Assembly: GCF_014982715.1 (NCBI RefSeq)
Contig: NZ_JADCJY010000001.1
Coordinates: 1,612,001 to 1,676,000 of the forward strand
Reading direction: 5' to 3'
DNA length: 64,000 bases
From: Gallalistipes aquisgranensis
Lineage (GTDB): Bacteria > Bacteroidota > Bacteroidia > Bacteroidales > Rikenellaceae
The notes under the pieces were generated by a model, which saw only the letters and a program-made list of their open reading frames with translations, had not been told where the DNA came from and did not search any database. The first letter of the stretch is position 1. The number at the start of each line of letters is the position of its first letter. This document shows positions 1 through 64,000 of the stretch, piece by piece. The translations under genes were made by a program, and so were the position numbers.

Positions 1-276
1 CGATTTGGCCAACACGGCCCCCAGCATCATGCCGGACGGCATGCCGAACAGCAACGTGCTGACCAGAGGCGAGGCTACCGCCGTCAGCAGGGCACATCCC
101 ACGCCGAAACGTACCGCAGCCACCAGCGTGAACAGCATGATGGGCAGCAGGGCTTTCCCGCCCCACGGAACGAGATGGCACAACTGGGGAAAAAGAACGT
201 TGGCGGCCACGAACAGGGCACTCCACAGATAAACGGCAGGCTGACCCAGAGTCAGCGTCTTAACATTCGCATTCAT
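1..276 (-). CDS. ECF-type transporter S-component-like membrane protein (C-terminus cut by window edge)
   Basis: The minus frame is open from the ATG at 276 to the window edge, giving 92 residues of a very hydrophobic protein. At least two membrane segments are visible: one around residues 15-30 and one around 44-65. The stretch with LFPQLCHLVPWGG followed by PIMLFTLVAA, and later SPLVSTLLFGMPSG, resembles the small S-components of energy-coupling-factor (ECF) vitamin transporters annotated in Bacteroides. The substrate cannot be told. A well-formed promoter lies just upstream (318-347), so this is the first gene of its transcript. It is divergent from tatA. The family assignment is from memory of related sequences and is moderate. 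Confidence 0.6.
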   Translation of the reverse strand, partial: MNANVKTLTLGQPAVYLWSALFVAANVLFPQLCHLVPWGGKALLPIMLFTLVAAVRFGVGCALLTAVASPLVSTLLFGMPSGMMLGAVLAKS

Positions 277-317
277 AATCACTTACATTCTATGTAAAAC
301 CCGTTGATTATTGAAGA

Positions 318-347
318 CAAAGATAAGTTTTTGCGTCAAAAAATCAA
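318..347 (-). promoter_or_regulatory. Promoter for the ECF-like gene (TTG-N19-TATCTTTG)
   Basis: On the minus strand the -7 box TATCTTTG (325 to 318) is preceded by TTG (347 to 345) with a 19-nt spacer. This fits the Bacteroidota sigma-ABfr promoter pattern. The expected start of transcription is about 35 nt upstream of the ATG at 276. Confidence 0.6.
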
Positions 348-408
348 ACGGCACACTAAAATAAGGCGTAAATCAGTTTTAATGGTAGCCGAATCTCTTT
401 TTTTATCG

Positions 409-416
409 TATATTTG
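409..416 (+). promoter_or_regulatory. -7 box for tatA (TATATTTG)
   Basis: TATATTTG lies 55 nt upstream of the tatA ATG. No clear TTG element is seen at the right spacing, so the call rests on the -7 match and position. The rest of 277-471 is AT-rich and holds only this box and the divergent promoter. Confidence 0.45.
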
Positions 417-471
417 CACGATACAACATATCGTTCAACCGTATTCAATTACCCTTAAAACTGAAAACACC

Positions 472-693
472 ATGTTAGCAGCCATGTTGCCGTTAGGCGT
501 TATAGGTCCCTGGCAGATCGTCGTGATCGTCCTTCTGGTAGTCCTTCTCTTCGGCGGACGCAAGATTCCCGAACTGATGCGCGGAATGGGCCGGGGCATG
601 AAAGAGTTCAAGGACGCCCTCAACAAGGATTACACCGCCGAGGACGAGAACCAGAAAAAGACGACTTCGGACAAGGACGGCGCCGCACAATAG
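472..693 (+). CDS. tatA: Twin-arginine translocase subunit TatA
   Basis: This 73-residue protein has one N-terminal membrane helix (about residues 12-27). It is followed by the TatA hinge FGGRKIPELMRGMGRGM, an amphipathic helix and a short charged tail (KDYTAEDENQKK). TatA forms the size-variable pore for folded twin-arginine substrates in the inner membrane. The start at 472 was preferred because the hydrophobic helix begins soon after it and the -7 box at 409-416 lies upstream. The frame is open further upstream but has no TatA-like residues there. A second in-frame ATG at 484 would give 69 residues. tatC follows after 27 nt. No tatB-like gene is in the window, so this may be a minimal TatAC system. 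Confidence 0.93.
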   Translation: MLAAMLPLGVIGPWQIVVIVLLVVLLFGGRKIPELMRGMGRGMKEFKDALNKDYTAEDENQKKTTSDKDGAAQ

Positions 694-720
694 TACGGAA
701 ACCGAAAATTCAGACGGCCC

Positions 721-1815
721 ATGTCCGAGAAAATGAAAAAGTCATCCGATGAGATGACTTTTTTCGAACATATCGACGCCCTGCGTCCCCATCTGGTGCG
801 GGGGGTCATGGCATTGCTGGTCATGATGGTGGTCGCCTTCCTGGCCAAGAAGTTCATCATCGACCTGGTGCTGATGGGACCCCAGTCGCCGGATTTCCCC
901 ACGAACAGGTTCCTGTGCCACATGTCCCACCTGCTGATGGGAGACGACACGCTGTGCATCAACCAGATCAAGTTCAACATGGTGAACACGGCGCTCTCGG
1001 GACAGTTCAACCTGCACATGCAGGTAGCGTTCGTCGCGGCCATCGTGGTGGCGGTTCCCTATCTTCTGTGGGAGATATGGCGTTTCGTACTGCCGGCCCT
1101 CACGCCGCGGGAGCGCCACAAAAGCCGCATGTTCGTACTTTACGTCTCGCTCTGTTTCTTCACGGGACTGCTGTTCGGCTACTACATCATCACTCCCCTT
1201 TCGATCAACTTCTTCTCGACCTACCAGGCGAGCACCGAAATCACGAACATGATCGACGTGAAGAGCTACCTCTCCACCGTACTGCACGTTTCGCTGGCCT
1301 GCGCGATCGTCTTCCAGCTGCCGCTGCTGGTCTATTTCCTGACGAAAATGGGGCTCATCACGACCGCTTTCCTCAAACGCTACCGCCGCCACGCGATCGT
1401 GCTGCTCACCGTCGTTTCGGCCGTCATCACGCCGCCCGACCTGTTCAGTCTGGTACTGGTGGTCATTCCCCTCTACGCACTCTATGAACTCAGCATTCAT
1501 TTGGCCGCACGGGTGGAGCGCAAAATGGCCCGGGAAGAGGAACAGGAGAGCGGAGGGACGGACGACACGCCCGACAACGATCCGGATACCCCCGAAAGTT
1601 CCGCTCCGGCGGCAGCGGCCGTAACCCGGGGAAACGGGGAGCCTTCACCCGCAGAAGAGACGCATCCGGAAGGTGCGGAAGCGCAACCGGAAACAGAAAA
1701 CGCACCGCAGGCCCCGGTCGCTCCGGCCGAGCCCAAAATCCCCGAAGACGATTACCGGTACATTTCGTTCGAAGAAGACGACGAAGAGGAAGACCCGGAC
1801 ACCATCTACCGGTAG
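721..1815 (+). CDS. tatC: Twin-arginine translocase subunit TatC with long acidic C-terminal tail
   Basis: TatC is the multi-spanning receptor that binds twin-arginine signal peptides. The N-terminal region has the family's early acidic/His motif (MTFFEHIDALRPHL, about residues 12-25). Six membrane segments follow up to about residue 265, including the conserved stretch GLLFGYYIITP and the late ITPPD motif. A typical TatC ends near there. This one continues for about 96 residues (269-364) that are rich in Asp, Glu, Pro and Ala and end in an acidic run plus DTIYR. The tail should be cytoplasmic. It is the second gene of a tatA-tatC operon ending at a strong hairpin (1844-1880). Confidence 0.95.
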   Translation: MSEKMKKSSDEMTFFEHIDALRPHLVRGVMALLVMMVVAFLAKKFIIDLVLMGPQSPDFPTNRFLCHMSHLLMGDDTLCINQIKFNMVNTALSGQFNLHMQVAFVAAIVVAVPYLLWEIWRFVLPALTPRERHKSRMFVLYVSLCFFTGLLFGYYIITPLSINFFSTYQASTEITNMIDVKSYLSTVLHVSLACAIVFQLPLLVYFLTKMGLITTAFLKRYRRHAIVLLTVVSAVITPPDLFSLVLVVIPLYALYELSIHLAARVERKMAREEEQESGGTDDTPDNDPDTPESSAPAAAAVTRGNGEPSPAEETHPEGAEAQPETENAPQAPVAPAEPKIPEDDYRYISFEEDDEEEDPDTIYR

Positions 1816-1843
1816 CCGTTCCCGATGATTTTCCGAAACAGAA

Positions 1844-1880
1844 AAATTCCCCTGCCGCAGACAGTGCGGCAGGGGAATTT
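1844..1880. terminator. Bidirectional terminator hairpin between tatC and the barrel gene
   Basis: A perfect 16-bp stem (1844-1859 with 1865-1880) has a 5-nt loop and A/T-rich flanks. It lies between the convergent ends of tatC (+) and the outer-membrane barrel gene (-), so it can terminate both. Confidence 0.85.
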
Positions 1881-1987
1881 CACAACGGAGACAGAACGTA
1901 CGACGGAAAGGGAAGCATCATCCGCAACTCGTTCCTTTTCTCTCCCGAAATCTCCGGGACAGGCTTTCCCATCTTCCGAAAACAGAA

Positions 1988-3676
1988 TCAGAACGAGAGC
2001 ACGGCTCCGGCCATCACATTGATTCCCATGGAACGGTAATGGTCGAACAGATAGAGCTTGCTGCATGCCAGATTGTGTCCCGCCAGAAAGACCCGCACCA
2101 TACGGCTGACCTTGAGCTGCGCTTCCAGATTGACATCCACCACGGGCGAAAGTCTGACCGTTTCGTAGTCCCAGACGGTCGCGTCCTCCTTCAAATAAGG
2201 CATTTCGTAACAGTAGCGGCGGCCGGACAGTTCGGCTCCGGCCCGGATCGTGAACTTGTCGCGGTAATCGTAGCGCAGATTCAGCGAAACATCGAAATCG
2301 GGACGGTCGCCGGCCTTGTCCAGGTTTTTCAGCGTATAACCGTAATAATGGGCGGCAGCCTCGAGCGAAAAACTGCCCGAAACGCGTCCGTCCAGTTCGG
2401 CCCCGACCGTAAAACGGGTGGCGTTGTCGGTCAGATAACCGAACGTTGCATCGGGCAGATAGGCGAAAAAGTTGAGTTTGCGGAAGAATGTCACCCCCGC
2501 ATAGGCCTTGTAGGAGAACGATGAGGAAAAACTTCCCGTGATACCGGCCCGGCCGTTGTACTCGGCCGTATTGGGCATCACGAGACCGGCCGCTGCGAAA
2601 GGATTCTGCAACGAGGTGCTGCGGTAACCGTTGTTCTGCAAACGGCCGTCCACCTCCACGAAAGGCACGAAATAGCCGCTCGTCACGTCGAACGTGATGC
2701 GGAAATCGGGAAAGAACCAGTTGTCCTGCGTCCCGCCGTCATAGACGTAATCGACGCCCAGCATGAACTTGAAACGCTCCAGGTCGATCCCGTAACGGAT
2801 GCCTGCCGAAGCGATCCGGTCCGTATAGTCGAGCTTGTCGTTCCCCCAGTAGCCGTCGAACCCGCCTTTCAGCATGAACGTGTGGACACCGAACTTACGG
2901 CCCAATTCCGCCACGGCCTGCAGCCCCGTCTCTTCATAGTCGTACCGGTCGGTCATGTAATACCCCTCCAGTCCGATGCGGAAATTGAGCCGCGAAAGGT
3001 CCTTGAAATCGTTTCCCAACTCGACCCGCGCACGGGGCGTCGAATAGTGCTGGCGGGTGACATCCGGGAAACGGGTATTCACCCCCTCTGCCGGAGCGTC
3101 CGCAGCCAGCTGCGGCATGATCCCGTAGCGGGAAACCAGCCGGTAGTCGTAACCCACTTCGCCCCGGACCGCCGTACGCCCCCAGGCGTGCATTCCGTAC
3201 GCCCCCACACGGTTCGAAGTACCCGTGGCAGGCTCCTTGCGGCCCGCATCGCCCTCGATGTCGGCATATTGTCCGTAGTGATTGACATAGACTCCGCCTC
3301 CTCCCTGGCGGCTGTCCCAATGGCCGTAGAAGTCCAGCAGGCTCTGCAAGGGATAACCCACCCCGGCCTTCAGAAAGAACGGAGCCGACGGACGGTAGGC
3401 GGCGGTACTGAGCCTCACCGGATTGATGGCCGGAACGCCGAAACCGGTATGCCACACCGACGGACGGATCGAGTAGCCGATCTCCGGACGCAGCGACACG
3501 GTGTCGGTCATGCGGGGCACGATACCGAGTTTCACGGCCTTCCCCACGTCGGGCACATACTCCTTGTTGACCTCCACCTGTTTGTTCAGTTCGCCCTCCT
3601 GGGCCATGGCCGATCCCGCTCCGCCGCACAGGTGGAGACAGACTCCGGCCGCGATCACCCCTACTATCCGGTTCAT
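1988..3676 (-). CDS. Outer-membrane beta-barrel protein paired with a periplasmic TPR protein
   Basis: The protein has about 562 residues. It has a signal peptide (MNRIVGVIAAGVCLHLCGG...AMAQ) and then a short periplasmic segment containing VNKEYVPDVGKAVKLG. The rest is a long series of alternating aromatic/hydrophobic strands ending in VLSF, a C-terminal phenylalanine typical of BAM substrates. I see no TonB box or plug domain, so it is a barrel protein and not a complete TonB-dependent receptor. The frame also has an ATG at 3742, but that would put 22 charged residues before the signal peptide, so 3676 was chosen. It follows the TPR gene by 67 nt on the same strand and probably shares its transcript. 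The role is unknown; a joint job in envelope assembly or polymer export is inference. Confidence 0.75.
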   Translation of the reverse strand: MNRIVGVIAAGVCLHLCGGAGSAMAQEGELNKQVEVNKEYVPDVGKAVKLGIVPRMTDTVSLRPEIGYSIRPSVWHTGFGVPAINPVRLSTAAYRPSAPFFLKAGVGYPLQSLLDFYGHWDSRQGGGGVYVNHYGQYADIEGDAGRKEPATGTSNRVGAYGMHAWGRTAVRGEVGYDYRLVSRYGIMPQLAADAPAEGVNTRFPDVTRQHYSTPRARVELGNDFKDLSRLNFRIGLEGYYMTDRYDYEETGLQAVAELGRKFGVHTFMLKGGFDGYWGNDKLDYTDRIASAGIRYGIDLERFKFMLGVDYVYDGGTQDNWFFPDFRITFDVTSGYFVPFVEVDGRLQNNGYRSTSLQNPFAAAGLVMPNTAEYNGRAGITGSFSSSFSYKAYAGVTFFRKLNFFAYLPDATFGYLTDNATRFTVGAELDGRVSGSFSLEAAAHYYGYTLKNLDKAGDRPDFDVSLNLRYDYRDKFTIRAGAELSGRRYCYEMPYLKEDATVWDYETVRLSPVVDVNLEAQLKVSRMVRVFLAGHNLACSKLYLFDHYRSMGINVMAGAVLSF

Positions 3677-3743
3677 ATCGTCTTGCTTTCTTTTTTTCAG
3701 TTCTGTTTTTTCATCCGGCCGCTCTTCCCGCGGCACACGCATT

Positions 3744-6728
3744 CTATTTCAGTGCCTTGATCCGCTCGCGGGCAGCCTCCACGATACCGTCGTCGGCAGG
3801 AGAATACCCCTCCACGATGCTCTGGTACGTGGCCCGTGCCTGGAAGGCATCGCCGGCCTTGGCATAGATGTCCCCCAAAAGCAGGAAAGCCCTGGCCACC
3901 CAGTAGGTGTGGGGGGAGTTCTGTTCGGAAAAGGCGAAAATCCGCTTCTCGGCCTCTGCCGTATCGCCCGCATCATAGAGCGACTCGATCACCCGGTAGG
4001 TCGCCTCGGCCCCTTCGGCCGTACGGCTCTCTCCGGCGAGCATTCCGTAAAGTTCCAGGGCTTCGCTCCTCTTCCCCTCCTTCTCCAACACGGACGCCTT
4101 GAGGTAACGGGCCCGGCGCGTCACATCCGCGTCGGCATAGGGCGATTCGAGCACCCGGTCGGCAGCGGCCAGCGTCTCCGCCGCATCACCCTGCGCCTCC
4201 ACAGCGTTCAGATAGCCGCCCAGCGCTCCGGCCACCGTGGTCGGATTCGTAGCCGCACGGCTCAGTTTCAGATAAGCGTCCGCCGAGGTGGGATACTCCT
4301 TCTCCTCGAAACTCAGCGTAGCCAGCTTTTCGAGACCGCGCACCGTAAAATCGTTGAAATAGAGCGAAGACAGCTCTTCGAGCGTACCGATCGCCCCGGC
4401 ACGGTTGTTCTCCCGGAGCAGACTCTCGCTCAGGTAGTAGAGGGCATTGGGCCGGTAGGTCCCGCGCGGATAGTTTTTCAGATAAGCGTTCAGTGCTTCC
4501 GAAGAACGGGCGGCATCGCCCGTGAGATAGATGCGCTCGGCGCTCACATAGGCCAGCGAATCGCGGCGGCGGGCTGTCAGATCGGTCTCGATGCCCGTTT
4601 TTTTCGCAAAGTCGAAATAGGCATCCACGTCGTTCTGATCCACGTAGATACCCCGGATGGCCAGCAGGGCGTCCTTGGCCTGCGGCGACGAGGGGGCTTT
4701 CTCCACCACCGTCTTGTAGTATTTCAGCGCCTGCGCGTTATCCCCCAGATTCTGGTAAACGAGCCCCAGGTCGGAGAGGGCGGCCGTATAATGGGTCCCG
4801 GCAGGATATTTGGCGATGTAGCGCTTGAGCTGGGCGGCTCCGTCCGCAAACCGCTCCCCGGCGATGTAGGTACGGGCCAGTTCGTACATGGCATCGTCCA
4901 CATAGTCGCCCTCGCCCGCCGAGATGATCTCCTGCAGGGTTTCGATCTTCCGCTGGGGACGGTTCACCAGCCCGAGCGCGACGGCCCGCTGGAACTGGGC
5001 ATAGAAACGCTCGTCGGTCGCCAGCCGGATCGCCCGGTCGTAGGCTTCGATCGCTTTCCAGTAGGAACGCTCGGCATACAGGATGTCTCCCTCGCGGTTG
5101 TAGGTGTCGGCCCGGTAACGGTCGCCGGTCTTGTAGCGTCCGAGGAACTTGTCGAACCATTCGCGGGCCTCGTCCCAGCGCTCCAGGTTGAAATAGCAAT
5201 ACCCCAGATTGTAATGCGCCAGCACATTCTCCGGCTCGGATGCTGGCGACAGGCGGATATAACTGCGGTAGAGCGGAATGGCCTTCTCCCATTCGCCCTT
5301 CCGGCACAGGATTTCGGCCTTCCAGAACGAGGTGAGCGCCGTGTATTTCGGATTGAAACGGTTCTCCGTCGAAAGGTCGAGCAGGCGGTCGGCATTGTCC
5401 AGGTCGCCGGCATTGAAGAACTCCAGTCCCCGGAAATAGGCGATCTTCTGATAGGCCGTCCGGATGTTGTTGTCCGGGTCGGGAATACGGCTGATCGCCT
5501 CCCAGGCGGCCTCGTAATTGCGGGAATTGTAATAGGCAGCGATCAGATACTCCTGCACCTGGTCGCGGCGGGGCGAATCGGGATATTCCTTCAGATAGCG
5601 GGTCAGCACGTTGATCGCCTCGTTGAAGACGCCGCCGCCCAACTCATACTGCAGTTTGCCGTAATTGAACAGCGCATCCTCCCGGATCGCCTCGTCCCAC
5701 TCCCCGGACGAGGCCACCAGAAACGAGTGCATGGCACGAGGCTTGTCGCCCAACCTCAGATAACAGTCGGCCAGATGGTAGCTGGCGTTCTGCGCCAACC
5801 GGTCGTCGGCCGCACAGACGGGAGCCAGCTCCTTCGCCGCCTCGGCGAAATACCCCTCCATATAGTCGGAAAACCCTTTCAGATAGAGCTCCTGCCGCTT
5901 CATCTCCCCGCCCAACTCCCGGTAACGGTCGAGATAGGAGATCGTCCGGGCATAGTCCCCCTTGTGGAACCACGCTTCGGCCAGCAGGCGGGCCGCCTCT
6001 TTCGCCCGGGCATCGGTCGTCCCCTGCATCAGGGCGTCGCCGTGAACCGTGACATAGTCGTAATCGTTCTGCAGAAAAGCGATCTGCAGGAGGTAATAAG
6101 GGATCACCTTCGCATAGGCTTCATCCGACTGCAACTTCTGAAACCCCTCCCTGGCGGCATTGTAATTCTCCTTGATATAGTCGATGTACGAAAGATGGTA
6201 AAGGGCATGGCGGCCGTACTCACCGGCGGCATCCACCTGCCGGAAACAGGGATAAGCCTTGTCGTACTCCTCCTGCATGAACAGCGTGTGCCCCAGTTTG
6301 AACTGGTATTCGTCCTGCTCCTCCCTGGGCAATTCGAAGGGATTGACGGCCAGCAACGCGTCCCGCGCCGCACTCCACTCCCCCTTCGCATAGCTGAGCG
6401 AAGCCGAAGCGAAGCGCACGTCGTTGTTGTAGATCGAGTTGGGATACTCCTGCAGGAAGGCGGCCAGCAACGCAGGAGCGGTCTCCTGCTCCAGTTCGGC
6501 GGCACACATGGCATCGTAATAGCGCAGCTTCATGGCCAGACGCGCGTCGGCTTTCCCCGTCAGGGGCAGGGCCCGGGCGAACTCGGCCTGCGCGGCACCG
6601 AACTTGCGGGCCCGGTAGAGCTCCACTCCCCTGCGGTAATGGGCTTCGGGCCCCTCCGTCTGTGCGGATACGGACCCCGTTATGAGGAACAGGGAGGCGG
6701 CCAGCGCCCCGAAGAGAATCTTTCGCAT
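3744..6728 (-). CDS. Large secreted tetratricopeptide-repeat (TPR) protein
   Basis: The protein has 994 residues: a signal peptide (MRKILFGALAASLFLITGSVSAQ) and then almost wholly TPR-type helical repeats. Repeat signatures recur along the whole length, such as HYRRGVELYRARKFGAAQAEF, HYNLGYCYFNLERWDEAREWF and LSDLGLVYQNLGDNAQALKYY. The C-terminal end resembles the YbgF/BamD type (LLGDIYAKAGDAFQARATYQSI). It is probably periplasmic and acts as a protein-protein scaffold. An upstream ATG at 6752 exists, but a -7 box at 6750-6757 would place transcription start downstream of it, so 6728 was chosen. It is the first gene of a pair with the outer-membrane barrel, and no enzyme domain is visible. 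Confidence 0.85.
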   Translation of the reverse strand: MRKILFGALAASLFLITGSVSAQTEGPEAHYRRGVELYRARKFGAAQAEFARALPLTGKADARLAMKLRYYDAMCAAELEQETAPALLAAFLQEYPNSIYNNDVRFASASLSYAKGEWSAARDALLAVNPFELPREEQDEYQFKLGHTLFMQEEYDKAYPCFRQVDAAGEYGRHALYHLSYIDYIKENYNAAREGFQKLQSDEAYAKVIPYYLLQIAFLQNDYDYVTVHGDALMQGTTDARAKEAARLLAEAWFHKGDYARTISYLDRYRELGGEMKRQELYLKGFSDYMEGYFAEAAKELAPVCAADDRLAQNASYHLADCYLRLGDKPRAMHSFLVASSGEWDEAIREDALFNYGKLQYELGGGVFNEAINVLTRYLKEYPDSPRRDQVQEYLIAAYYNSRNYEAAWEAISRIPDPDNNIRTAYQKIAYFRGLEFFNAGDLDNADRLLDLSTENRFNPKYTALTSFWKAEILCRKGEWEKAIPLYRSYIRLSPASEPENVLAHYNLGYCYFNLERWDEAREWFDKFLGRYKTGDRYRADTYNREGDILYAERSYWKAIEAYDRAIRLATDERFYAQFQRAVALGLVNRPQRKIETLQEIISAGEGDYVDDAMYELARTYIAGERFADGAAQLKRYIAKYPAGTHYTAALSDLGLVYQNLGDNAQALKYYKTVVEKAPSSPQAKDALLAIRGIYVDQNDVDAYFDFAKKTGIETDLTARRRDSLAYVSAERIYLTGDAARSSEALNAYLKNYPRGTYRPNALYYLSESLLRENNRAGAIGTLEELSSLYFNDFTVRGLEKLATLSFEEKEYPTSADAYLKLSRAATNPTTVAGALGGYLNAVEAQGDAAETLAAADRVLESPYADADVTRRARYLKASVLEKEGKRSEALELYGMLAGESRTAEGAEATYRVIESLYDAGDTAEAEKRIFAFSEQNSPHTYWVARAFLLLGDIYAKAGDAFQARATYQSIVEGYSPADDGIVEAARERIKALK

Positions 6729-6749
6729 AATCGGACTGTTTTTCCCGGA

Positions 6750-6757
6750 CAAATTTA
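6750..6757 (-). promoter_or_regulatory. -7 box for the TPR-barrel operon (TAAATTTG)
   Basis: On the minus strand TAAATTTG runs 6757 to 6750, 21 nt before the chosen ATG at 6728. No TTG element is seen at the usual distance, so support is moderate. Confidence 0.4.
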
Positions 6758-6825
6758 TAAAAATTTATCGGACTTTCGGGAATGATTCTTGCACAATCCC
6801 TTTCCGGCCACAAAATACGCCGGAT

Positions 6826-7242
6826 ATGGAAACGATCGCACTCGAATGGAGGGGCGGAACGGGATTCGAACTGCAGGAGACGCCCCCTGCCCGTACGCTG
6901 GGAGCCAGACACCTGATGCTTCTGGCACTGGGAAAGTGTTCGGCCTCCACGGCCCTCGCCCTGATGGGGCGGATGAGGCTCCACATCACCCGTCTGCGGC
7001 TCGAAGTGTCGGGCCGCCTGTCGGACGACGCACGGCGGGAGACCGCCGTGTTCCTCTCGTTCCACCAGGTTTTCCGGATCGAATGCACTGAGCGGGAGGA
7101 GGCCGGACGGATCGCCCGGGCAGTCGAGCTCGCACTCTCCCGCTACTGCGGCGTGTCGCTGATGCTGGAGATGATCGCACCGCTCTCCTACGAACTGTAC
7201 GTCAACCGGGAGGCTCTCGTCCCGGAAGAGGCCGGGGCATAG
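6826..7242 (+). CDS. OsmC/Ohr-family protein
   Basis: The protein has 138 residues with the OsmC fold pattern. The first family cysteine lies in LGKCSASTAL (C38) and the second in SRYCGVSL (C108). These two cysteines reduce organic hydroperoxides in OsmC and Ohr enzymes. Similarity to the more general OsmC-like group is clearer than to Ohr itself, so the substrate is left open. It is cytoplasmic, with no signal peptide. The frame is open upstream, but the ATG at 6826 begins the family's first strand (METIALEWRGG). It is divergent from the TPR gene and converges on the tolC-like gene with a 1-nt gap and no terminator between them. Confidence 0.8.
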   Translation: METIALEWRGGTGFELQETPPARTLGARHLMLLALGKCSASTALALMGRMRLHITRLRLEVSGRLSDDARRETAVFLSFHQVFRIECTEREEAGRIARAVELALSRYCGVSLMLEMIAPLSYELYVNREALVPEEAGA

Positions 7243-7243
7243 A

Positions 7244-8527
7244 CTAAGGGAAAGGTTCGCCCGCCGCACGGCGGTACTGGGCGATCGACACCTTCTGGTT
7301 GAAGTTGGCCGTCACCGCATTGGTATAGAGCTGTATCCACGAAAGCTGGGCCGACAGGACATCCAGAATCGTCAACTGCCCCTCGTTGTAACTGAACGTA
7401 CTCAGGTCGAGATTCTGCCGGGCTATGTCGAGGCTGCGGAGCGAGGCGGACACCTGCACCGTACTCTCCTCGATCCCCGTCCACGCGTCGCGGACCTCCT
7501 GCACGATCCGGTCCTTCGTCTCCAGAGCGGCATATTCGCTCGAGCGGACGGCGGCCCGCCGGGCCGCCACGGCATGCCTCCGCTCGCCCCAGGCGAAGAT
7601 CGGAACGCTCAGCCTCAGGAAAGCCAGCCCGTCGAGTTCCGTGGCACCCCGGAAATTGGGCGACGTATTGCGCCAGACGCCGCTGACCCCGAGCGAAAGC
7701 CGGGGATTGTAGGGTGCCGCGGCCAGTTTCATCCCGTAGGTCTCGTAACCGACCCGGAGCAGGGCGGCCCGGTAATCGGGCCTGCGGTCCAAAATACGGG
7801 CCGGTTCCACTCTCGGAGGAACGAGCACCCCGGTCAGAATGTCGTTGGCCAGTTTCACCTCCCGGTCGGCAGGCGCGCCCATCAGCAGATTGAAATTGTG
7901 GAGAGCCACCCGGTACCCCTTCTCGGTATTGACCGCCTGGTATTCCGCCTCGCTCAGGCGCGATTCGATCATCAGCAGGTCGGTCCTGGCGATATACCCG
8001 TCCTCGAAACGGATCGCAATCACTCTTTTCAGCTCCCGGATAATCTCCACATATTGCAGGGTGGCCTTGTGCAGCTCCTGCGCGGCGGCCAGGTTCCAGT
8101 AGGCATAGTCGGCTGCGTAGACCACGTCCAGCAGCGTGAACCGGCGGTCGAGAGCCGACATTTCGTAGGCGGTCTGCGCCTGCCGGAAAGCATTGCGCAC
8201 GCCGCCTCCGCCGTAGACTGTCTGGATCACCTCCGGCTGCAAGGCAAAGGAGTAGGGGTGCAGCCACTCGAGACCGGAAGGGCCCGTCGCCCAGCGGTCC
8301 CTGAAATTGACCGAGAAATCGCCCGAGGCATCCAGCCGGGGCAGAAAGGCCTTTTTCCGGCCCAGAGCCTCCTGCCAGGCGGTCTGCACGGTCTGGTCGG
8401 ATATTTTGAGCCGGTAGCTGTACGCCACCACGGCATCGCGGTACTCCTCGATCCGCAGGGACGGCTGGGACCGGACCGGAAGTGCCGCCGAAACGGCCGC
8501 AAGCAGAAAAACGAATGCTCGTATCAT
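7244..8527 (-). CDS. TolC-family outer-membrane efflux protein
   Basis: The protein has 427 residues with a signal peptide (MIRAFVFLLAAVSAALPVRSQ) and two OEP repeats of long alpha-helical segments. Typical sequences are AQTAYEMSALDRRFTLLDV, IESRLSEAEYQAVNTEKGYRVAL in the first half, and TFSYNEGQLTILDVLSAQLSWIQ near the C-terminus. It forms the outer-membrane duct of the tripartite pump encoded just upstream. Its start overlaps the RND stop in an ATGA arrangement (8524-8527), which implies translational coupling. It is the last gene of the operon and its stop lies 2 nt from the convergent osmC-like stop. There is no lipobox. Confidence 0.92.
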   Translation of the reverse strand: MIRAFVFLLAAVSAALPVRSQPSLRIEEYRDAVVAYSYRLKISDQTVQTAWQEALGRKKAFLPRLDASGDFSVNFRDRWATGPSGLEWLHPYSFALQPEVIQTVYGGGGVRNAFRQAQTAYEMSALDRRFTLLDVVYAADYAYWNLAAAQELHKATLQYVEIIRELKRVIAIRFEDGYIARTDLLMIESRLSEAEYQAVNTEKGYRVALHNFNLLMGAPADREVKLANDILTGVLVPPRVEPARILDRRPDYRAALLRVGYETYGMKLAAAPYNPRLSLGVSGVWRNTSPNFRGATELDGLAFLRLSVPIFAWGERRHAVAARRAAVRSSEYAALETKDRIVQEVRDAWTGIEESTVQVSASLRSLDIARQNLDLSTFSYNEGQLTILDVLSAQLSWIQLYTNAVTANFNQKVSIAQYRRAAGEPFP

Positions 8528-11500
8528 GATCTGAAGTCGGTTTTGTCGGGTTTTACGCCGAAGAAAACGGAATAGGTGACGGGCAGTACCAACACCGTGA
8601 GGAACGTGGCCACGAAAAGTCCCCCCATGATGGTCGCCGCCATGCCTCCGAACATCGAATCGAAGAGCAGGGGCAGCATGCCGAGGATCGTGGTGCCCGA
8701 AGCCATCGCCACGGGGACTACGCGCGACCGGGTCGCCGACAGGAGTGCTTCGTAAGGTCTCTTTCCGCTGCGGTTCTCGATACCGATCCGGTCGACCAGC
8801 ACGATGGCGTTCTTGATGTTCATGCCGACCAGTCCGAGCACTCCGAGCAGGGCGAAAAAGTCGAACATCCGGCCCGTGACGAGCAGTCCCGCCACCACGC
8901 CGATAAAGATCAGGGGCACCATCAGCAGGATGACAAACGGTTTCTTGAACCCGCCGAAAAGGAGCAGCAGCGCGGTGAAAATCAGCAGGAAGGTGAGGGG
9001 CATGTTGGCGGCCAGCGCACGGTTCGACTGTTCCTGGCTCTCCTCCTCGCCGAACACCTTGAGCGAATATCCCTCGGGGAGCTCCACCTTTTCCCGGATC
9101 GAAGCGAGCAGCTGGCCGAACACCTCTTTCGTGTTGGCTCCCCGCACCGGATCGCACTGGGCCATCATCACCCGGCGGCGGTTGTAGCGCTTCACCACGC
9201 CGAAATCGTACCCGAAATCGAAACGGTCCACCACCTGCTCCAGCGGCACGACCCGTCCTCCGGGCGTGTAGAGCGGAAGAGTGCGCAGATTGCTCAGATC
9301 GTAGTTTCCCAGACGCTCGTCCTTCATCAGGACCGGCATGAAACGGTCGCCCTCGCGGAACTCCCCCAACCGGTATCCCGTGGAGGCAAGGGTGAGCTGC
9401 CGGGCCATCGCCTGGCGCGATATGCCCATACGGAGCCCCTTGACCTGCGAATAGACCGGCGTCCAGACCGGAATCTTGTTGCCCCAGCTGTTTCGCACGG
9501 AGGTGGTCAGCGGATGTTCGGACATGATCTGCCGGGCCTGTCCCGTGAGGGCGACCAGCGTGTCGATATTCTCCCCGACGAAACCGATTTCGATGGCGGC
9601 TTCCACGGCGGGCGAGAGTTTGAAGAGCGAGGAACGCACCAGGATGTCGGGATAGCACTCCCGCACGTAACGGTCGAACCGCTCCTCGACCACGGCCGTG
9701 GAGTCTTTCGAATGGAGTTCGACCAGGATGTTGGCAAAATTGGGCCGGGGACCGAACGAACTGCTGGCCAGATAGTAGCGCGGAGGCGAACTGCCCATCG
9801 TGACCGAAACGTGCTTCACGGCCGGCTGGCGCCGGAGCCACGACTCGATCCGGGCCATGTTGCGTTCCACGTCACGGATATTGTAGCCGTCGGGCAGAAA
9901 GCAGTCGGCCCGGAAATAGGGCTTGTCCAGGTTGGGGAAGAAATTCTGCGGCATCGCCCCCATGACCGCCAGCGAAGCGGCGAAAAGAAGCGCCACGCAC
10001 CCGAGTGTCAGCCACCGGCGGCGGATCAGTCCGGCCAGCAGACGGTCGAATCCCCGGTAGAAACGGTTGGCATAGGGGTCTTTCCGGACGGCGCTCCCGT
10101 TCTTCAGGATATAGCTGCCGAACAGGGGGGTCTGCGAAAGGGCCAGCACCCAGCTCAGCACCAGCGAAACGGCCAGCACCACGAACAGCGGCCTGACGAT
10201 CTCGGCCACGGACGAGGGTGCCAGATAGAGCGGCAAAAAGGAGCAGACGGCGATGAACGTAGCCCCGAACAGGCCCCACTGCGGGCCGGTCGCCCCGCCG
10301 ATGAGGGCGTCGCGCCGCGGAACACCCTGCAACATCGCCTTCTGGGCATTGTCCGTCACCACGATGGCATTGTCCACGAGCATACCCATGGCGATGATGA
10401 ATCCCGCCAGCGAGGTACGGTTGAGCCCCTCGCCGATGAACTGCATGACCAGCAGCGTCCCCCCGATCGAGAAGATCAGCGACGACCCGATCAGCAGGCC
10501 GGCCCGGAATCCCATGACGGCCATGATGATAAGGATCACGATGGCCACCGACTCCAGCAGATTCGCAATGAAGACGTTGTTCGCCTCGCGGGCGATCCGG
10601 TTCTCGGGATAGAGCGTCGTCAGGTCGATCCCCACGGGAATCTGCGGGAGCAGAGCCCGAAGGCGGGCCTCGATCTCCCCGCCCGTCTTCACCACGTCCC
10701 TGTCCGAAGCGGTGGATATACCGATACCGATCCCCTTTCGGCCGTCGATCCGCATCAGGGACGACGGAGGCTCGGCGTATCCCCGTTCGACCCGGGCGAT
10801 GTCGCGCAGACGGATCTGACGGCCCGAAGGCGTGGTCAGCAACTGGTCGGCGAGATCGCCGAGCGTCTTGTAGGTTCCGCTTTCGATCATCTTGATCTCC
10901 ATCTGTCCGGCCAACTTCTCTCCGCTGGAAACCAGCGTGTTCTGCGACTGAAGAATCCGGATCACGTCGTCCGGTTTGAGGGCGAAGTTACTCAGGGCCG
11001 AAAGACTGACGAAGACATTGACCACGGGGCTCTGTTCGCCGAACAGGGTCACTTTCTGCACGCCGTCGACGGTCACCAGTTCCGTTTTGATCCGCTGGGC
11101 CCATTCACGCAGATTTTCGTAGTCGTATCCCTCTCCGGCCGAAAGGCCGTAATAGATGCCGTAAACATCCCCGAAGTCGTCCGAAACGCTGATTTCGGAA
11201 GCTCCGGAAGGGAGAAGCGGCTGTACGCCCAACACTTTGCGGCGCAGTTCGTCCCACATCTGGGGCATCTCGTCGGCCGGGGTGGAGGGAAGCAGTTCGA
11301 TCATGATCTTCGAAAGGCCGTAATAGGAATCGGACGTGATCTTGTAGACCCGGCGCATGGACTGTATCTCGCGCTCGATCGGTTCGGTGACGAGCTCCTC
11401 CACTTCGCGCGGCGTGGCACCGGGATAGCGTGTCACGATGGCCGCACTCTTGATGACGAAGGGCGAATCCTCCTTCTTTCCGAGTTCTCCGAAAGCCACC

Positions 11501-11580
11501 ACGCCCCCGACCAGCAGCACGGCCAGAAAGAACCACACGATCTTCGCGTTGTCGAGCGAATATTTAGGCAGGTTCGGCAT
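8524..11580 (-). CDS. RND-family efflux transporter, inner-membrane permease
   Basis: The protein has 1018 residues with the AcrB/MexB-type layout: one N-terminal membrane helix (residues 14-32), a large periplasmic porter domain, a helix bundle, a second porter domain and a final bundle. Proton-relay positions are visible: D403 in GMLVDNAIVV on TM4, where the second Asp of AcrB is Asn, and K923 in GMNIKNAIVL on TM10. It pumps substrates out through the lipoprotein adaptor and TolC-like duct encoded beside it. The substrate is unknown; the sequence fits general drug/hydrophobe pumps better than a metal pump. It begins 4 nt after the adaptor stop and overlaps the outer-membrane gene by 4 bp. 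Confidence 0.93.
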   Translation of the reverse strand: MPNLPKYSLDNAKIVWFFLAVLLVGGVVAFGELGKKEDSPFVIKSAAIVTRYPGATPREVEELVTEPIEREIQSMRRVYKITSDSYYGLSKIMIELLPSTPADEMPQMWDELRRKVLGVQPLLPSGASEISVSDDFGDVYGIYYGLSAGEGYDYENLREWAQRIKTELVTVDGVQKVTLFGEQSPVVNVFVSLSALSNFALKPDDVIRILQSQNTLVSSGEKLAGQMEIKMIESGTYKTLGDLADQLLTTPSGRQIRLRDIARVERGYAEPPSSLMRIDGRKGIGIGISTASDRDVVKTGGEIEARLRALLPQIPVGIDLTTLYPENRIAREANNVFIANLLESVAIVILIIMAVMGFRAGLLIGSSLIFSIGGTLLVMQFIGEGLNRTSLAGFIIAMGMLVDNAIVVTDNAQKAMLQGVPRRDALIGGATGPQWGLFGATFIAVCSFLPLYLAPSSVAEIVRPLFVVLAVSLVLSWVLALSQTPLFGSYILKNGSAVRKDPYANRFYRGFDRLLAGLIRRRWLTLGCVALLFAASLAVMGAMPQNFFPNLDKPYFRADCFLPDGYNIRDVERNMARIESWLRRQPAVKHVSVTMGSSPPRYYLASSSFGPRPNFANILVELHSKDSTAVVEERFDRYVRECYPDILVRSSLFKLSPAVEAAIEIGFVGENIDTLVALTGQARQIMSEHPLTTSVRNSWGNKIPVWTPVYSQVKGLRMGISRQAMARQLTLASTGYRLGEFREGDRFMPVLMKDERLGNYDLSNLRTLPLYTPGGRVVPLEQVVDRFDFGYDFGVVKRYNRRRVMMAQCDPVRGANTKEVFGQLLASIREKVELPEGYSLKVFGEEESQEQSNRALAANMPLTFLLIFTALLLLFGGFKKPFVILLMVPLIFIGVVAGLLVTGRMFDFFALLGVLGLVGMNIKNAIVLVDRIGIENRSGKRPYEALLSATRSRVVPVAMASGTTILGMLPLLFDSMFGGMAATIMGGLFVATFLTVLVLPVTYSVFFGVKPDKTDFRS

Positions 11581-11584
11581 GGGC

Positions 11585-12649
11585 TCAGTTCGTTTTCAGG
11601 ATTTTCACCGTCTCCCCTTCCCGTATCTGGTAGACCCCCGCGGTCACCACCTCGTCGCCCGGGGAGAGCCCGCTGCGCACGATCACCCGGTCGGTGCCGA
11701 ACAGTTCGCCCAGGATCACCTCCCGGCGCTCCGCCGTCCGGTCCGGCGTCACGATCCAGACACAGGGCCGGTCGCTCCCGTCGGGCGTGAAAACGGCCGT
11801 CACGGGGACGGAGGTTTCGGGCGCTTCGGCCGGATTGTCGATCCGCAGATTGACGGTACAGGACATGCCCGGCGTGATGACATAGAGGCTGTCGTTTCCG
11901 GCCAGACGCGGATCGTCGAGCACGAGGGAAACGGGCACGCCCGTCCCCTCCAGCGAAGTGGGCACATACTCCCTGAGCACGGCGGCGAACTCCACGCCCC
12001 GGTAATTGTCGAATTCGACAGTGAAATGCTTGTCCCTCTCCCGCAGCAGGGACAGTCCGCTCTCCGGCATCGTGAAACGCACCTTGCGCGTGACGGGCCG
12101 CACCAGCCTCACGACCGATTCGCCCGCCCCGACACGCTGGTAATTGTCCACGTACTGCTTCTCTACCACGCCGGGAAACGGAGCCCGCAGACGCGTGTCG
12201 TAGAGCAATCCCTCGGCATTCTCGTAAGCCGCCTTCGCCTCGGCATACTGTGTCCGGGCGATCTCGTAATCCTGCTGCGAAATGGCCTGCTGCTCCACGA
12301 GCCGCTTGCTGCGCTGCAACTGTGCCTGCGCCGTAACGTACGCGGAACGGGCCGACTCGACCGACAGCCGGAAATCGCGCGGATTGATCTCGGCGATCAC
12401 ATAGCCGGCCGGAATCCGTTTCCCCTCCTCGATATTGAGGGCCACGATCTGGCCGGAAACGGTGAAAGCCAGGTTGGTCGCCTGGTCGGCCACGGCCATG
12501 CCGGCGTAATCCTGGTTGATATACCCCATGGAGTGTACCCGGAAGACCTTCACGGGACGTACGACAGGAGCCCGTTCCACTTCTCGGGCACAGGAGACGG
12601 CAAGGACGAGCAGAAAAAGCAAAATCGGAGGACGCAGCATATCGGACAT
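11585..12649 (-). CDS. Efflux RND periplasmic adaptor (membrane fusion protein), lipoprotein
   Basis: The protein has 354 residues. The signal peptide ends in a lipobox (LLVLAVSC, C20), so the protein is lipid-anchored. The HlyD/AcrA pattern follows: a lipoyl half (GQIVALNIEEGKRIPAGYVIAEI), an alpha-helical hairpin with coiled coil (ARSAYVTAQAQLQRSKRL), the second lipoyl half (DTRLRAPFPGVVEKQYV) and a beta-barrel region. It bridges the RND pump and the outer-membrane duct. It is first in the operon MFP-RND-OMF. The region upstream (12650-12766) has no convincing -7 box; a second ATG at 12640 is possible. Confidence 0.92.
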   Translation of the reverse strand: MSDMLRPPILLFLLVLAVSCAREVERAPVVRPVKVFRVHSMGYINQDYAGMAVADQATNLAFTVSGQIVALNIEEGKRIPAGYVIAEINPRDFRLSVESARSAYVTAQAQLQRSKRLVEQQAISQQDYEIARTQYAEAKAAYENAEGLLYDTRLRAPFPGVVEKQYVDNYQRVGAGESVVRLVRPVTRKVRFTMPESGLSLLRERDKHFTVEFDNYRGVEFAAVLREYVPTSLEGTGVPVSLVLDDPRLAGNDSLYVITPGMSCTVNLRIDNPAEAPETSVPVTAVFTPDGSDRPCVWIVTPDRTAERREVILGELFGTDRVIVRSGLSPGDEVVTAGVYQIREGETVKILKTN

Positions 12650-12766
12650 GATTCAGGATCGTTTCTTTCGGGGGAAAGAAGCGCCAACAATCATGCCAAC
12701 GACAAGAAAAACAACCGTTTGAAATAACGGGAAGAGGCAGATATGTACCCCTTTAGGAGCGGAAGG

Positions 12767-13948
12767 CTACCGGAGCGGGAGATCGCGGCAGTTCCGCTTC
12801 TCCACGATCGTACCGCCCTCGAGCACCACGAGGCCCGCCCGGGCCCGGAGCAGGGTCTTGAGCGTCGTGCCGTCGATATTGTAACAGGGAACCCGTTCGG
12901 CACCCAGCCGGATCACGGAGGGCCCCTCCAGCGGTGCGGGCGTCACGCAAAGCACGCGCGCGCCCTCCTTCCGGGCCCGGGCGGCAGCCTGTTCCAGACC
13001 GAGCAGACAACGTCCCTTCACACGGGCAGGATCGGTGACACAGAGCAGCCAGACACGGCCCGGATCGTCCAGCACGTCGGAGGTCACGTCCTGCCGGGCG
13101 TCGAAAACGGCGAACTCCCGGACAGCCGGAACGCCCGCCTCCCCGGTGACGATCCGCGTATCGACATACTCCCAACGCACCGTATCGTACCACACGGTGT
13201 CGTTCAGGGTGAATTCGTGTTCGCTGCCGTCGAACCGGTCCCGGTAAACGAGTGTCGTCTCCGTATCCCCGCCTTCCGGAACCTGCATCGCCTGCGGGAT
13301 ATTCACTCCCACACGGAACGGCAGGAAATCGATCACGGGCAGGTGCAGCAGGGCATATCCCCCCACCCCGCACGAAAGGAGGAAAAACAGGACGAGCAGC
13401 ACGACATCCCGTCTGCGGGTGCCCCGGCAGTTATCGCCCCGTCCGGCATGGATGCCGCCCAGCGACCGGACATAGACTGCCGCCGGATCGGCATACCCCC
13501 CTCCGGAACCTTTCCGCCCCCTTCGGGCCCACAGCCACACGGCGGCGCTCATCGGCCACAGGACGACGTTCTTCCAGAAGGTCTGCCAGTTGGTGAGTTT
13601 CACCGCATCGCCGAAACAGCCGCAGTCGGCCACCGGATCGGCCAGCGCGATCCAGAGGGTCAGCAGCGTGAACCCCGTCATGAACCAGAACGTACAGAAA
13701 CCCACCGGACGCAGGCCTACCGCGAAAAGCAGGCCCAGGCCGAGGGTCATCTCCACGGCCGAAAGCAGCACGGAAAGCACGAACGTGACATCGCCCGCAC
13801 CTCCCAGCCCGAAGGCGGAGAAATACTCGCCCAACTTGATGGCCGTCCCCCACGGGTCGGCACCCTTCACGAAACCGGAAAAGAGGAATACGGCCGCCAG
13901 GATGAGACGGAAGACAAGGATCGCAGGATTTTTTCGGCGGAGGGACAT
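12767..13948 (-). CDS. BT_3928-family DoxX/MauE-like membrane protein
   Basis: The protein has 393 residues. The N-terminal half carries DoxX/MauE-like membrane helices (FRLILAAVFLFSGFVKGADP at residues 13-32, then several more) and the motif DCGCFGD, typical of the redox-associated MauE/DoxX group. A further membrane segment follows near residue 190. The C-terminal half (about 215-393) is soluble and has no CxxC thioredoxin motif. The function of the family is not known to me; a part in envelope redox or thiol chemistry is inference from CxCFG. It follows tmk by 12 nt and ends the suf-tmk run. Confidence 0.75.
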   Translation of the reverse strand: MSLRRKNPAILVFRLILAAVFLFSGFVKGADPWGTAIKLGEYFSAFGLGGAGDVTFVLSVLLSAVEMTLGLGLLFAVGLRPVGFCTFWFMTGFTLLTLWIALADPVADCGCFGDAVKLTNWQTFWKNVVLWPMSAAVWLWARRGRKGSGGGYADPAAVYVRSLGGIHAGRGDNCRGTRRRDVVLLVLFFLLSCGVGGYALLHLPVIDFLPFRVGVNIPQAMQVPEGGDTETTLVYRDRFDGSEHEFTLNDTVWYDTVRWEYVDTRIVTGEAGVPAVREFAVFDARQDVTSDVLDDPGRVWLLCVTDPARVKGRCLLGLEQAAARARKEGARVLCVTPAPLEGPSVIRLGAERVPCYNIDGTTLKTLLRARAGLVVLEGGTIVEKRNCRDLPLR

Positions 13949-13960
13949 ATCTTCGCTACA

Positions 13961-14650
13961 TCATTCGTTTCTTTCCAGCAGGGGAGCGATCTTCGCGGCG
14001 ATGCGGGCGAAAATCCGTTCGGGAGCATCCATGCCTCCGGCTCCGTCCGAACAGTCCACCACCTGCAGGCCGGGATCGCACCGGGCACTGTCGATATAGA
14101 CCTGCCGCACCCGCTCCTGCAGGGAGAGATCGGCTTCGTGTATGTCCTCGCCCCCCTTCAGATAATCGCGGTCGTCGCCCTGACGGGCTTCGGTGAGGCG
14201 GCGGCGCGTAAACTCGAACGGCACGTCGAGGAAGAGGGAAAGGTCGGGCCGGGGAAGACGGTTGTAGCCGAATTCCAGATCGAGAATCCAGCGGCGCAGG
14301 CTTTCGCGGGCCTCCCCCGTGAGTTTCGCGCACTGGAAGCCCACGTTGGAATAGACATAGCGGTCGAGAATCACGAATTTCCCGGCATCGAGCCATCCGC
14401 GGATCATCGGTCCGGCATCGGCCCGGTCGCCGGCATAGAGCAACGCCGCCACATAGGGATCGACGCTCTCCACCGATCCCAGCTCGCCCCGCAGGAAACG
14501 GGCGATCAGCTCCCCGTAAACGGGTGCGTCGAAACGCGGAAAATGGAGGTACTCGCATCCGAAACCGCGCTCCCGGAGCAGGCCCTGCAGCAACCGCACC
14601 TGTGTCGATTTTCCCGCTCCGTCCAGACCTTCCAATACAACCAGTGGCAT
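13961..14650 (-). CDS. tmk: Thymidylate kinase
   Basis: The protein has 229 residues. It phosphorylates dTMP to dTDP with ATP. The P-loop EGLDGAGKSTQ lies at residues 7-17. The DRY-type motif is present as LDRYVYSNVGFQ, and the lid region is FEFTRRRLTEARQGDDRDY. The length is slightly above the usual 205-215 residues. The start at 14650 gives the classical MPLVVLEGLDG opening. An ATG at 14671 would add seven residues but lies directly against a hairpin (14675-14694). It is downstream of sufS by 74 nt on the same strand and may be read through from the suf operon. Confidence 0.93.
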   Translation of the reverse strand: MPLVVLEGLDGAGKSTQVRLLQGLLRERGFGCEYLHFPRFDAPVYGELIARFLRGELGSVESVDPYVAALLYAGDRADAGPMIRGWLDAGKFVILDRYVYSNVGFQCAKLTGEARESLRRWILDLEFGYNRLPRPDLSLFLDVPFEFTRRRLTEARQGDDRDYLKGGEDIHEADLSLQERVRQVYIDSARCDPGLQVVDCSDGAGGMDAPERIFARIAAKIAPLLERNE

Positions 14651-14674
14651 AGTCGTCAGTAGTTTTATCATTCC

Positions 14675-14694
14675 GGACCGGCCTCCGCCGGTCC
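14675..14694. other. GC-rich hairpin between sufS and tmk
   Basis: An 8-bp stem (14675-14682 with 14687-14694) has a 4-nt loop. There is no U-tract on the minus side, so it is more likely an RNA-processing or stability element, or a weak terminator, than a full intrinsic terminator. Confidence 0.4.
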
Positions 14695-14724
14695 GTCCGT
14701 TGAACATCCCTTTTCCGCCGGCCA

Positions 14725-15942
14725 CTACCGCAGCATGGCCAGCGCCCGCTCCACCCCGTCGGCCAATGCGTCCACCTCGGCCAGCGTATTGTAGAGGGCG
14801 AACGAGGCCCGGCACATTCCGGTCAGCCCGTAGTGGGTCATCACCGGCTCGGCACAATGGGTTCCCGTGCGGATCGCAATCCCCAGTTTGTCGAGGATCA
14901 TGCCTATATCCGAGGGGTGGGTACCCTCGGCCGTGAAGGAGACGATACAGCACTTGTCGGGCGTCGTGCCGTAAATCCGCACACCGTCCAGCGCCTGCAA
15001 CCGTTCGGTGGCATAACGCAGCAGGGCCCGTTCGTGTTCGGCCACGGCCTGCGGGTCGAACCCGGCAAGGTAGCGGATCGCCTCGGCCATGCCGATGGCC
15101 CCGATATAGTTGGCCGTACCCGCTTCGAACTTGAGCGGCAGCTCGGCATAGGTCGTTCCGTTGAACGTCACGGTCTGCACCATGTCGCCCCCCCCCATGA
15201 ACGGGGGCATTTCGGCAAGGTATTTCTCCTTCCCGTACAACACGCCCACGCCCGTCGGCCCGTAAAGCTTATGCCCCGAAAAGGCATAAAAATCGCAGTC
15301 CAGCGCGGCGACATCCGCCCCGCCGTGGACGATGCCCTGGCACCCGTCGACCAGCACGGGCACGTCGGCCGCATGACACTCGGCGATGATGCGCCGCAGA
15401 TCGGGCCGCGTGCCCAGCACGTTCGAAGCCTGCGTGACGGCCACGATCCGGGTGCGGCCGTCGATCAGCTCCGACAGCTTTTCCGCCTCCAGCCGCCCGT
15501 CGTCGTCGAACGGGAGCATCCGTATCTCGGCGCCCTTTCGTTCGCAGACCAGCTGCCAGGGCACGATGTTCGAATGGTGCTCCATCTCGGAGACGATCAC
15601 GTTGTCGCCCCGGCCGATGTAACGCTCGGCGAAACTGTAAGCCACCAGATTGATTCCGGCCGTGGCTCCCGCCGTAAAGACCACCTCCGAACGGCTTCCG
15701 GCACCGATGAAGGCCCGCACCGTCTCGCGGGCCTTTTCGTAAAGGGCCGTACTCTCCTCGCTCAGATAATGAACGCCCCGGTGGACGTTGGCATTCAGCT
15801 CGCGGTGCAGGCGGTCGACCTCCCCGATCACCCGCAGCGGCTTCTGGGCCGTGGCCCCGCTGTCGAGATAGACCAGCGGACGGCCGTGTACCGAACGGCC
15901 GAGAATCGGAAAATCGGCCCGTATTTTCTCCAGATCGAGCAT
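14725..15942 (-). CDS. sufS: Cysteine desulfurase SufS
   Basis: The protein has 405 residues. This PLP enzyme takes sulfur from cysteine for Fe-S cluster assembly. The PLP lysine is K225 in SGHKLYGP, and the persulfide cysteine is C363 in RTGTHCAEP. Both positions are within one residue of those I recall for E. coli SufS. The start at 15942 gives the usual opening MLDLEKIRADFPIL. It is the last suf gene, 2 nt after sufD. No sufE or sufU partner is in the window, so the sulfur-transfer partner is encoded elsewhere or not needed. Confidence 0.96.
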   Translation of the reverse strand: MLDLEKIRADFPILGRSVHGRPLVYLDSGATAQKPLRVIGEVDRLHRELNANVHRGVHYLSEESTALYEKARETVRAFIGAGSRSEVVFTAGATAGINLVAYSFAERYIGRGDNVIVSEMEHHSNIVPWQLVCERKGAEIRMLPFDDDGRLEAEKLSELIDGRTRIVAVTQASNVLGTRPDLRRIIAECHAADVPVLVDGCQGIVHGGADVAALDCDFYAFSGHKLYGPTGVGVLYGKEKYLAEMPPFMGGGDMVQTVTFNGTTYAELPLKFEAGTANYIGAIGMAEAIRYLAGFDPQAVAEHERALLRYATERLQALDGVRIYGTTPDKCCIVSFTAEGTHPSDIGMILDKLGIAIRTGTHCAEPVMTHYGLTGMCRASFALYNTLAEVDALADGVERALAMLR

Positions 15943-15944
15943 CG

Positions 15945-17255
15945 CTATATCGTCGCTATTTTGTTTTCCGCCTGCGCGGTCATCCAGTCGCAGAAGCCCT
16001 CGCAGCAGCAATGGGAGATAATGTCGTTCACGAAACCGTGCAACTGAAGACGCCGGGCCTCCTCCAGCCCGATACCCCGCTGGCGCATGTAGTAGATCGC
16101 CTCCGTGTCGAGCTGTCCCACGGTAGCCCCGTGGCTGCATTTCACGTCGTCGGCATAGATTTCCAGCTGGGGGCGCGTGTAGATATGCGCCGCAGGGCTC
16201 AACAACAGATTACGGCTCTGCTGGAAAGCATCGGTCCGCTGGGCGTCCTGCGCCACGTAGACCCGTCCCGTAAAGGAGCCCTCGGCCTCGCCGGAAGCCA
16301 CCCCCTTGACCAGTTCGTAGCTGCGGCATTCGGGTGCCAGATGGTTGACGGTCACCCCCACGTCGCAGCGTTCCCGCCCGCCGTGCAGATAGAGACCGTA
16401 CAGACGCGCTTCGGCTTCCCGGCCCGTCAGATCGGTCGTGTAGTCGAGCCGGGCGGTTCCCCGCCCCAGGTCCACCGTATGAATCTCGCAGCGGCTCCCG
16501 GCCTCCTGCCGCACGTAGCTGCCCAGCAGCAGATGGCTGCCCTGCGCGAAATCGCACACCTCGGTCAGATGGACGTCGGCACCTTCGCCCACACACACCT
16601 CGCGGATGTAGTCGGCCAGACAGGAACCTCCTGCAGGTCGCCCGCCCGTATGGACGAACTGTATCCGGGCCCGGCATCCGGCCCCGAAAACGAGCAGCGT
16701 GCGGCCGAAACCCATCACATCCTCGTCTCCGGCCGCATAACGGTGTTCGATAAGAATCGGCTCGTCCAACTGCACGCCGGCCGGGATACAGACGAAACTG
16801 CCGTCCTGCATGAATGCGCTGTTGAGCGCCGTGAGCGATGCCCCCTTGTTGTCTGCGACCGTGTTGTAGTACGGAAGCGCGAGCCCCTCACCCTCCTGCA
16901 GGGCGACCCGGAGCGAGCCGTACACCACTCCGTTCTCCAACCGCCGCAACCCCGCGCCCTCCGGGCAGAAGCCGTTGCCGACCTCGATTCCGTACCGGGC
17001 CGAGGGGAAATTCTCCGTCCGCCGGGAATCCGTCCGCACCGGGGTGAAGTAGTGTTCCCACTCCCGGCTGCCGAACAGCGTTTTCAGGTCGCTCAACCCG
17101 TAGCGTTCGTCTTTCCTTCCGGGGATACCCGCCAGATTGAACGCCTCGATATACTCCCGCCGCTGGCCGTTCAGGACTGCGGGAAAACCCTCGCCCACGA
17201 TATCCACATTGGCGATATAGAGGTCCAGCAGCCGTTGTTCCACAGATCGGTTCAT
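15945..17255 (-). CDS. sufD: Fe-S cluster assembly scaffold protein SufD
   Basis: The protein has 436 residues. It has an N-terminal helical region with GIPGRKDERYGLSDLKTLF, then the right-handed beta-helix core, and a C-terminal segment with the family motif DDVKCSHGATVGQLDTEAIYYMRQRGI. The last part (LQLHGFVNDII) matches SufB/SufD C-termini. SufD joins SufB and SufC in the SufBC2D scaffold. It starts 3 nt after the sufC stop. Confidence 0.95.
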   Translation of the reverse strand: MNRSVEQRLLDLYIANVDIVGEGFPAVLNGQRREYIEAFNLAGIPGRKDERYGLSDLKTLFGSREWEHYFTPVRTDSRRTENFPSARYGIEVGNGFCPEGAGLRRLENGVVYGSLRVALQEGEGLALPYYNTVADNKGASLTALNSAFMQDGSFVCIPAGVQLDEPILIEHRYAAGDEDVMGFGRTLLVFGAGCRARIQFVHTGGRPAGGSCLADYIREVCVGEGADVHLTEVCDFAQGSHLLLGSYVRQEAGSRCEIHTVDLGRGTARLDYTTDLTGREAEARLYGLYLHGGRERCDVGVTVNHLAPECRSYELVKGVASGEAEGSFTGRVYVAQDAQRTDAFQQSRNLLLSPAAHIYTRPQLEIYADDVKCSHGATVGQLDTEAIYYMRQRGIGLEEARRLQLHGFVNDIISHCCCEGFCDWMTAQAENKIATI

Positions 17256-17258
17256 GGC

Positions 17259-18008
17259 CTATTGGTATTGGTTGATCAGCCAGTCGTAGCCCTCGGCTTC
17301 GAGCTTCAGGGCCAGTTCCTTCGTGCCGGAATAGATGATCCGTCCCTTGTAGAGCACATGCACGTAGTCGGGCACGATATAGTCCAGCAGACGCTGGTAA
17401 TGGGTGATGACGATCGTGGCATTGTCGGGCCGGCGCAGTTTGGTCACGCCCGTAGCCACGATCCGCAGGGCGTCGATGTCCAGTCCGCTGTCCGTCTCGT
17501 CCAGAATGGCCAGCTTCGGTTCGAGCATCGCCATCTGGAAAATCTCGTTCTTCTTCTTCTCTCCTCCCGAGAACCCTTCGTTCACGGCCCGGGTGGTCAG
17601 TTTGCTGTCCAACTCCACGATCTTCCCCTTTTCGCGCATCATACGCAGGAAATCGGTCGAGGAGAGCGGATCGAGACCGAGGTACTTGCGGCGCTCGTTG
17701 ACGGCCACCTTCATGAAGTTGGCCATGCTGACCCCCGGAATCTCCACCGGATACTGGAACCCGAGGAAAAGTCCCGCCCGGGCACGGTCCTCGATACTCA
17801 TCTCCAGCAGGTTCATCCCCTCGAAAGTCACTTCGCCCCCGGTGACCTCGAACTTTTCGTTCCCGGCCAGCACCGAGGCCAGCGTACTCTTTCCCGAACC
17901 GTTGGGCCCCATGATGGCATGCACCTCCCCGGCCCGCACCGAAAGGTCGATGCCCCGCAGAATCTCCTTATTGTCCACACTGCAATGCAGGTTCTTGACT
18001 TCCAACAT
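17259..18008 (-). CDS. sufC: Fe-S cluster assembly ATPase SufC
   Basis: The protein has 249 residues and is an ABC-type ATPase without a membrane domain. Walker A is GPNGSGKST (about 34-42), the signature loop is GFSGGEKKKNEIFQMAML, and Walker B is LAILDETDSGLDIDAL. The SufC-specific ETDSGLD stretch separates it from transport ATPases. It powers the SufBC2D scaffold. It lies 89 nt downstream of sufB; that gap is GC-rich with no clear promoter. Confidence 0.97.
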   Translation of the reverse strand: MLEVKNLHCSVDNKEILRGIDLSVRAGEVHAIMGPNGSGKSTLASVLAGNEKFEVTGGEVTFEGMNLLEMSIEDRARAGLFLGFQYPVEIPGVSMANFMKVAVNERRKYLGLDPLSSTDFLRMMREKGKIVELDSKLTTRAVNEGFSGGEKKKNEIFQMAMLEPKLAILDETDSGLDIDALRIVATGVTKLRRPDNATIVITHYQRLLDYIVPDYVHVLYKGRIIYSGTKELALKLEAEGYDWLINQYQ

Positions 18009-18097
18009 ATCTCGATAGTTTTATCATTTTTCCTGTTTTCCGTTTCCCCTCCGGCCCGGTCGCCCGGACACAGCCGTCTCCGGCCGGAAGAGAGCCG

Positions 18098-19549
18098 CTA
18101 TCCGACGGAGCCCTCCAGACTGATCGACAGCAGTTTCTGCGCCTCGATCGCAAATTCCATCGGCAGTTTGTTGAGCACCTCCCGGGCATAGCCCCCCACG
18201 ATCAGCGCCACGGCATCCTCCGTCGAAAGCCCCCGCTGGTTGCAGTAGAAAAGCTGGTCCTCGCTGATCTTGGAGGTCGTGGCCTCGTGTTCCACCACGG
18301 CGCTCTTGTTCTCCACCTCCAGATAGGGGAACGTATGCGCCCCGCAGCGGTCGCCGATCAGGAGCGAATCGCACTGCGAATAGTTGCGAGCGCCTTCGGC
18401 CTTGCGCGAGACCTTCACCAGCCCCCGGTAACTGTTCTGGCTGCGGCCGGCCGAAATGCCTTTCGATACGATCCGGCTGCGGGTATTGCGCCCCAGATGG
18501 ATCATCTTCGTTCCCGTGTCGGCCTGCTGGAAGTTGTTGGTCAGGGCCACCGAATAGAACTCGCCCACGCTGTTATCCCCGGCCAGGATGCAACTGGGGT
18601 ATTTCCAGGTGATGGCCGATCCGGTCTCCACCTGCGTCCACGACAGGCGGGCATTTTCGCCCCGGCAGATTCCCCGCTTGGTCACGAAATTGTAGATTCC
18701 GCCCTTGCCGTCCTTGTCGCCGGGGTACCAGTTCTGCACCGTGGAATACTTCACCTCGGCATCCTTCATCACGACGATCTCCACGACGGCGGCATGCAGT
18801 TGGTTTTCGTCCCGGCGGGGCGCCGTACATCCCTCCAGATAGCTCACATAGGCGGCCTCGTCGGCCACGATCAGCGTCCGTTCGAACTGTCCCGTCCCGG
18901 CCGCATTGATCCGGAAATAGGTGCTCAGTTCCATCGGGCAGCGCACCCCCTTGGGAATATAGCAGAACGAACCGTCGGAAAAGACGGCCGCGTTCAGGGC
19001 GGCGAAAAAATTGTCGGTATAGGGCACCACGCTGCCCAGATATTTGCGCACCAGATCGGGATAGTCCCGGATCGCCTCGCTCATCGAACAGAAGACGATA
19101 CCCAGCTCGGAGAGTGTATCCTTGAAAGTGGTCTTCACCGACACCGAATCCATCACGGCATCGACGGCCACCCCGGCCAGCGCCATCCGTTCTTCGAGCG
19201 GAATGCCGAGCTTCTCGAACGTGGCCAGCAACTCCGGGTCCACCTCGTCCAGGCTGCTGTACTTGGGCGCGGTGCGGGGCGCGGCATAATAGATGATGTC
19301 CTGATAGTCGATCTCCGGAATGTCCAGATGGGCCCAAGAGGGCATCGTGAGCGTCTTCCAGTGTTCATAGGCCTTCAGTCGGTACTCGGTCATCCACTCG
19401 GGCTCCCCCTTCTTGGCCGAAATCAGCCGCACGATCTCCTCGCTGAGGCCCCGGGGAATGGTGTCGGTCTCTATGTCGGTCACGAAGCCGTATTTGTACT
19501 CCTGCCCCGTGATATCGTTCAGTATCTGATTCTGATCTTCCATACTCAT
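18098..19549 (-). CDS. sufB: Fe-S cluster assembly protein SufB
   Basis: The protein has 483 residues, which is the normal SufB length. Typical stretches include [17 protein letters not shown] near the N-terminus, [20 protein letters not shown] in the middle and [21 protein letters not shown] near the C-terminus. SufB is the main cluster-building subunit. The ATG at 19549 was taken; one at 19543 is equally possible. The frame runs further upstream but crosses the promoter. It is first in sufB-C-D-S and has its own promoter (19561-19590), which leaves only a very short leader. Confidence 0.96.
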
Positions 19550-19560
19550 GCAATAGATGG

Positions 19561-19590
19561 CAAAGTTAATGATCTGGAAAGAGAGTGCAA
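19561..19590 (-). promoter_or_regulatory. sufB promoter (TTG-N19-TAACTTTG)
   Basis: On the minus strand TTG (19590 to 19588) and TAACTTTG (19568 to 19561) are 19 nt apart. Transcription should begin near 19556, only about 7-13 nt before the two possible sufB start codons. Confidence 0.65.
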
Positions 19591-19612
19591 AATTTTCACC
19601 AAAAATAAACAA

Positions 19613-19639
19613 GGAGGGCAGGATATGCTCCTGCCCTCC
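19613..19639 (-). terminator. Terminator of the gyrA-TPR operon
   Basis: An 11-bp perfect stem (19613-19623 with 19629-19639) has a 5-nt loop. On the minus strand it is followed by a T-rich stretch. It lies 22 nt beyond the TPR stop and just before the sufB promoter, so it separates the two operons. Confidence 0.85.
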
Positions 19640-19660
19640 GTACAGTCCGCCGTCACACCC

Positions 19661-20971
19661 CTACTGAGCGGGCTGCTGCGGCATGTTTTTGAACATTTCG
19701 TTGTACTTGTTGTACTTCTCCATGATGCCCGGCTCGTCACGCAGGCGGAAACATACGTTCTTGAGAAGTTCGACCGTAGCCGGTTCCTTCGGATTGAGCT
19801 CGAGGGCCAGTTCCAGCGGAGCGATAGACTTGGCATACACGGCATTGACGGCAGCCAGCGCCTCGTTGTACTCGTTCTGGCTATCGTACTGACGGGCATT
19901 CATCTCCTTGTTCATCTCGTCACCCTTCTTGATGTAGAGAAGCCCCAGGTTGAAATGGGCGCCGAAATCCTTCGGCATCAGTTCGGCCGCCTTGGCGAAG
20001 GCCTCGATCGACTTGTCGGGCTGACCGAGCTTATCGTAGATACGGCCCAGACCGCTCCACAGATCGGGATTCTTCGGATCGTTCTCGATCGACTTCTGCA
20101 CGATGGGGATGATCTCCTGCGGATCGCCGCCTCCGTTGGCGTAGAAGCTGAGCAGGTAGGTCACGATATTGGTGTTCTTGGGATACTTGGCCAGACCGTC
20201 CAGCAGAATCTGCTTGGCATTGACCGTATCCTTCATCCCGTTGTAGCAATAGTACATCAGGTAATAGATGTCGCCGTTGTTCTCGTAACCGAGGTCCTTG
20301 GCGACCTTCAGGTTTTTCGCACCGTTCTTGTAGTCGTTGGCCATCGTGTAGAGGTAGCCGGCATTGAAGATGGCGGCCGTGTCGATCCGGTTCAGTGCGG
20401 GATGTTTCTCAATGTCGTACGCCTTGCGGAACAGGCTGGCCGCATTCTTGTATTTGACCAGCGAATAGGCGTTCTGGGCATCCTGCTTGTAAGCGTTCAC
20501 CAACGCCTCCATGTCGTCTTTCACCTTGGCATTCTTGTCCATTTCATACGCCTTCGCATAGGCTTCGTAAGCGGTTCCCAGCGGGTTTTCGGCCAGCTTC
20601 AGCGTCTGCTCCCACATCACGATCTGCCCCTTGTCGTCCGCATAGGCGCGGAAATAGGGGAAGCGCAGCGACTTGTAGTTCACATCGCCGATCTGCTTCG
20701 GAGAGGTTTTGGGCTTGCCGAACATAATGGTCGCGGCCTTTTCGTCCATTCCGGCATACAGGCCGGCCGTGGGCGCCGTGGCGGCTTCGTAATAGGCCTT
20801 TCCGCGGGTGATCCACGTAGCGGGCTTCGCATTCTTTTTGGGGTTCTGAATATCGGCGTCCGATTTGGCCAGTTTTTTCTTGATACCTTCCTCGTCGACC
20901 TTCATCTGAGCCTGTGCAACCGTAGCCGATACCAAAAGGGCCATGGCTGCCATTACAAGTGTCCGTTTCAT
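19661..20971 (-). CDS. Secreted TPR protein encoded downstream of gyrA
   Basis: The protein has 436 residues. A signal peptide (MKRTLVMAAMALLVSATVAQA) is followed by a region with ITRGKAYYEAA and then TPR repeats from about residue 110. Clear repeats are AAIFNAGYLYTMANDYKNGAKNL, PDLWSGLGRIYDKLGQPDKS and GAHFNLGLLYIKKGDEM. It is probably periplasmic or facing the periplasm. It starts 30 nt after gyrA and shares its transcript, although the two jobs appear unrelated. I recall this gyrA-TPR order in other Bacteroidota, but the function is unknown to me. Confidence 0.85.
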   Translation of the reverse strand: MKRTLVMAAMALLVSATVAQAQMKVDEEGIKKKLAKSDADIQNPKKNAKPATWITRGKAYYEAATAPTAGLYAGMDEKAATIMFGKPKTSPKQIGDVNYKSLRFPYFRAYADDKGQIVMWEQTLKLAENPLGTAYEAYAKAYEMDKNAKVKDDMEALVNAYKQDAQNAYSLVKYKNAASLFRKAYDIEKHPALNRIDTAAIFNAGYLYTMANDYKNGAKNLKVAKDLGYENNGDIYYLMYYCYNGMKDTVNAKQILLDGLAKYPKNTNIVTYLLSFYANGGGDPQEIIPIVQKSIENDPKNPDLWSGLGRIYDKLGQPDKSIEAFAKAAELMPKDFGAHFNLGLLYIKKGDEMNKEMNARQYDSQNEYNEALAAVNAVYAKSIAPLELALELNPKEPATVELLKNVCFRLRDEPGIMEKYNKYNEMFKNMPQQPAQ

Positions 20972-21001
20972 ATCCGTTGCGTTTTAGTTGTTGTTAATCG
21001 T

Positions 21002-23530
21002 TTATTCCTGGGCGGTTTCCGGAGCACTCGCCGCTCCTTCCCCCTGATTTTCCGTAGTTTCGGCGGCAGGAGCCTCTTCCGGCTCTTCGCTCTTGGGCAC
21101 GGCCATCACCGAAGCTATCTGGTCGCCGTTGCGCAGGTTGATCACCTTCACGCCCTGCGTCGCCCGGCCGGCCAGACGGATATCCGTCACGGCCGTGCGG
21201 ATCGTGATACCGCTGCGGTTGATGATCATCAGGTCGTTCTCGTCGTCCACGGCCTGAATGGAGATCAGCTTGCCGGTCTTCTCCGTGATCTGGATCGTCT
21301 TCACGCCCTTTCCGCCCCGGTTGGTGATCCGGTAGTCGTCCAGATCGGTACGTTTGCCGTATCCGTTCTCGCTCAGCACCAGAATATCCTTCTTGTTCTC
21401 GGGTTCGACACAAACCATGCCGATCACTTCGTCGCCCTCCTCGATACTGATGCCTTTCACTCCGGCACCCGTCCGTCCGATCGCCCGCACGGTATTCTCC
21501 GGGAACCGGATCGCCTTGCCCTCCCGGGCGGCGATCAGTATCTCGGCGTGCCCGCTGGTCAGCGCCGCGTCGATCAGTTCGTCGCCTTCCTTGATCGTGA
21601 TGGCGTTCACACCGTTCTGGCGGGGACGGGAATAGGCCTCCAGTTTCGTCTTCTTGATGACGCCCTCCTTGGTGCACATCACGATATAGTTGTTGTCCAC
21701 GTACTCCTTGTCGTCCAGGCGGCGCACGTTGATATAGGCGCGCACCTTGTCGTCCGGCTCGATCTGGATCACGTTCTGGATGGCCCGGCCCTTCGATGCC
21801 CGCGTGCCTTCCGGAATGGCATAGACCTTCAGCCAGTAGCAACGCCCCTTCTCCGTGAAGAAAAGCATCGTGTTGTGCATCGTGGTGACGTAGATATGCT
21901 CGATGAAGTCCTCGTCCCGGGTGGCGCTGCCCTTGACTCCCACCCCGCCCCGGTTCTGGGTGCGGTATTCGGCCAGCGGCGTGCGTTTGATATATCCCAT
22001 GTGCGAAATGGTGATGACCATTTCGTCGTCGGCATAGAAATCCTCCGGATTGAACTCCTCGGCGCTGAAGACCACTTCGGTCTTGCGTTCGTCGCCGTAT
22101 TTTTCCTTCATCTCCAGCAACTCGTCCTTGATGATTTTCATCTGGAGCGGTTCGCTGGCCAGCACTTCGTTGTAGTATTCGATCATCTTGCACAGGGCGT
22201 CGTACTCGTCCTGAATCTTATGACGCTCCAGACCGGTCAGGGCCCGCAGCCGCATCTCGATGATGGCCGACGCCTGCGCCTCGCTCAGCCCGAAACGCTC
22301 CATGAGGGAGGCTTTGGCGATGTCGGGCGTATCCGATCCCCGGATGATCGAGATGATCTCGTCGATATGGTCGAGGGCGATCAGCAATCCCTGCAGGATA
22401 TGGGCCCGTTTCTCGGCCTGCGCCAGATCGTACCGCGTACGGCGCACCACCACGTCGTGACGGTGCCGTACGAAATGGTGGATCAGATCCCTCAGGTTCA
22501 GCATCACGGGCCGTCCGTCCACCAGAGCGATGTTGTTTACCGGGAAGACCGACTGGAGCTGCGTGTATTTATAGAGCGTGTTGAGCACGACGCTCGCCAC
22601 GGCATCCTGTTTGAGGATCACCACGATACGCATACCGCTCCGGTCGCTCTCGTCGTTGATGTAGGAGATGCCCTCTATCTTCTTCTCGTTGATCAGGTCG
22701 GCGATCTTCTTGATCATCTCGGCCTTGTTGACCATGTAGGGAATCTCGGTGATGACGATACACTCACGTCCGCTGTGGGTATGCTCGATCTCCGACTTGG
22801 CCCGGATCACCACACGGCCGCGTCCCGTCTCGAACGCCTCGCGCACCCCTTCGTAGCCGTAGATGATACCGCCCGTGGGGAAGTCGGGAGCCTTGACGTA
22901 TTTGAGCAGGTCGGCCACCTCGATCTCCGGATTGTCGATATAGGCACACGTGGCGTCCACCACCTCCGAGAGGTTGTGGGGCGGCATGTTCGTCGCCATA
23001 CCCACCGCGATACCCGACGTTCCGTTGACCAGCAACAGGGGAATTTTCGTGGGCAGCACGGTCGGCTCGGGAATCGTATCGTCGAAGTTGAGCGTGAAAT
23101 CCACCGTATCCTTCTCGATATCGGCCATCACCTCGTCGGCGATCTTCTTCATGCGGGCCTCGGTATAACGCATGGCGGCCGGCGAGTCGCCGTCCACCGA
23201 ACCGAAGTTACCCTGCCCGTCCACCAGCGGATAGCGCATGCTCCACTCCTGGGCCATGCGCACCATGGCGTCGTAAACCGACGAGTCGCCGTGGGGGTGG
23301 AACTTACCCAGCACGTCGCCGACGATACGGGCCGATTTACGATGGGGTTTATCCGAGTAGAGATTCAGTTCGTTGCTCATGTCGTACAAAATCCGGCGGT
23401 GAACCGGCTTCAGCCCGTCCCTCACATCGGGCAGCGCACGAGAGACGATCACCGACATCGAATAGTCGATATAGGCGGTCTTCATCTCCTCCTCGATATT
23501 GATCTTAATGATCTTTCCTTCTTCTGACAT
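21002..23530 (-). CDS. gyrA: DNA gyrase subunit A
   Basis: The protein has 842 residues. The DNA-cleaving tyrosine is Y122 ([10 protein letters not shown]), the same number as in E. coli. The quinolone-resistance region reads [10 protein letters not shown] with Ser83 and Asp87, the wild-type sensitive residues at those two positions. The C-terminal beta-pinwheel contains the GyrA-box-like [10 protein letters not shown], which marks gyrase and separates it from topoisomerase IV. The last 30 residues are acidic and Ala/Glu-rich. It starts its own operon, with a promoter at 23637-23666 and a leader of about 100 nt. Confidence 0.97.
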
Positions 23531-23636
23531 AATATTTAAGTGACAACCAATAGTTTACTTCCGAACGTCACGGACCTTTCCCCGTCCGGCCCCGATCGTG
23601 CCGCCGATACGCCGGAAAGTCCCGTCTATAACTGTG

Positions 23637-23666
23637 CTAAGGTACTGATAATTTATCGAACGGCAA
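23637..23666 (-). promoter_or_regulatory. gyrA promoter (TTG-N19-TACCTTAG)
   Basis: On the minus strand TTG (23666 to 23664) precedes TACCTTAG (23644 to 23637) by 19 nt. The -7 box has one mismatch to TAnnTTTG. It lies directly after the lolA stop, so gyrA is transcribed separately from ftsK-lolA. Confidence 0.55.
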
Positions 23667-23673
23667 AAAATTT

Positions 23674-24309
23674 CTATCGAAAATCTATTATCTCGAACCC
23701 TTTGTAGCGGCTGCGGTCGAAGACGAAAACGGCCGGGTCGGCCGCGGCGCCGGGAACGATCCGGTCGATGCCGATCCCTATCGGCGCATCGCTCCCCTCC
23801 AGCCGGTAGGAGAGTCTCACGGGCAGGCCCGTCGCACGGTCCACATCCAGCGTCACTTCACTAAGTCCCAACGTTTTGTCGGAAGGGTGCAGCACGACCT
23901 CGTCGCAACGTTTGCCGTCCGCCGTCGCCTCGCCCCGGTAAGCGTGCGTAAAGGCCCCGTCCAGAAACTCGAAGGCGCGCGTGGGATTCGAGAGGATATT
24001 GCGGTCGGCGGGATCGACCCGGTCGAGGGTCACCTCCCGGTCGGCACCGCTCACTTCGTATTTGAGCTTGCCGTCGCAGTAAATCTCGCGGTCCTCCACG
24101 GTGATATAGTATTTGTCCCCGTTCACCAGGTAATACCCCTCTATCTGCTGAGGCGCGAGGCCGGGCACGTACACCGTAAACTCCACCCGATAGTTGCCGT
24201 ATCCCCCGATCAGGGAGGAGAGCCGGTCCAGCAGAGCGGACGAGCGTTCGTCAGCCCCCGCAACAACGGCGGTCAGACACAGCATGGTCATCAAAATACA
24301 CTTTTTCAT
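23674..24309 (-). CDS. lolA: LolA-like outer-membrane lipoprotein carrier
   Basis: The protein has 211 residues with a signal peptide (MKKCILMTMLCLTAVVAGA). It has the LolA-type pattern of beta-strands: YRVEFTVYVPG, then GYYLVNGDKYYITVEDREIYCDGKLKYEV, and ILSNPTRAFEFLDGAF. LolA shuttles lipoproteins across the periplasm. It follows ftsK by 34 nt, an arrangement I know from other Bacteroidota. Overall similarity to E. coli LolA is low, so the function is by family and neighbourhood. Confidence 0.75.
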   Translation of the reverse strand: MKKCILMTMLCLTAVVAGADERSSALLDRLSSLIGGYGNYRVEFTVYVPGLAPQQIEGYYLVNGDKYYITVEDREIYCDGKLKYEVSGADREVTLDRVDPADRNILSNPTRAFEFLDGAFTHAYRGEATADGKRCDEVVLHPSDKTLGLSEVTLDVDRATGLPVRLSYRLEGSDAPIGIGIDRIVPGAAADPAVFVFDRSRYKGFEIIDFR

Positions 24310-24343
24310 CTTGTCCGAACGATTTTAACGTGTTCTGCCCGGG

Positions 24344-27124
24344 TCAGAGCTGCCCCAGATTCGAAAGCAGCATCTCCAGCGACTGCATGTCGCTGATGAG
24401 CACTTCGCGCGGCTTGCTGCCCTCGGCACGCCCTACGATGCCCGCGCCTTCGATCTGGTCCATGATCCGCCCCGCCCGGTTGTAGCCGATCGAGAAACGG
24501 CGCTGGATGGAGGAGGTCGACCCCTGCTGGTTCTGCACCACGAAACGGGCCACCTCCTCGAACATCGGGTCGAGCTGCCCCATGTCGGCATTCTTCACCG
24601 GACCGCCGCCATCCTCGGGCGTATATTCCGGCAGTTCATAGGCCGAAGGGTACCCTCTCTGGTTGCCGATGAATTCGGTCATGCGCTCCACTTCGGGCGT
24701 GTCGATGAAGGCACACTGCACGCGGGTGACATCGCTGCCCGTAGAGACGAGCATGTCTCCGCGGCCGATCAGCTGATTGGCCCCCGGCTGGTCGAGAATC
24801 GTGCGCGAGTCGATCATGGAGGTCACCCGGAAAGCGATCCGCGCAGGGAAGTTGGCCTTGATAAGCCCCGTGATGATATTGGTCGTAGGACGCTGGGTGG
24901 CGATCACCAGGTGGATACCCACGGCACGGGCCAGCTGCGCCAGCCGGGCGATCGGCGTCTCGATCTCCCGTCCGGCGGTCATGATCATGTCGGCGAACTC
25001 GTCGATAATCACCACGATATAGGGCAGGAAACGGTGTCCTTTCGCGGGATTGAGCCTCCGTTTGGTGAACTTCTCGTTATATTCCTTGATATTCCGCACT
25101 TCGGCCTTGCGCAGCAGGTCGTAGCGGTTGTCCATCTCGATGCAGAGCGAATTGAGCGTGTAGATCACCTTGTGGGTGTCGGTGATGATGGCATCGTCCT
25201 CGCCGGGCATTTTCGCCAGAAAATGCTTCTCCAGCTTGGCGTAAAGCGTCAGTTCCACCTTTTTCGGATCGACCAGCACCAGTTTCAGCTCGGAGGGGTG
25301 TTTCTTGTAGAGCAGCGAGGCGAGGATCGCGTTCAGACCCACCGATTTGCCCTGTCCTGTGGCCCCGGCCATCAGCAGGTGGGGCATCTTGGCCAGGTCG
25401 ATCACGTAGGTTTCGTTCTGGATCGTCTTCCCGAGCACGACGGGCAGGTCGTATTTCGACTCCTGGAACTTCATCGACTTGATGACCGAATACATCGACA
25501 CCACCTCCTTGTCCTTGTTGGGCACCTCGATCCCGATGGTTCCCTTGCCGGGCATCGGGGCGATGATGCGGATACCGAGCGCCGAGAGGCTTAGGGCGAT
25601 GTCGTCCTCCAGGTTCTTGATCTTGGAGATGCGCACGCCGGGAGCCGGCACGATCTCGTAAAGGGTGACCGTAGGACCGATCGTGGCCTTGATTTTCTGG
25701 ATGCTGATGCCGAAGTTCTCCAGCGTCTCGATGATGCGGTTCTTGTTTTCGTATATCTCCTCCTCGGTCACCCGCACGTCCACGCTGTGGTCCTCGAGAA
25801 TCTCGACCGGAGGACGCTGGTATTTCGAAAGCTCCCGCGTGGGGTCGTAGAGGCTGTTCTCGATCTCGTCGTCTTCGAGCAGCACGTCCTTCTTGGCCGC
25901 CACGACGATCTCCATGCCGTCGTCCGACTTCACGAAACGTCCGTTGGCCGCCGACTCCACCACTCCGCCAACCGACAGGGGCGCCGCATCGGACTTCTCC
26001 ACGATCTCGAAACCGTCCCCCGCCGCCGGGGTCCGTTCCTCCCACGGAGCGGGCTCCGGCTCCTGTTCCGAACCTTCGCCTCCTTCCGTAAGGTCGATCA
26101 CTTCGGCCCCCCCGTCCCCGCTTTCCGCACGCTCCGGCACCGCAGCCGTTCCGTTCTCCTCAGCGCTTTCCTTCACGCGGACCACCTTGAACACGCCGTC
26201 CTCCTCTTCCTGCCGCTCCCGCAGGTCGGTGATCTCGAAGCCGGAATCGCCCTCGATCTTCTTGTCGACCACCAGCACGTCGTCCAGCAACCCGCTGCGC
26301 ACGGCCTCCGGCGTCAGCGGAATCTCCTTCGGGCCGACCGGCACCGGTTCGGGTTCCGGCTCCGCACTTCGTTCCGGCTGCGGACGGGATACGGCAGCAC
26401 TCTTCTCCCCGCCTGCGGCCGGCAGTTTTCCGGAAGGAGTCTCCTTCCCCCCCTTTCCCAGACCGATATGCGGCACCAGGTCGGCCGCCTGACGCGTCAC
26501 GGCCTCCCCGACCTTGGCACCGTTGTCCAGAATCTCCTTTCCCACGCGGTTCACCACGCGGATCGTGTTTCGGTTGACATAGACGGCCAGCAGCACCCAC
26601 GCCAGCAACAGCAGCAGACCGGTTCCCAGACCGCCCAGATACGAGGCGATCCATCCGGAGATCAGGATACCGTGGGCACCGCCCAACCCCGTTCCGAAAA
26701 CGGCCCATTTCGACCCGAAAAGAAATCCGAGAGAGAGCGAACCGAGAATCATCACGATCAGCGACAGGCGGACGGACTTGCGCAGGAAGAGCGGACGGTA
26801 GCGCATGATACGCAACGAGAGGATCATCAGCACCACGGGGATGGCGATCCCGAAGAGACCGAACCACTCTCCCACGATCCAATGGCCCAGCAGGGCGCCG
26901 ACCTTGCCGCCGTTGTTGAGCACCGCCACGTCTCCCTCCCAGAGCGAACCGCCCCGGACGGCCCCCTGGTCGTCGGCCCAGTAGAAATAGTAGGAGACGA
27001 CCGACAGCAGCACGAACAGCGAAAAAAACAGCAGCGTGAAGCCATAGACCCACCGCTGGTTGTCGGTCAGTCCCCTGCGTTCCTTCGCGGGCTCCTCGGC
27101 GCCCTTTCCTTTTTTCACCACCAT
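24344..27124 (-). CDS. ftsK: DNA translocase FtsK
   Basis: The protein has about 926 residues. Four or five N-terminal membrane segments lie within residues 20-190. An acidic, Pro/Glu-rich linker of about 250 residues follows, then the alpha/beta motor and the gamma DNA-reading winged helix. Walker A is GATGQGKSVGLN, Walker B is IVVIIDEFADM, and the gamma domain has SSIQRRFSIGYNRAGRIMDQIE. It moves chromosome ends through the septum to XerCD-dif. The ATG at 27142 would add six residues; 27124 was taken because it gives the basic start MVVKKGKG and a normal leader after the -7 box at 27168-27175. lolA follows. Confidence 0.95.
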   Translation of the reverse strand: MVVKKGKGAEEPAKERRGLTDNQRWVYGFTLLFFSLFVLLSVVSYYFYWADDQGAVRGGSLWEGDVAVLNNGGKVGALLGHWIVGEWFGLFGIAIPVVLMILSLRIMRYRPLFLRKSVRLSLIVMILGSLSLGFLFGSKWAVFGTGLGGAHGILISGWIASYLGGLGTGLLLLLAWVLLAVYVNRNTIRVVNRVGKEILDNGAKVGEAVTRQAADLVPHIGLGKGGKETPSGKLPAAGGEKSAAVSRPQPERSAEPEPEPVPVGPKEIPLTPEAVRSGLLDDVLVVDKKIEGDSGFEITDLRERQEEEDGVFKVVRVKESAEENGTAAVPERAESGDGGAEVIDLTEGGEGSEQEPEPAPWEERTPAAGDGFEIVEKSDAAPLSVGGVVESAANGRFVKSDDGMEIVVAAKKDVLLEDDEIENSLYDPTRELSKYQRPPVEILEDHSVDVRVTEEEIYENKNRIIETLENFGISIQKIKATIGPTVTLYEIVPAPGVRISKIKNLEDDIALSLSALGIRIIAPMPGKGTIGIEVPNKDKEVVSMYSVIKSMKFQESKYDLPVVLGKTIQNETYVIDLAKMPHLLMAGATGQGKSVGLNAILASLLYKKHPSELKLVLVDPKKVELTLYAKLEKHFLAKMPGEDDAIITDTHKVIYTLNSLCIEMDNRYDLLRKAEVRNIKEYNEKFTKRRLNPAKGHRFLPYIVVIIDEFADMIMTAGREIETPIARLAQLARAVGIHLVIATQRPTTNIITGLIKANFPARIAFRVTSMIDSRTILDQPGANQLIGRGDMLVSTGSDVTRVQCAFIDTPEVERMTEFIGNQRGYPSAYELPEYTPEDGGGPVKNADMGQLDPMFEEVARFVVQNQQGSTSSIQRRFSIGYNRAGRIMDQIEGAGIVGRAEGSKPREVLISDMQSLEMLLSNLGQL

Positions 27125-27167
27125 ATTATTCGCCGGAATCATCCGGTCCGTTTCAAATCAAACGATT

Positions 27168-27175
27168 CAAAGTTA
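27168..27175 (-). promoter_or_regulatory. -7 box for ftsK-lolA (TAACTTTG)
   Basis: TAACTTTG on the minus strand (27175 to 27168) lies 43 nt upstream of the chosen ftsK start. The nearest TTG (27193 to 27191) is only 15 nt away, shorter than usual. Confidence 0.5.
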
Positions 27176-27204
27176 ATCTTTATTTCCGTGCAACCGCACT
27201 CTCC

Positions 27205-27987
27205 TCACAAATCGAGCCGCAAGGCCTGTTCGCTCTTGGAGACGATCCCGAGGCGGTAGGCCTCGTCCGATGCGGTGAAAAAACCGTACTCCGGCACATG
27301 GCTCTCCCCGGCGGCCAGCCCCCTCTCCTCCAGCAACTGGGCCACGCGCCGCTCCACGGCGGGCGCCGGATCGACGAGCGTCACCCGACGGTCGCCGATC
27401 ACCCGGCGCAGGGCTCCCGTCAGGAAGGGATAGTGCGTGCACCCCAGCACGATCCGGTCGGCCCCGGCCTCGAGCATGGGCTCCACCACCCGCCTCACGG
27501 TATCCACCGCTTCGGGACTCTCCTCCCGGTGCGCCTCGACCAGCTCCACGAATCCCTCGCCCACGGCCTCCAGTATCTTCACCCGGCCGGCATACCGTGC
27601 GGCCGTCTCCCGGTAGAGGCGTCCCTTCAGGGTTCCGGCCGTGGCCAGCACCCCGATCACGCCGCTCTCGGAGGAGAGCGCCGCCGGCTTCACGGCCGGC
27701 TCCATACCCACGAACGGCACCTCGTAGCGTGCCCGCAGGTAGTCGATCGCAGCGGCCGTCGCGGCATTGCAGGCCACGACCACCATTTTGGCACCCCGGC
27801 CGAGCAGCATCCGCACCGCCTCGTCCACATATCCGATCACATCTTCCCGGGGCTTCGGCCCGTAGGGACAATGCTTGCCGTCGCCGAAATAGCAGAGCGA
27901 CTCCCGGGGAAGTTTCCTGCGAAGCTCCCGCCAGACGGAAAGTCCCCCCAATCCGGAATCGAATACGGCTATCGGCGCATCGTTCAT
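27205..27987 (-). CDS. murI: Glutamate racemase
   Basis: The protein has 260 residues. It makes D-glutamate for peptidoglycan. The two catalytic cysteines are C73 in ACNAATA and C183 in GCTHYP. The family start is FDSGLGG with D10, and YFGDGKHCPYG lies near residue 37. The residue after the first Cys-Asn is Ala where Thr is more usual. The start at 27987 lies 6 nt after the purL stop. It is the last gene of the plsC-to-murI run. The frame extends further upstream inside purL without MurI similarity. Confidence 0.94.
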   Translation of the reverse strand: MNDAPIAVFDSGLGGLSVWRELRRKLPRESLCYFGDGKHCPYGPKPREDVIGYVDEAVRMLLGRGAKMVVVACNAATAAAIDYLRARYEVPFVGMEPAVKPAALSSESGVIGVLATAGTLKGRLYRETAARYAGRVKILEAVGEGFVELVEAHREESPEAVDTVRRVVEPMLEAGADRIVLGCTHYPFLTGALRRVIGDRRVTLVDPAPAVERRVAQLLEERGLAAGESHVPEYGFFTASDEAYRLGIVSKSEQALRLDL

Positions 27988-27992
27988 CGGCC

Positions 27993-30900
27993 CTACCGTT
28001 TTGCGTTGGTCTCGATCCACTTGCGGGCGTTGACGAAGGCCTCGATCCAAGGCGACACCTCGTCCTGCGTCCGCTCCTCGGGATACCAGGCCCAGTTCCA
28101 CGGACGGAGCGAACGCTCCAGGTGGGGCATCATGGCCAGATGGCGGCCGTCCGCGCTGACGATTCCGGCCACGTTGTAGTCGCTGCCGTTCGGGTTGGCC
28201 GGATAGGCTTCATAGGTATATTTCAGGGCTACGTTATAGTGTTCCTCTGCGTAGGGCAGGCGGAATTTTCCTTCCCCGTGCGCGATCCAGACACCCAGCC
28301 GGCTGCCGGCGAGCGAACCCAGCAAAACCGAATTGGACGGACGGACCTCCACGCCGACGAAGCCCGATTCGAACTTGTGGCTGTCGTTATGCAGCATCCG
28401 GGGCTTCTCCGCATCCGAAGGCGTAATCAGCCCCAGTTCGATCATCAGCTGGCAGCCGTTGCAGACGCCCAGCGACAGGGTGTCGGGACGCGCATAGAAG
28501 CGGTCGAGCGCCTGTTTGGCCTTTTCGTTGTAGAGAAAGGCTCCGGCCCATCCCTTGGCCGAACCCAGCACGTCCGAATTGGAGAAACCGCCCACGAACA
28601 CGATCATGTTGACATCCTCGAGCGTCTCGCGGCCCGACACGAGGTCGGTCATGTGTACGTCCTTCACGTCCATTCCGGCCAGATACATGCACCAGGCCAT
28701 CTCCCGGTCGCACTGGCATCCCTTCTCGCGGATGATCGCCGCCCGGATACCCGTCTTCGCCTTACGGTGCGGGTCGATACCGTACCGGGCATACTTCCCG
28801 GTGAAACCCTCCGGGAACTTATAAACCAGTTCCTGATTCTTGTAATTCGTGTAGCGCTCCAGCGCCTTTTTCTCACCGCTCTGGCGACGGTCGAGCAGAT
28901 AGGAGCTCTTGTACCAGAGATCGCGCAGGTGATCCACCAGCAGGTCGAACTCCACGCCCGCATTGGAGATGCGGAAACGGCGTTCGAAATTCACCTCACC
29001 GATCCGGAAGGCGTTCACGCCGGCCAGTTTCAACTCCTCGCATACCGACACGGCATCCTCCACCTGAAGCACCACAGCGGGCTTCTCGCTGAAAAGCAGC
29101 CTTACGATGTCCTTTTCGCCCAACACGTCCAGATCGAGCGACATGCCGCTGCGGTTGTCCGCGAAGGTCATCTCAAGCAGGGTCGTCACCAGACCTCCGG
29201 CCGACACGTCGTGACCGGCCAGCACCCGTCCCGCGGCGATCAGCCGCTGAACGGCCGCGAAACCTCCGGCGAAATAGTCTGCATCGGCCACCGTGGGAAC
29301 ATCCATGCCCACACGGCCTCTCAGTTGTCCGAAACTGCTGCCGCCCAGCCCGAATCCGCCTCCGCTCAAGTCGACGTAGACCAGCTGGCTCGGACGATGC
29401 TTCAGCGCGGGCGAAACCGTCTTCTTGATGTCCGACACCTCGGCCGCCGAGGTGATGATCACCGTACCGGGGGCATAGACGACCTCCCCGTCGGGATACT
29501 TCTGGGTCATCGACAGCGAATCCTTACCGGTCGGAATGTTGATCCCCAGCGCGATGGCGAAGTCGCTGGCCGCCTGTACGGCGTCGTAGAGCCGCGCATC
29601 CTCGCCCTCGTTCTTGCAGGGCCACATCCAGTTGGCGCTCAGCGACACACCCTCCAACCCGCAGGCGAGCGGCGCAAAGACGATATTGGTGAGCGCCTCG
29701 GCGATCGCCAGCACCGACCCTTTGCCCGGATCGGCCAGCGCCGCCACGGGGGCATGCCCGAGGGCGGTGGCGATACCCGACGTACCCTGGTAGTCCAGCG
29801 CCACCACGGCACAGTCGTTCAGCGGCAGCTGCACGGCTCCCGCGCACTGCTGCATGGCGATACGGCCCGTCACCGAACGGTCCACCTTGTTGGTCAGCCA
29901 GTCCTTGCAGGCCACTGCCTCGAGCTGAAGCAGCTCCTCGATATATTTCACCACGTTTCCGGGCGTGTATTCGATCTCGCCGAACGTCTCCTCCACATGG
30001 CGGTCGTTCATCACCGTGCGGGGCGCCTTGCCGAACATGTACTCCAGCGGCCAGTCGATCGGCTTCTCCCCCGTTTCGTTATTGACGAAGGTGAAACGGC
30101 CGTCTCCCGTCGCCTCGCCGATCACGTACATAGGCGACCGTTCGCGGTCGGCGATCCGGCGCAGATGGTCGATTTTCGTACGGTCGATCACCAGCCCCAT
30201 GCGCTCCTGCGACTCGTTGCCCACGATCTCCCGGGCGCTCAGCGTGGGATCGCCCACGGGCAGCTGCTCCATGTCGATCCGGCCGCCGGTGGCCTCCACC
30301 AGCTCGCTCAGGCAGTTCAGATGGCCTCCGGCCCCGTGGTCGTGGATCGACACGATCGGATTGATATCCTCCTCGCTCACGGCGCGGATGGCGTTGTAGG
30401 CCCGTTTCTGCATCTCGGGGTTCGACCGCTGCACGGCGTTCAGTTCGATGTCGCTCTGGTACTCGCCCGTAGCCACCGACGAGACGGCGCCGCCGCCCAT
30501 GCCGATGCGGTAGTTGTCGCCGCCCAGCAACACCACCGGATCGCCCGCCCGGGGTTCGTCCTTGATGCTGTCGACCTTCTTGCCGTAACCGACACCGCCG
30601 GCCTGCATGATGACCTTGTCGTACCCGTATTTCTTACCGTTCTCGAAATGTTCGAACGTGAGGAGCGAGCCGCAGATGAGCGGCTGGCCGAACTTGTTGC
30701 CGAAATCGGAAGCTCCGTTCGACGCCTTGATCAGGATGTCTTCGGGCGTCTGATACAGCCACGGACGCTCGGCAGTGTACTGTTCCCACGGACGGTCCGG
30801 CTCCGTGCGCGGATACGAAGTCATATAGACCGCCGTACCGGCCACGGGGAACGCCCCTTTTCCGCCGGCGATCCGGTCGCGTATCTCGCCGCCCGTTCCG

Positions 30901-31688
30901 GTAGCCGCCCCGTTGAACGGCTCCACGGTGGTGGGAAAGTTGTGCGTCTCGGCCTTGACCGAAATGACGCTCTCGAACTCCTTCGTCTCGAAATAGTCGG
31001 GCTTGTCGTGCGTGGCGGGCGCGAACTGCTCGGCCACGGGCCCCTGCAGGAACGCACAATTGTCCTTATAGGCCGACACCACCCGCCCCGGGTGGGTCGA
31101 AGTGGTCTTCTTTATCAGTTTGAAAAGGGTTTCGGGCTTCGTCCGGCCGTCGATCACGAACTCGCCGTTGAAAATCTTGTGGCGGCAGTGCTCCGAATTG
31201 ACCTGCGAGAAGCCGAACACCTCGCTGTCGGTGAGCGGACGCCCCATCCGGCGGCTCACCTCGCGCAGATACTCCATCTCCTCGGCGCTCAGGGCCAGCC
31301 CCTCCTGCCGGTTATACTCCTCGATGTTCTCGATATACACCACGTCATCCGGACGTTTGTCCACAGTGAACACATCCTGACCGAGACCGTGATACCTGCG
31401 GTTCAGCATCGGGTCGAAGGCCGCGTTCTCCTCTTTCGTCCGGCGGAACTCCTCGATGCGGACGATCCCTTCGAGCCCCATGTTCTGGGTGATCTCCACG
31501 GCATTGGTGCTCCATGGCGTAATCATCTCCCGGCGGGGACCGATAAAGTCGCCCTCCACCGAGAGGGTATCGAGGTAGTCGGCATTCCCGAACAGCCATT
31601 TGAGGCGGGCGAGCCGTTCTCCGGAAAGTTCCGTTTTCGTCTGGACGGCGAACACGGTGTCGTCCTTACTGAAAAAAAGTATCATCAT
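27993..31688 (-). CDS. purL: Phosphoribosylformylglycinamidine synthase (large, fused PurL)
   Basis: The protein has 1231 residues and is the long single-chain form. It has an N-terminal domain, two AIR-synthase-like ATPase domains, and a C-terminal class I glutaminase with the nucleophile C1076 in GVCNGCQLM. Motifs include SEHCRHKIFNGEF and SVKAETHNFPTTVEPFNGAATGTGGEIRD (about 230-260). It converts FGAR and glutamine to FGAM in purine synthesis. It starts 26 nt after the DUF3298 lipoprotein and is followed by murI after 5 nt. No purine-type riboswitch is seen before it. Confidence 0.97.
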   Translation of the reverse strand: MMILFFSKDDTVFAVQTKTELSGERLARLKWLFGNADYLDTLSVEGDFIGPRREMITPWSTNAVEITQNMGLEGIVRIEEFRRTKEENAAFDPMLNRRYHGLGQDVFTVDKRPDDVVYIENIEEYNRQEGLALSAEEMEYLREVSRRMGRPLTDSEVFGFSQVNSEHCRHKIFNGEFVIDGRTKPETLFKLIKKTTSTHPGRVVSAYKDNCAFLQGPVAEQFAPATHDKPDYFETKEFESVISVKAETHNFPTTVEPFNGAATGTGGEIRDRIAGGKGAFPVAGTAVYMTSYPRTEPDRPWEQYTAERPWLYQTPEDILIKASNGASDFGNKFGQPLICGSLLTFEHFENGKKYGYDKVIMQAGGVGYGKKVDSIKDEPRAGDPVVLLGGDNYRIGMGGGAVSSVATGEYQSDIELNAVQRSNPEMQKRAYNAIRAVSEEDINPIVSIHDHGAGGHLNCLSELVEATGGRIDMEQLPVGDPTLSAREIVGNESQERMGLVIDRTKIDHLRRIADRERSPMYVIGEATGDGRFTFVNNETGEKPIDWPLEYMFGKAPRTVMNDRHVEETFGEIEYTPGNVVKYIEELLQLEAVACKDWLTNKVDRSVTGRIAMQQCAGAVQLPLNDCAVVALDYQGTSGIATALGHAPVAALADPGKGSVLAIAEALTNIVFAPLACGLEGVSLSANWMWPCKNEGEDARLYDAVQAASDFAIALGINIPTGKDSLSMTQKYPDGEVVYAPGTVIITSAAEVSDIKKTVSPALKHRPSQLVYVDLSGGGFGLGGSSFGQLRGRVGMDVPTVADADYFAGGFAAVQRLIAAGRVLAGHDVSAGGLVTTLLEMTFADNRSGMSLDLDVLGEKDIVRLLFSEKPAVVLQVEDAVSVCEELKLAGVNAFRIGEVNFERRFRISNAGVEFDLLVDHLRDLWYKSSYLLDRRQSGEKKALERYTNYKNQELVYKFPEGFTGKYARYGIDPHRKAKTGIRAAIIREKGCQCDREMAWCMYLAGMDVKDVHMTDLVSGRETLEDVNMIVFVGGFSNSDVLGSAKGWAGAFLYNEKAKQALDRFYARPDTLSLGVCNGCQLMIELGLITPSDAEKPRMLHNDSHKFESGFVGVEVRPSNSVLLGSLAGSRLGVWIAHGEGKFRLPYAEEHYNVALKYTYEAYPANPNGSDYNVAGIVSADGRHLAMMPHLERSLRPWNWAWYPEERTQDEVSPWIEAFVNARKWIETNAKR

Positions 31689-31714
31689 TCGATCGTTTAG
31701 TTAGTCTTCTTCAT

Positions 31715-32464
31715 TCACTGTCCGGGCTGCCGGAAGAATTTCGGGTCGAGCAGCGGACGTACCCGGTCCATCGGCAGCAGGTAGTCCGTCGGGCCGAACA
31801 CGTAGGGAGCTATCTCGTACGGATCGTAGTGCATCCGCACACCCGCGCTGTCGACCGCGATATTCCGCGGCAAAGGTAATTCATCGGGAGCAACAAACAA
31901 AACGGCATCGGCCAGATCGGCACCCCGCGCCTGCATGAAGGCCTCCCGGTTGAGCCTCCGCAACTCCGCCGTGTCGCTGAACAGCTCGGCCATCTCCAAC
32001 TCCCGGCCCGTGCGCAGGTCGAAATTGAGGAACGTCGCCGTCTGAAGTCCGTGGGCTCCGCCCAGGTAGACGTAGGAGTCGATCCGCACGGAAGCCACAC
32101 GGCCGAACTCCTTCACCGAACCCTCCACGAACAGTTCGTAAGGCATGTGGCGGATCACCGTATCGTAATTCCTCGCGGCGAGCATCGAGTCGATCCGGAC
32201 CGAAAGGGCCGTACCCGGCACCGCATCCTCCCCAAAGCCCACGAGGGCGGAGAGGACACGTCCGATCGCATCATTGATCGAATCGGCTGCGGCACCGCCC
32301 CGTGCCACGGGATAAGAGACTGAGATACTGTCGCCCGTCAGCATCTGCGAGGGGGCGGGCATCCGTTCCGTCTGCCAGGACACCGCGGGCTGCGAGCAGC
32401 CAACGAGGCACCCTGCCCATGCGGCCAGTACCGCCGCCCTGCGAATCATTCCGTATTTTTTCAT
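31715..32464 (-). CDS. DUF4163/DUF3298-type lipoprotein
   Basis: The protein has 249 residues. The lipobox is LVGC with C23. The RsiV-like tandem DUF4163/DUF3298 pattern is present: ISVSYPVARGG... early, then SYVYLGGAHGLQTATFLNFDLRTGREL (about 130-155), and IAPYVFGPTDYLLPM near the C-terminus. This domain pair occurs in the extracytoplasmic part of anti-sigma RsiV, where it binds lysozyme, but there is no cytoplasmic or sigma-binding part here. It is therefore a free lipoprotein of unknown role. It sits between aroK and purL in the long operon. Confidence 0.75.
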   Translation of the reverse strand: MKKYGMIRRAAVLAAWAGCLVGCSQPAVSWQTERMPAPSQMLTGDSISVSYPVARGGAAADSINDAIGRVLSALVGFGEDAVPGTALSVRIDSMLAARNYDTVIRHMPYELFVEGSVKEFGRVASVRIDSYVYLGGAHGLQTATFLNFDLRTGRELEMAELFSDTAELRRLNREAFMQARGADLADAVLFVAPDELPLPRNIAVDSAGVRMHYDPYEIAPYVFGPTDYLLPMDRVRPLLDPKFFRQPGQ

Positions 32465-32477
32465 AGTCGTCCAGGAT

Positions 32478-32999
32478 TTATTTTACGCTGTTTTCCATAT
32501 ACCGCACCACGTGCTCCGCGATGTAGTCGTCGCTCACCCCGTCGCAGTCGATCACCAGCCGGGCCTGTCCGTAGAATGGCTCCCGCTGGGGCAGCCGCTC
32601 CCGAATGAAGGCCAGCAGCTCTCCGTCGTCCTTGCCCCGGAGCAGAGGCCGTTTGTCCCGGCCGTGCCGGAGCCTCAGGGCCAGTTTCTCGGGAGTCATC
32701 TTGAAATAGACCGTCACGCCGCAGCGGTTCATCGTCTCCATGTTTCCCACGCCGCAGGGAACGCCCCCGCCCGTCGCCACCACCGTGTCGGCCAGGCCGG
32801 CGTACCGCGCCAACGCCTCCCGCTCCCGTTCCCGGAAATAGGCTTCTCCGTGACGGTCGAACATCTCCGAGACGGTCATGCCCGCCTGCCGTTCGATGTC
32901 GGCGTCCATATCCACGAAGCCGTATCCCAGCCTCCGGGCGAGCTGACGCCCGATGCTGCTCTTGCCGCAGCCCATGAAACCGACCAGAAAAAGCACCAT
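32478..32999 (-). CDS. aroK: Shikimate kinase
   Basis: The protein has 173 residues, the typical length. The P-loop is GFMGCGKSSIG (residues 7-17). The shikimate-binding DMDADIE (31-37), FREREREALAR and ATGGGVPC follow, with the lid arginine in RDKRPLLRG. It phosphorylates shikimate at the 3-position on the way to chorismate. It starts 6 nt after the parC stop and is followed by the DUF3298 lipoprotein after 13 nt. Confidence 0.96.
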   Translation of the reverse strand: MVLFLVGFMGCGKSSIGRQLARRLGYGFVDMDADIERQAGMTVSEMFDRHGEAYFREREREALARYAGLADTVVATGGGVPCGVGNMETMNRCGVTVYFKMTPEKLALRLRHGRDKRPLLRGKDDGELLAFIRERLPQREPFYGQARLVIDCDGVSDDYIAEHVVRYMENSVK

Positions 33000-33005
33000 A
33001 ACGCG

Positions 33006-35936
33006 TCAGAACAGATCCAGTTGCGAAGTCTCGGGATTACGCGTATCCTCCTCGCCGCCCCGCTCGATCGTAAACTCGATATCGGAATGGATGACGGTCG
33101 TTCCGGCCGGTTTCACCTCCGCTCCGGGCGTCCGGACGGCGGGTTTTCCCCCGGCCGGTTCTGCAGCCGGGGTCTCCGCGGCAGAGTGCTCCCCGGAAAC
33201 TCCCGCCCCTCCTCCTGCCTCGGCAGGAAGTCCCGTTCCGTCGGCGCCCTCCTCCGGTTCGTTCCCGGTTTCGGCAGGGCCTTTCTGCAACGGTTCTACG
33301 AAACGCAGCGAAGCCACCTCGAACGTGGTGATCCGTTTGCCCCGGGCCCGGTGGCTCTTCACGCCGATGAACTCCTCCACGTCGATCAGGTCGGCGGGCC
33401 GGTTCTTGTGGGCGCCGCCGTAGGTCACCTCCAGCCGGGGATAGTCGTCCGTGGAGAGGCAGACCAGCCTCGACGCGGGATTCTCGTCCACGAAAGGCTG
33501 CATGCGGTCGCTCACCTCGGCCGAGAAACGCTTGATATAGTAATAGTTCTGTTCGGCATCGTAATAGGCCGCCGAATAGATCCGCGAAGAGTCGTACTTT
33601 TCCACCCGCACGGTATCGTCCGGGAAATGATGGCTCAGATCGTACCCCGTAATGTAATACTGGTTCTTGGCCGTCATCACGATGATCTTGTCGTCGCCGC
33701 TGAACTCGCCCAGCAGCATGCCCCTGCCGTCGGCATTGAGCCTGCGCACCTCGTCGTCGAACCAGATGTTCTGGCCGCCGAGCGTGGAGGTTCCCCGCTC
33801 CTTGAGCACGATCTTGTGGATGCCGTACCGGGAGAAGAGGTTGCCCTGGCTCTGCCGCCCCTTGATGGCCAGCGTACTGAAATCAAGATCGACGATCAGC
33901 TTCTTGAGGCGCGGCCGGGGTTTGAAATAGACCTTCAGCACTTCGGCCTCCCCGTTGGGATTGACGCTCAGGTAGAGAATCTCGCTCTTGGGCGTCCCCT
34001 TGGTGAGGTTGTACTCCTTGTCGCGCGTGATGCCCTTGATCGCACACCGCTTCATCATCAGCGGGCCGTTCTTGCCGTCCCGGTAGAGGACGTTGTAGAT
34101 CGTCCGCTCGTCGTTGCGTTTGAATACACCTATATAGTAGATATTCTTGTCGAAGAAGGCCTTTTCGGAAACCTTCGTAATGATATAGCGCCCGTCGCGC
34201 AGGATCACGATCACATCGTCGATGTCCGAGCAGTCGCACACCAGTTCAGCATCCTTCATCGAACGGCCGATCCCGAAGAAACCTTCGGCCCGGTCGACGT
34301 AGAGCTTGGCATTGGCCACCACCACCTTCGTCGCCTCGATCGAATCGAACTCGCGGAGTTCGGTACGGCGTTCCCGCCCCTCTCCGTACTTCTGTTTGAT
34401 CCGCTCGTAATAGGCGATCGTGTAATCGACCAGATGGTCCAGGTTATACTGCACCTCCTTCATCGACTTTTCGAGCCCCTTGATATACTCGTCCGCCTTG
34501 AAGGCGTCGAAACGCGAGATGCGCTTGATCCTGATTTCGGTCAGCCGGACGATATCCTCCTGCGTCACCTCGCGGCGGAGCCTGCCCTTGAAGGGCTCCA
34601 GCCCCTTGTCGATCGTCTCGAGCACCGACTCCCAGGTGGTACACTCCTCGATCATGTTGTAGATCTTGTTTTCGATGAAGATGCGTTCGAGACTCGACAT
34701 GTGCCAGTCTTCCGAAAGCTCGTTCATCCGGATGTCCAGCTCCCGTTTCAGCAGCTCTTTCGTGCGCGCCACGCTGCGGCGCAGGATTTCGTTCACCCCG
34801 AGGAAATGGGGTTTGTCGTCGTAGATGACGCACGAGTTCGGAGAGATCGACACCTCGCAGTCCGTAAAGGCATAGAGGGCGTCGATCGTCTTGTCGGACG
34901 ACTCGTCCGGACTGACGTGGATGATGATTTCCGCCTTCTCGGCCGTATTGTCGTCCACCCGTTTGATCTTGATCTTCCCCTTGTCGTTGGCCTTGATGAT
35001 CGAATCCTTGATCGACTCGGTCGTGGTGCCGTAGGGAATCTCCGTGATGGCCAGCGTCCGTTTGTCCACCTTCGAAATGCGGGCCCTCACCTTCACCACG
35101 CCCCCGCGCAGCCCCTCGTTGTAACGGGAGCAGTCGGCCAGACCGCCGGTCGGGAAGTCCGGCAGCAGGTTGTAGGGTTCGCCCCGGAGCTCGGCCACGC
35201 AGGCATCGAGCAGTTCGTTGAAGTTGTGGGGCAGTATCTTGGAAGCCAGCCCCACGGCGATCCCCTCCACGCCCTGCGCCAACAGCAGCGGGAATTTCAC
35301 GGGCAGGGTGACGGGCTCCTGGTTCCGGCCGTCATAGGAGAGCATCCACTCGGTGGTCTTCGGATTGAACACCACGTCGAGGGCGAATTTCGACAGACGC
35401 GCCTCGATGTAACGCGGGGCGGCCGCCTCATCGCCGGTGAGGATATTCCCCCAGTTTCCCTGACAGTCGATGAGCAGGTCCTTCTGGCCGAGCTGCACCA
35501 GCGCATCGCCGATCGAAGCGTCGCCGTGCGGATGGAACTGCATGGTGTGTCCCACGATGTTGGCCACCTTGTTGTACCGTCCGTCGTCCAGACGCCGCAT
35601 GGAGTGGAGAATACGCCGCTGCACGGGTTTCAGCCCGTCTTCCACGTGGGGCACGGCACGTTCGAGAATCACGTAGGAGGCATAATCCAGAAACCAGTCC
35701 TTGTACATGCCGGTCAGTTTCTGCCGGCCTCCGCTCTCGCTCATCAAACGTCCGTACTTGCCGCCCGGCACACCGCTCCCCGAAGAGGCCGGCCGTGCCT
35801 CCTCCCCCGCGGTCCTTGCCGCCTCCTGCGAAGCGCCGCCGGCATCCGCAGGCGCTTTCCGCCCCGCTCCGTCCCCTGCCGGGAACATTTCGTCTTCCGC
35901 GTTCCGTTCGGTACTGCTGTTCTTATCTTCGTTCAT
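33006..35936 (-). CDS. parC: DNA topoisomerase IV subunit A, with disordered tail ending in QLDLF
   Basis: The protein has 976 residues. The cleavage tyrosine is Y176 (AAPRYIEAR) and the winged-helix region has FHPHGDASIGDALVQLGQ. A GyrA box is not seen, and the gene is paired with parE, so this is topoisomerase IV. The first 65 residues are Ala/Gly/Glu-rich and lack similarity; M65 could be an alternative start. The folded part ends near FVEPLQKG (about 880). A roughly 90-residue Pro/Ala/Glu/Gly-rich linker then leads to the terminal pentapeptide QLDLF, which matches the QL(S/D)LF clamp-binding consensus. parE lies 24 nt upstream. Confidence 0.95.
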   Translation of the reverse strand: MNEDKNSSTERNAEDEMFPAGDGAGRKAPADAGGASQEAARTAGEEARPASSGSGVPGGKYGRLMSESGGRQKLTGMYKDWFLDYASYVILERAVPHVEDGLKPVQRRILHSMRRLDDGRYNKVANIVGHTMQFHPHGDASIGDALVQLGQKDLLIDCQGNWGNILTGDEAAAPRYIEARLSKFALDVVFNPKTTEWMLSYDGRNQEPVTLPVKFPLLLAQGVEGIAVGLASKILPHNFNELLDACVAELRGEPYNLLPDFPTGGLADCSRYNEGLRGGVVKVRARISKVDKRTLAITEIPYGTTTESIKDSIIKANDKGKIKIKRVDDNTAEKAEIIIHVSPDESSDKTIDALYAFTDCEVSISPNSCVIYDDKPHFLGVNEILRRSVARTKELLKRELDIRMNELSEDWHMSSLERIFIENKIYNMIEECTTWESVLETIDKGLEPFKGRLRREVTQEDIVRLTEIRIKRISRFDAFKADEYIKGLEKSMKEVQYNLDHLVDYTIAYYERIKQKYGEGRERRTELREFDSIEATKVVVANAKLYVDRAEGFFGIGRSMKDAELVCDCSDIDDVIVILRDGRYIITKVSEKAFFDKNIYYIGVFKRNDERTIYNVLYRDGKNGPLMMKRCAIKGITRDKEYNLTKGTPKSEILYLSVNPNGEAEVLKVYFKPRPRLKKLIVDLDFSTLAIKGRQSQGNLFSRYGIHKIVLKERGTSTLGGQNIWFDDEVRRLNADGRGMLLGEFSGDDKIIVMTAKNQYYITGYDLSHHFPDDTVRVEKYDSSRIYSAAYYDAEQNYYYIKRFSAEVSDRMQPFVDENPASRLVCLSTDDYPRLEVTYGGAHKNRPADLIDVEEFIGVKSHRARGKRITTFEVASLRFVEPLQKGPAETGNEPEEGADGTGLPAEAGGGAGVSGEHSAAETPAAEPAGGKPAVRTPGAEVKPAGTTVIHSDIEFTIERGGEEDTRNPETSQLDLF

Positions 35937-35960
35937 TCCGTCTATCGGTACTTATCTCGG

Positions 35961-37808
35961 TTAAATCGCTTCTTCGATGTAGTCGGCCTCGATCCGCAGG
36001 TTGTCGATGATGAAGCCCTGCCGCTCGTAGCTGTTCTTGCCCATGTAGAACTCCAGCATGTCGTGGATCGGATCGTCCTTCGTGAGGCGCACCTTCTCCA
36101 GCCGCATGTTCTCGCCGATGAACTCCTTGAACTCGTCAGCCGATATTTCGCCCAGCCCCTTGAACCGGGTGATCTCCGGATTGGCTCCCAGCCGGGCGAT
36201 CGCCCGCTCCTTCTCCTCTTCGCTGTAACAATAGACCGTCTCCTTCTTGTTACGCACCCGGAACAGCGGGGTCTGCAACACGAACAGGTGCCCCTGCCGG
36301 ATCACGTCCGGGAAGAACTGGAGGAAGAAGGTCATCATCAGCAGCCGGATATGCATGCCGTCGACATCGGCATCGGTGGCGATGATCACCTTGTTGTAGC
36401 GCAGGTTGTCCATGTCCTCCTCGATATTGAGGGCGGCCTGCAGCAGGTTGAACTCCTCGTTCTCATAGACGACCCGCTTGGTCAGGCCGTAGCTGTTGAG
36501 CGGCTTGCCCCGCAGGGAGAAGACCGCCTGCGTGTTCACGTCCCGGCTCTTGGTGATCGAACCGCTGGCCGAATTACCCTCCGTGATGAAGATCATGGTC
36601 TGCTCCGCCCGATCGTTCTTGTCGGTGAGGTGAATCCGGCAGTCGCGCAGCTTCTTGTTGTTGAGACTCACCTTCTTGGCCATCTCGCGCGCCTTTTTCT
36701 GTACGCCGGAGATCGCCTTGCGCTCCTTCTCGTTCTCGACGATCTTGCGGTTCAGCGCATCGGCCGTCTCGGGGTTCTTGTGCAGGAAATTGTCCAGCTG
36801 TTCCTTCAGGAAATCGACCACGAAATTGCGCACCGTAGGCCCTTCCGGCCCCATGTCTTTCGAACCGAGCTTGGTCTTGGTCTGCGACTCGAACATCGGC
36901 TCCTCCACCTTGATGCTGATGGCGGCGATGATCGAGGTGCGGATATCCGAAGCGTCGTAGTCCTTGCGGTAGAACTCCTTGATGGTCTTGGCGATCGCCT
37001 CCCGGAATGCGGCCTGGTGCGTACCGCCCTGCGTGGTGTGCTGCCCGTTGACGAACGAAAAGTAGGTCTCGCCATACCCGCTGCCGTGGGTGATGGCCAC
37101 CTCGATGTCAGGCCCCGAAAGGTGGATGGGAGGATAGAGCGGCTCCTCGGCGATCTGTTCGTTCAGCAGGTCGAGCAGTCCGTTCCTGGAGACGAAGCTA
37201 TGGCCGTTGAGCTTGATGACCAGCCCGGCATTCAGGTAACAGTAGTTGCGGATCATCGCCTCCACGTAATCGAAATTGTAGGCATACTCCCCGAACACCG
37301 TGCGGTCGGCCACGAAACGGATCGTCGTCCCGTTCTTCTCCTGCACGCCGCTCTCCGAACGGTCGGCCAGCTCCTCGCCGGCGGAGAAATCGACGCTCCG
37401 GGCCTCCCCGTCGCGCACGCTGCGGATGGTGAACTCGCTCGAAAGGGCATTCACGGCCTTGATACCCACACCGTTCAGACCCACGGACTTCTTGAAGGCC
37501 TTCGAGTCGTACTTGGCTCCGGTGTTCATCTTCGAAGCCACGTCGGAGAGCTTACCCAGGGGCACGCCCCGGCCGTAGTCGCGGATCGTCACCACGTCGC
37601 CGTCGATCGTCACTTCGATGCTCTTTCCGAAACCCATCATGTACTCGTCGATCGAGTTGTCGAGCACCTCCTTGATAAGGATATAGATACCGTCGTCCGA
37701 CGAAGTTCCGTCGCCCAGCTTGCCGATGTACATGCCCGGCCGGCGGCGGATGTGCTCCTTCCAGTCGAGGGTTCTGATATGTTCGTCCGAATAGTTCGCT
37801 GCGTCCAT
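35961..37808 (-). CDS. parE: DNA topoisomerase IV subunit B
   Basis: The protein has 615 residues. The GHKL ATPase motifs include [21 protein letters not shown] and [14 protein letters not shown]. The TOPRIM region has [11 protein letters not shown] and [13 protein letters not shown]. The C-terminal region is [13 protein letters not shown]. It supplies ATP-driven strand passage to ParC. It starts 18 nt after plsC and is followed by parC after 24 nt. Confidence 0.96.
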
Positions 37809-37826
37809 CTGTATTGCTTGCTTTTA

Positions 37827-38570
37827 TTATTTTTCCTTCTCGTTTCCGTACAGGTCGGGACGCAGGGCTTCGTGCGCCTCCGTCGTCCGACGGTTCACCT
37901 CTGCGGCCAGCTCCTTGATCTCCGCTGAGGCGACCTCCCCGGCACTCACGGGGGGCAATATCCGCACGGTAAAGGAGTGCGGCATTCTGAGCCGCCATCC
38001 GTCGAGCAGACTCCCCGTCCCTTCGATCACGCAGGGCAGAATTCCCACCCCGGCGCTCTTGGCGATCAGGAAAGCCCCCTCCTTGAAACGGTGCACCCGT
38101 CCGTCCTTGGTCCGCGTCCCCTCGGGGAAGATAATCACCGACGTGCCCTCCCGGAGATATTCGTCGGCTTCGTGCACCATCTTCTTGGTGCTGGAAGCGG
38201 CTCCGCGTTCGATGGCGATATCGCCGTGCATCCAGAGCACCATGCCGAAAATCGGAATCCTATACACTTCGCGTTTCGAAACCCATTTGAAGTTGAATGG
38301 AAGCACGTACATCAGGGGAATGTCCAGCATGGCCTGGTGATTGACCGTCACCACGTAGGGCACCCCCTTTTCGATATGCTCCCGCCCCTCGACCTTCACC
38401 CGCCACAGGGGCCACGCATAGATCGCCTTCGCCCAGAAACGCGAAGCACGGTGCAGCACCGCCCGCTGGCGGTCGAACGGCACCGTCAGGGCGAAAATCA
38501 GCATGAAGACGACGCAGTAGGCGAGCGTAAAGAGTATCGTCACAACGTAATAGAGCACAGACTTCATCAC
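37827..38570 (-). CDS. plsC: 1-acyl-sn-glycerol-3-phosphate acyltransferase
   Basis: The protein has 247 residues. The HX4D catalytic motif is NHQAMLD with H78 and D83, followed by IPIFG (105-109) and FPEGTRT (149-154) for substrate binding. One or two N-terminal membrane helices (residues 5-30) anchor it. It adds the second acyl chain to make phosphatidic acid. It is the first gene of the minus-strand run plsC-parE-parC-aroK-DUF3298-purL-murI, and is divergent from fabD, another lipid gene. The initial MM leaves two equivalent starts. Confidence 0.93.
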   Translation of the reverse strand: MMKSVLYYVVTILFTLAYCVVFMLIFALTVPFDRQRAVLHRASRFWAKAIYAWPLWRVKVEGREHIEKGVPYVVTVNHQAMLDIPLMYVLPFNFKWVSKREVYRIPIFGMVLWMHGDIAIERGAASSTKKMVHEADEYLREGTSVIIFPEGTRTKDGRVHRFKEGAFLIAKSAGVGILPCVIEGTGSLLDGWRLRMPHSFTVRILPPVSAGEVASAEIKELAAEVNRRTTEAHEALRPDLYGNEKEK

Positions 38571-38598
38571 AGGCCGCTTTTTCCCATTTTAAATCCTG

Positions 38599-38606
38599 CA
38601 AGTTTA
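38599..38606 (-). promoter_or_regulatory. Possible -7 box for the plsC operon (TAAACTTG)
   Basis: TAAACTTG on the minus strand (38606 to 38599) has one mismatch to TAnnTTTG and lies 29 nt before the plsC ATG. No TTG at correct spacing was found, so the call is tentative. Confidence 0.35.
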
Positions 38607-38693
38607 ACAATTTTTTTCGGCATTTCCCTTTTTCCTGAGCAGCATTTTATCAACATTTAATCACGGGAAGGAGCGCGTACGCATTTTTTTGAC

Positions 38694-38701
38694 TACCTTT
38701 G
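38694..38701 (+). promoter_or_regulatory. -7 box for fabD (TACCTTTG)
   Basis: TACCTTTG matches the Bacteroidota -7 consensus and lies 31 nt upstream of the fabD ATG. No matching TTG was found upstream. The two divergent boxes are about 90 bp apart. Confidence 0.55.
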
Positions 38702-38731
38702 GGGCCTCAACCATTTTAACGAACAACAGCT

Positions 38732-39616
38732 ATGAAAGCATTTGTTTTTCCGGGACAGGGCGCCCAGTTCGTGGGCATGGGCAAAGACCTGTACGACACC
38801 GTCCCGATGGCGAAAGAACTTTTCGAGAAAGCCAATGAAATTCTCGGTTTCCGCATAACCGACATCATGTTCTCCGGGACGGACGAACAGCTCAAGCAGA
38901 CCAACGTGACGCAGCCCGCCATTTTCCTCCACTCGGTCATTCTGGCCAAGTCGCTGGGCGACGCCTTCAAACCCGACATGGTGGCCGGACACTCGCTGGG
39001 CGAATTCAGCGCACTGGTGGCCGCCGGAGCCCTCGGTTTCGAAGACGGCCTGCGGCTGGTGGCCAAACGTGCCGCCGCCATGCAGAAGGCCTGCGAACAG
39101 AACCCCTCGACGATGGCCGCCGTCCTGGCCCTGCCCGACGAGAAGGTGGAGGAGATCTGCGCCTCGATCGACGAGGTGGTCGTTCCCGCCAACTACAACT
39201 GCCCCGGCCAGCTGGTGATCTCCGGCAGCAACGAAGGCATCGAGAAGGCCTGTGCCAAGATGCTGGAGGCAGGGGCCAAACGCGCACTGAAGCTCAACGT
39301 GGGCGGCGCGTTCCACTCCCCGCTGATGGAGCCCGCCCGCGTGGAGCTGGAAGCCGCCATCAGGGAGGCTCCGTTCGCCACACCGGTCTGCCCCGTTTAC
39401 CAGAACGTGGACGCCAAACCCTACACCGATCCCGAAAAGATCAAGGCCAACCTGATCGCCCAGCTCACGGCTCCCGTACGCTGGACGCAGATCGTGCGCA
39501 ACATGCTCGCCGACGGTGCCGACTCGTTCACCGAACTGGGTCCCGGCGCCGTTCTCCAGGGCCTCATCAAGAAGGTCAACAAAGAGGCCGCGTGCGAATC
39601 GAAACAGACGCTTTAA
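38732..39616 (+). CDS. fabD: Malonyl-CoA:ACP transacylase
   Basis: The protein has 294 residues. The catalytic serine is S88 in AGHSLGEFSA and the histidine is H195 in GGAFHSPLM. The oxyanion-hole loop GQGAQFVGMG lies at residues 7-16. It loads malonyl groups on acyl carrier protein for fatty acid synthesis. It is a single gene with its own -7 box and a terminator (39626-39656). Confidence 0.96.
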   Translation: MKAFVFPGQGAQFVGMGKDLYDTVPMAKELFEKANEILGFRITDIMFSGTDEQLKQTNVTQPAIFLHSVILAKSLGDAFKPDMVAGHSLGEFSALVAAGALGFEDGLRLVAKRAAAMQKACEQNPSTMAAVLALPDEKVEEICASIDEVVVPANYNCPGQLVISGSNEGIEKACAKMLEAGAKRALKLNVGGAFHSPLMEPARVELEAAIREAPFATPVCPVYQNVDAKPYTDPEKIKANLIAQLTAPVRWTQIVRNMLADGADSFTELGPGAVLQGLIKKVNKEAACESKQTL

Positions 39617-39625
39617 TCTCCCGAT

Positions 39626-39656
39626 AACGGCTGCCGGCGAACATCCGGCAGCCGTT
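39626..39656 (+). terminator. fabD terminator
   Basis: A 12-bp stem (39626-39637 with 39645-39656) has a 7-nt loop and begins 9 nt after the fabD stop. A short T run is part of the descending arm. Confidence 0.75.
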
Positions 39657-39720
39657 TCTCGAAAACGGACTTTTTCCTGGTAAAGAGCCCGTTTTTTATT
39701 TATTTTTATATATTAATAAT

Positions 39721-40611
39721 ATGATTATGGAGAGTACACCGCTGGTCAGCGTCGTCATCCCCTGCTACAACCAGGCCCGGTTCCTCGACGAAGCAGTCGG
39801 GAGCGTTCTCGGATGCGGCTATGACGCCGTCGAGATCATCGTCGTGAACGACGGCTCCTCCTCGGAGGAGGACAACCGTCTCCTGCACGGTTTCATCCGG
39901 CCCAAAACCCGCGTGATACATCAGCGGAACATGGGGCTGGCAGCCGCCCGCAACGCAGGCATCGAAGCCGCTTCGGGCAAATACATCCTGCCGCTGGACG
40001 CCGACGACAAAACGGCCGAAGGTTTCCTTCCGGAAGCGGTCCGTATCGCTGAAAGCGATCCCGGCATCTGCGTCGTCACCGGAAAATACCGTCTGTTCGG
40101 GCTCACCGAATCGGAACCGCAGGGCGCCCCTTACGAAGGATTCGCCTCCGAACTGCTCGGCAACCGGATCGTGGTGAGCAGCCTGTTCCGCAAAGAGGGG
40201 TGGGAAAAAGCCGGCGGCTACTCCGCCCAAATGAAATACGGCATGGAAGACTGGGATTTCTGGATTTCCCTGCTCGAAAAAACGGGCGGGCGCGTAGTGC
40301 AGCTCGACCGCCCCACGATGTACTACCGGCAACACGAAACCTCCATGTTCCGGGACCTGGTCGGCGACCGCAGACGCAAGGAGGAGATGTTCGGCATGCT
40401 GGTCAGGCGGCACCTGGACTCCTATCTGGCCCATCCGGAAACGCTGGCGGAATACATGCTGGAAAAGTACGGCATCTTAGAGGAGAGAGCCCTCCGGCAC
40501 GAGAGCCGCATGGAACGGAAATACGTGAAATACAGACGGCTTTTCAAATGCACGGCATGGCTGGGCGGCCTCCTGCTGCTGGCCCTGGCACTGCTTCTCG
40601 CACTCGGCTGA
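39721..40611 (+). CDS. Family 2 glycosyltransferase with C-terminal membrane anchor
   Basis: The protein has 296 residues. The GT-A fold signature starts at VSVVIPCYNQARFL. The nucleotide-binding VNDGSS follows, and the DxD site is LDADD (D93-D96). The acceptor-side motif is MEDWDFW. A C-terminal hydrophobic helix (about 276-294) should anchor it to the inner membrane, with the enzyme on the cytoplasmic face. It stands alone, not in a polysaccharide cluster, so the product is unknown. The 60 nt before it are very AT-rich. An ATG at 39727 is an equal alternative. Confidence 0.85.
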   Translation: MIMESTPLVSVVIPCYNQARFLDEAVGSVLGCGYDAVEIIVVNDGSSSEEDNRLLHGFIRPKTRVIHQRNMGLAAARNAGIEAASGKYILPLDADDKTAEGFLPEAVRIAESDPGICVVTGKYRLFGLTESEPQGAPYEGFASELLGNRIVVSSLFRKEGWEKAGGYSAQMKYGMEDWDFWISLLEKTGGRVVQLDRPTMYYRQHETSMFRDLVGDRRRKEEMFGMLVRRHLDSYLAHPETLAEYMLEKYGILEERALRHESRMERKYVKYRRLFKCTAWLGGLLLLALALLLALG

Positions 40612-40767
40612 ACGGCCGATTCTAAATATTCTTCAAATCCCCGCCGCCGTACACGGGCACGAAAAAATCCCGAAAAAGCAGAATTCCGCATCCGGACATT
40701 TTTTGCATCCGGACGAAATATCATATTAAAATAATTAATAAGAGAATCCGTTTTTAATAAAAATGAA

Positions 40768-40775
40768 TATATTTG
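40768..40775 (+). promoter_or_regulatory. -7 box for the ROK-GNAT operon (TATATTTG)
   Basis: TATATTTG lies 53 nt before the ATG at 40828 inside an AT-rich stretch. The rest of 40612-40827 shows no other feature. Confidence 0.5.
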
Positions 40776-40827
40776 CACATTCTTACCAAACACAGTGCAC
40801 GAAAAACAAGAGAGCAAGCGATTGAAC

Positions 40828-42060
40828 ATGGTATCATTAAAGGAATTTTTCAACCAGCACGAAGACGATGCCCAGAAAGGCATCGTCCACAAGAACAACC
40901 TGATTAAACGCAATATCATCGCCTACATGGCGGTCAACGGGGAGTGTACGCTGGCCGAGCTCACCAAAGAGCTCCACATCAGCATCCCCACCATCACCAA
41001 ACTGGTGAACGAACTGGTCGTCGAGAAAATCGTGACCGATAACGGCAAGGTGGAAACCCCGGGGGGACGGCGTCCCAATATCTTCGGTCTGGCCAACTCG
41101 GCCATCTATTTCGCCGGGGTGGACATCGCCCGCGACCATATCGGTTTCATCATCACCGACCTGAAGAACAACGTCATCACCAGCGAAGAGGACACGAAGT
41201 TCGAACTGGCCGACACGCCCGAATGTTTCGAGCGCATCTGCACCTCGATCGACTCGTTCATCGAGCGCTGCGGCGTGGACCGCAGCAAAATCCTGGGCAT
41301 GGGAATCGGAATCGCCGGCCGCGTGAACCCCAACACGGGCCGCAGCTACAAATACTTCACTTCAGGCGAGCGGTCGATCCGCGACATCATCGAGGAGCGA
41401 ACGGGCATCCGCGTCCTGCTGGAGAACGACACCCGGGCCCGCTGTTATGCCGAATACTTCACGGGCAGCAACATCAAGGACGAGAAGAACATCCTCTACC
41501 TGCACCTGGGGCGCGGCGTGGCCATCGGGATCATCACCGACGGCAAACTCTTCTACGGCAAGTCGGGCTTCGCCGGAGAGTTCGGACACACGCCCTTCTT
41601 CGACAACGAGATCATCTGCTCGTGCGGCAAGAAGGGCTGCCTCGAGACCGAAGTGTCGGGAATCGCCATCGAGAACAAGCTCATCACCCGCATCCAGCAG
41701 GGCGTAAGCACCGTTTTGCAGGAGAAATACAACCGGGGCGAAACGATCCACATCAACGACATCATCTCCGCCGCCAAGAACGACGACACGCTCGCCATCG
41801 AACTGATCGAGGAGGCCGGCGAGAAGATCGGCAAGAGTATCGCGTTCCTGATCAACATCTTCAACCCCGAGCTGGTCATCATCGGAGGCAATCTGGCGCA
41901 GGCCGGCGACTACATCATGCTGCCGCTGAAAACGGCCGCTAACAAATACTCGCTGAGCCTCGTCTACAACGACACCAAATTCCGCCTTTCGAAAATGAAC
42001 GAAAACGCCGGGGCTCTGGGCGCCGCCATGCTCATACGCAACAAGGTCATCGGTTTGTAA
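40828..42060 (+). CDS. ROK-family (NagC/Mlc-like) transcriptional regulator
   Basis: The protein has 410 residues. The N-terminal winged helix-turn-helix is at about 15-70 (CTLAELTKELHISIPTITKLVNELV). The ROK sugar-binding domain follows. Its zinc site is complete: H254 in EFGHTPF, and C264, C266 and C271 in CSCGKKGCLE. The DNA-binding part marks it as a repressor of the NagC/Mlc/XylR type and not a free sugar kinase. A GTG at 40795 in frame is possible, but the ATG at 40828 was chosen. A GNAT gene follows after 13 nt. The inducer is unknown. Confidence 0.88.
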   Translation: MVSLKEFFNQHEDDAQKGIVHKNNLIKRNIIAYMAVNGECTLAELTKELHISIPTITKLVNELVVEKIVTDNGKVETPGGRRPNIFGLANSAIYFAGVDIARDHIGFIITDLKNNVITSEEDTKFELADTPECFERICTSIDSFIERCGVDRSKILGMGIGIAGRVNPNTGRSYKYFTSGERSIRDIIEERTGIRVLLENDTRARCYAEYFTGSNIKDEKNILYLHLGRGVAIGIITDGKLFYGKSGFAGEFGHTPFFDNEIICSCGKKGCLETEVSGIAIENKLITRIQQGVSTVLQEKYNRGETIHINDIISAAKNDDTLAIELIEEAGEKIGKSIAFLINIFNPELVIIGGNLAQAGDYIMLPLKTAANKYSLSLVYNDTKFRLSKMNENAGALGAAMLIRNKVIGL

Positions 42061-42073
42061 CGGCGGGACGGAC

Positions 42074-42610
42074 ATGAACGCACTCGAAACGGACCTGATC
42101 CGTCTGCGGGCCATGGAACCCGAAGACATCGACATCCTCTACCTGTGGGAAAACGACACCAACGTCTGGAAGGTGAGCAACACGATCGCACCCTTTTCGA
42201 AATATATCCTGAAGCAATTCATCGAAAACCAGCGGTACGACATCTACGAGACCAAGCAGTTGCGCCTGATCATCGAGTCGAAAGAGCTGCGCAAGCCGGT
42301 AGGGGCCATCGACCTGTTCGACCTCGACCCCTACAACCGTCGGGCCGGCGTGGGCATTCTGATCTACGACCGCAGGGACAAGGGACAGGGTTTCGCCTCG
42401 GCCGCCCTCTCGACCCTCATCCGCTACGGGTTCCAGATGCTGGGCCTCAACCAGCTCTACTGCAACATTCCGGCCACGAACGTACGCAGCCTCGCCCTGT
42501 TCAAAAGCAAGGGATTCAACATCATCGGGCTGAAAAAGGAGTGGACGAAAACCACGTCGGACTGGCAGGACGAGTACATGCTCCAGTTGCTGAACCCGAA
42601 AAAGGGATAA
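42074..42610 (+). CDS. GNAT-family N-acetyltransferase (RimJ/RimL/SpeG-like)
   Basis: The protein has 178 residues. The acetyl-CoA-binding motif lies around DKGQGFASAALSTLIRYGF (about 101-119), and the C-terminal strand/helix is IPATNVRSLALFKSKGFNIIG. The layout fits the Acetyltransf_3 group that acts on ribosomal protein N-termini, polyamines or small amines. It forms an operon with the ROK regulator, which could control it. The substrate is not known. Confidence 0.85.
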   Translation: MNALETDLIRLRAMEPEDIDILYLWENDTNVWKVSNTIAPFSKYILKQFIENQRYDIYETKQLRLIIESKELRKPVGAIDLFDLDPYNRRAGVGILIYDRRDKGQGFASAALSTLIRYGFQMLGLNQLYCNIPATNVRSLALFKSKGFNIIGLKKEWTKTTSDWQDEYMLQLLNPKKG

Positions 42611-42662
42611 AGCAGGCAAGCATCCGGCCTCCAGTGGCCCGGGCAAATCTCCCCGATAAACA

Positions 42663-42698
42663 TCACCCCCGTTCGGAACCGAATTCCGGCGGGGGTGA
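42663..42698. terminator. Bidirectional terminator with CACCCCC/GGGGGTG arms
   Basis: A 9-bp outer stem (42663-42671 with 42690-42698) and a 5-bp inner stem (42674-42678 with 42684-42688) lie between the convergent GNAT and DUF3575 genes. An A/T-rich stretch follows. Its outer arms recur in the hairpin at 46411-46448. Confidence 0.75.
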
Positions 42699-42736
42699 AA
42701 TAATTAAGACCGGGCTTCCCTGCCGGTTTTCTCGTC

Positions 42737-43408
42737 TTATCGTCCGGACCGCGCTTCCTCCCGTGCGCGGGCGTCCCGCCGGGCCGCTTTCTTCGCCGGA
42801 TCGAATATCCGGAGGCCGATCGAAACACCGATCTTGTTGGGATACCATTCGCCGGAACCGTTGTAGGGGTCGGGCGATGCGGGCATCACCGGCCGGTGGG
42901 GATACAGGTCGATCTGCCCGTCCAGCGAATAGCCGTTGTACCAGCTCAGCATGTACGACCAGCCGAAAAAAAAGTCCAGCACCCACTTGCGGGCAAACAG
43001 ATGTTCGTACCCCACACACAGGCCCAGCATCAGGCCTGCCCCCTTGCTGTACCGGTTTTCGAGATACAATTTTCCGTGGCGGAATTCCGGTTTCGACATT
43101 TTGAAGAGCATCATGCCCGCGTTCGCTCCCAGATACCATCCGTCGTTCCGTTCGCGGAAATAACGCCGGAACTCGTTCAGGCAGATGCCGAAATGCATCG
43201 GTTTGCTCACGCCGTGGTCCCGGATGCTCTGCCAGGGGGAATAGACGATCTCCGCCTGGTAGGTCAGCCGTTCCGACACACGGAACTCGACTGCCGGGTT
43301 GATCACGCCGACCAGCGCATACAGACCGTTCATCTTCAGATAGGTCTGTGCCCGGACAGTACCCGCGCAGCCCCACAGTAGCAGTATGAATAAAAAAATA
43401 CGTTTCAC
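42737..43408 (-). CDS. DUF3575-like outer-membrane protein
   Basis: The protein has 223 residues. The signal peptide is KRIFLFILLLWGCAGTVRAQ. The pattern NGLYALVGVINPAVEFRVSERLTYQAEIVYSPW matches the opening of DUF3575 proteins, which are small outer-membrane barrels of Bacteroidota often near fimbrial or polysaccharide loci. The start codon is GTG; no in-frame ATG lies between it and the next upstream region, and the signal peptide begins right there. The C-terminal 25 residues are basic (KKAARRDARAREEARSGR), unusual for a barrel end. It is a single gene. Confidence 0.7.
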   Translation of the reverse strand: MKRIFLFILLLWGCAGTVRAQTYLKMNGLYALVGVINPAVEFRVSERLTYQAEIVYSPWQSIRDHGVSKPMHFGICLNEFRRYFRERNDGWYLGANAGMMLFKMSKPEFRHGKLYLENRYSKGAGLMLGLCVGYEHLFARKWVLDFFFGWSYMLSWYNGYSLDGQIDLYPHRPVMPASPDPYNGSGEWYPNKIGVSIGLRIFDPAKKAARRDARAREEARSGR

Positions 43409-43459
43409 TACCTTTGGGAATAGGCCGTAAATATACGCAATAATCGTGAAAAAGGTCCG

Positions 43460-43978
43460 TTATTCCGGGAAAAACGGCGGACGGCAGTAAGCGCCCAGGT
43501 CGGGAAGCGAGGAGAGCGTCCGGTACCCGCCCTTTCCGTCCGCCTCGTAACAGTAATGTTTCATGCCGTTGGTCAGCAGCAGGAAGCGCGCCCCCACCCG
43601 ACTGTTGTAGCGGACGGCCTGCGCCAGCACCGCATCGTCGATCGGAACGTCCGCCGCCTTGCACTCGGCCAGCAGCAGGGGCTCCGGACGGCCGCCGCAC
43701 GCCTCCGTTCCCTCCCGGCAGGCCCCTCCCGGGGCGAGCACCACCACATCGGCCCGCAGGGGCTGCCCCTGCAGATCGACGGGATACTCCTGCACCACGT
43801 AATGCCGGTCGGCACCCATACGCTCCACCAGGAAACGGACCAGATGCCTGCGCACCCACTCCTCGGGCGTGAGCAGCAACCAGCGTCCGCGCATCTCGTC
43901 CCAGACATACGACACACCCGCCCGCCGAACGATGCGGAACGGGAAAGAGGGAAAATTAAGTCGGGGATGTCGGTTCAT
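43460..43978 (-). CDS. Solitary HsdR N-terminal-domain (PD-(D/E)xK) protein
   Basis: The protein has 172 residues. It matches the type I restriction enzyme R-subunit N-terminal domain (HSDR_N_2). The nuclease core is visible as RADVVVLAP followed by PLLLAECKA, which gives the Asp...Glu-x-Lys triad. A Gln-rich support motif ILAQAVRYNSRV follows. There is no helicase part, no methylase and no specificity gene nearby. This short form is common as a single gene in Bacteroidota and is not a restriction system by itself. Its substrate is unknown. Confidence 0.8.
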   Translation of the reverse strand: MNRHPRLNFPSFPFRIVRRAGVSYVWDEMRGRWLLLTPEEWVRRHLVRFLVERMGADRHYVVQEYPVDLQGQPLRADVVVLAPGGACREGTEACGGRPEPLLLAECKAADVPIDDAVLAQAVRYNSRVGARFLLLTNGMKHYCYEADGKGGYRTLSSLPDLGAYCRPPFFPE

Positions 43979-44072
43979 CCTGAAAAAATTTTTACTATCT
44001 TGTGCCCAAATTGGCCTAAATCAAAATTTCGGGTTAAACATTTAACAAAGACAGACAAAATTACAAAAAATT

Positions 44073-46352
44073 ATGATGAATACAAATCCGAAAAACCGCA
44101 GGGAAGAGGCTCTCGATTACCACTCGGAGGGCAGACCGGGGAAAATAGAAGTGATCCCCACCAAACCTTACAGTTCGCAGCACGACCTGTCGCTGGCCTA
44201 TTCGCCGGGCGTGGCCGAACCGTGTCTGGAGATCGAAAAGAATCCGGAAGAGGCATACAAATACACCGCCAAGGGCAACCTGGTGGCCGTCATATCCAAC
44301 GGCACGGCCGTACTGGGGCTCGGCGACATCGGGGCGCTGGCCGGCAAACCCGTCATGGAAGGGAAGGGACTGCTGTTCAAGACCTTTGCGGACATCGACG
44401 TATTCGATATCGAGGTCGGGACCAAAAATACGGACGAATTCATCGAAACGGTCAAAAACATCGCCCCCACGTTCGGCGGAATCAACCTTGAGGACATCAA
44501 GGCGCCCGAGTGCTTCGTGATCGAGGACCGGCTCAAGAAAGAGCTTTCGATCCCCGTGATGCACGACGACCAGCACGGCACGGCGATCATCTCGGCCGCC
44601 GCCCTGCTCAACGCCATGGAACTGACCGGGCGCAAGCCCGAAACCACCACCGTCGTGGTGAACGGTGCCGGAGCGGCCGCCGTATCCTGTTCCCGCCTCT
44701 ATCTGGGACTGGGCATCCGTCCCGAGAACCTCATCATGTGCGACAGCAAGGGCGTGATTACCTCCTCGCGCACCGACCTCAACCCGATCAAGCGGGAGTT
44801 CGCCACCTCGCGCGACATCCGCACGCTGGCCGAGGCCGTCAAGGGGGCCGACGTCTTCCTGGGTCTATCCGTGGCCGACGTGCTGACCGAAGAGATGGTG
44901 CGCAGCATGGCCAAAGACCCGATCGTCTTCGCACTGGCCAACCCCAATCCCGAAATCTCCTACGAGGCCGCCATGCATTCGCGTCCCGACATCATCTTCG
45001 CCACGGGTCGCTCGGACTACCCCAACCAGGTGAACAACGTGCTCGGATTCCCCTACATCTTCCGCGGGGCCCTCGACGTGCGGGCCACGGCCATCAACGA
45101 ACAGATGAAGATCGCCGCCGTGCGGGCGCTGGCCGCCTTGGCCAAAGAGCCCGTTCCCGACATCGTGGCCACGGCCTACAACAGTTCGCGCATCGCTTTC
45201 GGCCGCGAATATCTCATTCCCAAGGCGCTCGACCCGCGTCTGATCGTCTGCATCTCGATCGCCGTGGCCAAGGCCGCCATCGAATCGGGCGTGGCACGCC
45301 GTAAAATCGAGGACTGGGACGCCTATGCCCTGGAGCTGGAGAGCCGCATGGGACGCAACGACAAACTGCTGCGCAATGTCCGCTCGAAAGTGCTCAACTC
45401 GCCGCTCAAACGGATCGTATTCAGCGACGGCGACAAACCCAACACGCTCAAGACGGCCGCGCACCTGGTGGCCGACCACCTCGCCCGCCCGATCATGATG
45501 GGCGACCGCAAACGGATCGAACGGGTGGCCGCCGAAAACAACGTGGACCTGACGGGCATGGAGATCCTCGACTTCCGCAGCGACGAAGAGACCCCGCGCC
45601 GGGCCCGCTATGCCGCCATGCTGCACCAGAAGTTCAGCCGCCGGGGCCTGAGCATGAACGAGGCCATGAAACACATGAAGGAGCGCAACTGGTTCACGCT
45701 GATGATGGTGGTGGCCGGAGACGCCGACACGTCGATCCTCAATTACAGCCGCCGGTACAGCAAGGCGCTCGAGGCGGTCAAGGCGCTGTTCACCTCCTCG
45801 ACCAACAAGACGCTCGCCTCGATGGTGATCGTCACCACCAAGAAAGGCCCGATGTTCTTCTCCGACATGGCCGTCAACACCAGTCCCACGTCCGAAGAGC
45901 TGGTCGACATCACCCGGGCCACAGCGGCAGCCGTGAAACGGTTCGGCATCGAGCCGGTGATCGCCATGCTCTCCCACTCCAATTTCGGAACCGACAACGA
46001 ATACGAGGCTTCGAAAGTGGCCAAGGCCGTCGAAGTGCTCCACGACCGCTATCCGGAGATTATCGTGGACGGAGAAATGAAGGCCGACATCGCCCTCGAC
46101 AAGAAGACGCGCAACGAGTTCTATCCCTTCAACCAGATCGGCGACCGGGACGTGAACACGTTCATCTTCCCGAACCTGTCGGCGGCCAACATCTCCTACA
46201 AACTGATGGAAAAACTGGGCGGCGCCGAGATCACGGGACCGATCCTGGTGGGACTGCCCGCAGGCGTCTACCTGATCGCCGACACGGCCAGCGTCCGGTC
46301 GCTCATCAACCTGGCCACGATCGCCGTGGCCAATGCGGAACCCGGCGAGTAG
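44073..46352 (+). CDS. maeB: NADP-dependent malic enzyme with phosphotransacetylase-like C-terminal domain
   Basis: The protein has 759 residues, the normal size of MaeB. The malic domain (1-430) has the motif YSSQHDLSLAYSPGVAEPC, the metal-binding DIKAPECF, and the dinucleotide fold VVVNGAGAAAVSCS. The C-terminal PTA-like domain (about 435-759) ends in GPILVGLPAGVYLIADTASV. It turns malate into pyruvate and CO2 while making NADPH; the PTA-like domain in known homologues binds acetyl-CoA as a regulator. Promoter signals upstream are weak (TATCTTG near 43996). A terminator follows at 46411. Confidence 0.95.
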   Translation: MMNTNPKNRREEALDYHSEGRPGKIEVIPTKPYSSQHDLSLAYSPGVAEPCLEIEKNPEEAYKYTAKGNLVAVISNGTAVLGLGDIGALAGKPVMEGKGLLFKTFADIDVFDIEVGTKNTDEFIETVKNIAPTFGGINLEDIKAPECFVIEDRLKKELSIPVMHDDQHGTAIISAAALLNAMELTGRKPETTTVVVNGAGAAAVSCSRLYLGLGIRPENLIMCDSKGVITSSRTDLNPIKREFATSRDIRTLAEAVKGADVFLGLSVADVLTEEMVRSMAKDPIVFALANPNPEISYEAAMHSRPDIIFATGRSDYPNQVNNVLGFPYIFRGALDVRATAINEQMKIAAVRALAALAKEPVPDIVATAYNSSRIAFGREYLIPKALDPRLIVCISIAVAKAAIESGVARRKIEDWDAYALELESRMGRNDKLLRNVRSKVLNSPLKRIVFSDGDKPNTLKTAAHLVADHLARPIMMGDRKRIERVAAENNVDLTGMEILDFRSDEETPRRARYAAMLHQKFSRRGLSMNEAMKHMKERNWFTLMMVVAGDADTSILNYSRRYSKALEAVKALFTSSTNKTLASMVIVTTKKGPMFFSDMAVNTSPTSEELVDITRATAAAVKRFGIEPVIAMLSHSNFGTDNEYEASKVAKAVEVLHDRYPEIIVDGEMKADIALDKKTRNEFYPFNQIGDRDVNTFIFPNLSAANISYKLMEKLGGAEITGPILVGLPAGVYLIADTASVRSLINLATIAVANAEPGE

Positions 46353-46410
46353 CCCCTCCGGGATTCTCCTGCGACAATACTCCGGAGACGACACGGTCTC
46401 CGGACGCGAA

Positions 46411-46448
46411 TTTCACCCCCGCCGCGGTTCTCCGCTACGGGGGTGAAA
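46411..46448 (+). terminator. maeB terminator with TTTCACCCCC/GGGGGTGAAA arms
   Basis: A 10-bp outer stem (46411-46420 with 46439-46448) holds an inner GCGG/CCGC stem. It lies 59 nt after the maeB stop. Its arms share the TCACCCCCG core with 42663-42698. Confidence 0.7.
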
Positions 46449-46546
46449 CCGTTAACATGCGGAGCCGCCGGAACTCCCCCGTTCCGCCGCAGCCCCGCCC
46501 CGTGTCGATTTACCCTCCTCCGTGCATGATATTCCCGCTTTATTAT

Positions 46547-46554
46547 TACCTTTG
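46547..46554 (+). promoter_or_regulatory. -7 box for the GH2-like gene (TACCTTTG)
   Basis: TACCTTTG lies 19 nt before the ATG at 46573. A longer frame starts at 46522 but would begin upstream of this box, which supports the later start. Confidence 0.55.
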
Positions 46555-46572
46555 CCTCAAAATTTCCAACCG

Positions 46573-48516
46573 ATGATCCGCACCCTCCTTTTCGCCGCCT
46601 GTACGGCAGCCGCCGGAGTCTCCGCCCTCAGCTTATCCGCCGCGCGGAGCTCCTCGGACCTCTTCTCCGTCTCTTCCGCCGCACCGGCACGCAAGCCTGT
46701 AAAAAAACCGCAGGAACTCCCTGCCGTCAAACTGCTCCGTTACTCGGAAAACGCCCGTCCGGAAAGGCTCCCGTGGCCCCTCGATCCGGAAGCCGTCGCC
46801 GAAGGGAAAGACACCCCGCGGGGCGAAGTGCGCAGCTACGCTTCGGCCGCCGAGGCGCTGATACAGGGCGACACCTCCCTCTATCTGCAACCGCTGGAAG
46901 GAAAATGGAAGGGCGAGGAGTTCCGCGAGGGACGACTGGCGGGCATACGTTTCACCAGCCGTTTCAAGGTGCCCTTCGCCTGGGTGGACCGCCAGCTCTT
47001 CCTGCGGCTCGGCGGGGTCGGCGGCCCCTACGAGGTGAAGGTCAACGGAAAGCGGATCGCCCGCACGCAGGACGGATACACGCCGGCCGAATTCGACCTG
47101 ACCCGTCACGCGAAAGAGGGAAACAACACGCTGGAGATCGTCGCCTATGCCGGAGGCATAGGACGCATGCTGGAGAATTTCGGCACCCCGGGAACCCTGC
47201 ACGCACCGGACCGGAGCTACATCGTCGCCCAACCCCGCGTGCGCATCCGGGACATCGTGGCCGACACCCGGCTGGAAGGAGGCAGCGGACTGCTGTCGCT
47301 GGGGGTGATCCTCAAAAGCCATCTGCTCAACTTCAAGGAATACAACGTCTATTACGAGCTGACCGCCCCCGACGGCAGGACGGTTTCGTCCGGCCACCGG
47401 GAGGCCCGCTTCGACCTGCGCCGGGAGGACACGGTACGGTTTTTCGCCAACCTGCCGGACATCCTGCCCTGGAGCCACGAGGCACCGAACCTCTACACGC
47501 TGCAACTGAAAACCCAGTACGAGGGACGGTTCCAGGAGTACGTGTCGTTCGAAATCGGATTCCGGGAGGTCCGGATGCAGGAAGGCAGGCTGCTGGTCAA
47601 CGGCCGGGAATTCCCGCTGCGGGCCGTGGAATACCGGGCCCCGGCCGATTCGGCCGTCCTCTGCCGGGAGTTGGCGGAACTGAAACGCAAAGGAGCGAAC
47701 ACGATCAAGGTGCTGCACCATCCCCAGCCCGCGGCCCTCTACCGCGCCTGCGACCGGTTGGGTCTCTATGTATGCGACCAGGCCGGCATAGACACCCACC
47801 TGGCCGGAAATTCCCGCAAGAAGGGAGGAAATCCCTCGAACGATCCCCGCTGGCGGGACGCCTATGTGGAACGGGCACTGGCCATGTACCACACCTCGAA
47901 AAACCATCCGTCGGTCATTCTCTTCTCGCTGGCGGACGATTCGGCCAACGGATACAACCTGTATGAGAGTTACCTCGCCCTGAAGCGGGCCGAAAGCGAA
48001 CGCCCCGTCATCTACAACGGGGCCGGCAACGAATGGAACAGCGACGCCGTGACCGAACCCAGAAAAGGCGACGGACGGTTCGTCTTCGCACCGGCCTCAC
48101 CGGAGAATCTGATCGTCGGGGAACCCGTCTCGATCACCGCGAAAGACGCTTCCCGAGGCATATTTACCGTCACGAACCGCTACGATCTGACGTCGCTCGG
48201 AGCGGGCGACATCCGCTATGCGGTCCGTGTGGGACGGAAAACGGTCGCGGCAGGGGAGCTCCCTGTGCGGCTGGCCCCGGGCGAAAGCGGAGAGTACACG
48301 GTTCCGCTGCCCGAGCGGCTGAAATCCGGCGCACGGATGGAGATCACGCTGCGCGTGGAACGGGACGTTCCGGCCGCTTACCGCTATGTTCCCTCGGCAC
48401 AGGAACCGGAGATGCGGTCCGGCTCCCTGTTCCGCAAACCGGACGACAAAGAGCTCCCGGCCGGCACGCAGCGGGAACTGGTGACGGAAAAGACTTTTTC
48501 CGCCACCAGCCGGTAA
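46573..48516 (+). CDS. Secreted GH2-like protein with degenerate catalytic barrel
   Basis: The protein has 647 residues with a signal peptide (MIRTLLFAACTAAAGVSALS). Domain order follows LacZ-type beta-galactosidases: a jelly-roll sugar-binding domain (RLGGVGGPYEVKVNGKRIARTQDGYTPAEFDLT), an Ig-like domain, part of a TIM barrel, and a domain-4-like Ig part (FTVTNRYDLTSLGAGDIRYAV). The acid/base motif SLGNES of active enzymes is SLADDS here, with D456 in place of the catalytic Glu. The segment that should carry the nucleophile (CEYAHAMGN-like) is absent. It may bind a glycan without cutting it. It is a single gene between maeB and the HTCS gene. Confidence 0.75.
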   Translation: MIRTLLFAACTAAAGVSALSLSAARSSSDLFSVSSAAPARKPVKKPQELPAVKLLRYSENARPERLPWPLDPEAVAEGKDTPRGEVRSYASAAEALIQGDTSLYLQPLEGKWKGEEFREGRLAGIRFTSRFKVPFAWVDRQLFLRLGGVGGPYEVKVNGKRIARTQDGYTPAEFDLTRHAKEGNNTLEIVAYAGGIGRMLENFGTPGTLHAPDRSYIVAQPRVRIRDIVADTRLEGGSGLLSLGVILKSHLLNFKEYNVYYELTAPDGRTVSSGHREARFDLRREDTVRFFANLPDILPWSHEAPNLYTLQLKTQYEGRFQEYVSFEIGFREVRMQEGRLLVNGREFPLRAVEYRAPADSAVLCRELAELKRKGANTIKVLHHPQPAALYRACDRLGLYVCDQAGIDTHLAGNSRKKGGNPSNDPRWRDAYVERALAMYHTSKNHPSVILFSLADDSANGYNLYESYLALKRAESERPVIYNGAGNEWNSDAVTEPRKGDGRFVFAPASPENLIVGEPVSITAKDASRGIFTVTNRYDLTSLGAGDIRYAVRVGRKTVAAGELPVRLAPGESGEYTVPLPERLKSGARMEITLRVERDVPAAYRYVPSAQEPEMRSGSLFRKPDDKELPAGTQRELVTEKTFSATSR

Positions 48517-48544
48517 ACCCACCTTCCCGGAGGACACTCCATGA

Positions 48545-48569
48545 AAAAACCTCCCGACGGGAGGTTTTT
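48545..48569. terminator. Bidirectional terminator between the GH2-like and HTCS genes
   Basis: An 11-bp stem (48545-48555 with 48559-48569) has a 3-nt loop, with A-run and T-run sides. It works in both directions between two convergent genes. Confidence 0.85.
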
Positions 48570-48606
48570 CCGTATGCCTCTTACCGTACCGCCCGGAGCA
48601 ATCCGA

Positions 48607-51600
48607 TCAGGTGGCATCCGCGTCTTCCTTTTCCCGCGGAGGAGCGGCCGGAGCCTCGGCATACTTTTTCATGTACTCCTTCGGGGTGAGCCCATAGGCC
48701 TCCTGGAAATAGCGGACGAAACGGTAATGGTTGTTGATCCCCACCTCGAACATCACTTCGGCCACGCGCATCTGCCCGGAAGCGAGCAACTGGGCCGCAC
48801 GCCGCAGCCGGATGTCCCGCACCATTTCGGAAACGGTCCTGCCGCCGGCGATCTTCTTCAACCGGCGGTAGAGCTGCATACGGCTCATGCCGAGCTCCTC
48901 GGAGAGCTGGTCGATGTCGAAGAGCGGATTTTGCAGGTTCCGTTCCACGATCCGGGAAATCCGGCGCAACAGCTGCTCGTCCGACGAAGGCACCTCGACC
49001 GGAGTCGGTTCCGTGATCTTCTCCGTACGGAGTTTCCGGGCATAGCTCTCCCGGGTCGATAGCAGGTTCCGGATACGGAATACGAGGTTCTCCGAATCGA
49101 ACGGCTTGACGATATACTCCTGCGCCCCGGCCGTGAGCGCCTCCCGCACCGACGCCTTGTCCTCCTTGACGCTGTGCACGATGACCGGGATGAAATTGGT
49201 CCGGGGATTTTCCTTCAGGCGGCGGATGAACTCGATACCGTCCATGCCGGGCATCATGATGTCGGTGATGACCGCCGCCGGAATCAGTTTCTGGGCCATA
49301 GCGAGCCCCTGCTCGCCGTCGGAGGCAATCTCCACCCGGAAATGACCCCGGAGACACTCGCGGATATAATCGCACATGTCCCGGTTATCCTCGACCACGA
49401 GTATCAGATATTTCCGTGGTTCCTTCCCCTCCTCCGGCGGCCGGGAGACCGGCTCCGCCGCGGCCGGACCTTCGTCCCCGGCCGTCACGCACTGCTCGGG
49501 CCGGAACGCCTCCCGGTCGACGGGGAATTCGACCGTGAACGTAGACCCCTCCCCGCTGCGGCTCCGCACCGCGATGGAACCCCCGTGGAGCTCCATGAGC
49601 GCCTTGCACAGGGCCAGCCCCACCCCGCTGCTGTAACCGCTCAGCGGAGTACCCCGATAAAAGAGGTCGAAGATTTTGTCCTGTTCCCGTTCGGGAATGC
49701 CCACCCCGGAATCCTGTACCGAGACATGGGCCCGCCTGCGGCCGTTCAGGGTCTCCACCCACAGCCTCACCTCGATACGGCCCTGCTCGGGCGTGAACTT
49801 ATAGGCGTTGGATAGGATGTTCTGCACCACCTTTTCGATCTTTCCCCGGTCGAACCACGCCTGTTCGATCCGGTCGGGACAGTCGAACCGGAGCACGATG
49901 CCGGTCTGCTCGCTCAGATAGCCGAACGAGTGCACCACCTCCCGGACGGTGCCGATCAGATCGCCCTGCGACACCGCCAGCGGCAGGCTCTGCACGGAGA
50001 GGCGCCGGATGTCGAGTATCTGGTTGATGAGCAACAGCAGTTTGTTGGTGTTCTTGTGAATGATCTGCAACCGGAAACGGGAATAACCGTCCACTCCCTT
50101 ATGGTTCATCAGGTCCTTGAGCGGAGCGAGGATCAGCGACAGCGGCGTCCGCAGTTCGTGAGTGACATTGGTGAAAAAGTTCAGCTTCAGTTCGTTCATC
50201 TCCAACGTCTTCTCCTGCTCGACCTTCTGCATGAAAAGTTCGCGTTTCCATCGCTGTTTCGCCCGCACGTAGTTGACGACGGCCATGACCGCACCGCCCA
50301 GCAGCAGGGCGTAGATCGAGAACGCCCACCAGGTGGCCCACGGAGCCGGCAATATCTGCACGTTCATCTGGCGTACGTCGTCGCTCCATGCCCCGTCGTT
50401 GTTGGAGGACTGGAGCCGGAAAGTATAGGTACCCGCCGGGAGATTGGCGTACGAGGCGTAACGGTGCCCCGAGGAGACGGTGATCCACTCCCGGTCGTAC
50501 CCCTCCAGCCGGTACCGGAACATGTTCTTTTTCGGCGTGACGTAGTGGTCGGACGTGAACTCCAGGGTGAAGTTGTTGAAACGGTGCCCCAGCGAAAAGC
50601 CCTCCACCGAATTGATGCTCCGGGGCAGGATCGTCCGTCCGCCGTACTCCTCCCCCACCCGCACGGAACGGTTGAAAACCTTCAGGTCGGTGAACACGGG
50701 CCGGCCGGAGTAGAGATTCTCCCGGAAACGGGCCGGATTGAAATAGTTCACCCCGTTGATCCCCCCGACGAAGACCCAGCCGTTATCCGACACGGCCGCC
50801 CCTTCCGTCCAGGTATTGCTCTGCAGACCGTCGTCCCAGATGTAGCGCCTCACGTGGCCGGAAGCCGGCTGGTAACGGTACAGCCCCTGGCTGCTGTTGA
50901 ACCACAGGTCGCCCTCCCGGTCCTCGGTGATGGCCAGTATCTTCGCATCCCGGAGCCAGGGCAGGGTGACACGCTCCAGCGAGACGATCCGGCCGTCGGG
51001 AGCGGTCTCCATCCGGTTGAGCCCGGCATCGGTGCCGATCCAGATCACGCCACGGCTGTCCTTCAGCAGGCTCCACACCTGGTCGTGGCTCAGGCCGAAA
51101 GGCGTGTCCCCGTGGCGGATCGCCTCCACCTCGAGACTCTCCCCACGCCGGCCGTACCGTATCCGGGAAAGCCCCCTGTCCGAAGAACCCACCCACACCG
51201 TACGGGCGGCCGTATCCGACAGCAGGCAGTAGGGCGAATCGGAGGCGAGCCCGTAGTCCTGCGTGTAGACGACGCTCTGTCCGCTATCGCTGAAATAACG
51301 GATCAGTCCGTTCACCGTGGCCACCCAGATGTCACCGTAACGGTCCTCGCACAGGTCGATATAATACCGGTAATGCTGCCAGTCTTCGGGCGACACCCCG
51401 GCCAGCCTCAGCTTCCGGGAGGATACACCGCCCGAAGCCGTGCGCCGCACCCGGTAAACACCCTCGCGCGCGGCAAACAGCAGCGACCCGTCGCGGGTCT
51501 CGATGATGCGGGCCACAGGCGAGGAGGTCACCTCCGACGAAACGTTCCGAAGCGTGCGCGTCCCGAAATCGTAACGGTACAACCCCTCCTTATAAGTACT

Positions 51601-52731
51601 GATCCAGAGGTCGTCCCGGCTGTCGATAAAAAGCGCATTGATATGACGTCCCCGGTAGCCCAGTTCGGAGAGCTGACGGTCGACCAGAGGTTTGAACGTG
51701 AACAGGTTCGGCTGGGAGAGATCGGCATAGTTCACCCCCCGCCGGGTCCCGACCCACAGCACGTTCGACCGGTCGATGTAAAGCGTACAGACATCGTTAT
51801 CCGTCAGCCGGCCGAAAAAATCGGACGTATCGTAGTGTACCGTCTCCAGCACCCGGAACTCCGGGTCGAACGACAGGCGGAACAGCCCCTTTCCCTTGAC
51901 GCCGAGCCAGAGGTTCCCCTCCCGGTCCCGCAGCGCACAATCGACGGAGCCGCCGTCCAGACCGGGAAAGACGATTTCGGAGAAACGCTCCCCGTCCGCG
52001 CAGACAGCCAGTCCGTCGGCGAACCCGACCCACATCGTCCCGGCCGAATCGCAGTAGAGGCTGGCCACCGCCCGCCCCCGGAAACGCTCGACCATCGTCA
52101 CCGTCCGCCTGCACCCCTCCGTCCGGCAGATGAACAGTCCTCGCGACGAGCCGATCCACATGCCGCCCTGCGGATCGCATGCGATCGAGGAGATCATGGC
52201 TCCGCCCAGTCCGCCCACCTCCCGGAAACGCATCTCGCCCTCCTCATAACGGCCGCACACCACTTCCGCATCGGTACCGATCCAGAGATCGCCCGCCTTG
52301 TCCCGGCAGAGCGACCGCACCCAGCGCGAGCGGAGCGCCCCGAGCGAAGGAGTGTGGTCGATATAACGGTTCCGGCCGGGATCGTAACGCATCAATCCCC
52401 CGTCCAGCCCCATCCACACCGTACCGTCGTCACAGGGCAGCATACAGACGATACGGTTGTTGACCGGCCCCTGCGGAACATCCAGCGAATGGCGGTCGGA
52501 GACGATCCGGTAGCCGTCGAAACGGTTGATCCCGTCGTAGGTGGCGATCAGGATCAGTCCGTCCTTGTCCTGCACGATGGAGGTCACGGAGTTCTGCGAC
52601 AGGCCGTCGTTGACACTCAGGTAACGGAACTTGAGCCGAGTATCCACCTCAGGAAAAATATCGCCGCCCCGGGACGGGACCGCGCACAGCGAAAGGAGAA
52701 GGACAAACAGACAGGTCGGTAGTTTTTTCAT
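48607..52731 (-). CDS. Hybrid two-component system regulator (HTCS)
   Basis: The protein has 1374 residues, all in one chain. It has a signal peptide (MKKLPTCLFVLLLSLCAV) and about 14 Reg_prop repeats forming two periplasmic propellers (about 30-690). A Y_Y_Y domain follows (about 700-780), then a membrane helix near 797-820. The histidine kinase has H858 in THELRTPLS. The receiver has D1157 in ITDIMMPGMDG, and an AraC-type DNA-binding domain lies at about 1275-1365 (MSRMQLYRRLKKIAGG). HTCS proteins sense oligosaccharides and switch on the adjacent utilisation locus. The divergent pectin genes from 53077 are its likely targets. The frame extends upstream to 52878 without a signal peptide. Confidence 0.95.
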   Translation of the reverse strand: MKKLPTCLFVLLLSLCAVPSRGGDIFPEVDTRLKFRYLSVNDGLSQNSVTSIVQDKDGLILIATYDGINRFDGYRIVSDRHSLDVPQGPVNNRIVCMLPCDDGTVWMGLDGGLMRYDPGRNRYIDHTPSLGALRSRWVRSLCRDKAGDLWIGTDAEVVCGRYEEGEMRFREVGGLGGAMISSIACDPQGGMWIGSSRGLFICRTEGCRRTVTMVERFRGRAVASLYCDSAGTMWVGFADGLAVCADGERFSEIVFPGLDGGSVDCALRDREGNLWLGVKGKGLFRLSFDPEFRVLETVHYDTSDFFGRLTDNDVCTLYIDRSNVLWVGTRRGVNYADLSQPNLFTFKPLVDRQLSELGYRGRHINALFIDSRDDLWISTYKEGLYRYDFGTRTLRNVSSEVTSSPVARIIETRDGSLLFAAREGVYRVRRTASGGVSSRKLRLAGVSPEDWQHYRYYIDLCEDRYGDIWVATVNGLIRYFSDSGQSVVYTQDYGLASDSPYCLLSDTAARTVWVGSSDRGLSRIRYGRRGESLEVEAIRHGDTPFGLSHDQVWSLLKDSRGVIWIGTDAGLNRMETAPDGRIVSLERVTLPWLRDAKILAITEDREGDLWFNSSQGLYRYQPASGHVRRYIWDDGLQSNTWTEGAAVSDNGWVFVGGINGVNYFNPARFRENLYSGRPVFTDLKVFNRSVRVGEEYGGRTILPRSINSVEGFSLGHRFNNFTLEFTSDHYVTPKKNMFRYRLEGYDREWITVSSGHRYASYANLPAGTYTFRLQSSNNDGAWSDDVRQMNVQILPAPWATWWAFSIYALLLGGAVMAVVNYVRAKQRWKRELFMQKVEQEKTLEMNELKLNFFTNVTHELRTPLSLILAPLKDLMNHKGVDGYSRFRLQIIHKNTNKLLLLINQILDIRRLSVQSLPLAVSQGDLIGTVREVVHSFGYLSEQTGIVLRFDCPDRIEQAWFDRGKIEKVVQNILSNAYKFTPEQGRIEVRLWVETLNGRRRAHVSVQDSGVGIPEREQDKIFDLFYRGTPLSGYSSGVGLALCKALMELHGGSIAVRSRSGEGSTFTVEFPVDREAFRPEQCVTAGDEGPAAAEPVSRPPEEGKEPRKYLILVVEDNRDMCDYIRECLRGHFRVEIASDGEQGLAMAQKLIPAAVITDIMMPGMDGIEFIRRLKENPRTNFIPVIVHSVKEDKASVREALTAGAQEYIVKPFDSENLVFRIRNLLSTRESYARKLRTEKITEPTPVEVPSSDEQLLRRISRIVERNLQNPLFDIDQLSEELGMSRMQLYRRLKKIAGGRTVSEMVRDIRLRRAAQLLASGQMRVAEVMFEVGINNHYRFVRYFQEAYGLTPKEYMKKYAEAPAAPPREKEDADAT

Positions 52732-52775
52732 GGCGGGCAGCGGGAACCGGGAAATAACCGGCTCCGCACGATAAA

Positions 52776-52783
52776 CAAATATA
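52776..52783 (-). promoter_or_regulatory. -7 box for the HTCS gene (TATATTTG)
   Basis: TATATTTG on the minus strand (52783 to 52776) lies 45 nt before the HTCS ATG at 52731. No TTG is seen at the expected spacing. Confidence 0.5.
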
Positions 52784-53076
52784 CGCAAAATTTCAGAATC
52801 CGCCACCCTCCGCCGCAATGCTTTCCGTCCGGCCGGACCGCGGCGCCTGTGGGATTTCCGGCCCGGAACAGACCCCAAACGGCCTCCGCCCGTCTCACAC
52901 GGAGGCGGAGGAATATTCCCGCCGGAAGCTCCCGATTCCGCGTACGGACCGCCTGCGGGCCACTTTAACAGATTTCAAACCTTTTTTGATAGAAAACAAA
53001 CCTCCGTTAGCGGGACAACTCCTAATATTGTAACGTGAAAAATCATATTATTCAATAAAACCAAAAAACTCAACCT
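52784..53076. other. Regulatory intergenic region between HTCS and the pectin genes
   Basis: The whole gap 52732-53076 is about 345 nt. Its HTCS side is GC-rich and holds a perfect 12-bp palindrome GTCCGGCCGGAC (52827-52838) and an inverted repeat CCTCCGCC/GGCGGAGG (52883-52890 with 52904-52911). The last 100 nt before 53077 are AT-rich, with a possible -7 box TAATATTG (53023-53030, one mismatch). No gene is seen. HTCS binding sites are expected here, but none can be named from sequence alone. Confidence 0.5.
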
Positions 53077-55116
53077 ATGAAGACAATTGCTACAAAATTG
53101 TTGTTGGTCGGAACCCTGTTCTCCCTGGCCGCCCTGCTGCCCGGCTGCAAGGACGATGAGACGGATGCTCCGTACAAGCTGTTCGTCCCGTCGAAAGCGA
53201 CGGCCACGGCCGAATACAATACGATCACCGTACACTGGACCCAGACCAAAGACGCCGTAGGCTATGAGGTGGCGATGGCGACCGATAACACCTTTTCGGA
53301 GATTCTCGAAACCCGCAACCAGGAGTACATCCCCGACACGGACGACAGCCACAAGACGGAATACGACGTCGTATTCGAAGACCTGGAGCCCTTCACGACC
53401 TACTATTTCCGTCTGAAAACGCTCTCCGCCGATCCCTCCCGCAACTCCAACTACTCCTACCGCGAGGCCACGACCGGCGAAGAGGCCCCGTTCTTCGATC
53501 CCATCGAGGAGGGCGACCTGGGCTACAACTTCGTAAAACTGAGCTGGAGCGAAGCCGTCAACGCGGATAAAATCATCTTCACCGACAAAGCGTCCGCAGT
53601 CGAGGAACTGACCCTGAACCTTTCTCCGGAAGCTCTCGAACGGCAAAGCATCTCACTCCGCGGCCGTTTCGTGCCCGGGGTAACCTACCGTGCCAAAATG
53701 TACCTGGGAGAAGAATACATCGGTTATATCGACATTCCGTTCCCTTCGGCAGAGAACTACATCACCGAAACGAGCGTCGGCTTCGATTTCGCCACGCTGA
53801 CGTGGAACGAAAAACTCTTCGTGAACAAGGTCGTGCTGACCTCCGCAGGCGGAACGGACGGCCCGTTCACCAAGGAGCTGACCACAGAGGAGATCAACGC
53901 CCACCAGGCAACGATCACCGGGCTCACCAGCGGCGCCACCTACAAGGCCACGCTCTACTGGGATGCCCAGGAACTCACCCAGTCGGCCGACATTACCACC
54001 AATGTTCTCGACGGTGAGATCGTCAGCGACCCCGCGACACTGAAGGAAAAGATTGAAAACGCTGCGGACGGAGCCAAACTCTACCTGCCGGCCGACCTCG
54101 TATTCGACTATTCGGAAGAGGATCTTCCCCTTACTAAAAATATCACACTGGTAGGACTTCCCAGCAGCACCACGGGCAAATCGACGCCGCTGATCTACGT
54201 CAAAGCATTCACGATCGGCGGAGCCGCTGCAACGGGCGACCTGCAACTGAATTCGATCCGTTTCGAGAATCTGGAAATTTCCGGTCTGATGCCGGAGCAG
54301 GACATCGCTACGACCGCACCCAACAACCGGTGCTTCTATGTAGATATCGCCGGCCGCAGCGTAACTCTCAATTCGTTCGAACTCGTCGGCTGTACGATCC
54401 ACGGATACTCTCGCTACATGTTCGGCCTCGAACCGACCGATGCAGACGCCTTCTTCCGGGTCTACAATATCACGATAGACGATTGTATCATCTACGATCT
54501 CGGACGCAACCCCGGCGGTTTCCAGTCCATCTTCCATTTCAATGCGAACAAAGGAAATGCCAACTATGCGCTGGACGGCACGCTGACGATGAAAAACAGT
54601 ACGATCTACAACATCTGGTACGGCATCATCGAACTCCAGAAGAACAGTTGTATCAAGCCTGAACCGTCCAATCTCAAAGTAGTTATCGAAAACTGCACGA
54701 TGGATAAGTTCGGCGTACCGATGGAAGGCGTATATCTTCCTGTAAAAACGAACGGATCTACCCGTAACGGACTTGGGTTCAACAACTATACCAATGTCCC
54801 CGTCACTATTCAGAACACGCTGTTCGGCCAGTTCATCTACATTGAAAGCGGTACGCTGGAAACAGGTTCGAAAGGTCCGAAAGATTTCCACCGGAACTGT
54901 ATCAACGCGATGCCGGATTTCGTAAATTCGAATTATGTCGGAGAAGGAACAAGACCCGATGGTTACTCGAATACCCGTCAACTGCGCGGTGCAGATAAAT
55001 TCGCCTTACAGGGTATAAGCTACGATCTCATGTTCCCGAACCGGGCAACAGATGACTATACGCCCGCCGACGATTACAAGGCAAAAGGTCTGGGCGACCC
55101 CAGATGGTTGAAATAA
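53077..55116 (+). CDS. FN3/DUF4957/DUF5123 lipoprotein of a pectin-type locus
   Basis: The protein has 679 residues. The lipobox is LLPGC with C24, followed by KDDE, a surface-export-type signal seen in Bacteroidota. Two or three FN3-like domains follow (about 35-310, for example YNTITVHWTQTKDAVGYEVAMA and ATLTWNEKLFVNKVVLTS). Then comes a DUF4957-like part starting near TLKEKIENAADGAKLYLPADLVF, and a DUF5123-like beta-helix end (ENCTMDKFGV ... NTLFGQFIYIESG). The domain set is known from Bacteroidota pectin loci. It may bind or cut pectin on the cell surface; no catalytic residues can be assigned. It has its own terminator (55137-55163). Confidence 0.8.
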   Translation: MKTIATKLLLVGTLFSLAALLPGCKDDETDAPYKLFVPSKATATAEYNTITVHWTQTKDAVGYEVAMATDNTFSEILETRNQEYIPDTDDSHKTEYDVVFEDLEPFTTYYFRLKTLSADPSRNSNYSYREATTGEEAPFFDPIEEGDLGYNFVKLSWSEAVNADKIIFTDKASAVEELTLNLSPEALERQSISLRGRFVPGVTYRAKMYLGEEYIGYIDIPFPSAENYITETSVGFDFATLTWNEKLFVNKVVLTSAGGTDGPFTKELTTEEINAHQATITGLTSGATYKATLYWDAQELTQSADITTNVLDGEIVSDPATLKEKIENAADGAKLYLPADLVFDYSEEDLPLTKNITLVGLPSSTTGKSTPLIYVKAFTIGGAAATGDLQLNSIRFENLEISGLMPEQDIATTAPNNRCFYVDIAGRSVTLNSFELVGCTIHGYSRYMFGLEPTDADAFFRVYNITIDDCIIYDLGRNPGGFQSIFHFNANKGNANYALDGTLTMKNSTIYNIWYGIIELQKNSCIKPEPSNLKVVIENCTMDKFGVPMEGVYLPVKTNGSTRNGLGFNNYTNVPVTIQNTLFGQFIYIESGTLETGSKGPKDFHRNCINAMPDFVNSNYVGEGTRPDGYSNTRQLRGADKFALQGISYDLMFPNRATDDYTPADDYKAKGLGDPRWLK

Positions 55117-55136
55117 ACTGTAGGAAACGATAATGG

Positions 55137-55163
55137 AACAGGGTGGGAAATTCCCACCCTGTT
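55137..55163 (+). terminator. Intrinsic terminator after the DUF5123 gene
   Basis: An 11-bp stem (55137-55147 with 55153-55163) has a 5-nt loop and runs into six T residues. It lies 20 nt after the stop and 57 nt before the PL9 gene, so part of the transcripts should end here. Confidence 0.85.
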
Positions 55164-55219
55164 TTTTCCCGGAGGCATCCGCTGCCGGAAACGACCGAAA
55201 AACGACGAAACCGATACAC

Positions 55220-56890
55220 ATGAACACATCACGCCACAATATCAGACGCACGGCGGCCCTGCTGGCCGCGGCGGCCTTCTGCCTTCTCGCCGCATGCGGC
55301 AAGGACGGCACGGACGGAGACGACGGAAACAACGGAAACGGAGGGGGCAACGGAGGCGGAGGCGTCACGCCGCCCCCCGTCGAAGAGCAAGTCATCTATG
55401 CCGCTCCCGGCGGTTTCAGCAACAACGAGGGGACGTTCGAAAGCCCGTACGACCTGAAAACGGCCATTTCGAAACTCCGGCCCGGCTGGACGCTCTACCT
55501 GCGCGGGGGAGAGTACAATATCAGGGCCCGGATCGACATGAACAAGAACATACAGGGCACGCCCACGGCTTCGTCCCCGATCCGGATATGGGCCTACGCC
55601 GACGAAAAACCCGTAATCAACTGCCGGCATGCGGTCGGAACGGCCGACAACCCCTACACGGAGGGAATCCGCAACAAGGACGTGGACTACGTGCACTGGA
55701 AGGGACTGGAACTGAAAAACGCCTGGAACCACGGGTTCCGCATCGAATACGCCTCGCACAACACCTACGAGAACTGCGTGTCGCACCACAATTCGGGAGC
55801 CGGTTTTTTCATCGGGTTCAGCAACGAGAAGATGGACCGGGACGACATCAATCCGGACGGTGAATCGTGTGCCTACAACGTCTATATCAACTGCGACGCC
55901 TACATGAATTTCGACTACCACACCTACAAGGGCGGCGGAGCCGAACACACTCCCGGCACGAATGCCGACGGTTTCGCGGCCAAGTGCAAGCCGGGCAAGG
56001 GCAACAAGTACTACAACTGCCGGGCATGGAGCAATTCGGACGACGGCTGGGACCTGTACGAAGCGACGGGCGGCGTGGAAATGATCAACTGCTGGTGCTG
56101 GAGGACCTCGATCTGGACGGACTACGAGGAGATGTACAAAGAGCGCATCCGATGGGAAAAGGAGGATGGAATATATAAGGGAAACTTTGCGGACGAACTG
56201 ACGGAAGATATTTTTAAAGGCAATGGGAACGGCTTCAAGATGGGCGGGGCCTGCTATTTCAGCAACGGGGCCAACTGGGAGAACGACAACCACCTTTCGC
56301 GGGGCATCCATGTGCTGCGCCACTGCATTTCGTTCAACAACCTGCGCTGGGGATTCGACCAGAACAACCACGTGGACGGCGCCTACGTGGAGAACTGCAT
56401 CGCGTTCAACAACGGGAACACAAAGAATCTCAGCAACTTCGGATTCCGTCAGATCAACATGCACGGCACGAAGTTCGTGTTCCGCAACTGCATTTCGTTC
56501 GGGGCCAAAAACCGGGACTCCTTCACCAACGCCACCTGCGAATTCGACCACAATTCGTGGAACGAAATCAAGGACAGAAGCAAGTCGTGGACGCCTTTCG
56601 ACGCCACGGCCTCGTACAACACCTATAAAGCTCAGTTCATCTCCCTTTCCGAAGAGGATGCCGGAGCCCCGCGCAAGGCCGACGGTTCGCTGCCCGACCG
56701 TTTCGGACGCCTGGCGGCAGGCAGCATATTCATCGACATGGGAGCCCCGACGGCCGACATAGACACCTACGCGGAGACCTCTGCCCTGGGCGGATACGAC
56801 CGGCCGGAGCGATACAATACGATCAGACTGTCGCCCATCCCCTACTCCGGCCCGGCTCCCGATCTGGGAATGTACGAATACGGCAACTGA
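55220..56890 (+). CDS. PL9-family pectate/rhamnogalacturonan lyase, lipoprotein
   Basis: The protein has 556 residues. The lipobox is LAAC with C26, then a Gly/Asn-rich linker (about 27-50). The parallel beta-helix carries the PL9 hallmarks. The calcium ligands are D250 (NADGFAAK), D274, D275 and D278 (SDDGWDL), with the same 24-1-3 spacing that I recall for Dickeya Pel9A. The probable catalytic base is K340 in NGFKMGG. About 26 extra residues lie between the calcium site and this lysine compared with Pel9A. It cuts polygalacturonate or rhamnogalacturonan backbones by beta-elimination. The frame is open upstream to 55133, but the signal peptide starts at 55220. Confidence 0.88.
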   Translation: MNTSRHNIRRTAALLAAAAFCLLAACGKDGTDGDDGNNGNGGGNGGGGVTPPPVEEQVIYAAPGGFSNNEGTFESPYDLKTAISKLRPGWTLYLRGGEYNIRARIDMNKNIQGTPTASSPIRIWAYADEKPVINCRHAVGTADNPYTEGIRNKDVDYVHWKGLELKNAWNHGFRIEYASHNTYENCVSHHNSGAGFFIGFSNEKMDRDDINPDGESCAYNVYINCDAYMNFDYHTYKGGGAEHTPGTNADGFAAKCKPGKGNKYYNCRAWSNSDDGWDLYEATGGVEMINCWCWRTSIWTDYEEMYKERIRWEKEDGIYKGNFADELTEDIFKGNGNGFKMGGACYFSNGANWENDNHLSRGIHVLRHCISFNNLRWGFDQNNHVDGAYVENCIAFNNGNTKNLSNFGFRQINMHGTKFVFRNCISFGAKNRDSFTNATCEFDHNSWNEIKDRSKSWTPFDATASYNTYKAQFISLSEEDAGAPRKADGSLPDRFGRLAAGSIFIDMGAPTADIDTYAETSALGGYDRPERYNTIRLSPIPYSGPAPDLGMYEYGN

Positions 56891-56962
56891 CCGGACAATC
56901 GGTTTCGGCAGAGCGAAACACGTGATTTCCGGGAAAAATCACTATTTTGTACCTTCGAAAAT

Positions 56963-56983
56963 CCGGCGGCGGTACGCCGCCGG
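56963..56983 (+). other. Stable hairpin in the leader of the first CE12 gene
   Basis: A 9-bp GC-only stem (56963-56971 with 56975-56983) has a GTA loop and ends 28 nt before the CE12 ATG. A possible -7 box TACCTTCG (56950-56957, one mismatch) lies just before it. No U-tract follows, so it is not a classic terminator; it could cap the 5' end of the transcript. Confidence 0.4.
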
Positions 56984-57011
56984 GAAGAAAGACACTGAAA
57001 ACGACTGCAAT

Positions 57012-57764
57012 ATGATGAAGAAAATCGTACTGGCCGCTGCCGTCCTGCTCGGTTGTTGCGGCATGGCCAAAGCCCCCGAAAAAGAGATCACCGTCTATCT
57101 GATCGGCGACTCCACCTGCGCCACCAAGAGCGAGAGCGCCCGGCCCGAAACCGGATGGGGCGAAAAACTCGGCCAGCATTTCAGGAAGGGCGTGAAGGTG
57201 GACAACCGCGCCCTGAACGGCCGGAGCACCAAAAGTTTCCGTGACCAGGGACATTGGGACAAAATCCTCGGGACTCTCCGTCCGGGCGATTTCGTCTTCA
57301 TTCAGTTCGGGCACAACGACCAGAAAGAGAGCGATCCCAAACGGTATTCCGACCCCGAAACGTTCGGCAGCAACCTGAAACGTTACATCGAAGAAACCCG
57401 GGCCAAAGGAGCCGTTCCGGTGCTGCTCACTTCGATCGCCCGCCGGAAATTCGACGCGAAAGGCAAACCCGCCCAAACGCTCAGACGCTATACCTCCGTC
57501 ACCCGCCAGGTAGCCGAACAGACCGCCACCCCGCTGATCGACATGGACGCGAAGACCCGCGCCCTGCTGGAGGAGATGGGGCCCGAGGCCTCGAAAAGCA
57601 TCTACCTCTGGGCCAAAAAGAGCGACTACCCCAACCTGAAAGCGGACAAGAAAGACGACACACACCTCAATCCCGACGGAGCCGAACGGTATGCGTCGAT
57701 GGTCGTGGACGGCATCCGCGAACAACAGATCGAACCGCTGATCGAAAACCTGAAGAAAAAATAA
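57012..57764 (+). CDS. Rhamnogalacturonan acetylesterase, CE12 family (copy 1)
   Basis: The protein has 250 residues and is a secreted SGNH hydrolase. Block I is IGDST with S34, block II has NGRSTKS, block III is FGHND with N102, and block V is DDTHLN with D215 and H218. These match CE12 (RgaE/YesT-like) enzymes, which remove acetyl groups from rhamnogalacturonan I. The signal region MMKKIVLAAAVLLGCC could act as a lipobox (LLGC), or be cut after AKA. It is the first of a tandem pair; the second copy starts 11 nt after this stop. Confidence 0.88.
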   Translation: MMKKIVLAAAVLLGCCGMAKAPEKEITVYLIGDSTCATKSESARPETGWGEKLGQHFRKGVKVDNRALNGRSTKSFRDQGHWDKILGTLRPGDFVFIQFGHNDQKESDPKRYSDPETFGSNLKRYIEETRAKGAVPVLLTSIARRKFDAKGKPAQTLRRYTSVTRQVAEQTATPLIDMDAKTRALLEEMGPEASKSIYLWAKKSDYPNLKADKKDDTHLNPDGAERYASMVVDGIREQQIEPLIENLKKK

Positions 57765-57775
57765 TCCACTGCCCC

Positions 57776-58531
57776 ATGTTCAAGAAAATCGTACTGGCCG
57801 CCGCCGTCCTGCTCGGTTGCTGCGGCATGGCCAAAGCCCCCGAAAAAGAGATCACCGTCTATCTGATCGGCGATTCCACCTGTGCCGTCAAAAAAGAGAG
57901 CGTCCGGCCCGAAACCGGGTGGGGCGAGAAACTCGGCCAGCACTTCAAGAAGGGCGTCGTCGTAGACAACCGCACCCTGAACGGCCGGAGTTCAAAAAGT
58001 TTCCGCAACGAAGGACGCTGGAAAGAGGTCCTCGAAGTACTTCGTCCGGGCGATTTCGTCTTCATCCAGTTCGGGCACAACGACCAGTCCAGACACAAAC
58101 CCGAACGGTTCTCCGATCCGGAAACTTTCGGAAAAAATCTGGCGCTCTATATCGAAGAGACCCGGGCCAAAGGAGCCGTTCCTGTGCTGCTCACCTCGAT
58201 CGCCCGCCGGAAATTCGACGCGCAGGGCAAGCCGGTGGATTCGCACAAAAATTACATGCAGGTCACCCGCCGGGTAGCCGAACAGACCGGCACCCCGCTG
58301 ATCGACATGGACGTGAAGACCCGCGCCCTGCTGGAGGAGATGGGACCCGAGGCCTCGAAAAGCATCTATCTCTGGGCCAAAAAGAGCGATTATCCCAATC
58401 TGAAAGAGGATAAACGGGACGATACCCATCTGAATGCGGCCGGAGCCGAAAAATATGCACAGATCGTCGCAGACGGCATCCGCGAACTGAAGCTCGAACC
58501 GCTGGCCGGTAAACTGAGAAAGATAAAATAA
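57776..58531 (+). CDS. Rhamnogalacturonan acetylesterase, CE12 family (copy 2)
   Basis: The protein has 251 residues and is a close copy of the gene before it. The same SGNH residues are present (S34 in IGDST, FGHND, DDTHLN). The signal peptide and the next 20 residues are almost identical to copy 1, while blocks around residues 72-90, 103-125 and 150-166 differ. Both copies look active, so they may prefer different acetylation positions or acceptor lengths; that is inference. It is translated from the same transcript as copy 1. Confidence 0.88.
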   Translation: MFKKIVLAAAVLLGCCGMAKAPEKEITVYLIGDSTCAVKKESVRPETGWGEKLGQHFKKGVVVDNRTLNGRSSKSFRNEGRWKEVLEVLRPGDFVFIQFGHNDQSRHKPERFSDPETFGKNLALYIEETRAKGAVPVLLTSIARRKFDAQGKPVDSHKNYMQVTRRVAEQTGTPLIDMDVKTRALLEEMGPEASKSIYLWAKKSDYPNLKEDKRDDTHLNAAGAEKYAQIVADGIRELKLEPLAGKLRKIK

Positions 58532-58664
58532 CCCGCGCTCCCATGTTCCTCCGACGGAAAATATCGGCTGCGATCCGGATCGACCCGTTGACAATGAAGT
58601 AACAACACGGTAAAAAATACGACATTTCCCTTTCAAACGGTAACACCAAAACCCTAATCACTAC

Positions 58665-60632
58665 ATGAAAAAACTGATCTTCCTGATGTTGGGCGCGTGG
58701 CTGGGCGCCGCCCTCCCGGCAGGGGCCGCGGCAGTAAAACCGAAAGCCGTCCCTTCGTTCTGTTCCAGCAGCATCTATCTCTCCGCTCCACGCGGCAGCG
58801 AATGCAGACTCGCGTTCCGCGAAGAGGGCGAAAGCGAATGGAAAAAGGCCTACACTCCGATTTACGACACGATCGCCCGGGAATTCCGGGGCAGCATCGT
58901 GCGGCTGAAGGAGAACACCCCCTACGAAGTAAAAGCCGAACTCTTCACGGACGGCAGGAAAACGGGCGAAGGAATCACGGCCTTCCGTACCTGGAATTCG
59001 AATCCCCCGATCGGGAAAACCTACAAGATCAGCGAATTCATGCCCGACGCCGACGGGGCCGTCGTGGTCTCCGGAATCATGGGCCGGCAGAAGGCATGGA
59101 TAAAAATCACAGGCGACAAGGCGATCGAAGCCGGCCGGGAAGGGACCTATGCGCTCAAGGTAGAAAACTGCCGCTACGTGATCTTCGAAGGGCTGACCGT
59201 ACGCGGCGGAGGCATGCACGGCATCCACGTCAAGGAGACGGCCGAGGATGTGCGTTTCGTCAACTGCGACGTTTCGGACTGGGGCCGCATTCCGGTCGAC
59301 CAGACCAAAGACGGCTTCTACCTCGACTCCGAAGGCCGCAAGATCAACAACGACGCCGGATTCCGCATCGAACGCACCCTGAACACGGTCGTGGAGCGCT
59401 GCTGGGTCCACGACCCTGCCGGACTGACCAATCCGTGGAAAGGCATCCTCAAACTTGGGGCTTTCGCCGGACAGAAATTTCCGCGGGCCCATCCGCAGGG
59501 GCCCAACGCCGTGCATGTGAACCAGCTCCGGGGCGGATGCGTACTGCGCTACAACGACTTCTGCGGCAGCCAGACCCACCGCTACAACGACCCGGTGGAA
59601 GGGGCCCAGAACCGCGACATCGCGGGCGGATTCAACCGCGACGCCGACATCTACGGCAACGTGATGGCTTTCGGGCAGGACGACATCATCGAACTGGACG
59701 GCGGACAGTGCAATGTCCGGGTATTCGACAACCGCATGGAACAGACCTATTGCGGCGTCAGCACGGCACCCAACGTAAAAGGTCCCAGCTACATCTTCCA
59801 GAACGTGCTCTGGAATCCCGGCAACGAATACGGCGACACGGGCAATGCCGTGAAGAACGGCGGAGGCTTCACGTACAGTTTCGGCATTCAGTTCCTCTTT
59901 TCCAACACGATGCTCTTTCCCCGGGGCGGCATGTCGAGCGTGGGATACGGCAACGAACCCTCGCCGGTCCGGGGACGGTTCCATGCCGTGACCCGCAATA
60001 ACATTTTCTGCCAGCTCACGCCCGATAGCCCGGACGCCGTCCGCTATTCCATCAGCGACAAGGTGCTCACCCCCACCAACGACTTCGATTACGACATGAT
60101 CGCCTCGATGAAAAACCCGGGAGGACGCGGCAACATACTCGCCCGCGAGGGTTCGGAGCCCCACGGCGTGTTCGCCGCCCCCTCCTTCACCGATCTGGAG
60201 AAAGGTATCCTAACACTTGCCGCAGACGATCCGGGAATCGACAAGGGAACCGCCATTACCAATTTCGTGGAACAGTATACCGGCAAGGCCCCCGACCTGG
60301 GCGCCTTCGAACGGGGCGCTTCGTCGCTGATGCCCCGCCGTCCGATCGACGCGGAGGCCGACCGCTATATCGTCTACATGAAAGAGGGACAGCCCGAACA
60401 GGTGAATATCCGTTTCGGAAAGATCACCCCGACCACCTACGAAGTCTGCATGAGCGACGACATGGGCCCCTGGCTGATGGTAGACCATACTTCGGGCGAA
60501 CTCCGCGAGGGTCAGACGCTCACCCTGACACTGAGGCTCTCCGGCCGGGTGGACTACGACCGTAAAGGCATGATCTTCGTACGGATGGCCGACGGTTTTT
60601 CAGTTCCCATCAGCATAATGCCCGCCCGATAA
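58665..60632 (+). CDS. Secreted right-handed beta-helix protein, possible polysaccharide-degrading enzyme
   Basis: The protein has 655 residues. A signal peptide (MKKLIFLMLGAWLGAALPAGA) is followed by an Ig/FN3-like domain (about 30-110: YLSAPRGSECRLAFREEG). A parallel beta-helix follows (about 120-560), with the run from ALKVENCRYVIFEGLTVRGGG onward. The C-terminal Ig-like domain (570-655) resembles BACON-type domains. Candidate active residues are clustered at D326 and D328 (FNRDADIYGN) and D339, D340, E343 and D345 (GQDDIIELDGG). I cannot place it in a CAZy family. It lies between CE12 and DUF6250 genes, so a role on rhamnogalacturonan is likely but unproven. Confidence 0.7.
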   Translation: MKKLIFLMLGAWLGAALPAGAAAVKPKAVPSFCSSSIYLSAPRGSECRLAFREEGESEWKKAYTPIYDTIAREFRGSIVRLKENTPYEVKAELFTDGRKTGEGITAFRTWNSNPPIGKTYKISEFMPDADGAVVVSGIMGRQKAWIKITGDKAIEAGREGTYALKVENCRYVIFEGLTVRGGGMHGIHVKETAEDVRFVNCDVSDWGRIPVDQTKDGFYLDSEGRKINNDAGFRIERTLNTVVERCWVHDPAGLTNPWKGILKLGAFAGQKFPRAHPQGPNAVHVNQLRGGCVLRYNDFCGSQTHRYNDPVEGAQNRDIAGGFNRDADIYGNVMAFGQDDIIELDGGQCNVRVFDNRMEQTYCGVSTAPNVKGPSYIFQNVLWNPGNEYGDTGNAVKNGGGFTYSFGIQFLFSNTMLFPRGGMSSVGYGNEPSPVRGRFHAVTRNNIFCQLTPDSPDAVRYSISDKVLTPTNDFDYDMIASMKNPGGRGNILAREGSEPHGVFAAPSFTDLEKGILTLAADDPGIDKGTAITNFVEQYTGKAPDLGAFERGASSLMPRRPIDAEADRYIVYMKEGQPEQVNIRFGKITPTTYEVCMSDDMGPWLMVDHTSGELREGQTLTLTLRLSGRVDYDRKGMIFVRMADGFSVPISIMPAR

Positions 60633-60646
60633 GAAAGAGAATAACC

Positions 60647-61414
60647 GTGAACCGAAACCGTACGGAACACATACAGGCCCGGACCGGTATCCGACACGTT
60701 CTGCTCGCCGCCGCGCTCCTGAGCCGGATCGGCATATCCGAAGCAGCCGAACCGACACCCCGGCAGACGCTGCGGGAAGACTTTTCGCAGGGTCTCGCCC
60801 GTTGGGTGGCGGAGGACGACCCTTCGGCCCGGGCCCGGTTCTCGTTCCGGGGCGACACGGCGGAGATACGGACACCGAAAGGGCTCACGCTCTGGTTCGA
60901 CCGCAAATTGTCGGGCGACTACACCGTCAGCTACGACGTGCTGTTTCTGGTCGACACGGCCAGGGACGAGCGGCTCAGCGACCTGAACTGTTTCTGGAAC
61001 GCCTCCGATCCCCGGCATCCCGATTCGCTCTTCTTCGATTCGGCCTGGCGGCAGGGCATTTTCGCCCGCTACAATACGCTGAACCTCTATTACGTGGGAC
61101 ACGGCGGGAATGACAACACGACCACCCGGTTCCGCAAATACCACGGCCTCCGCTGCGACCGCACGGAGCCGAAGAAGAATGCCGACCGCATCAAACCGTT
61201 GCTCCAGGGCTATACCGAGCCGGAATACCTCCTCCGGGAAGGCCGCTGGGAGCATATCGAAATCCGGGTGCGCGGCAACCGGTCGGAATACCTCTGCAAC
61301 GGACGGCTGCTGTTCCGCCACGACGACAACGCCCCCTACCGGGAGGGTTATTTCGGCCTGCGGCTGCTACGCAACCGGATTCTGCTGACCAACTTCCGGA
61401 TCGACGAATACTGA
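60647..61414 (+). CDS. DUF6250-like secreted protein (jelly-roll fold expected)
   Basis: The protein has 255 residues. It starts with GTG after a purine-rich stretch (AAGAAAGAGA). The signal peptide is basic then hydrophobic (RHVLLAAALLSRIGISEA). The body matches the DUF6250 pattern: an early EDFSQGLARW, then DERLSDLNCFWNASDP, LNLYYVGHGGNDNTTTRFRKY, and a C-terminal REGYFGLRLL. A concanavalin-like jelly roll is expected. Conserved residues in the middle (Asn-Asn-Thr-Thr-Thr-Arg-Phe) could form a binding or active site. It is the last gene of the pectin-type locus, 14 nt after the beta-helix gene. The function is unknown. Confidence 0.72.
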   Translation: MNRNRTEHIQARTGIRHVLLAAALLSRIGISEAAEPTPRQTLREDFSQGLARWVAEDDPSARARFSFRGDTAEIRTPKGLTLWFDRKLSGDYTVSYDVLFLVDTARDERLSDLNCFWNASDPRHPDSLFFDSAWRQGIFARYNTLNLYYVGHGGNDNTTTRFRKYHGLRCDRTEPKKNADRIKPLLQGYTEPEYLLREGRWEHIEIRVRGNRSEYLCNGRLLFRHDDNAPYREGYFGLRLLRNRILLTNFRIDEY

Positions 61415-61477
61415 TCCCCCGCTCCCGGACGAAAGCGGGAGCCGGCCTTGCCGAACCCGTTCCGATGCAACCGGATA

Positions 61478-61521
61478 AAAAACAGAGGGGACCTGTCGCC
61501 TGACAGGTCCCCTCTGTTTTT
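61478..61521. terminator. Strong bidirectional terminator (20-bp stem)
   Basis: A perfect 20-bp stem (61478-61497 with 61502-61521) has a 4-nt loop, with A5 and T5 outer ends. It lies between the convergent DUF6250 (+) and FKBP (-) genes and marks the end of the pectin locus. Confidence 0.92.
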
Positions 61522-61533
61522 ACGGGCAGCCGA

Positions 61534-62073
61534 TCAATGGCATCCGCAACCGCATCCGCCGTCACCCTCGCAGCTTCCGGCATCGTCGCAGCCGCAACTG
61601 CATCCGCCGTGCGGCATCCTGTCGGCCTCGGTAGCCTCGCGCACGGCCACGACCGTCCCCTTGAAATCGAGCGCCTTGCCAGCCATCGGATGGTTGAAGT
61701 CCATCGTCACCGAATTCTCGGCCACGGCCTTCACGGTACCTACCATACGGTTCCCCTGGTTGTCGCTCATCGGCAGCTGATTGCCCACGGTCAGCAGACC
61801 GTCTTCGATCTTTCCGTCGATCATGAAAATATCTTTGGGCAGCTCGACCACGGCCTCGGGTATCTGCTCGCCGTAGGCATCGCCGGCCGCCAGACCGAAC
61901 TCGAACTTATCGCCCGGCTGCAGCCCCTTGAGCTCCGCCTCGAACTTGGGAAGCAGATAGCCCGCGCCGTAAACAAACTCCAGCGGATGTTCGGCCGGTA
62001 CGGTCTCGATCACTTCGCCGTTCACCGTCAGCGTATAGCTGAGCGATACAAATGTGTTTTCTCCAATTTTCAT
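61534..62073 (-). CDS. FKBP-type (SlyD-like) peptidyl-prolyl isomerase with Cys-rich tail
   Basis: The protein has 179 residues. The FKBP core has FVSLSYTLTVNGEV, then YGAGYLLPKFEAELKGLQPGDK, and DFNHPMAGKALDFKGTV after an insert-in-flap domain, as in SlyD. The last 25 residues hold seven Cys and two His (pattern HGGCSCGC ... GCGCGCH), suited to Ni or Zn binding. It acts as a folding isomerase and may store metal. It has no signal peptide. The start at 62073 follows the -7 box at 62110-62117; the longer frame to 62175 would start upstream of it. Confidence 0.9.
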   Translation of the reverse strand: MKIGENTFVSLSYTLTVNGEVIETVPAEHPLEFVYGAGYLLPKFEAELKGLQPGDKFEFGLAAGDAYGEQIPEAVVELPKDIFMIDGKIEDGLLTVGNQLPMSDNQGNRMVGTVKAVAENSVTMDFNHPMAGKALDFKGTVVAVREATEADRMPHGGCSCGCDDAGSCEGDGGCGCGCH

Positions 62074-62109
62074 CTTATGCGTTATTAATGTGTATATGCG
62101 TTGAAATGA

Positions 62110-62117
62110 CAAAGTTA
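62110..62117 (-). promoter_or_regulatory. -7 box for the FKBP gene (TAACTTTG)
   Basis: TAACTTTG on the minus strand (62117 to 62110) lies 37 nt before the ATG at 62073. No TTG at the usual spacing is seen. Confidence 0.5.
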
Positions 62118-62196
62118 AAAATTCCGCCCGGGATTCCGCCATAAATCGGAAATAAAAGTTCCCACGAGGATACACGGGCCGAAGAGCGCAAGAATC

Positions 62197-63210
62197 TTAC
62201 CGAACGGGCTCCTCCGCTGGACCTATCCGGCGCAGCGTCCTCCGGTCGCCCGCAATCAGCCTGTCGATCAGCCGGGCCGCCCGGTCACGGTCGGCCCCTT
62301 CGCGGAACACCAGACAGGAGTGGCATCCTTCCGGCCCCTCCTCCCAGCGGTTGCTCCCGTCCGGCATCACCACGCAACGGCCGGCGGAACGGTATCCGAA
62401 AAAGTCGTCCGCCCGGTCGGTCAGAAGCAGCACCGCGGTCTGGTCCCAGCTGGCCCGCCCGGCGAAACGGTTGTAGAGTTCGTAAGCCCGGCGGACGGGA
62501 TGCCTGTCCGGAAACCTTCTCTTCAGGTACGGACCGCCGGACCGCACCTCCCGACCGATCTCCCAACCCGAAAAGACCGCACGTCCCGGCCAGTTGTCAA
62601 GACAGTAGAGGGTCGCTTCGGGATCGGGACGATAGAAATTGGCCTCCTTCCCTTCCGGAAACCGTCCGCCCATGCAGAGCCACCGGGACACTTTGCGCCC
62701 GGCCAGCTGCACGCCCGTGAGCGGCGAGTGTCCGTCCGGAGCGGAGCGGAGCAGATCGCGCAGCGAACTCAGATGGCCGATCGTAAGCACCGTCACACTG
62801 CTGTCGGGACTCTCCGCCAGCAATCTGCGGTACAACGAGGCAGCCTCCTCGAAATCCGTCCACGCCCCGGCCGCCCGGGGAAACTCCTCGGCGATCTGAC
62901 GGGTATAACGCGAGTGGTTCCGCATATTCGCCTGATGGACGTTCACCCCGATCGGCATGTCGGGATACCCGTAAAAGGTGCAGATCGCCTGCGTACAGAG
63001 AGCGGCATAGGTATCGTCGCTCGTGACCACGATTCCCCGCAGGTCGACCACGCCCCGGGCATGCAGGTTCAGTAGCATGGCGAGCGCCCCCGCATCGTCC
63101 ACGTCCGAGTCGATGTCCGTGTCGAGAATCACCCGCCGGGCCGCATCGGCCTGCACACAGGCGCAAAGGGCCAGAAGACACAGACCCAGGTATCGAAACA
63201 TTCTCTTCAT
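62197..63210 (-). CDS. Secreted nucleoside hydrolase-like protein
   Basis: The protein has 337 residues with a signal peptide (MKRMFRYLGLCLLALCACVQADA). The calcium-binding family motif is RRVILDTDIDSDVDDAGALAM (about 25-45); it is longer by a few residues than the usual DTDPGxDDAxAL. A second match is TVLTIGHLSSLRDLL in place of the usual TNIAxAL region. Nucleoside hydrolases split N-ribosides; secreted forms in Bacteroidota may salvage nucleosides. The altered motif leaves the substrate open. It stands alone after the gcvP terminator. Confidence 0.8.
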   Translation of the reverse strand: MKRMFRYLGLCLLALCACVQADAARRVILDTDIDSDVDDAGALAMLLNLHARGVVDLRGIVVTSDDTYAALCTQAICTFYGYPDMPIGVNVHQANMRNHSRYTRQIAEEFPRAAGAWTDFEEAASLYRRLLAESPDSSVTVLTIGHLSSLRDLLRSAPDGHSPLTGVQLAGRKVSRWLCMGGRFPEGKEANFYRPDPEATLYCLDNWPGRAVFSGWEIGREVRSGGPYLKRRFPDRHPVRRAYELYNRFAGRASWDQTAVLLLTDRADDFFGYRSAGRCVVMPDGSNRWEEGPEGCHSCLVFREGADRDRAARLIDRLIAGDRRTLRRIGPAEEPVR

Positions 63211-63230
63211 TCCGTCAATTTATAATAATA

Positions 63231-63263
63231 ACGGAGGGAAGGCGGATTCCGTCTTCCCTCCGT
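63231..63263 (-). terminator. gcvP terminator
   Basis: An 11-bp stem (63231-63241 with 63253-63263) lies 14 nt beyond the gcvP stop on the minus strand, followed by a T/A-rich stretch. It separates gcvP from the nucleoside hydrolase gene. Confidence 0.8.
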
Positions 63264-63277
63264 ACGTTTTTCCTCCG

Positions 63278-64000
63278 TTACTCCTCTTCATGCAGAGAGG
63301 CGCAGGTACAGCACAGGTTGCGGTCTCCGTATCCCCCGTCGATCTTGCTCACATAAGGGAAGAATTTGCTCTCCTTCACCCACCGGAGCGGGAAGGCCGC
63401 CTGCATCCGCGAGTAGGGATGCGCCCATCCGTCGGAAGCGATCTCCGGAGCCGTGTGCGGAGCATTGACCAGCAGGTTGTCGGCCTTCTGTTCCTCCCCC
63501 GCGGCGGCGATGGCCTCGCATTCGCGCTTGATCGAGATCATCGCCTCGATGAAACGATCCATTTCGGCTTTCGGCTCGCTCTCGGTGGGTTCCACCATGA
63601 AAGTGTCGTGCACGGGGAACGAGAGCGTCGGCGCATGGAACCCGTAGTCCATCAGACGACGGGCCACATCGGCGCACTCCACGCCGTAATCCTTGCGGAA
63701 ATGCTGCAGGTCGAGGATCATCTCGTGCCCCACCCGGCCGTTCTCGCCTGTGTAATAGGTGCGGTATTCGTCTTTCAGCGCACAGGACATATAGTTGGCG
63801 TTCAGGATGGCCGTCTCCGTAGCGGCCCGCAGCCCCTTTTCGCCCAGCATTTTGATGTAACCGTAAGTGATCGGCAGCAACATGGCGCTTCCGTAGGGGG
63901 CCCCGGCCACGGCCGTGATTCCTTCGCGGCCGCCCGTCTCCACGACCGGATGGGAGGGCAGGAACGGAGCCAGGTGCTTCGCCACGCAGATCGGGCCCAC
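63278..64000 (-). CDS. gcvP: Glycine dehydrogenase (decarboxylating), C-terminal part (cut by window edge)
   Basis: The last 240 residues of the P-protein are visible. Recognised stretches are KHLAPFLPSHPVV, AGAPYGSAMLLPITYGYIKMLG, ILNANYMSCALK, LMDYGFHAPTLSFPV and MVEPTESEPKAEMDRFIEAM. The PLP lysine lies just upstream, outside the window. The enzyme takes CO2 from glycine in the glycine cleavage system. The first residues read GPICV, where Gly is usual at the Cys position in homologues that I remember. It ends with TAA at 63278. Confidence 0.95.
   Translation of the reverse strand: MGPICVAKHLAPFLPSHPVVETGGREGITAVAGAPYGSAMLLPITYGYIKMLGEKGLRAATETAILNANYMSCALKDEYRTYYTGENGRVGHEMILDLQHFRKDYGVECADVARRLMDYGFHAPTLSFPVHDTFMVEPTESEPKAEMDRFIEAMISIKRECEAIAAAGEEQKADNLLVNAPHTAPEIASDGWAHPYSRMQAAFPLRWVKESKFFPYVSKIDGGYGDRNLCCTCASLHEEE

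Follow-up and report, generated by a model that had tools for sequence, protein, structure and literature searches.

Relatives of the DUF6250 protein encoded in the window (the whole 64,000-nucleotide stretch of DNA that was analysed) are often fused to, or encoded beside, elimination lyases, and this protein and its neighbour, a beta-helix protein (BH), are therefore good candidates for undescribed pectin-active proteins. The first-pass annotation had proposed pectin activity for both, and as a prediction from the window context this hunch is well supported. The locus in the window and the loci of the closest BH relatives are pectin loci, DUF6250 tracks lyases, and both kinds of domain occur in one naturally fused protein; on the other hand, the two proteins are not an obligate pair and DUF6250 may only bind.

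BH is encoded by a 655-aa ORF with an ATG start (58665..60632, + strand) and the DUF6250 protein by a 255-aa ORF with a GTG start (60647..61414, + strand). The earlier description of two genes at the end of a pectin locus, 14 nt apart, agrees with the ORF coordinates and with the neighbouring genes. Upstream lies a PL9-like lyase (55133..56890, +; PF22842, 44.6 bits, cut-off 25.2), which by phmmer is closer to the pectate lyase 1ru4 (E 1.4e-29) than to the rhamnogalacturonan lyase 5olq (E 3.4e-14). It is followed by two CE12-like SGNH esterases. The first (57012..57764, +; PF13472, 69.9 bits; start set by counting within the ORF 56922-57764) matches 2o14 yxiM (E 6.1e-19) and the rhamnogalacturonan acetylesterase 1deo (E 1.2e-11). 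The coordinates of the second (57254..58531, +; PF13472, 66.1 bits, residues 205-399) are those of the ORF as called, and its probable start lies far downstream in that ORF. Further upstream in the locus are an fn3 protein with weak Pfam similarity to DUF4957 and DUF5123, both below cut-off (53077..55116, +), relatives of which are present in two other BH loci; the hybrid two-component regulator of the locus (48607..52878, − strand; Reg_prop, Y_Y_Y, HisKA, HATPase_c, Response_reg and HTH_18); and a GH2-type glycoside hydrolase (46522..48516, +; PF02836, 86.2 bits). The genome carries one copy of DUF6250 and two of BH. A promoter and terminator scan gave 1 and 7 sites, respectively, which is not above shuffled sequence.

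The second protein of the pair is a full-length member of DUF6250 (PF19763; profile 1-165, 200.2 bits, cut-off 26.9) having a signal-like N-terminus, as judged by eye, and a galectin/ConA-like fold. Thirteen DUF6250 proteins were aligned, among them four closely similar ones from Marinifilum. Apart from the start Met, 27 residues are invariant in this alignment, and many of these are polar. R109, S111, D112, L113, N114, F116, A119, D121 and P122 are invariant in the block R109-P122 (RxSDLNxFWxAxDP; 60971..61012, +), and Y142, Y149, N157, T160, R161, R163 and Y165 in the block Y142-Y165 (61070..61141, +). The latter is the strongly conserved Asn/Thr/Arg block noted earlier, and N157, T160, R161 and R163 were indeed found in 13/13 of the aligned proteins. 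The AF2 model, built from six sequences, was weak (pLDDT 57.8, pTM 0.61). Its best VIA match was 1oq1 (Z 17.4 over 192 residues, rmsd 2.8), the next match having a Z of 13.9. Foldseek with the same model placed 1oq1 third and CBM66 first, with many ConA-like folds, lectins and the 3-keto-2-hydroxy-glucal hydratase 8v31 among the matches. The C-terminal part also showed a weak similarity to PF06439 (3-keto-disaccharide hydrolase), likewise of ConA-like fold, which at 25.1 bits stays below the cut-off of 26.8. NCBIfam searches at E up to 1 returned no family for either protein of the pair.

DUF6250 and the galectin-fold protein YesU (DUF1961, 1OQ1) are relatives. The profile alignment of DUF6250 with DUF1961 covered 228 columns with a probability of 98.2, which was 96.7 once the signal peptides had been trimmed and 96.4 when the most distant row was left out. 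DUF1961 proteins from Bacteroidota in turn matched 1oq1, 'Protein yesU', at 3.4e-57 in a profile search. The DUF6250 profile found 10/10 DUF1961 proteins at 3e-4 or below, reversed sequences giving values of at least 68. With the DUF1961 profile, 6 of the 13 DUF6250 proteins, including four from Marinifilum, scored below 1e-3; this profile missed the window protein (E 370), for which a PF09224 match was also absent at E up to 1. Every one of the 16 rows of the joint DUF6250/DUF1961 alignment has W83, Y142, R163, G234 and R239, and the six DUF1961 rows in alignment A8 retain Y142 and R163. Counted along the 1oq1 alignment with an inferred three-residue offset, R163 corresponds to Arg133 of YesU, which the accessible part of the YesU report describes as part of the docked ligand pocket (PMC6120924). 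A literature search on DUF6250 returned nothing, and one on DUF1961 only fungal work.

We also observed that DUF6250 tracks polysaccharide lyases. Neighbouring genes were examined in 26 loci with strong DUF6250 matches, namely the window, L001, L002, and eight and fifteen loci from two genome searches. Weak DUF6250 matches, some of them above cut-off, were left out (G086, G855, G860, G657, G713, as well as additional sites in G733 and G766), and L002 alone was counted among four Marinifilum records (L003, L004 and L005 being set aside). Names were given to neighbours from phmmer searches of reference proteins, with Pfam applied to selected ones only; outside the window, the names GH105, sulfatase, SusC/SusD and hybrid regulator come from sequence reading or reference proteins. 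DUF6250 was fused to a lyase in eight of the 26 loci: it comes first in six fusions to PcRGLX (L040, L080-L084) and last in one fusion each to PL11 (L073) and PL8 (L086). Six more loci have a lyase as the adjacent gene, which is PcRGLX in L037 and L078, PL8 in L042, PL4 in L043, PL9 in L041 (divergent) and PL6 in L002. A PL9-like gene lies elsewhere in the locus in two cases (the window and L001), and other sugar or polysaccharide genes are nearby in five (L036, L038, L039, L079, L087). No polysaccharide-degrading gene was seen near DUF6250 in the remaining five (L074-L077, L085), where the Pfam check covered selected neighbours in L075, L076 and L085 only; two of these loci are at contig ends, and L075 has a TonB receptor. 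The 26 loci are not independent, since genera repeat (L080/L081, L082/L084, L074/L075, L076/L079/L085). In contrast, when ORFs and references were searched in the same way in 14 DUF1961 loci, 12 of them matched no reference except DUF1961 itself; the other two were a GH88/105-DUF1961 fusion (L116) and a gene beside sulfatase-like genes (L115).

From these data it is somewhat probable that DUF6250 acts on or binds the products of lyases. It would be a YesU-type galectin-fold protein that handles uronate-bearing oligosaccharides freed by lyases, using the pocket around Y142 and R163, and we lean slightly to catalysis over pure binding, although an assignment as an enzyme is itself tentative. In a plausible alternative, short of probable, DUF6250 has no catalytic role: as a carbohydrate-binding module or lectin it would keep lyases together with their substrates or products, and BH would be the sole enzyme of the pair. 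The galectin/ConA-like fold, the presence of CBM66 and lectins among the model matches, and the fusion of DUF6250 at either end of unrelated lyases all speak for such a module, as is the lectin activity reported for YesU, which binds Lewis x and some GAGs in the accessible part of its description (PMC6120924). However, 18 of the 26 DUF6250 copies are unfused, many of the 27 invariant residues are polar, and a related fold is catalytic in the hydratase 8v31. YesU, moreover, is without a signal peptide according to its authors, as far as the available text of the same report goes (PMC6120924), which would be odd for a polysaccharide tether. The idea that DUF6250 substitutes for an absent GH88/105 was rejected: 10 strong GH88/105 matches are present in the genome, and DUF6250 is thus not required in their stead.

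For BH, we found nothing above cut-off in Pfam. Sub-threshold matches were to Beta_helix (PF13229; residues 144-250, 20.3 bits, cut-off 25.9) and BACON_2 (residues 587-624, 12.8 bits, cut-off 25), and weak profile matches to fn3 chains indicated an fn3-like stretch. The layout is accordingly a signal-like N-terminus (by eye), the fn3-like N-terminal stretch, a right-handed beta-helix domain and a weak BACON-like C-terminus, and BH would be exported. Its AF2 model from the single sequence had a mean pLDDT of 35 and was unusable.

A dense acidic cluster in BH, of the sort found in catalytic clefts, had been put forward in the first-pass annotation. D326, D328, D339, D340, E343 and D345 do sit at these positions, but their density is not unusual: six D/E per 20 residues occurred somewhere in 4750 of 5000 shuffles of BH, and density was dropped as evidence for a cleft. 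The above-chance signal in this stretch, as read from the alignment, is conservation and not density. In the 14-row alignment of the BH family (A10; window included, the 13 other rows being 19-51% identical to the window protein), D309, D328, D340 and E343 are each kept in 14/14 rows. Position 345 is D in 13 rows and E in one, position 339 is D in 12 and F in two, and D326 is D in only 7; N297, N332, N350, R352, N356 and N380 are likewise invariant. The codons of the candidate acidic cleft (D309, D328, D339, D340, E343 and D345, within residues 309-345) span 59589..59699 (+). Over BH residues 115-560, six of the eight D/E kept in at least 12 of the 14 rows fall among the nine D/E of residues 309-345 (hypergeometric 1e-4, for a segment picked after inspection). 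Conservation is biased toward residues ∼306-388, because several distant members were recruited via local matches there. Position 342 is I in every row, and a hydrophobic residue (Ala and Cys counted) occupies position 344 in 14/14; from this strand alternation E343 and D345 are therefore predicted to face outward. Thus the acids, D326 excepted, are conserved and alternate with hydrophobic residues at 342 and 344, which at the sequence level argues against their pointing into the helix core. K397 is K in 7/7 close rows of A10, the other seven having a gap, and K in 8/9 rows of alignment A9.

The closest BH relatives sit in pectin loci, while the distant ones mostly do not. Searches with the single BH sequence matched 10 of 395 genomes of the class, its own included and mostly with short matches, and one of 250 genomes of the family, which was its own. 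Scans of viral contigs with the BH protein and with the DUF6250 alignment found no relatives. The A9 profile matched 115 of 228 genomes, with eight places above 290 bits in five genomes, two of the eight being in the window's own genome; the remaining matches listed were below 70 bits, many in the C-terminal part, and only the eight places were used. The paralogue in the same genome (51-53% identity) comes directly after SusC/SusD-like genes, named by reading the sequence, and before an FGE-sulfatase-RGL11 fusion. Two other genomes carry pairs of BH-family genes (51% and 40%; 48% and 41% identity), which are side by side in L163 and have one gene between them in L162. Both loci contain GH2, GH28 and SGNH esterases, with a Pfam-checked TonB receptor in one; together with the context of the paralogue they therefore link BH to pectin also without DUF6250. 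Among the distant relatives, L164, L166 and L167 had no nearby lyase, GH or esterase reference match, only BH itself being recognised. L165 has a PL9-like ORF at the contig end (phmmer 1e-15), and L046 and L117 have sulfatase-like neighbours by sequence reading. Two further loci with BH relatives, L161 and L118, are on short contigs with no recognised enzyme nearby. Because of the distant BH loci without pectin genes we slightly lowered our estimate of a pectin/uronate role for both BH and DUF6250, which we still consider highly probable. The gene contexts point to genes of RG-I or homogalacturonan type and, in part, to PL6 and PL8 loci, RG-II not being specifically indicated.

Catalysis by BH is predicted from its sequence with fair confidence. 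BH would be a beta-helix enzyme that is exported and has a surface cleft formed by D309 from one coil and D339, D340, E343 and D345 from the next, and it would most likely cut an acidic pectic chain. The chemistry we favour, tentatively, is a metal-assisted beta-elimination as in PL9, with K397 or R352 as the putative base. BH could instead hydrolyse the RG backbone or side chains, either by inversion as in GH28 or as some other beta-helix glycosidase, which we regard as rather unlikely. The DD motif of BH on neighbouring coils resembles those of GH28, and GH28 accompanies BH relatives in two loci. However, BH has no GH28 match (PF00295) at E up to 1, and the first Asp of its DD is F in 2/14 rows. 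The invariant, spaced acid E343 also fits PL9 better, in which the calcium aspartates and the base are Asp209, Asp233, Asp237 and Lys273 in the accessible part of PMC10992409.

The pairing of BH with DUF6250 is recurrent, though not obligatory. In G657 (Bacteroidales), one protein of 755 aa contains both a BH-like domain (192.5 bits with A3) and a C-terminal YesU/DUF6250-like domain that is above the Pfam cut-offs for DUF1961 (73.7) and DUF6250 (31.9). In G860, of the same genus, a YesU-like ORF of 141 aa, probably partial, lies directly before and overlaps a BH-like ORF, the reverse of the order in the window. The sister species retains DUF6250 and has GH97 at the place of BH, with no BH match in its genome, and in G779, G681, G746 and G343 BH relatives are present and a DUF6250 match is absent. 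That the two are functionally unrelated and reached the end of a pectin operon recently and independently as cargo would suit their different phyletic spread and the sister species without BH, but is improbable in view of the fusion in G657, the reverse-order adjacency in G860 and the 14-nt spacing in the window.

Taken together, BH and DUF6250 would serve a rhamnogalacturonan-type pectin locus in accessory steps, BH as a beta-helix pectin enzyme and DUF6250 on lyase products; as a whole we give this best explanation about even chances, and we infer the export, the substrates, the chemistry and the order of action of the two proteins. A bolder proposal, which we hold to be unlikely, is that DUF6250/YesU forms an unrecognised class of galectin-fold enzymes acting on the unsaturated uronyl (or reducing) end shared by the products of PL4, PL6, PL8, PL9, PL11 and PcRGLX, and that BH is the founder of a new family of beta-helix pectin lyases, fused to DUF6250/YesU in some species. 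The main gain is the connection of DUF6250 with YesU and with fused lyases. It offers a testable role for YesU, a protein of solved structure that has a published lectin claim and is encoded next to a rhamnogalacturonan esterase. Should BH or DUF6250 prove active, a gap would be filled in the breakdown of pectin and similar uronic-acid polysaccharides by gut Bacteroidota.

Among known systems, PL9 (Pel9A, 1RU4; rhamnogalacturonan lyase, 5OLQ) shares the right-handed beta-helix with BH. By eye, the acids of BH have a PL9-like order and spacing, DDxx(D/E), with D309, D339 and E343, and the conserved Lys of its close relatives, K397, resembles the Lys base of PL9, the active-site layout of which is described in the available part of PMC6627557. 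HMM and hhalign comparisons of BH to PL9 aligned general coils only, the DDxxE of BH not being aligned with the DDGxD of PL9, and BH gave no match to PF22842 (Pel9A-like helix) at E up to 1. BH was accordingly not filed as PL9. Similarity to the PL6 chondroitinase B (1OFL) is that of beta-helices in general: it was seen at E 4e-4 with a 7-row profile, where only the N-terminal coils of BH align, and was no longer listed at E up to 1 when the profile had 14 rows. Chondroitinas_B (PF14592) does not match BH at E up to 1 and matches one of the 11 members of alignment A1 (E 1.9e-4). For DUF6250 the comparison is with B. subtilis, where yesU adjoins rhgT, a rhamnogalacturonan acetylesterase (accessible part of PMC6120924), and unsaturated RG-I oligosaccharides are imported and then cleaved in the cytosol by YesR (available text of PMC7596534). 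YesU and DUF6250 are homologous in fold and in sequence profile. DUF6250 differs in having its own RxSDLN and GGNxNTTTRFR blocks, and the window protein, unlike YesU as described in the accessible text, has a signal-like N-terminus by eye.

The DUF6250 protein that follows the predicted beta-helix protein belongs to a superfamily shared with DUF1961. In another genome, a single protein (L116:9619-11487) combines a GH88/105 domain with a C-terminal one that exceeds the Pfam cut-offs of both DUF1961 and DUF6250. Enzymes related to this GH88/105 domain act on unsaturated lyase products. Here, too, the DUF6250/DUF1961 superfamily is joined to a relative of enzymes for such products. Elsewhere, a DUF6250 gene lies next to genes for a LacI-type regulator, an L-fucose isomerase and a DUF6786 protein (L079:1-5149). 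Binding of fucosylated glycans by the DUF1961 protein YesU is reported in PMC6120924.

In the sister species MAG, the DUF6250 frame has no ATG, GTG or TTG start upstream of 8157 (L001:8000-8160), although the similarity extends past this position. A frame break close to an A-run, either genuine or assembly-derived, is likely.

Paired paralogues of the beta-helix family, near each other within one locus and upstream of SusC-like genes, were seen in two genera (L162:6052-12067 and L163:7924-12315). A more distant relative adjoins a PL9-like ORF (L165:5386-6152; phmmer 1e-15), which is incomplete as it runs off the contig end. The paralogue in the window's own genome is followed by one protein with FGE-sulfatase-like and rhamnogalacturonan lyase 11-like domains (L045:11297-13714).

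Within the window, an open frame of 930 aa (49930-52722) lies antisense to the hybrid regulator; it had no Pfam match at E up to 1 and is probably a composition artefact. The fn3 protein (53077-55116), weakly similar to DUF4957/DUF5123, has relatives in both other beta-helix pectin loci (L162 and L163). Two tandem CE12-like esterases (56922-58531) are clearly similar to each other, whereas the sister species has one CE12-like esterase in their place.
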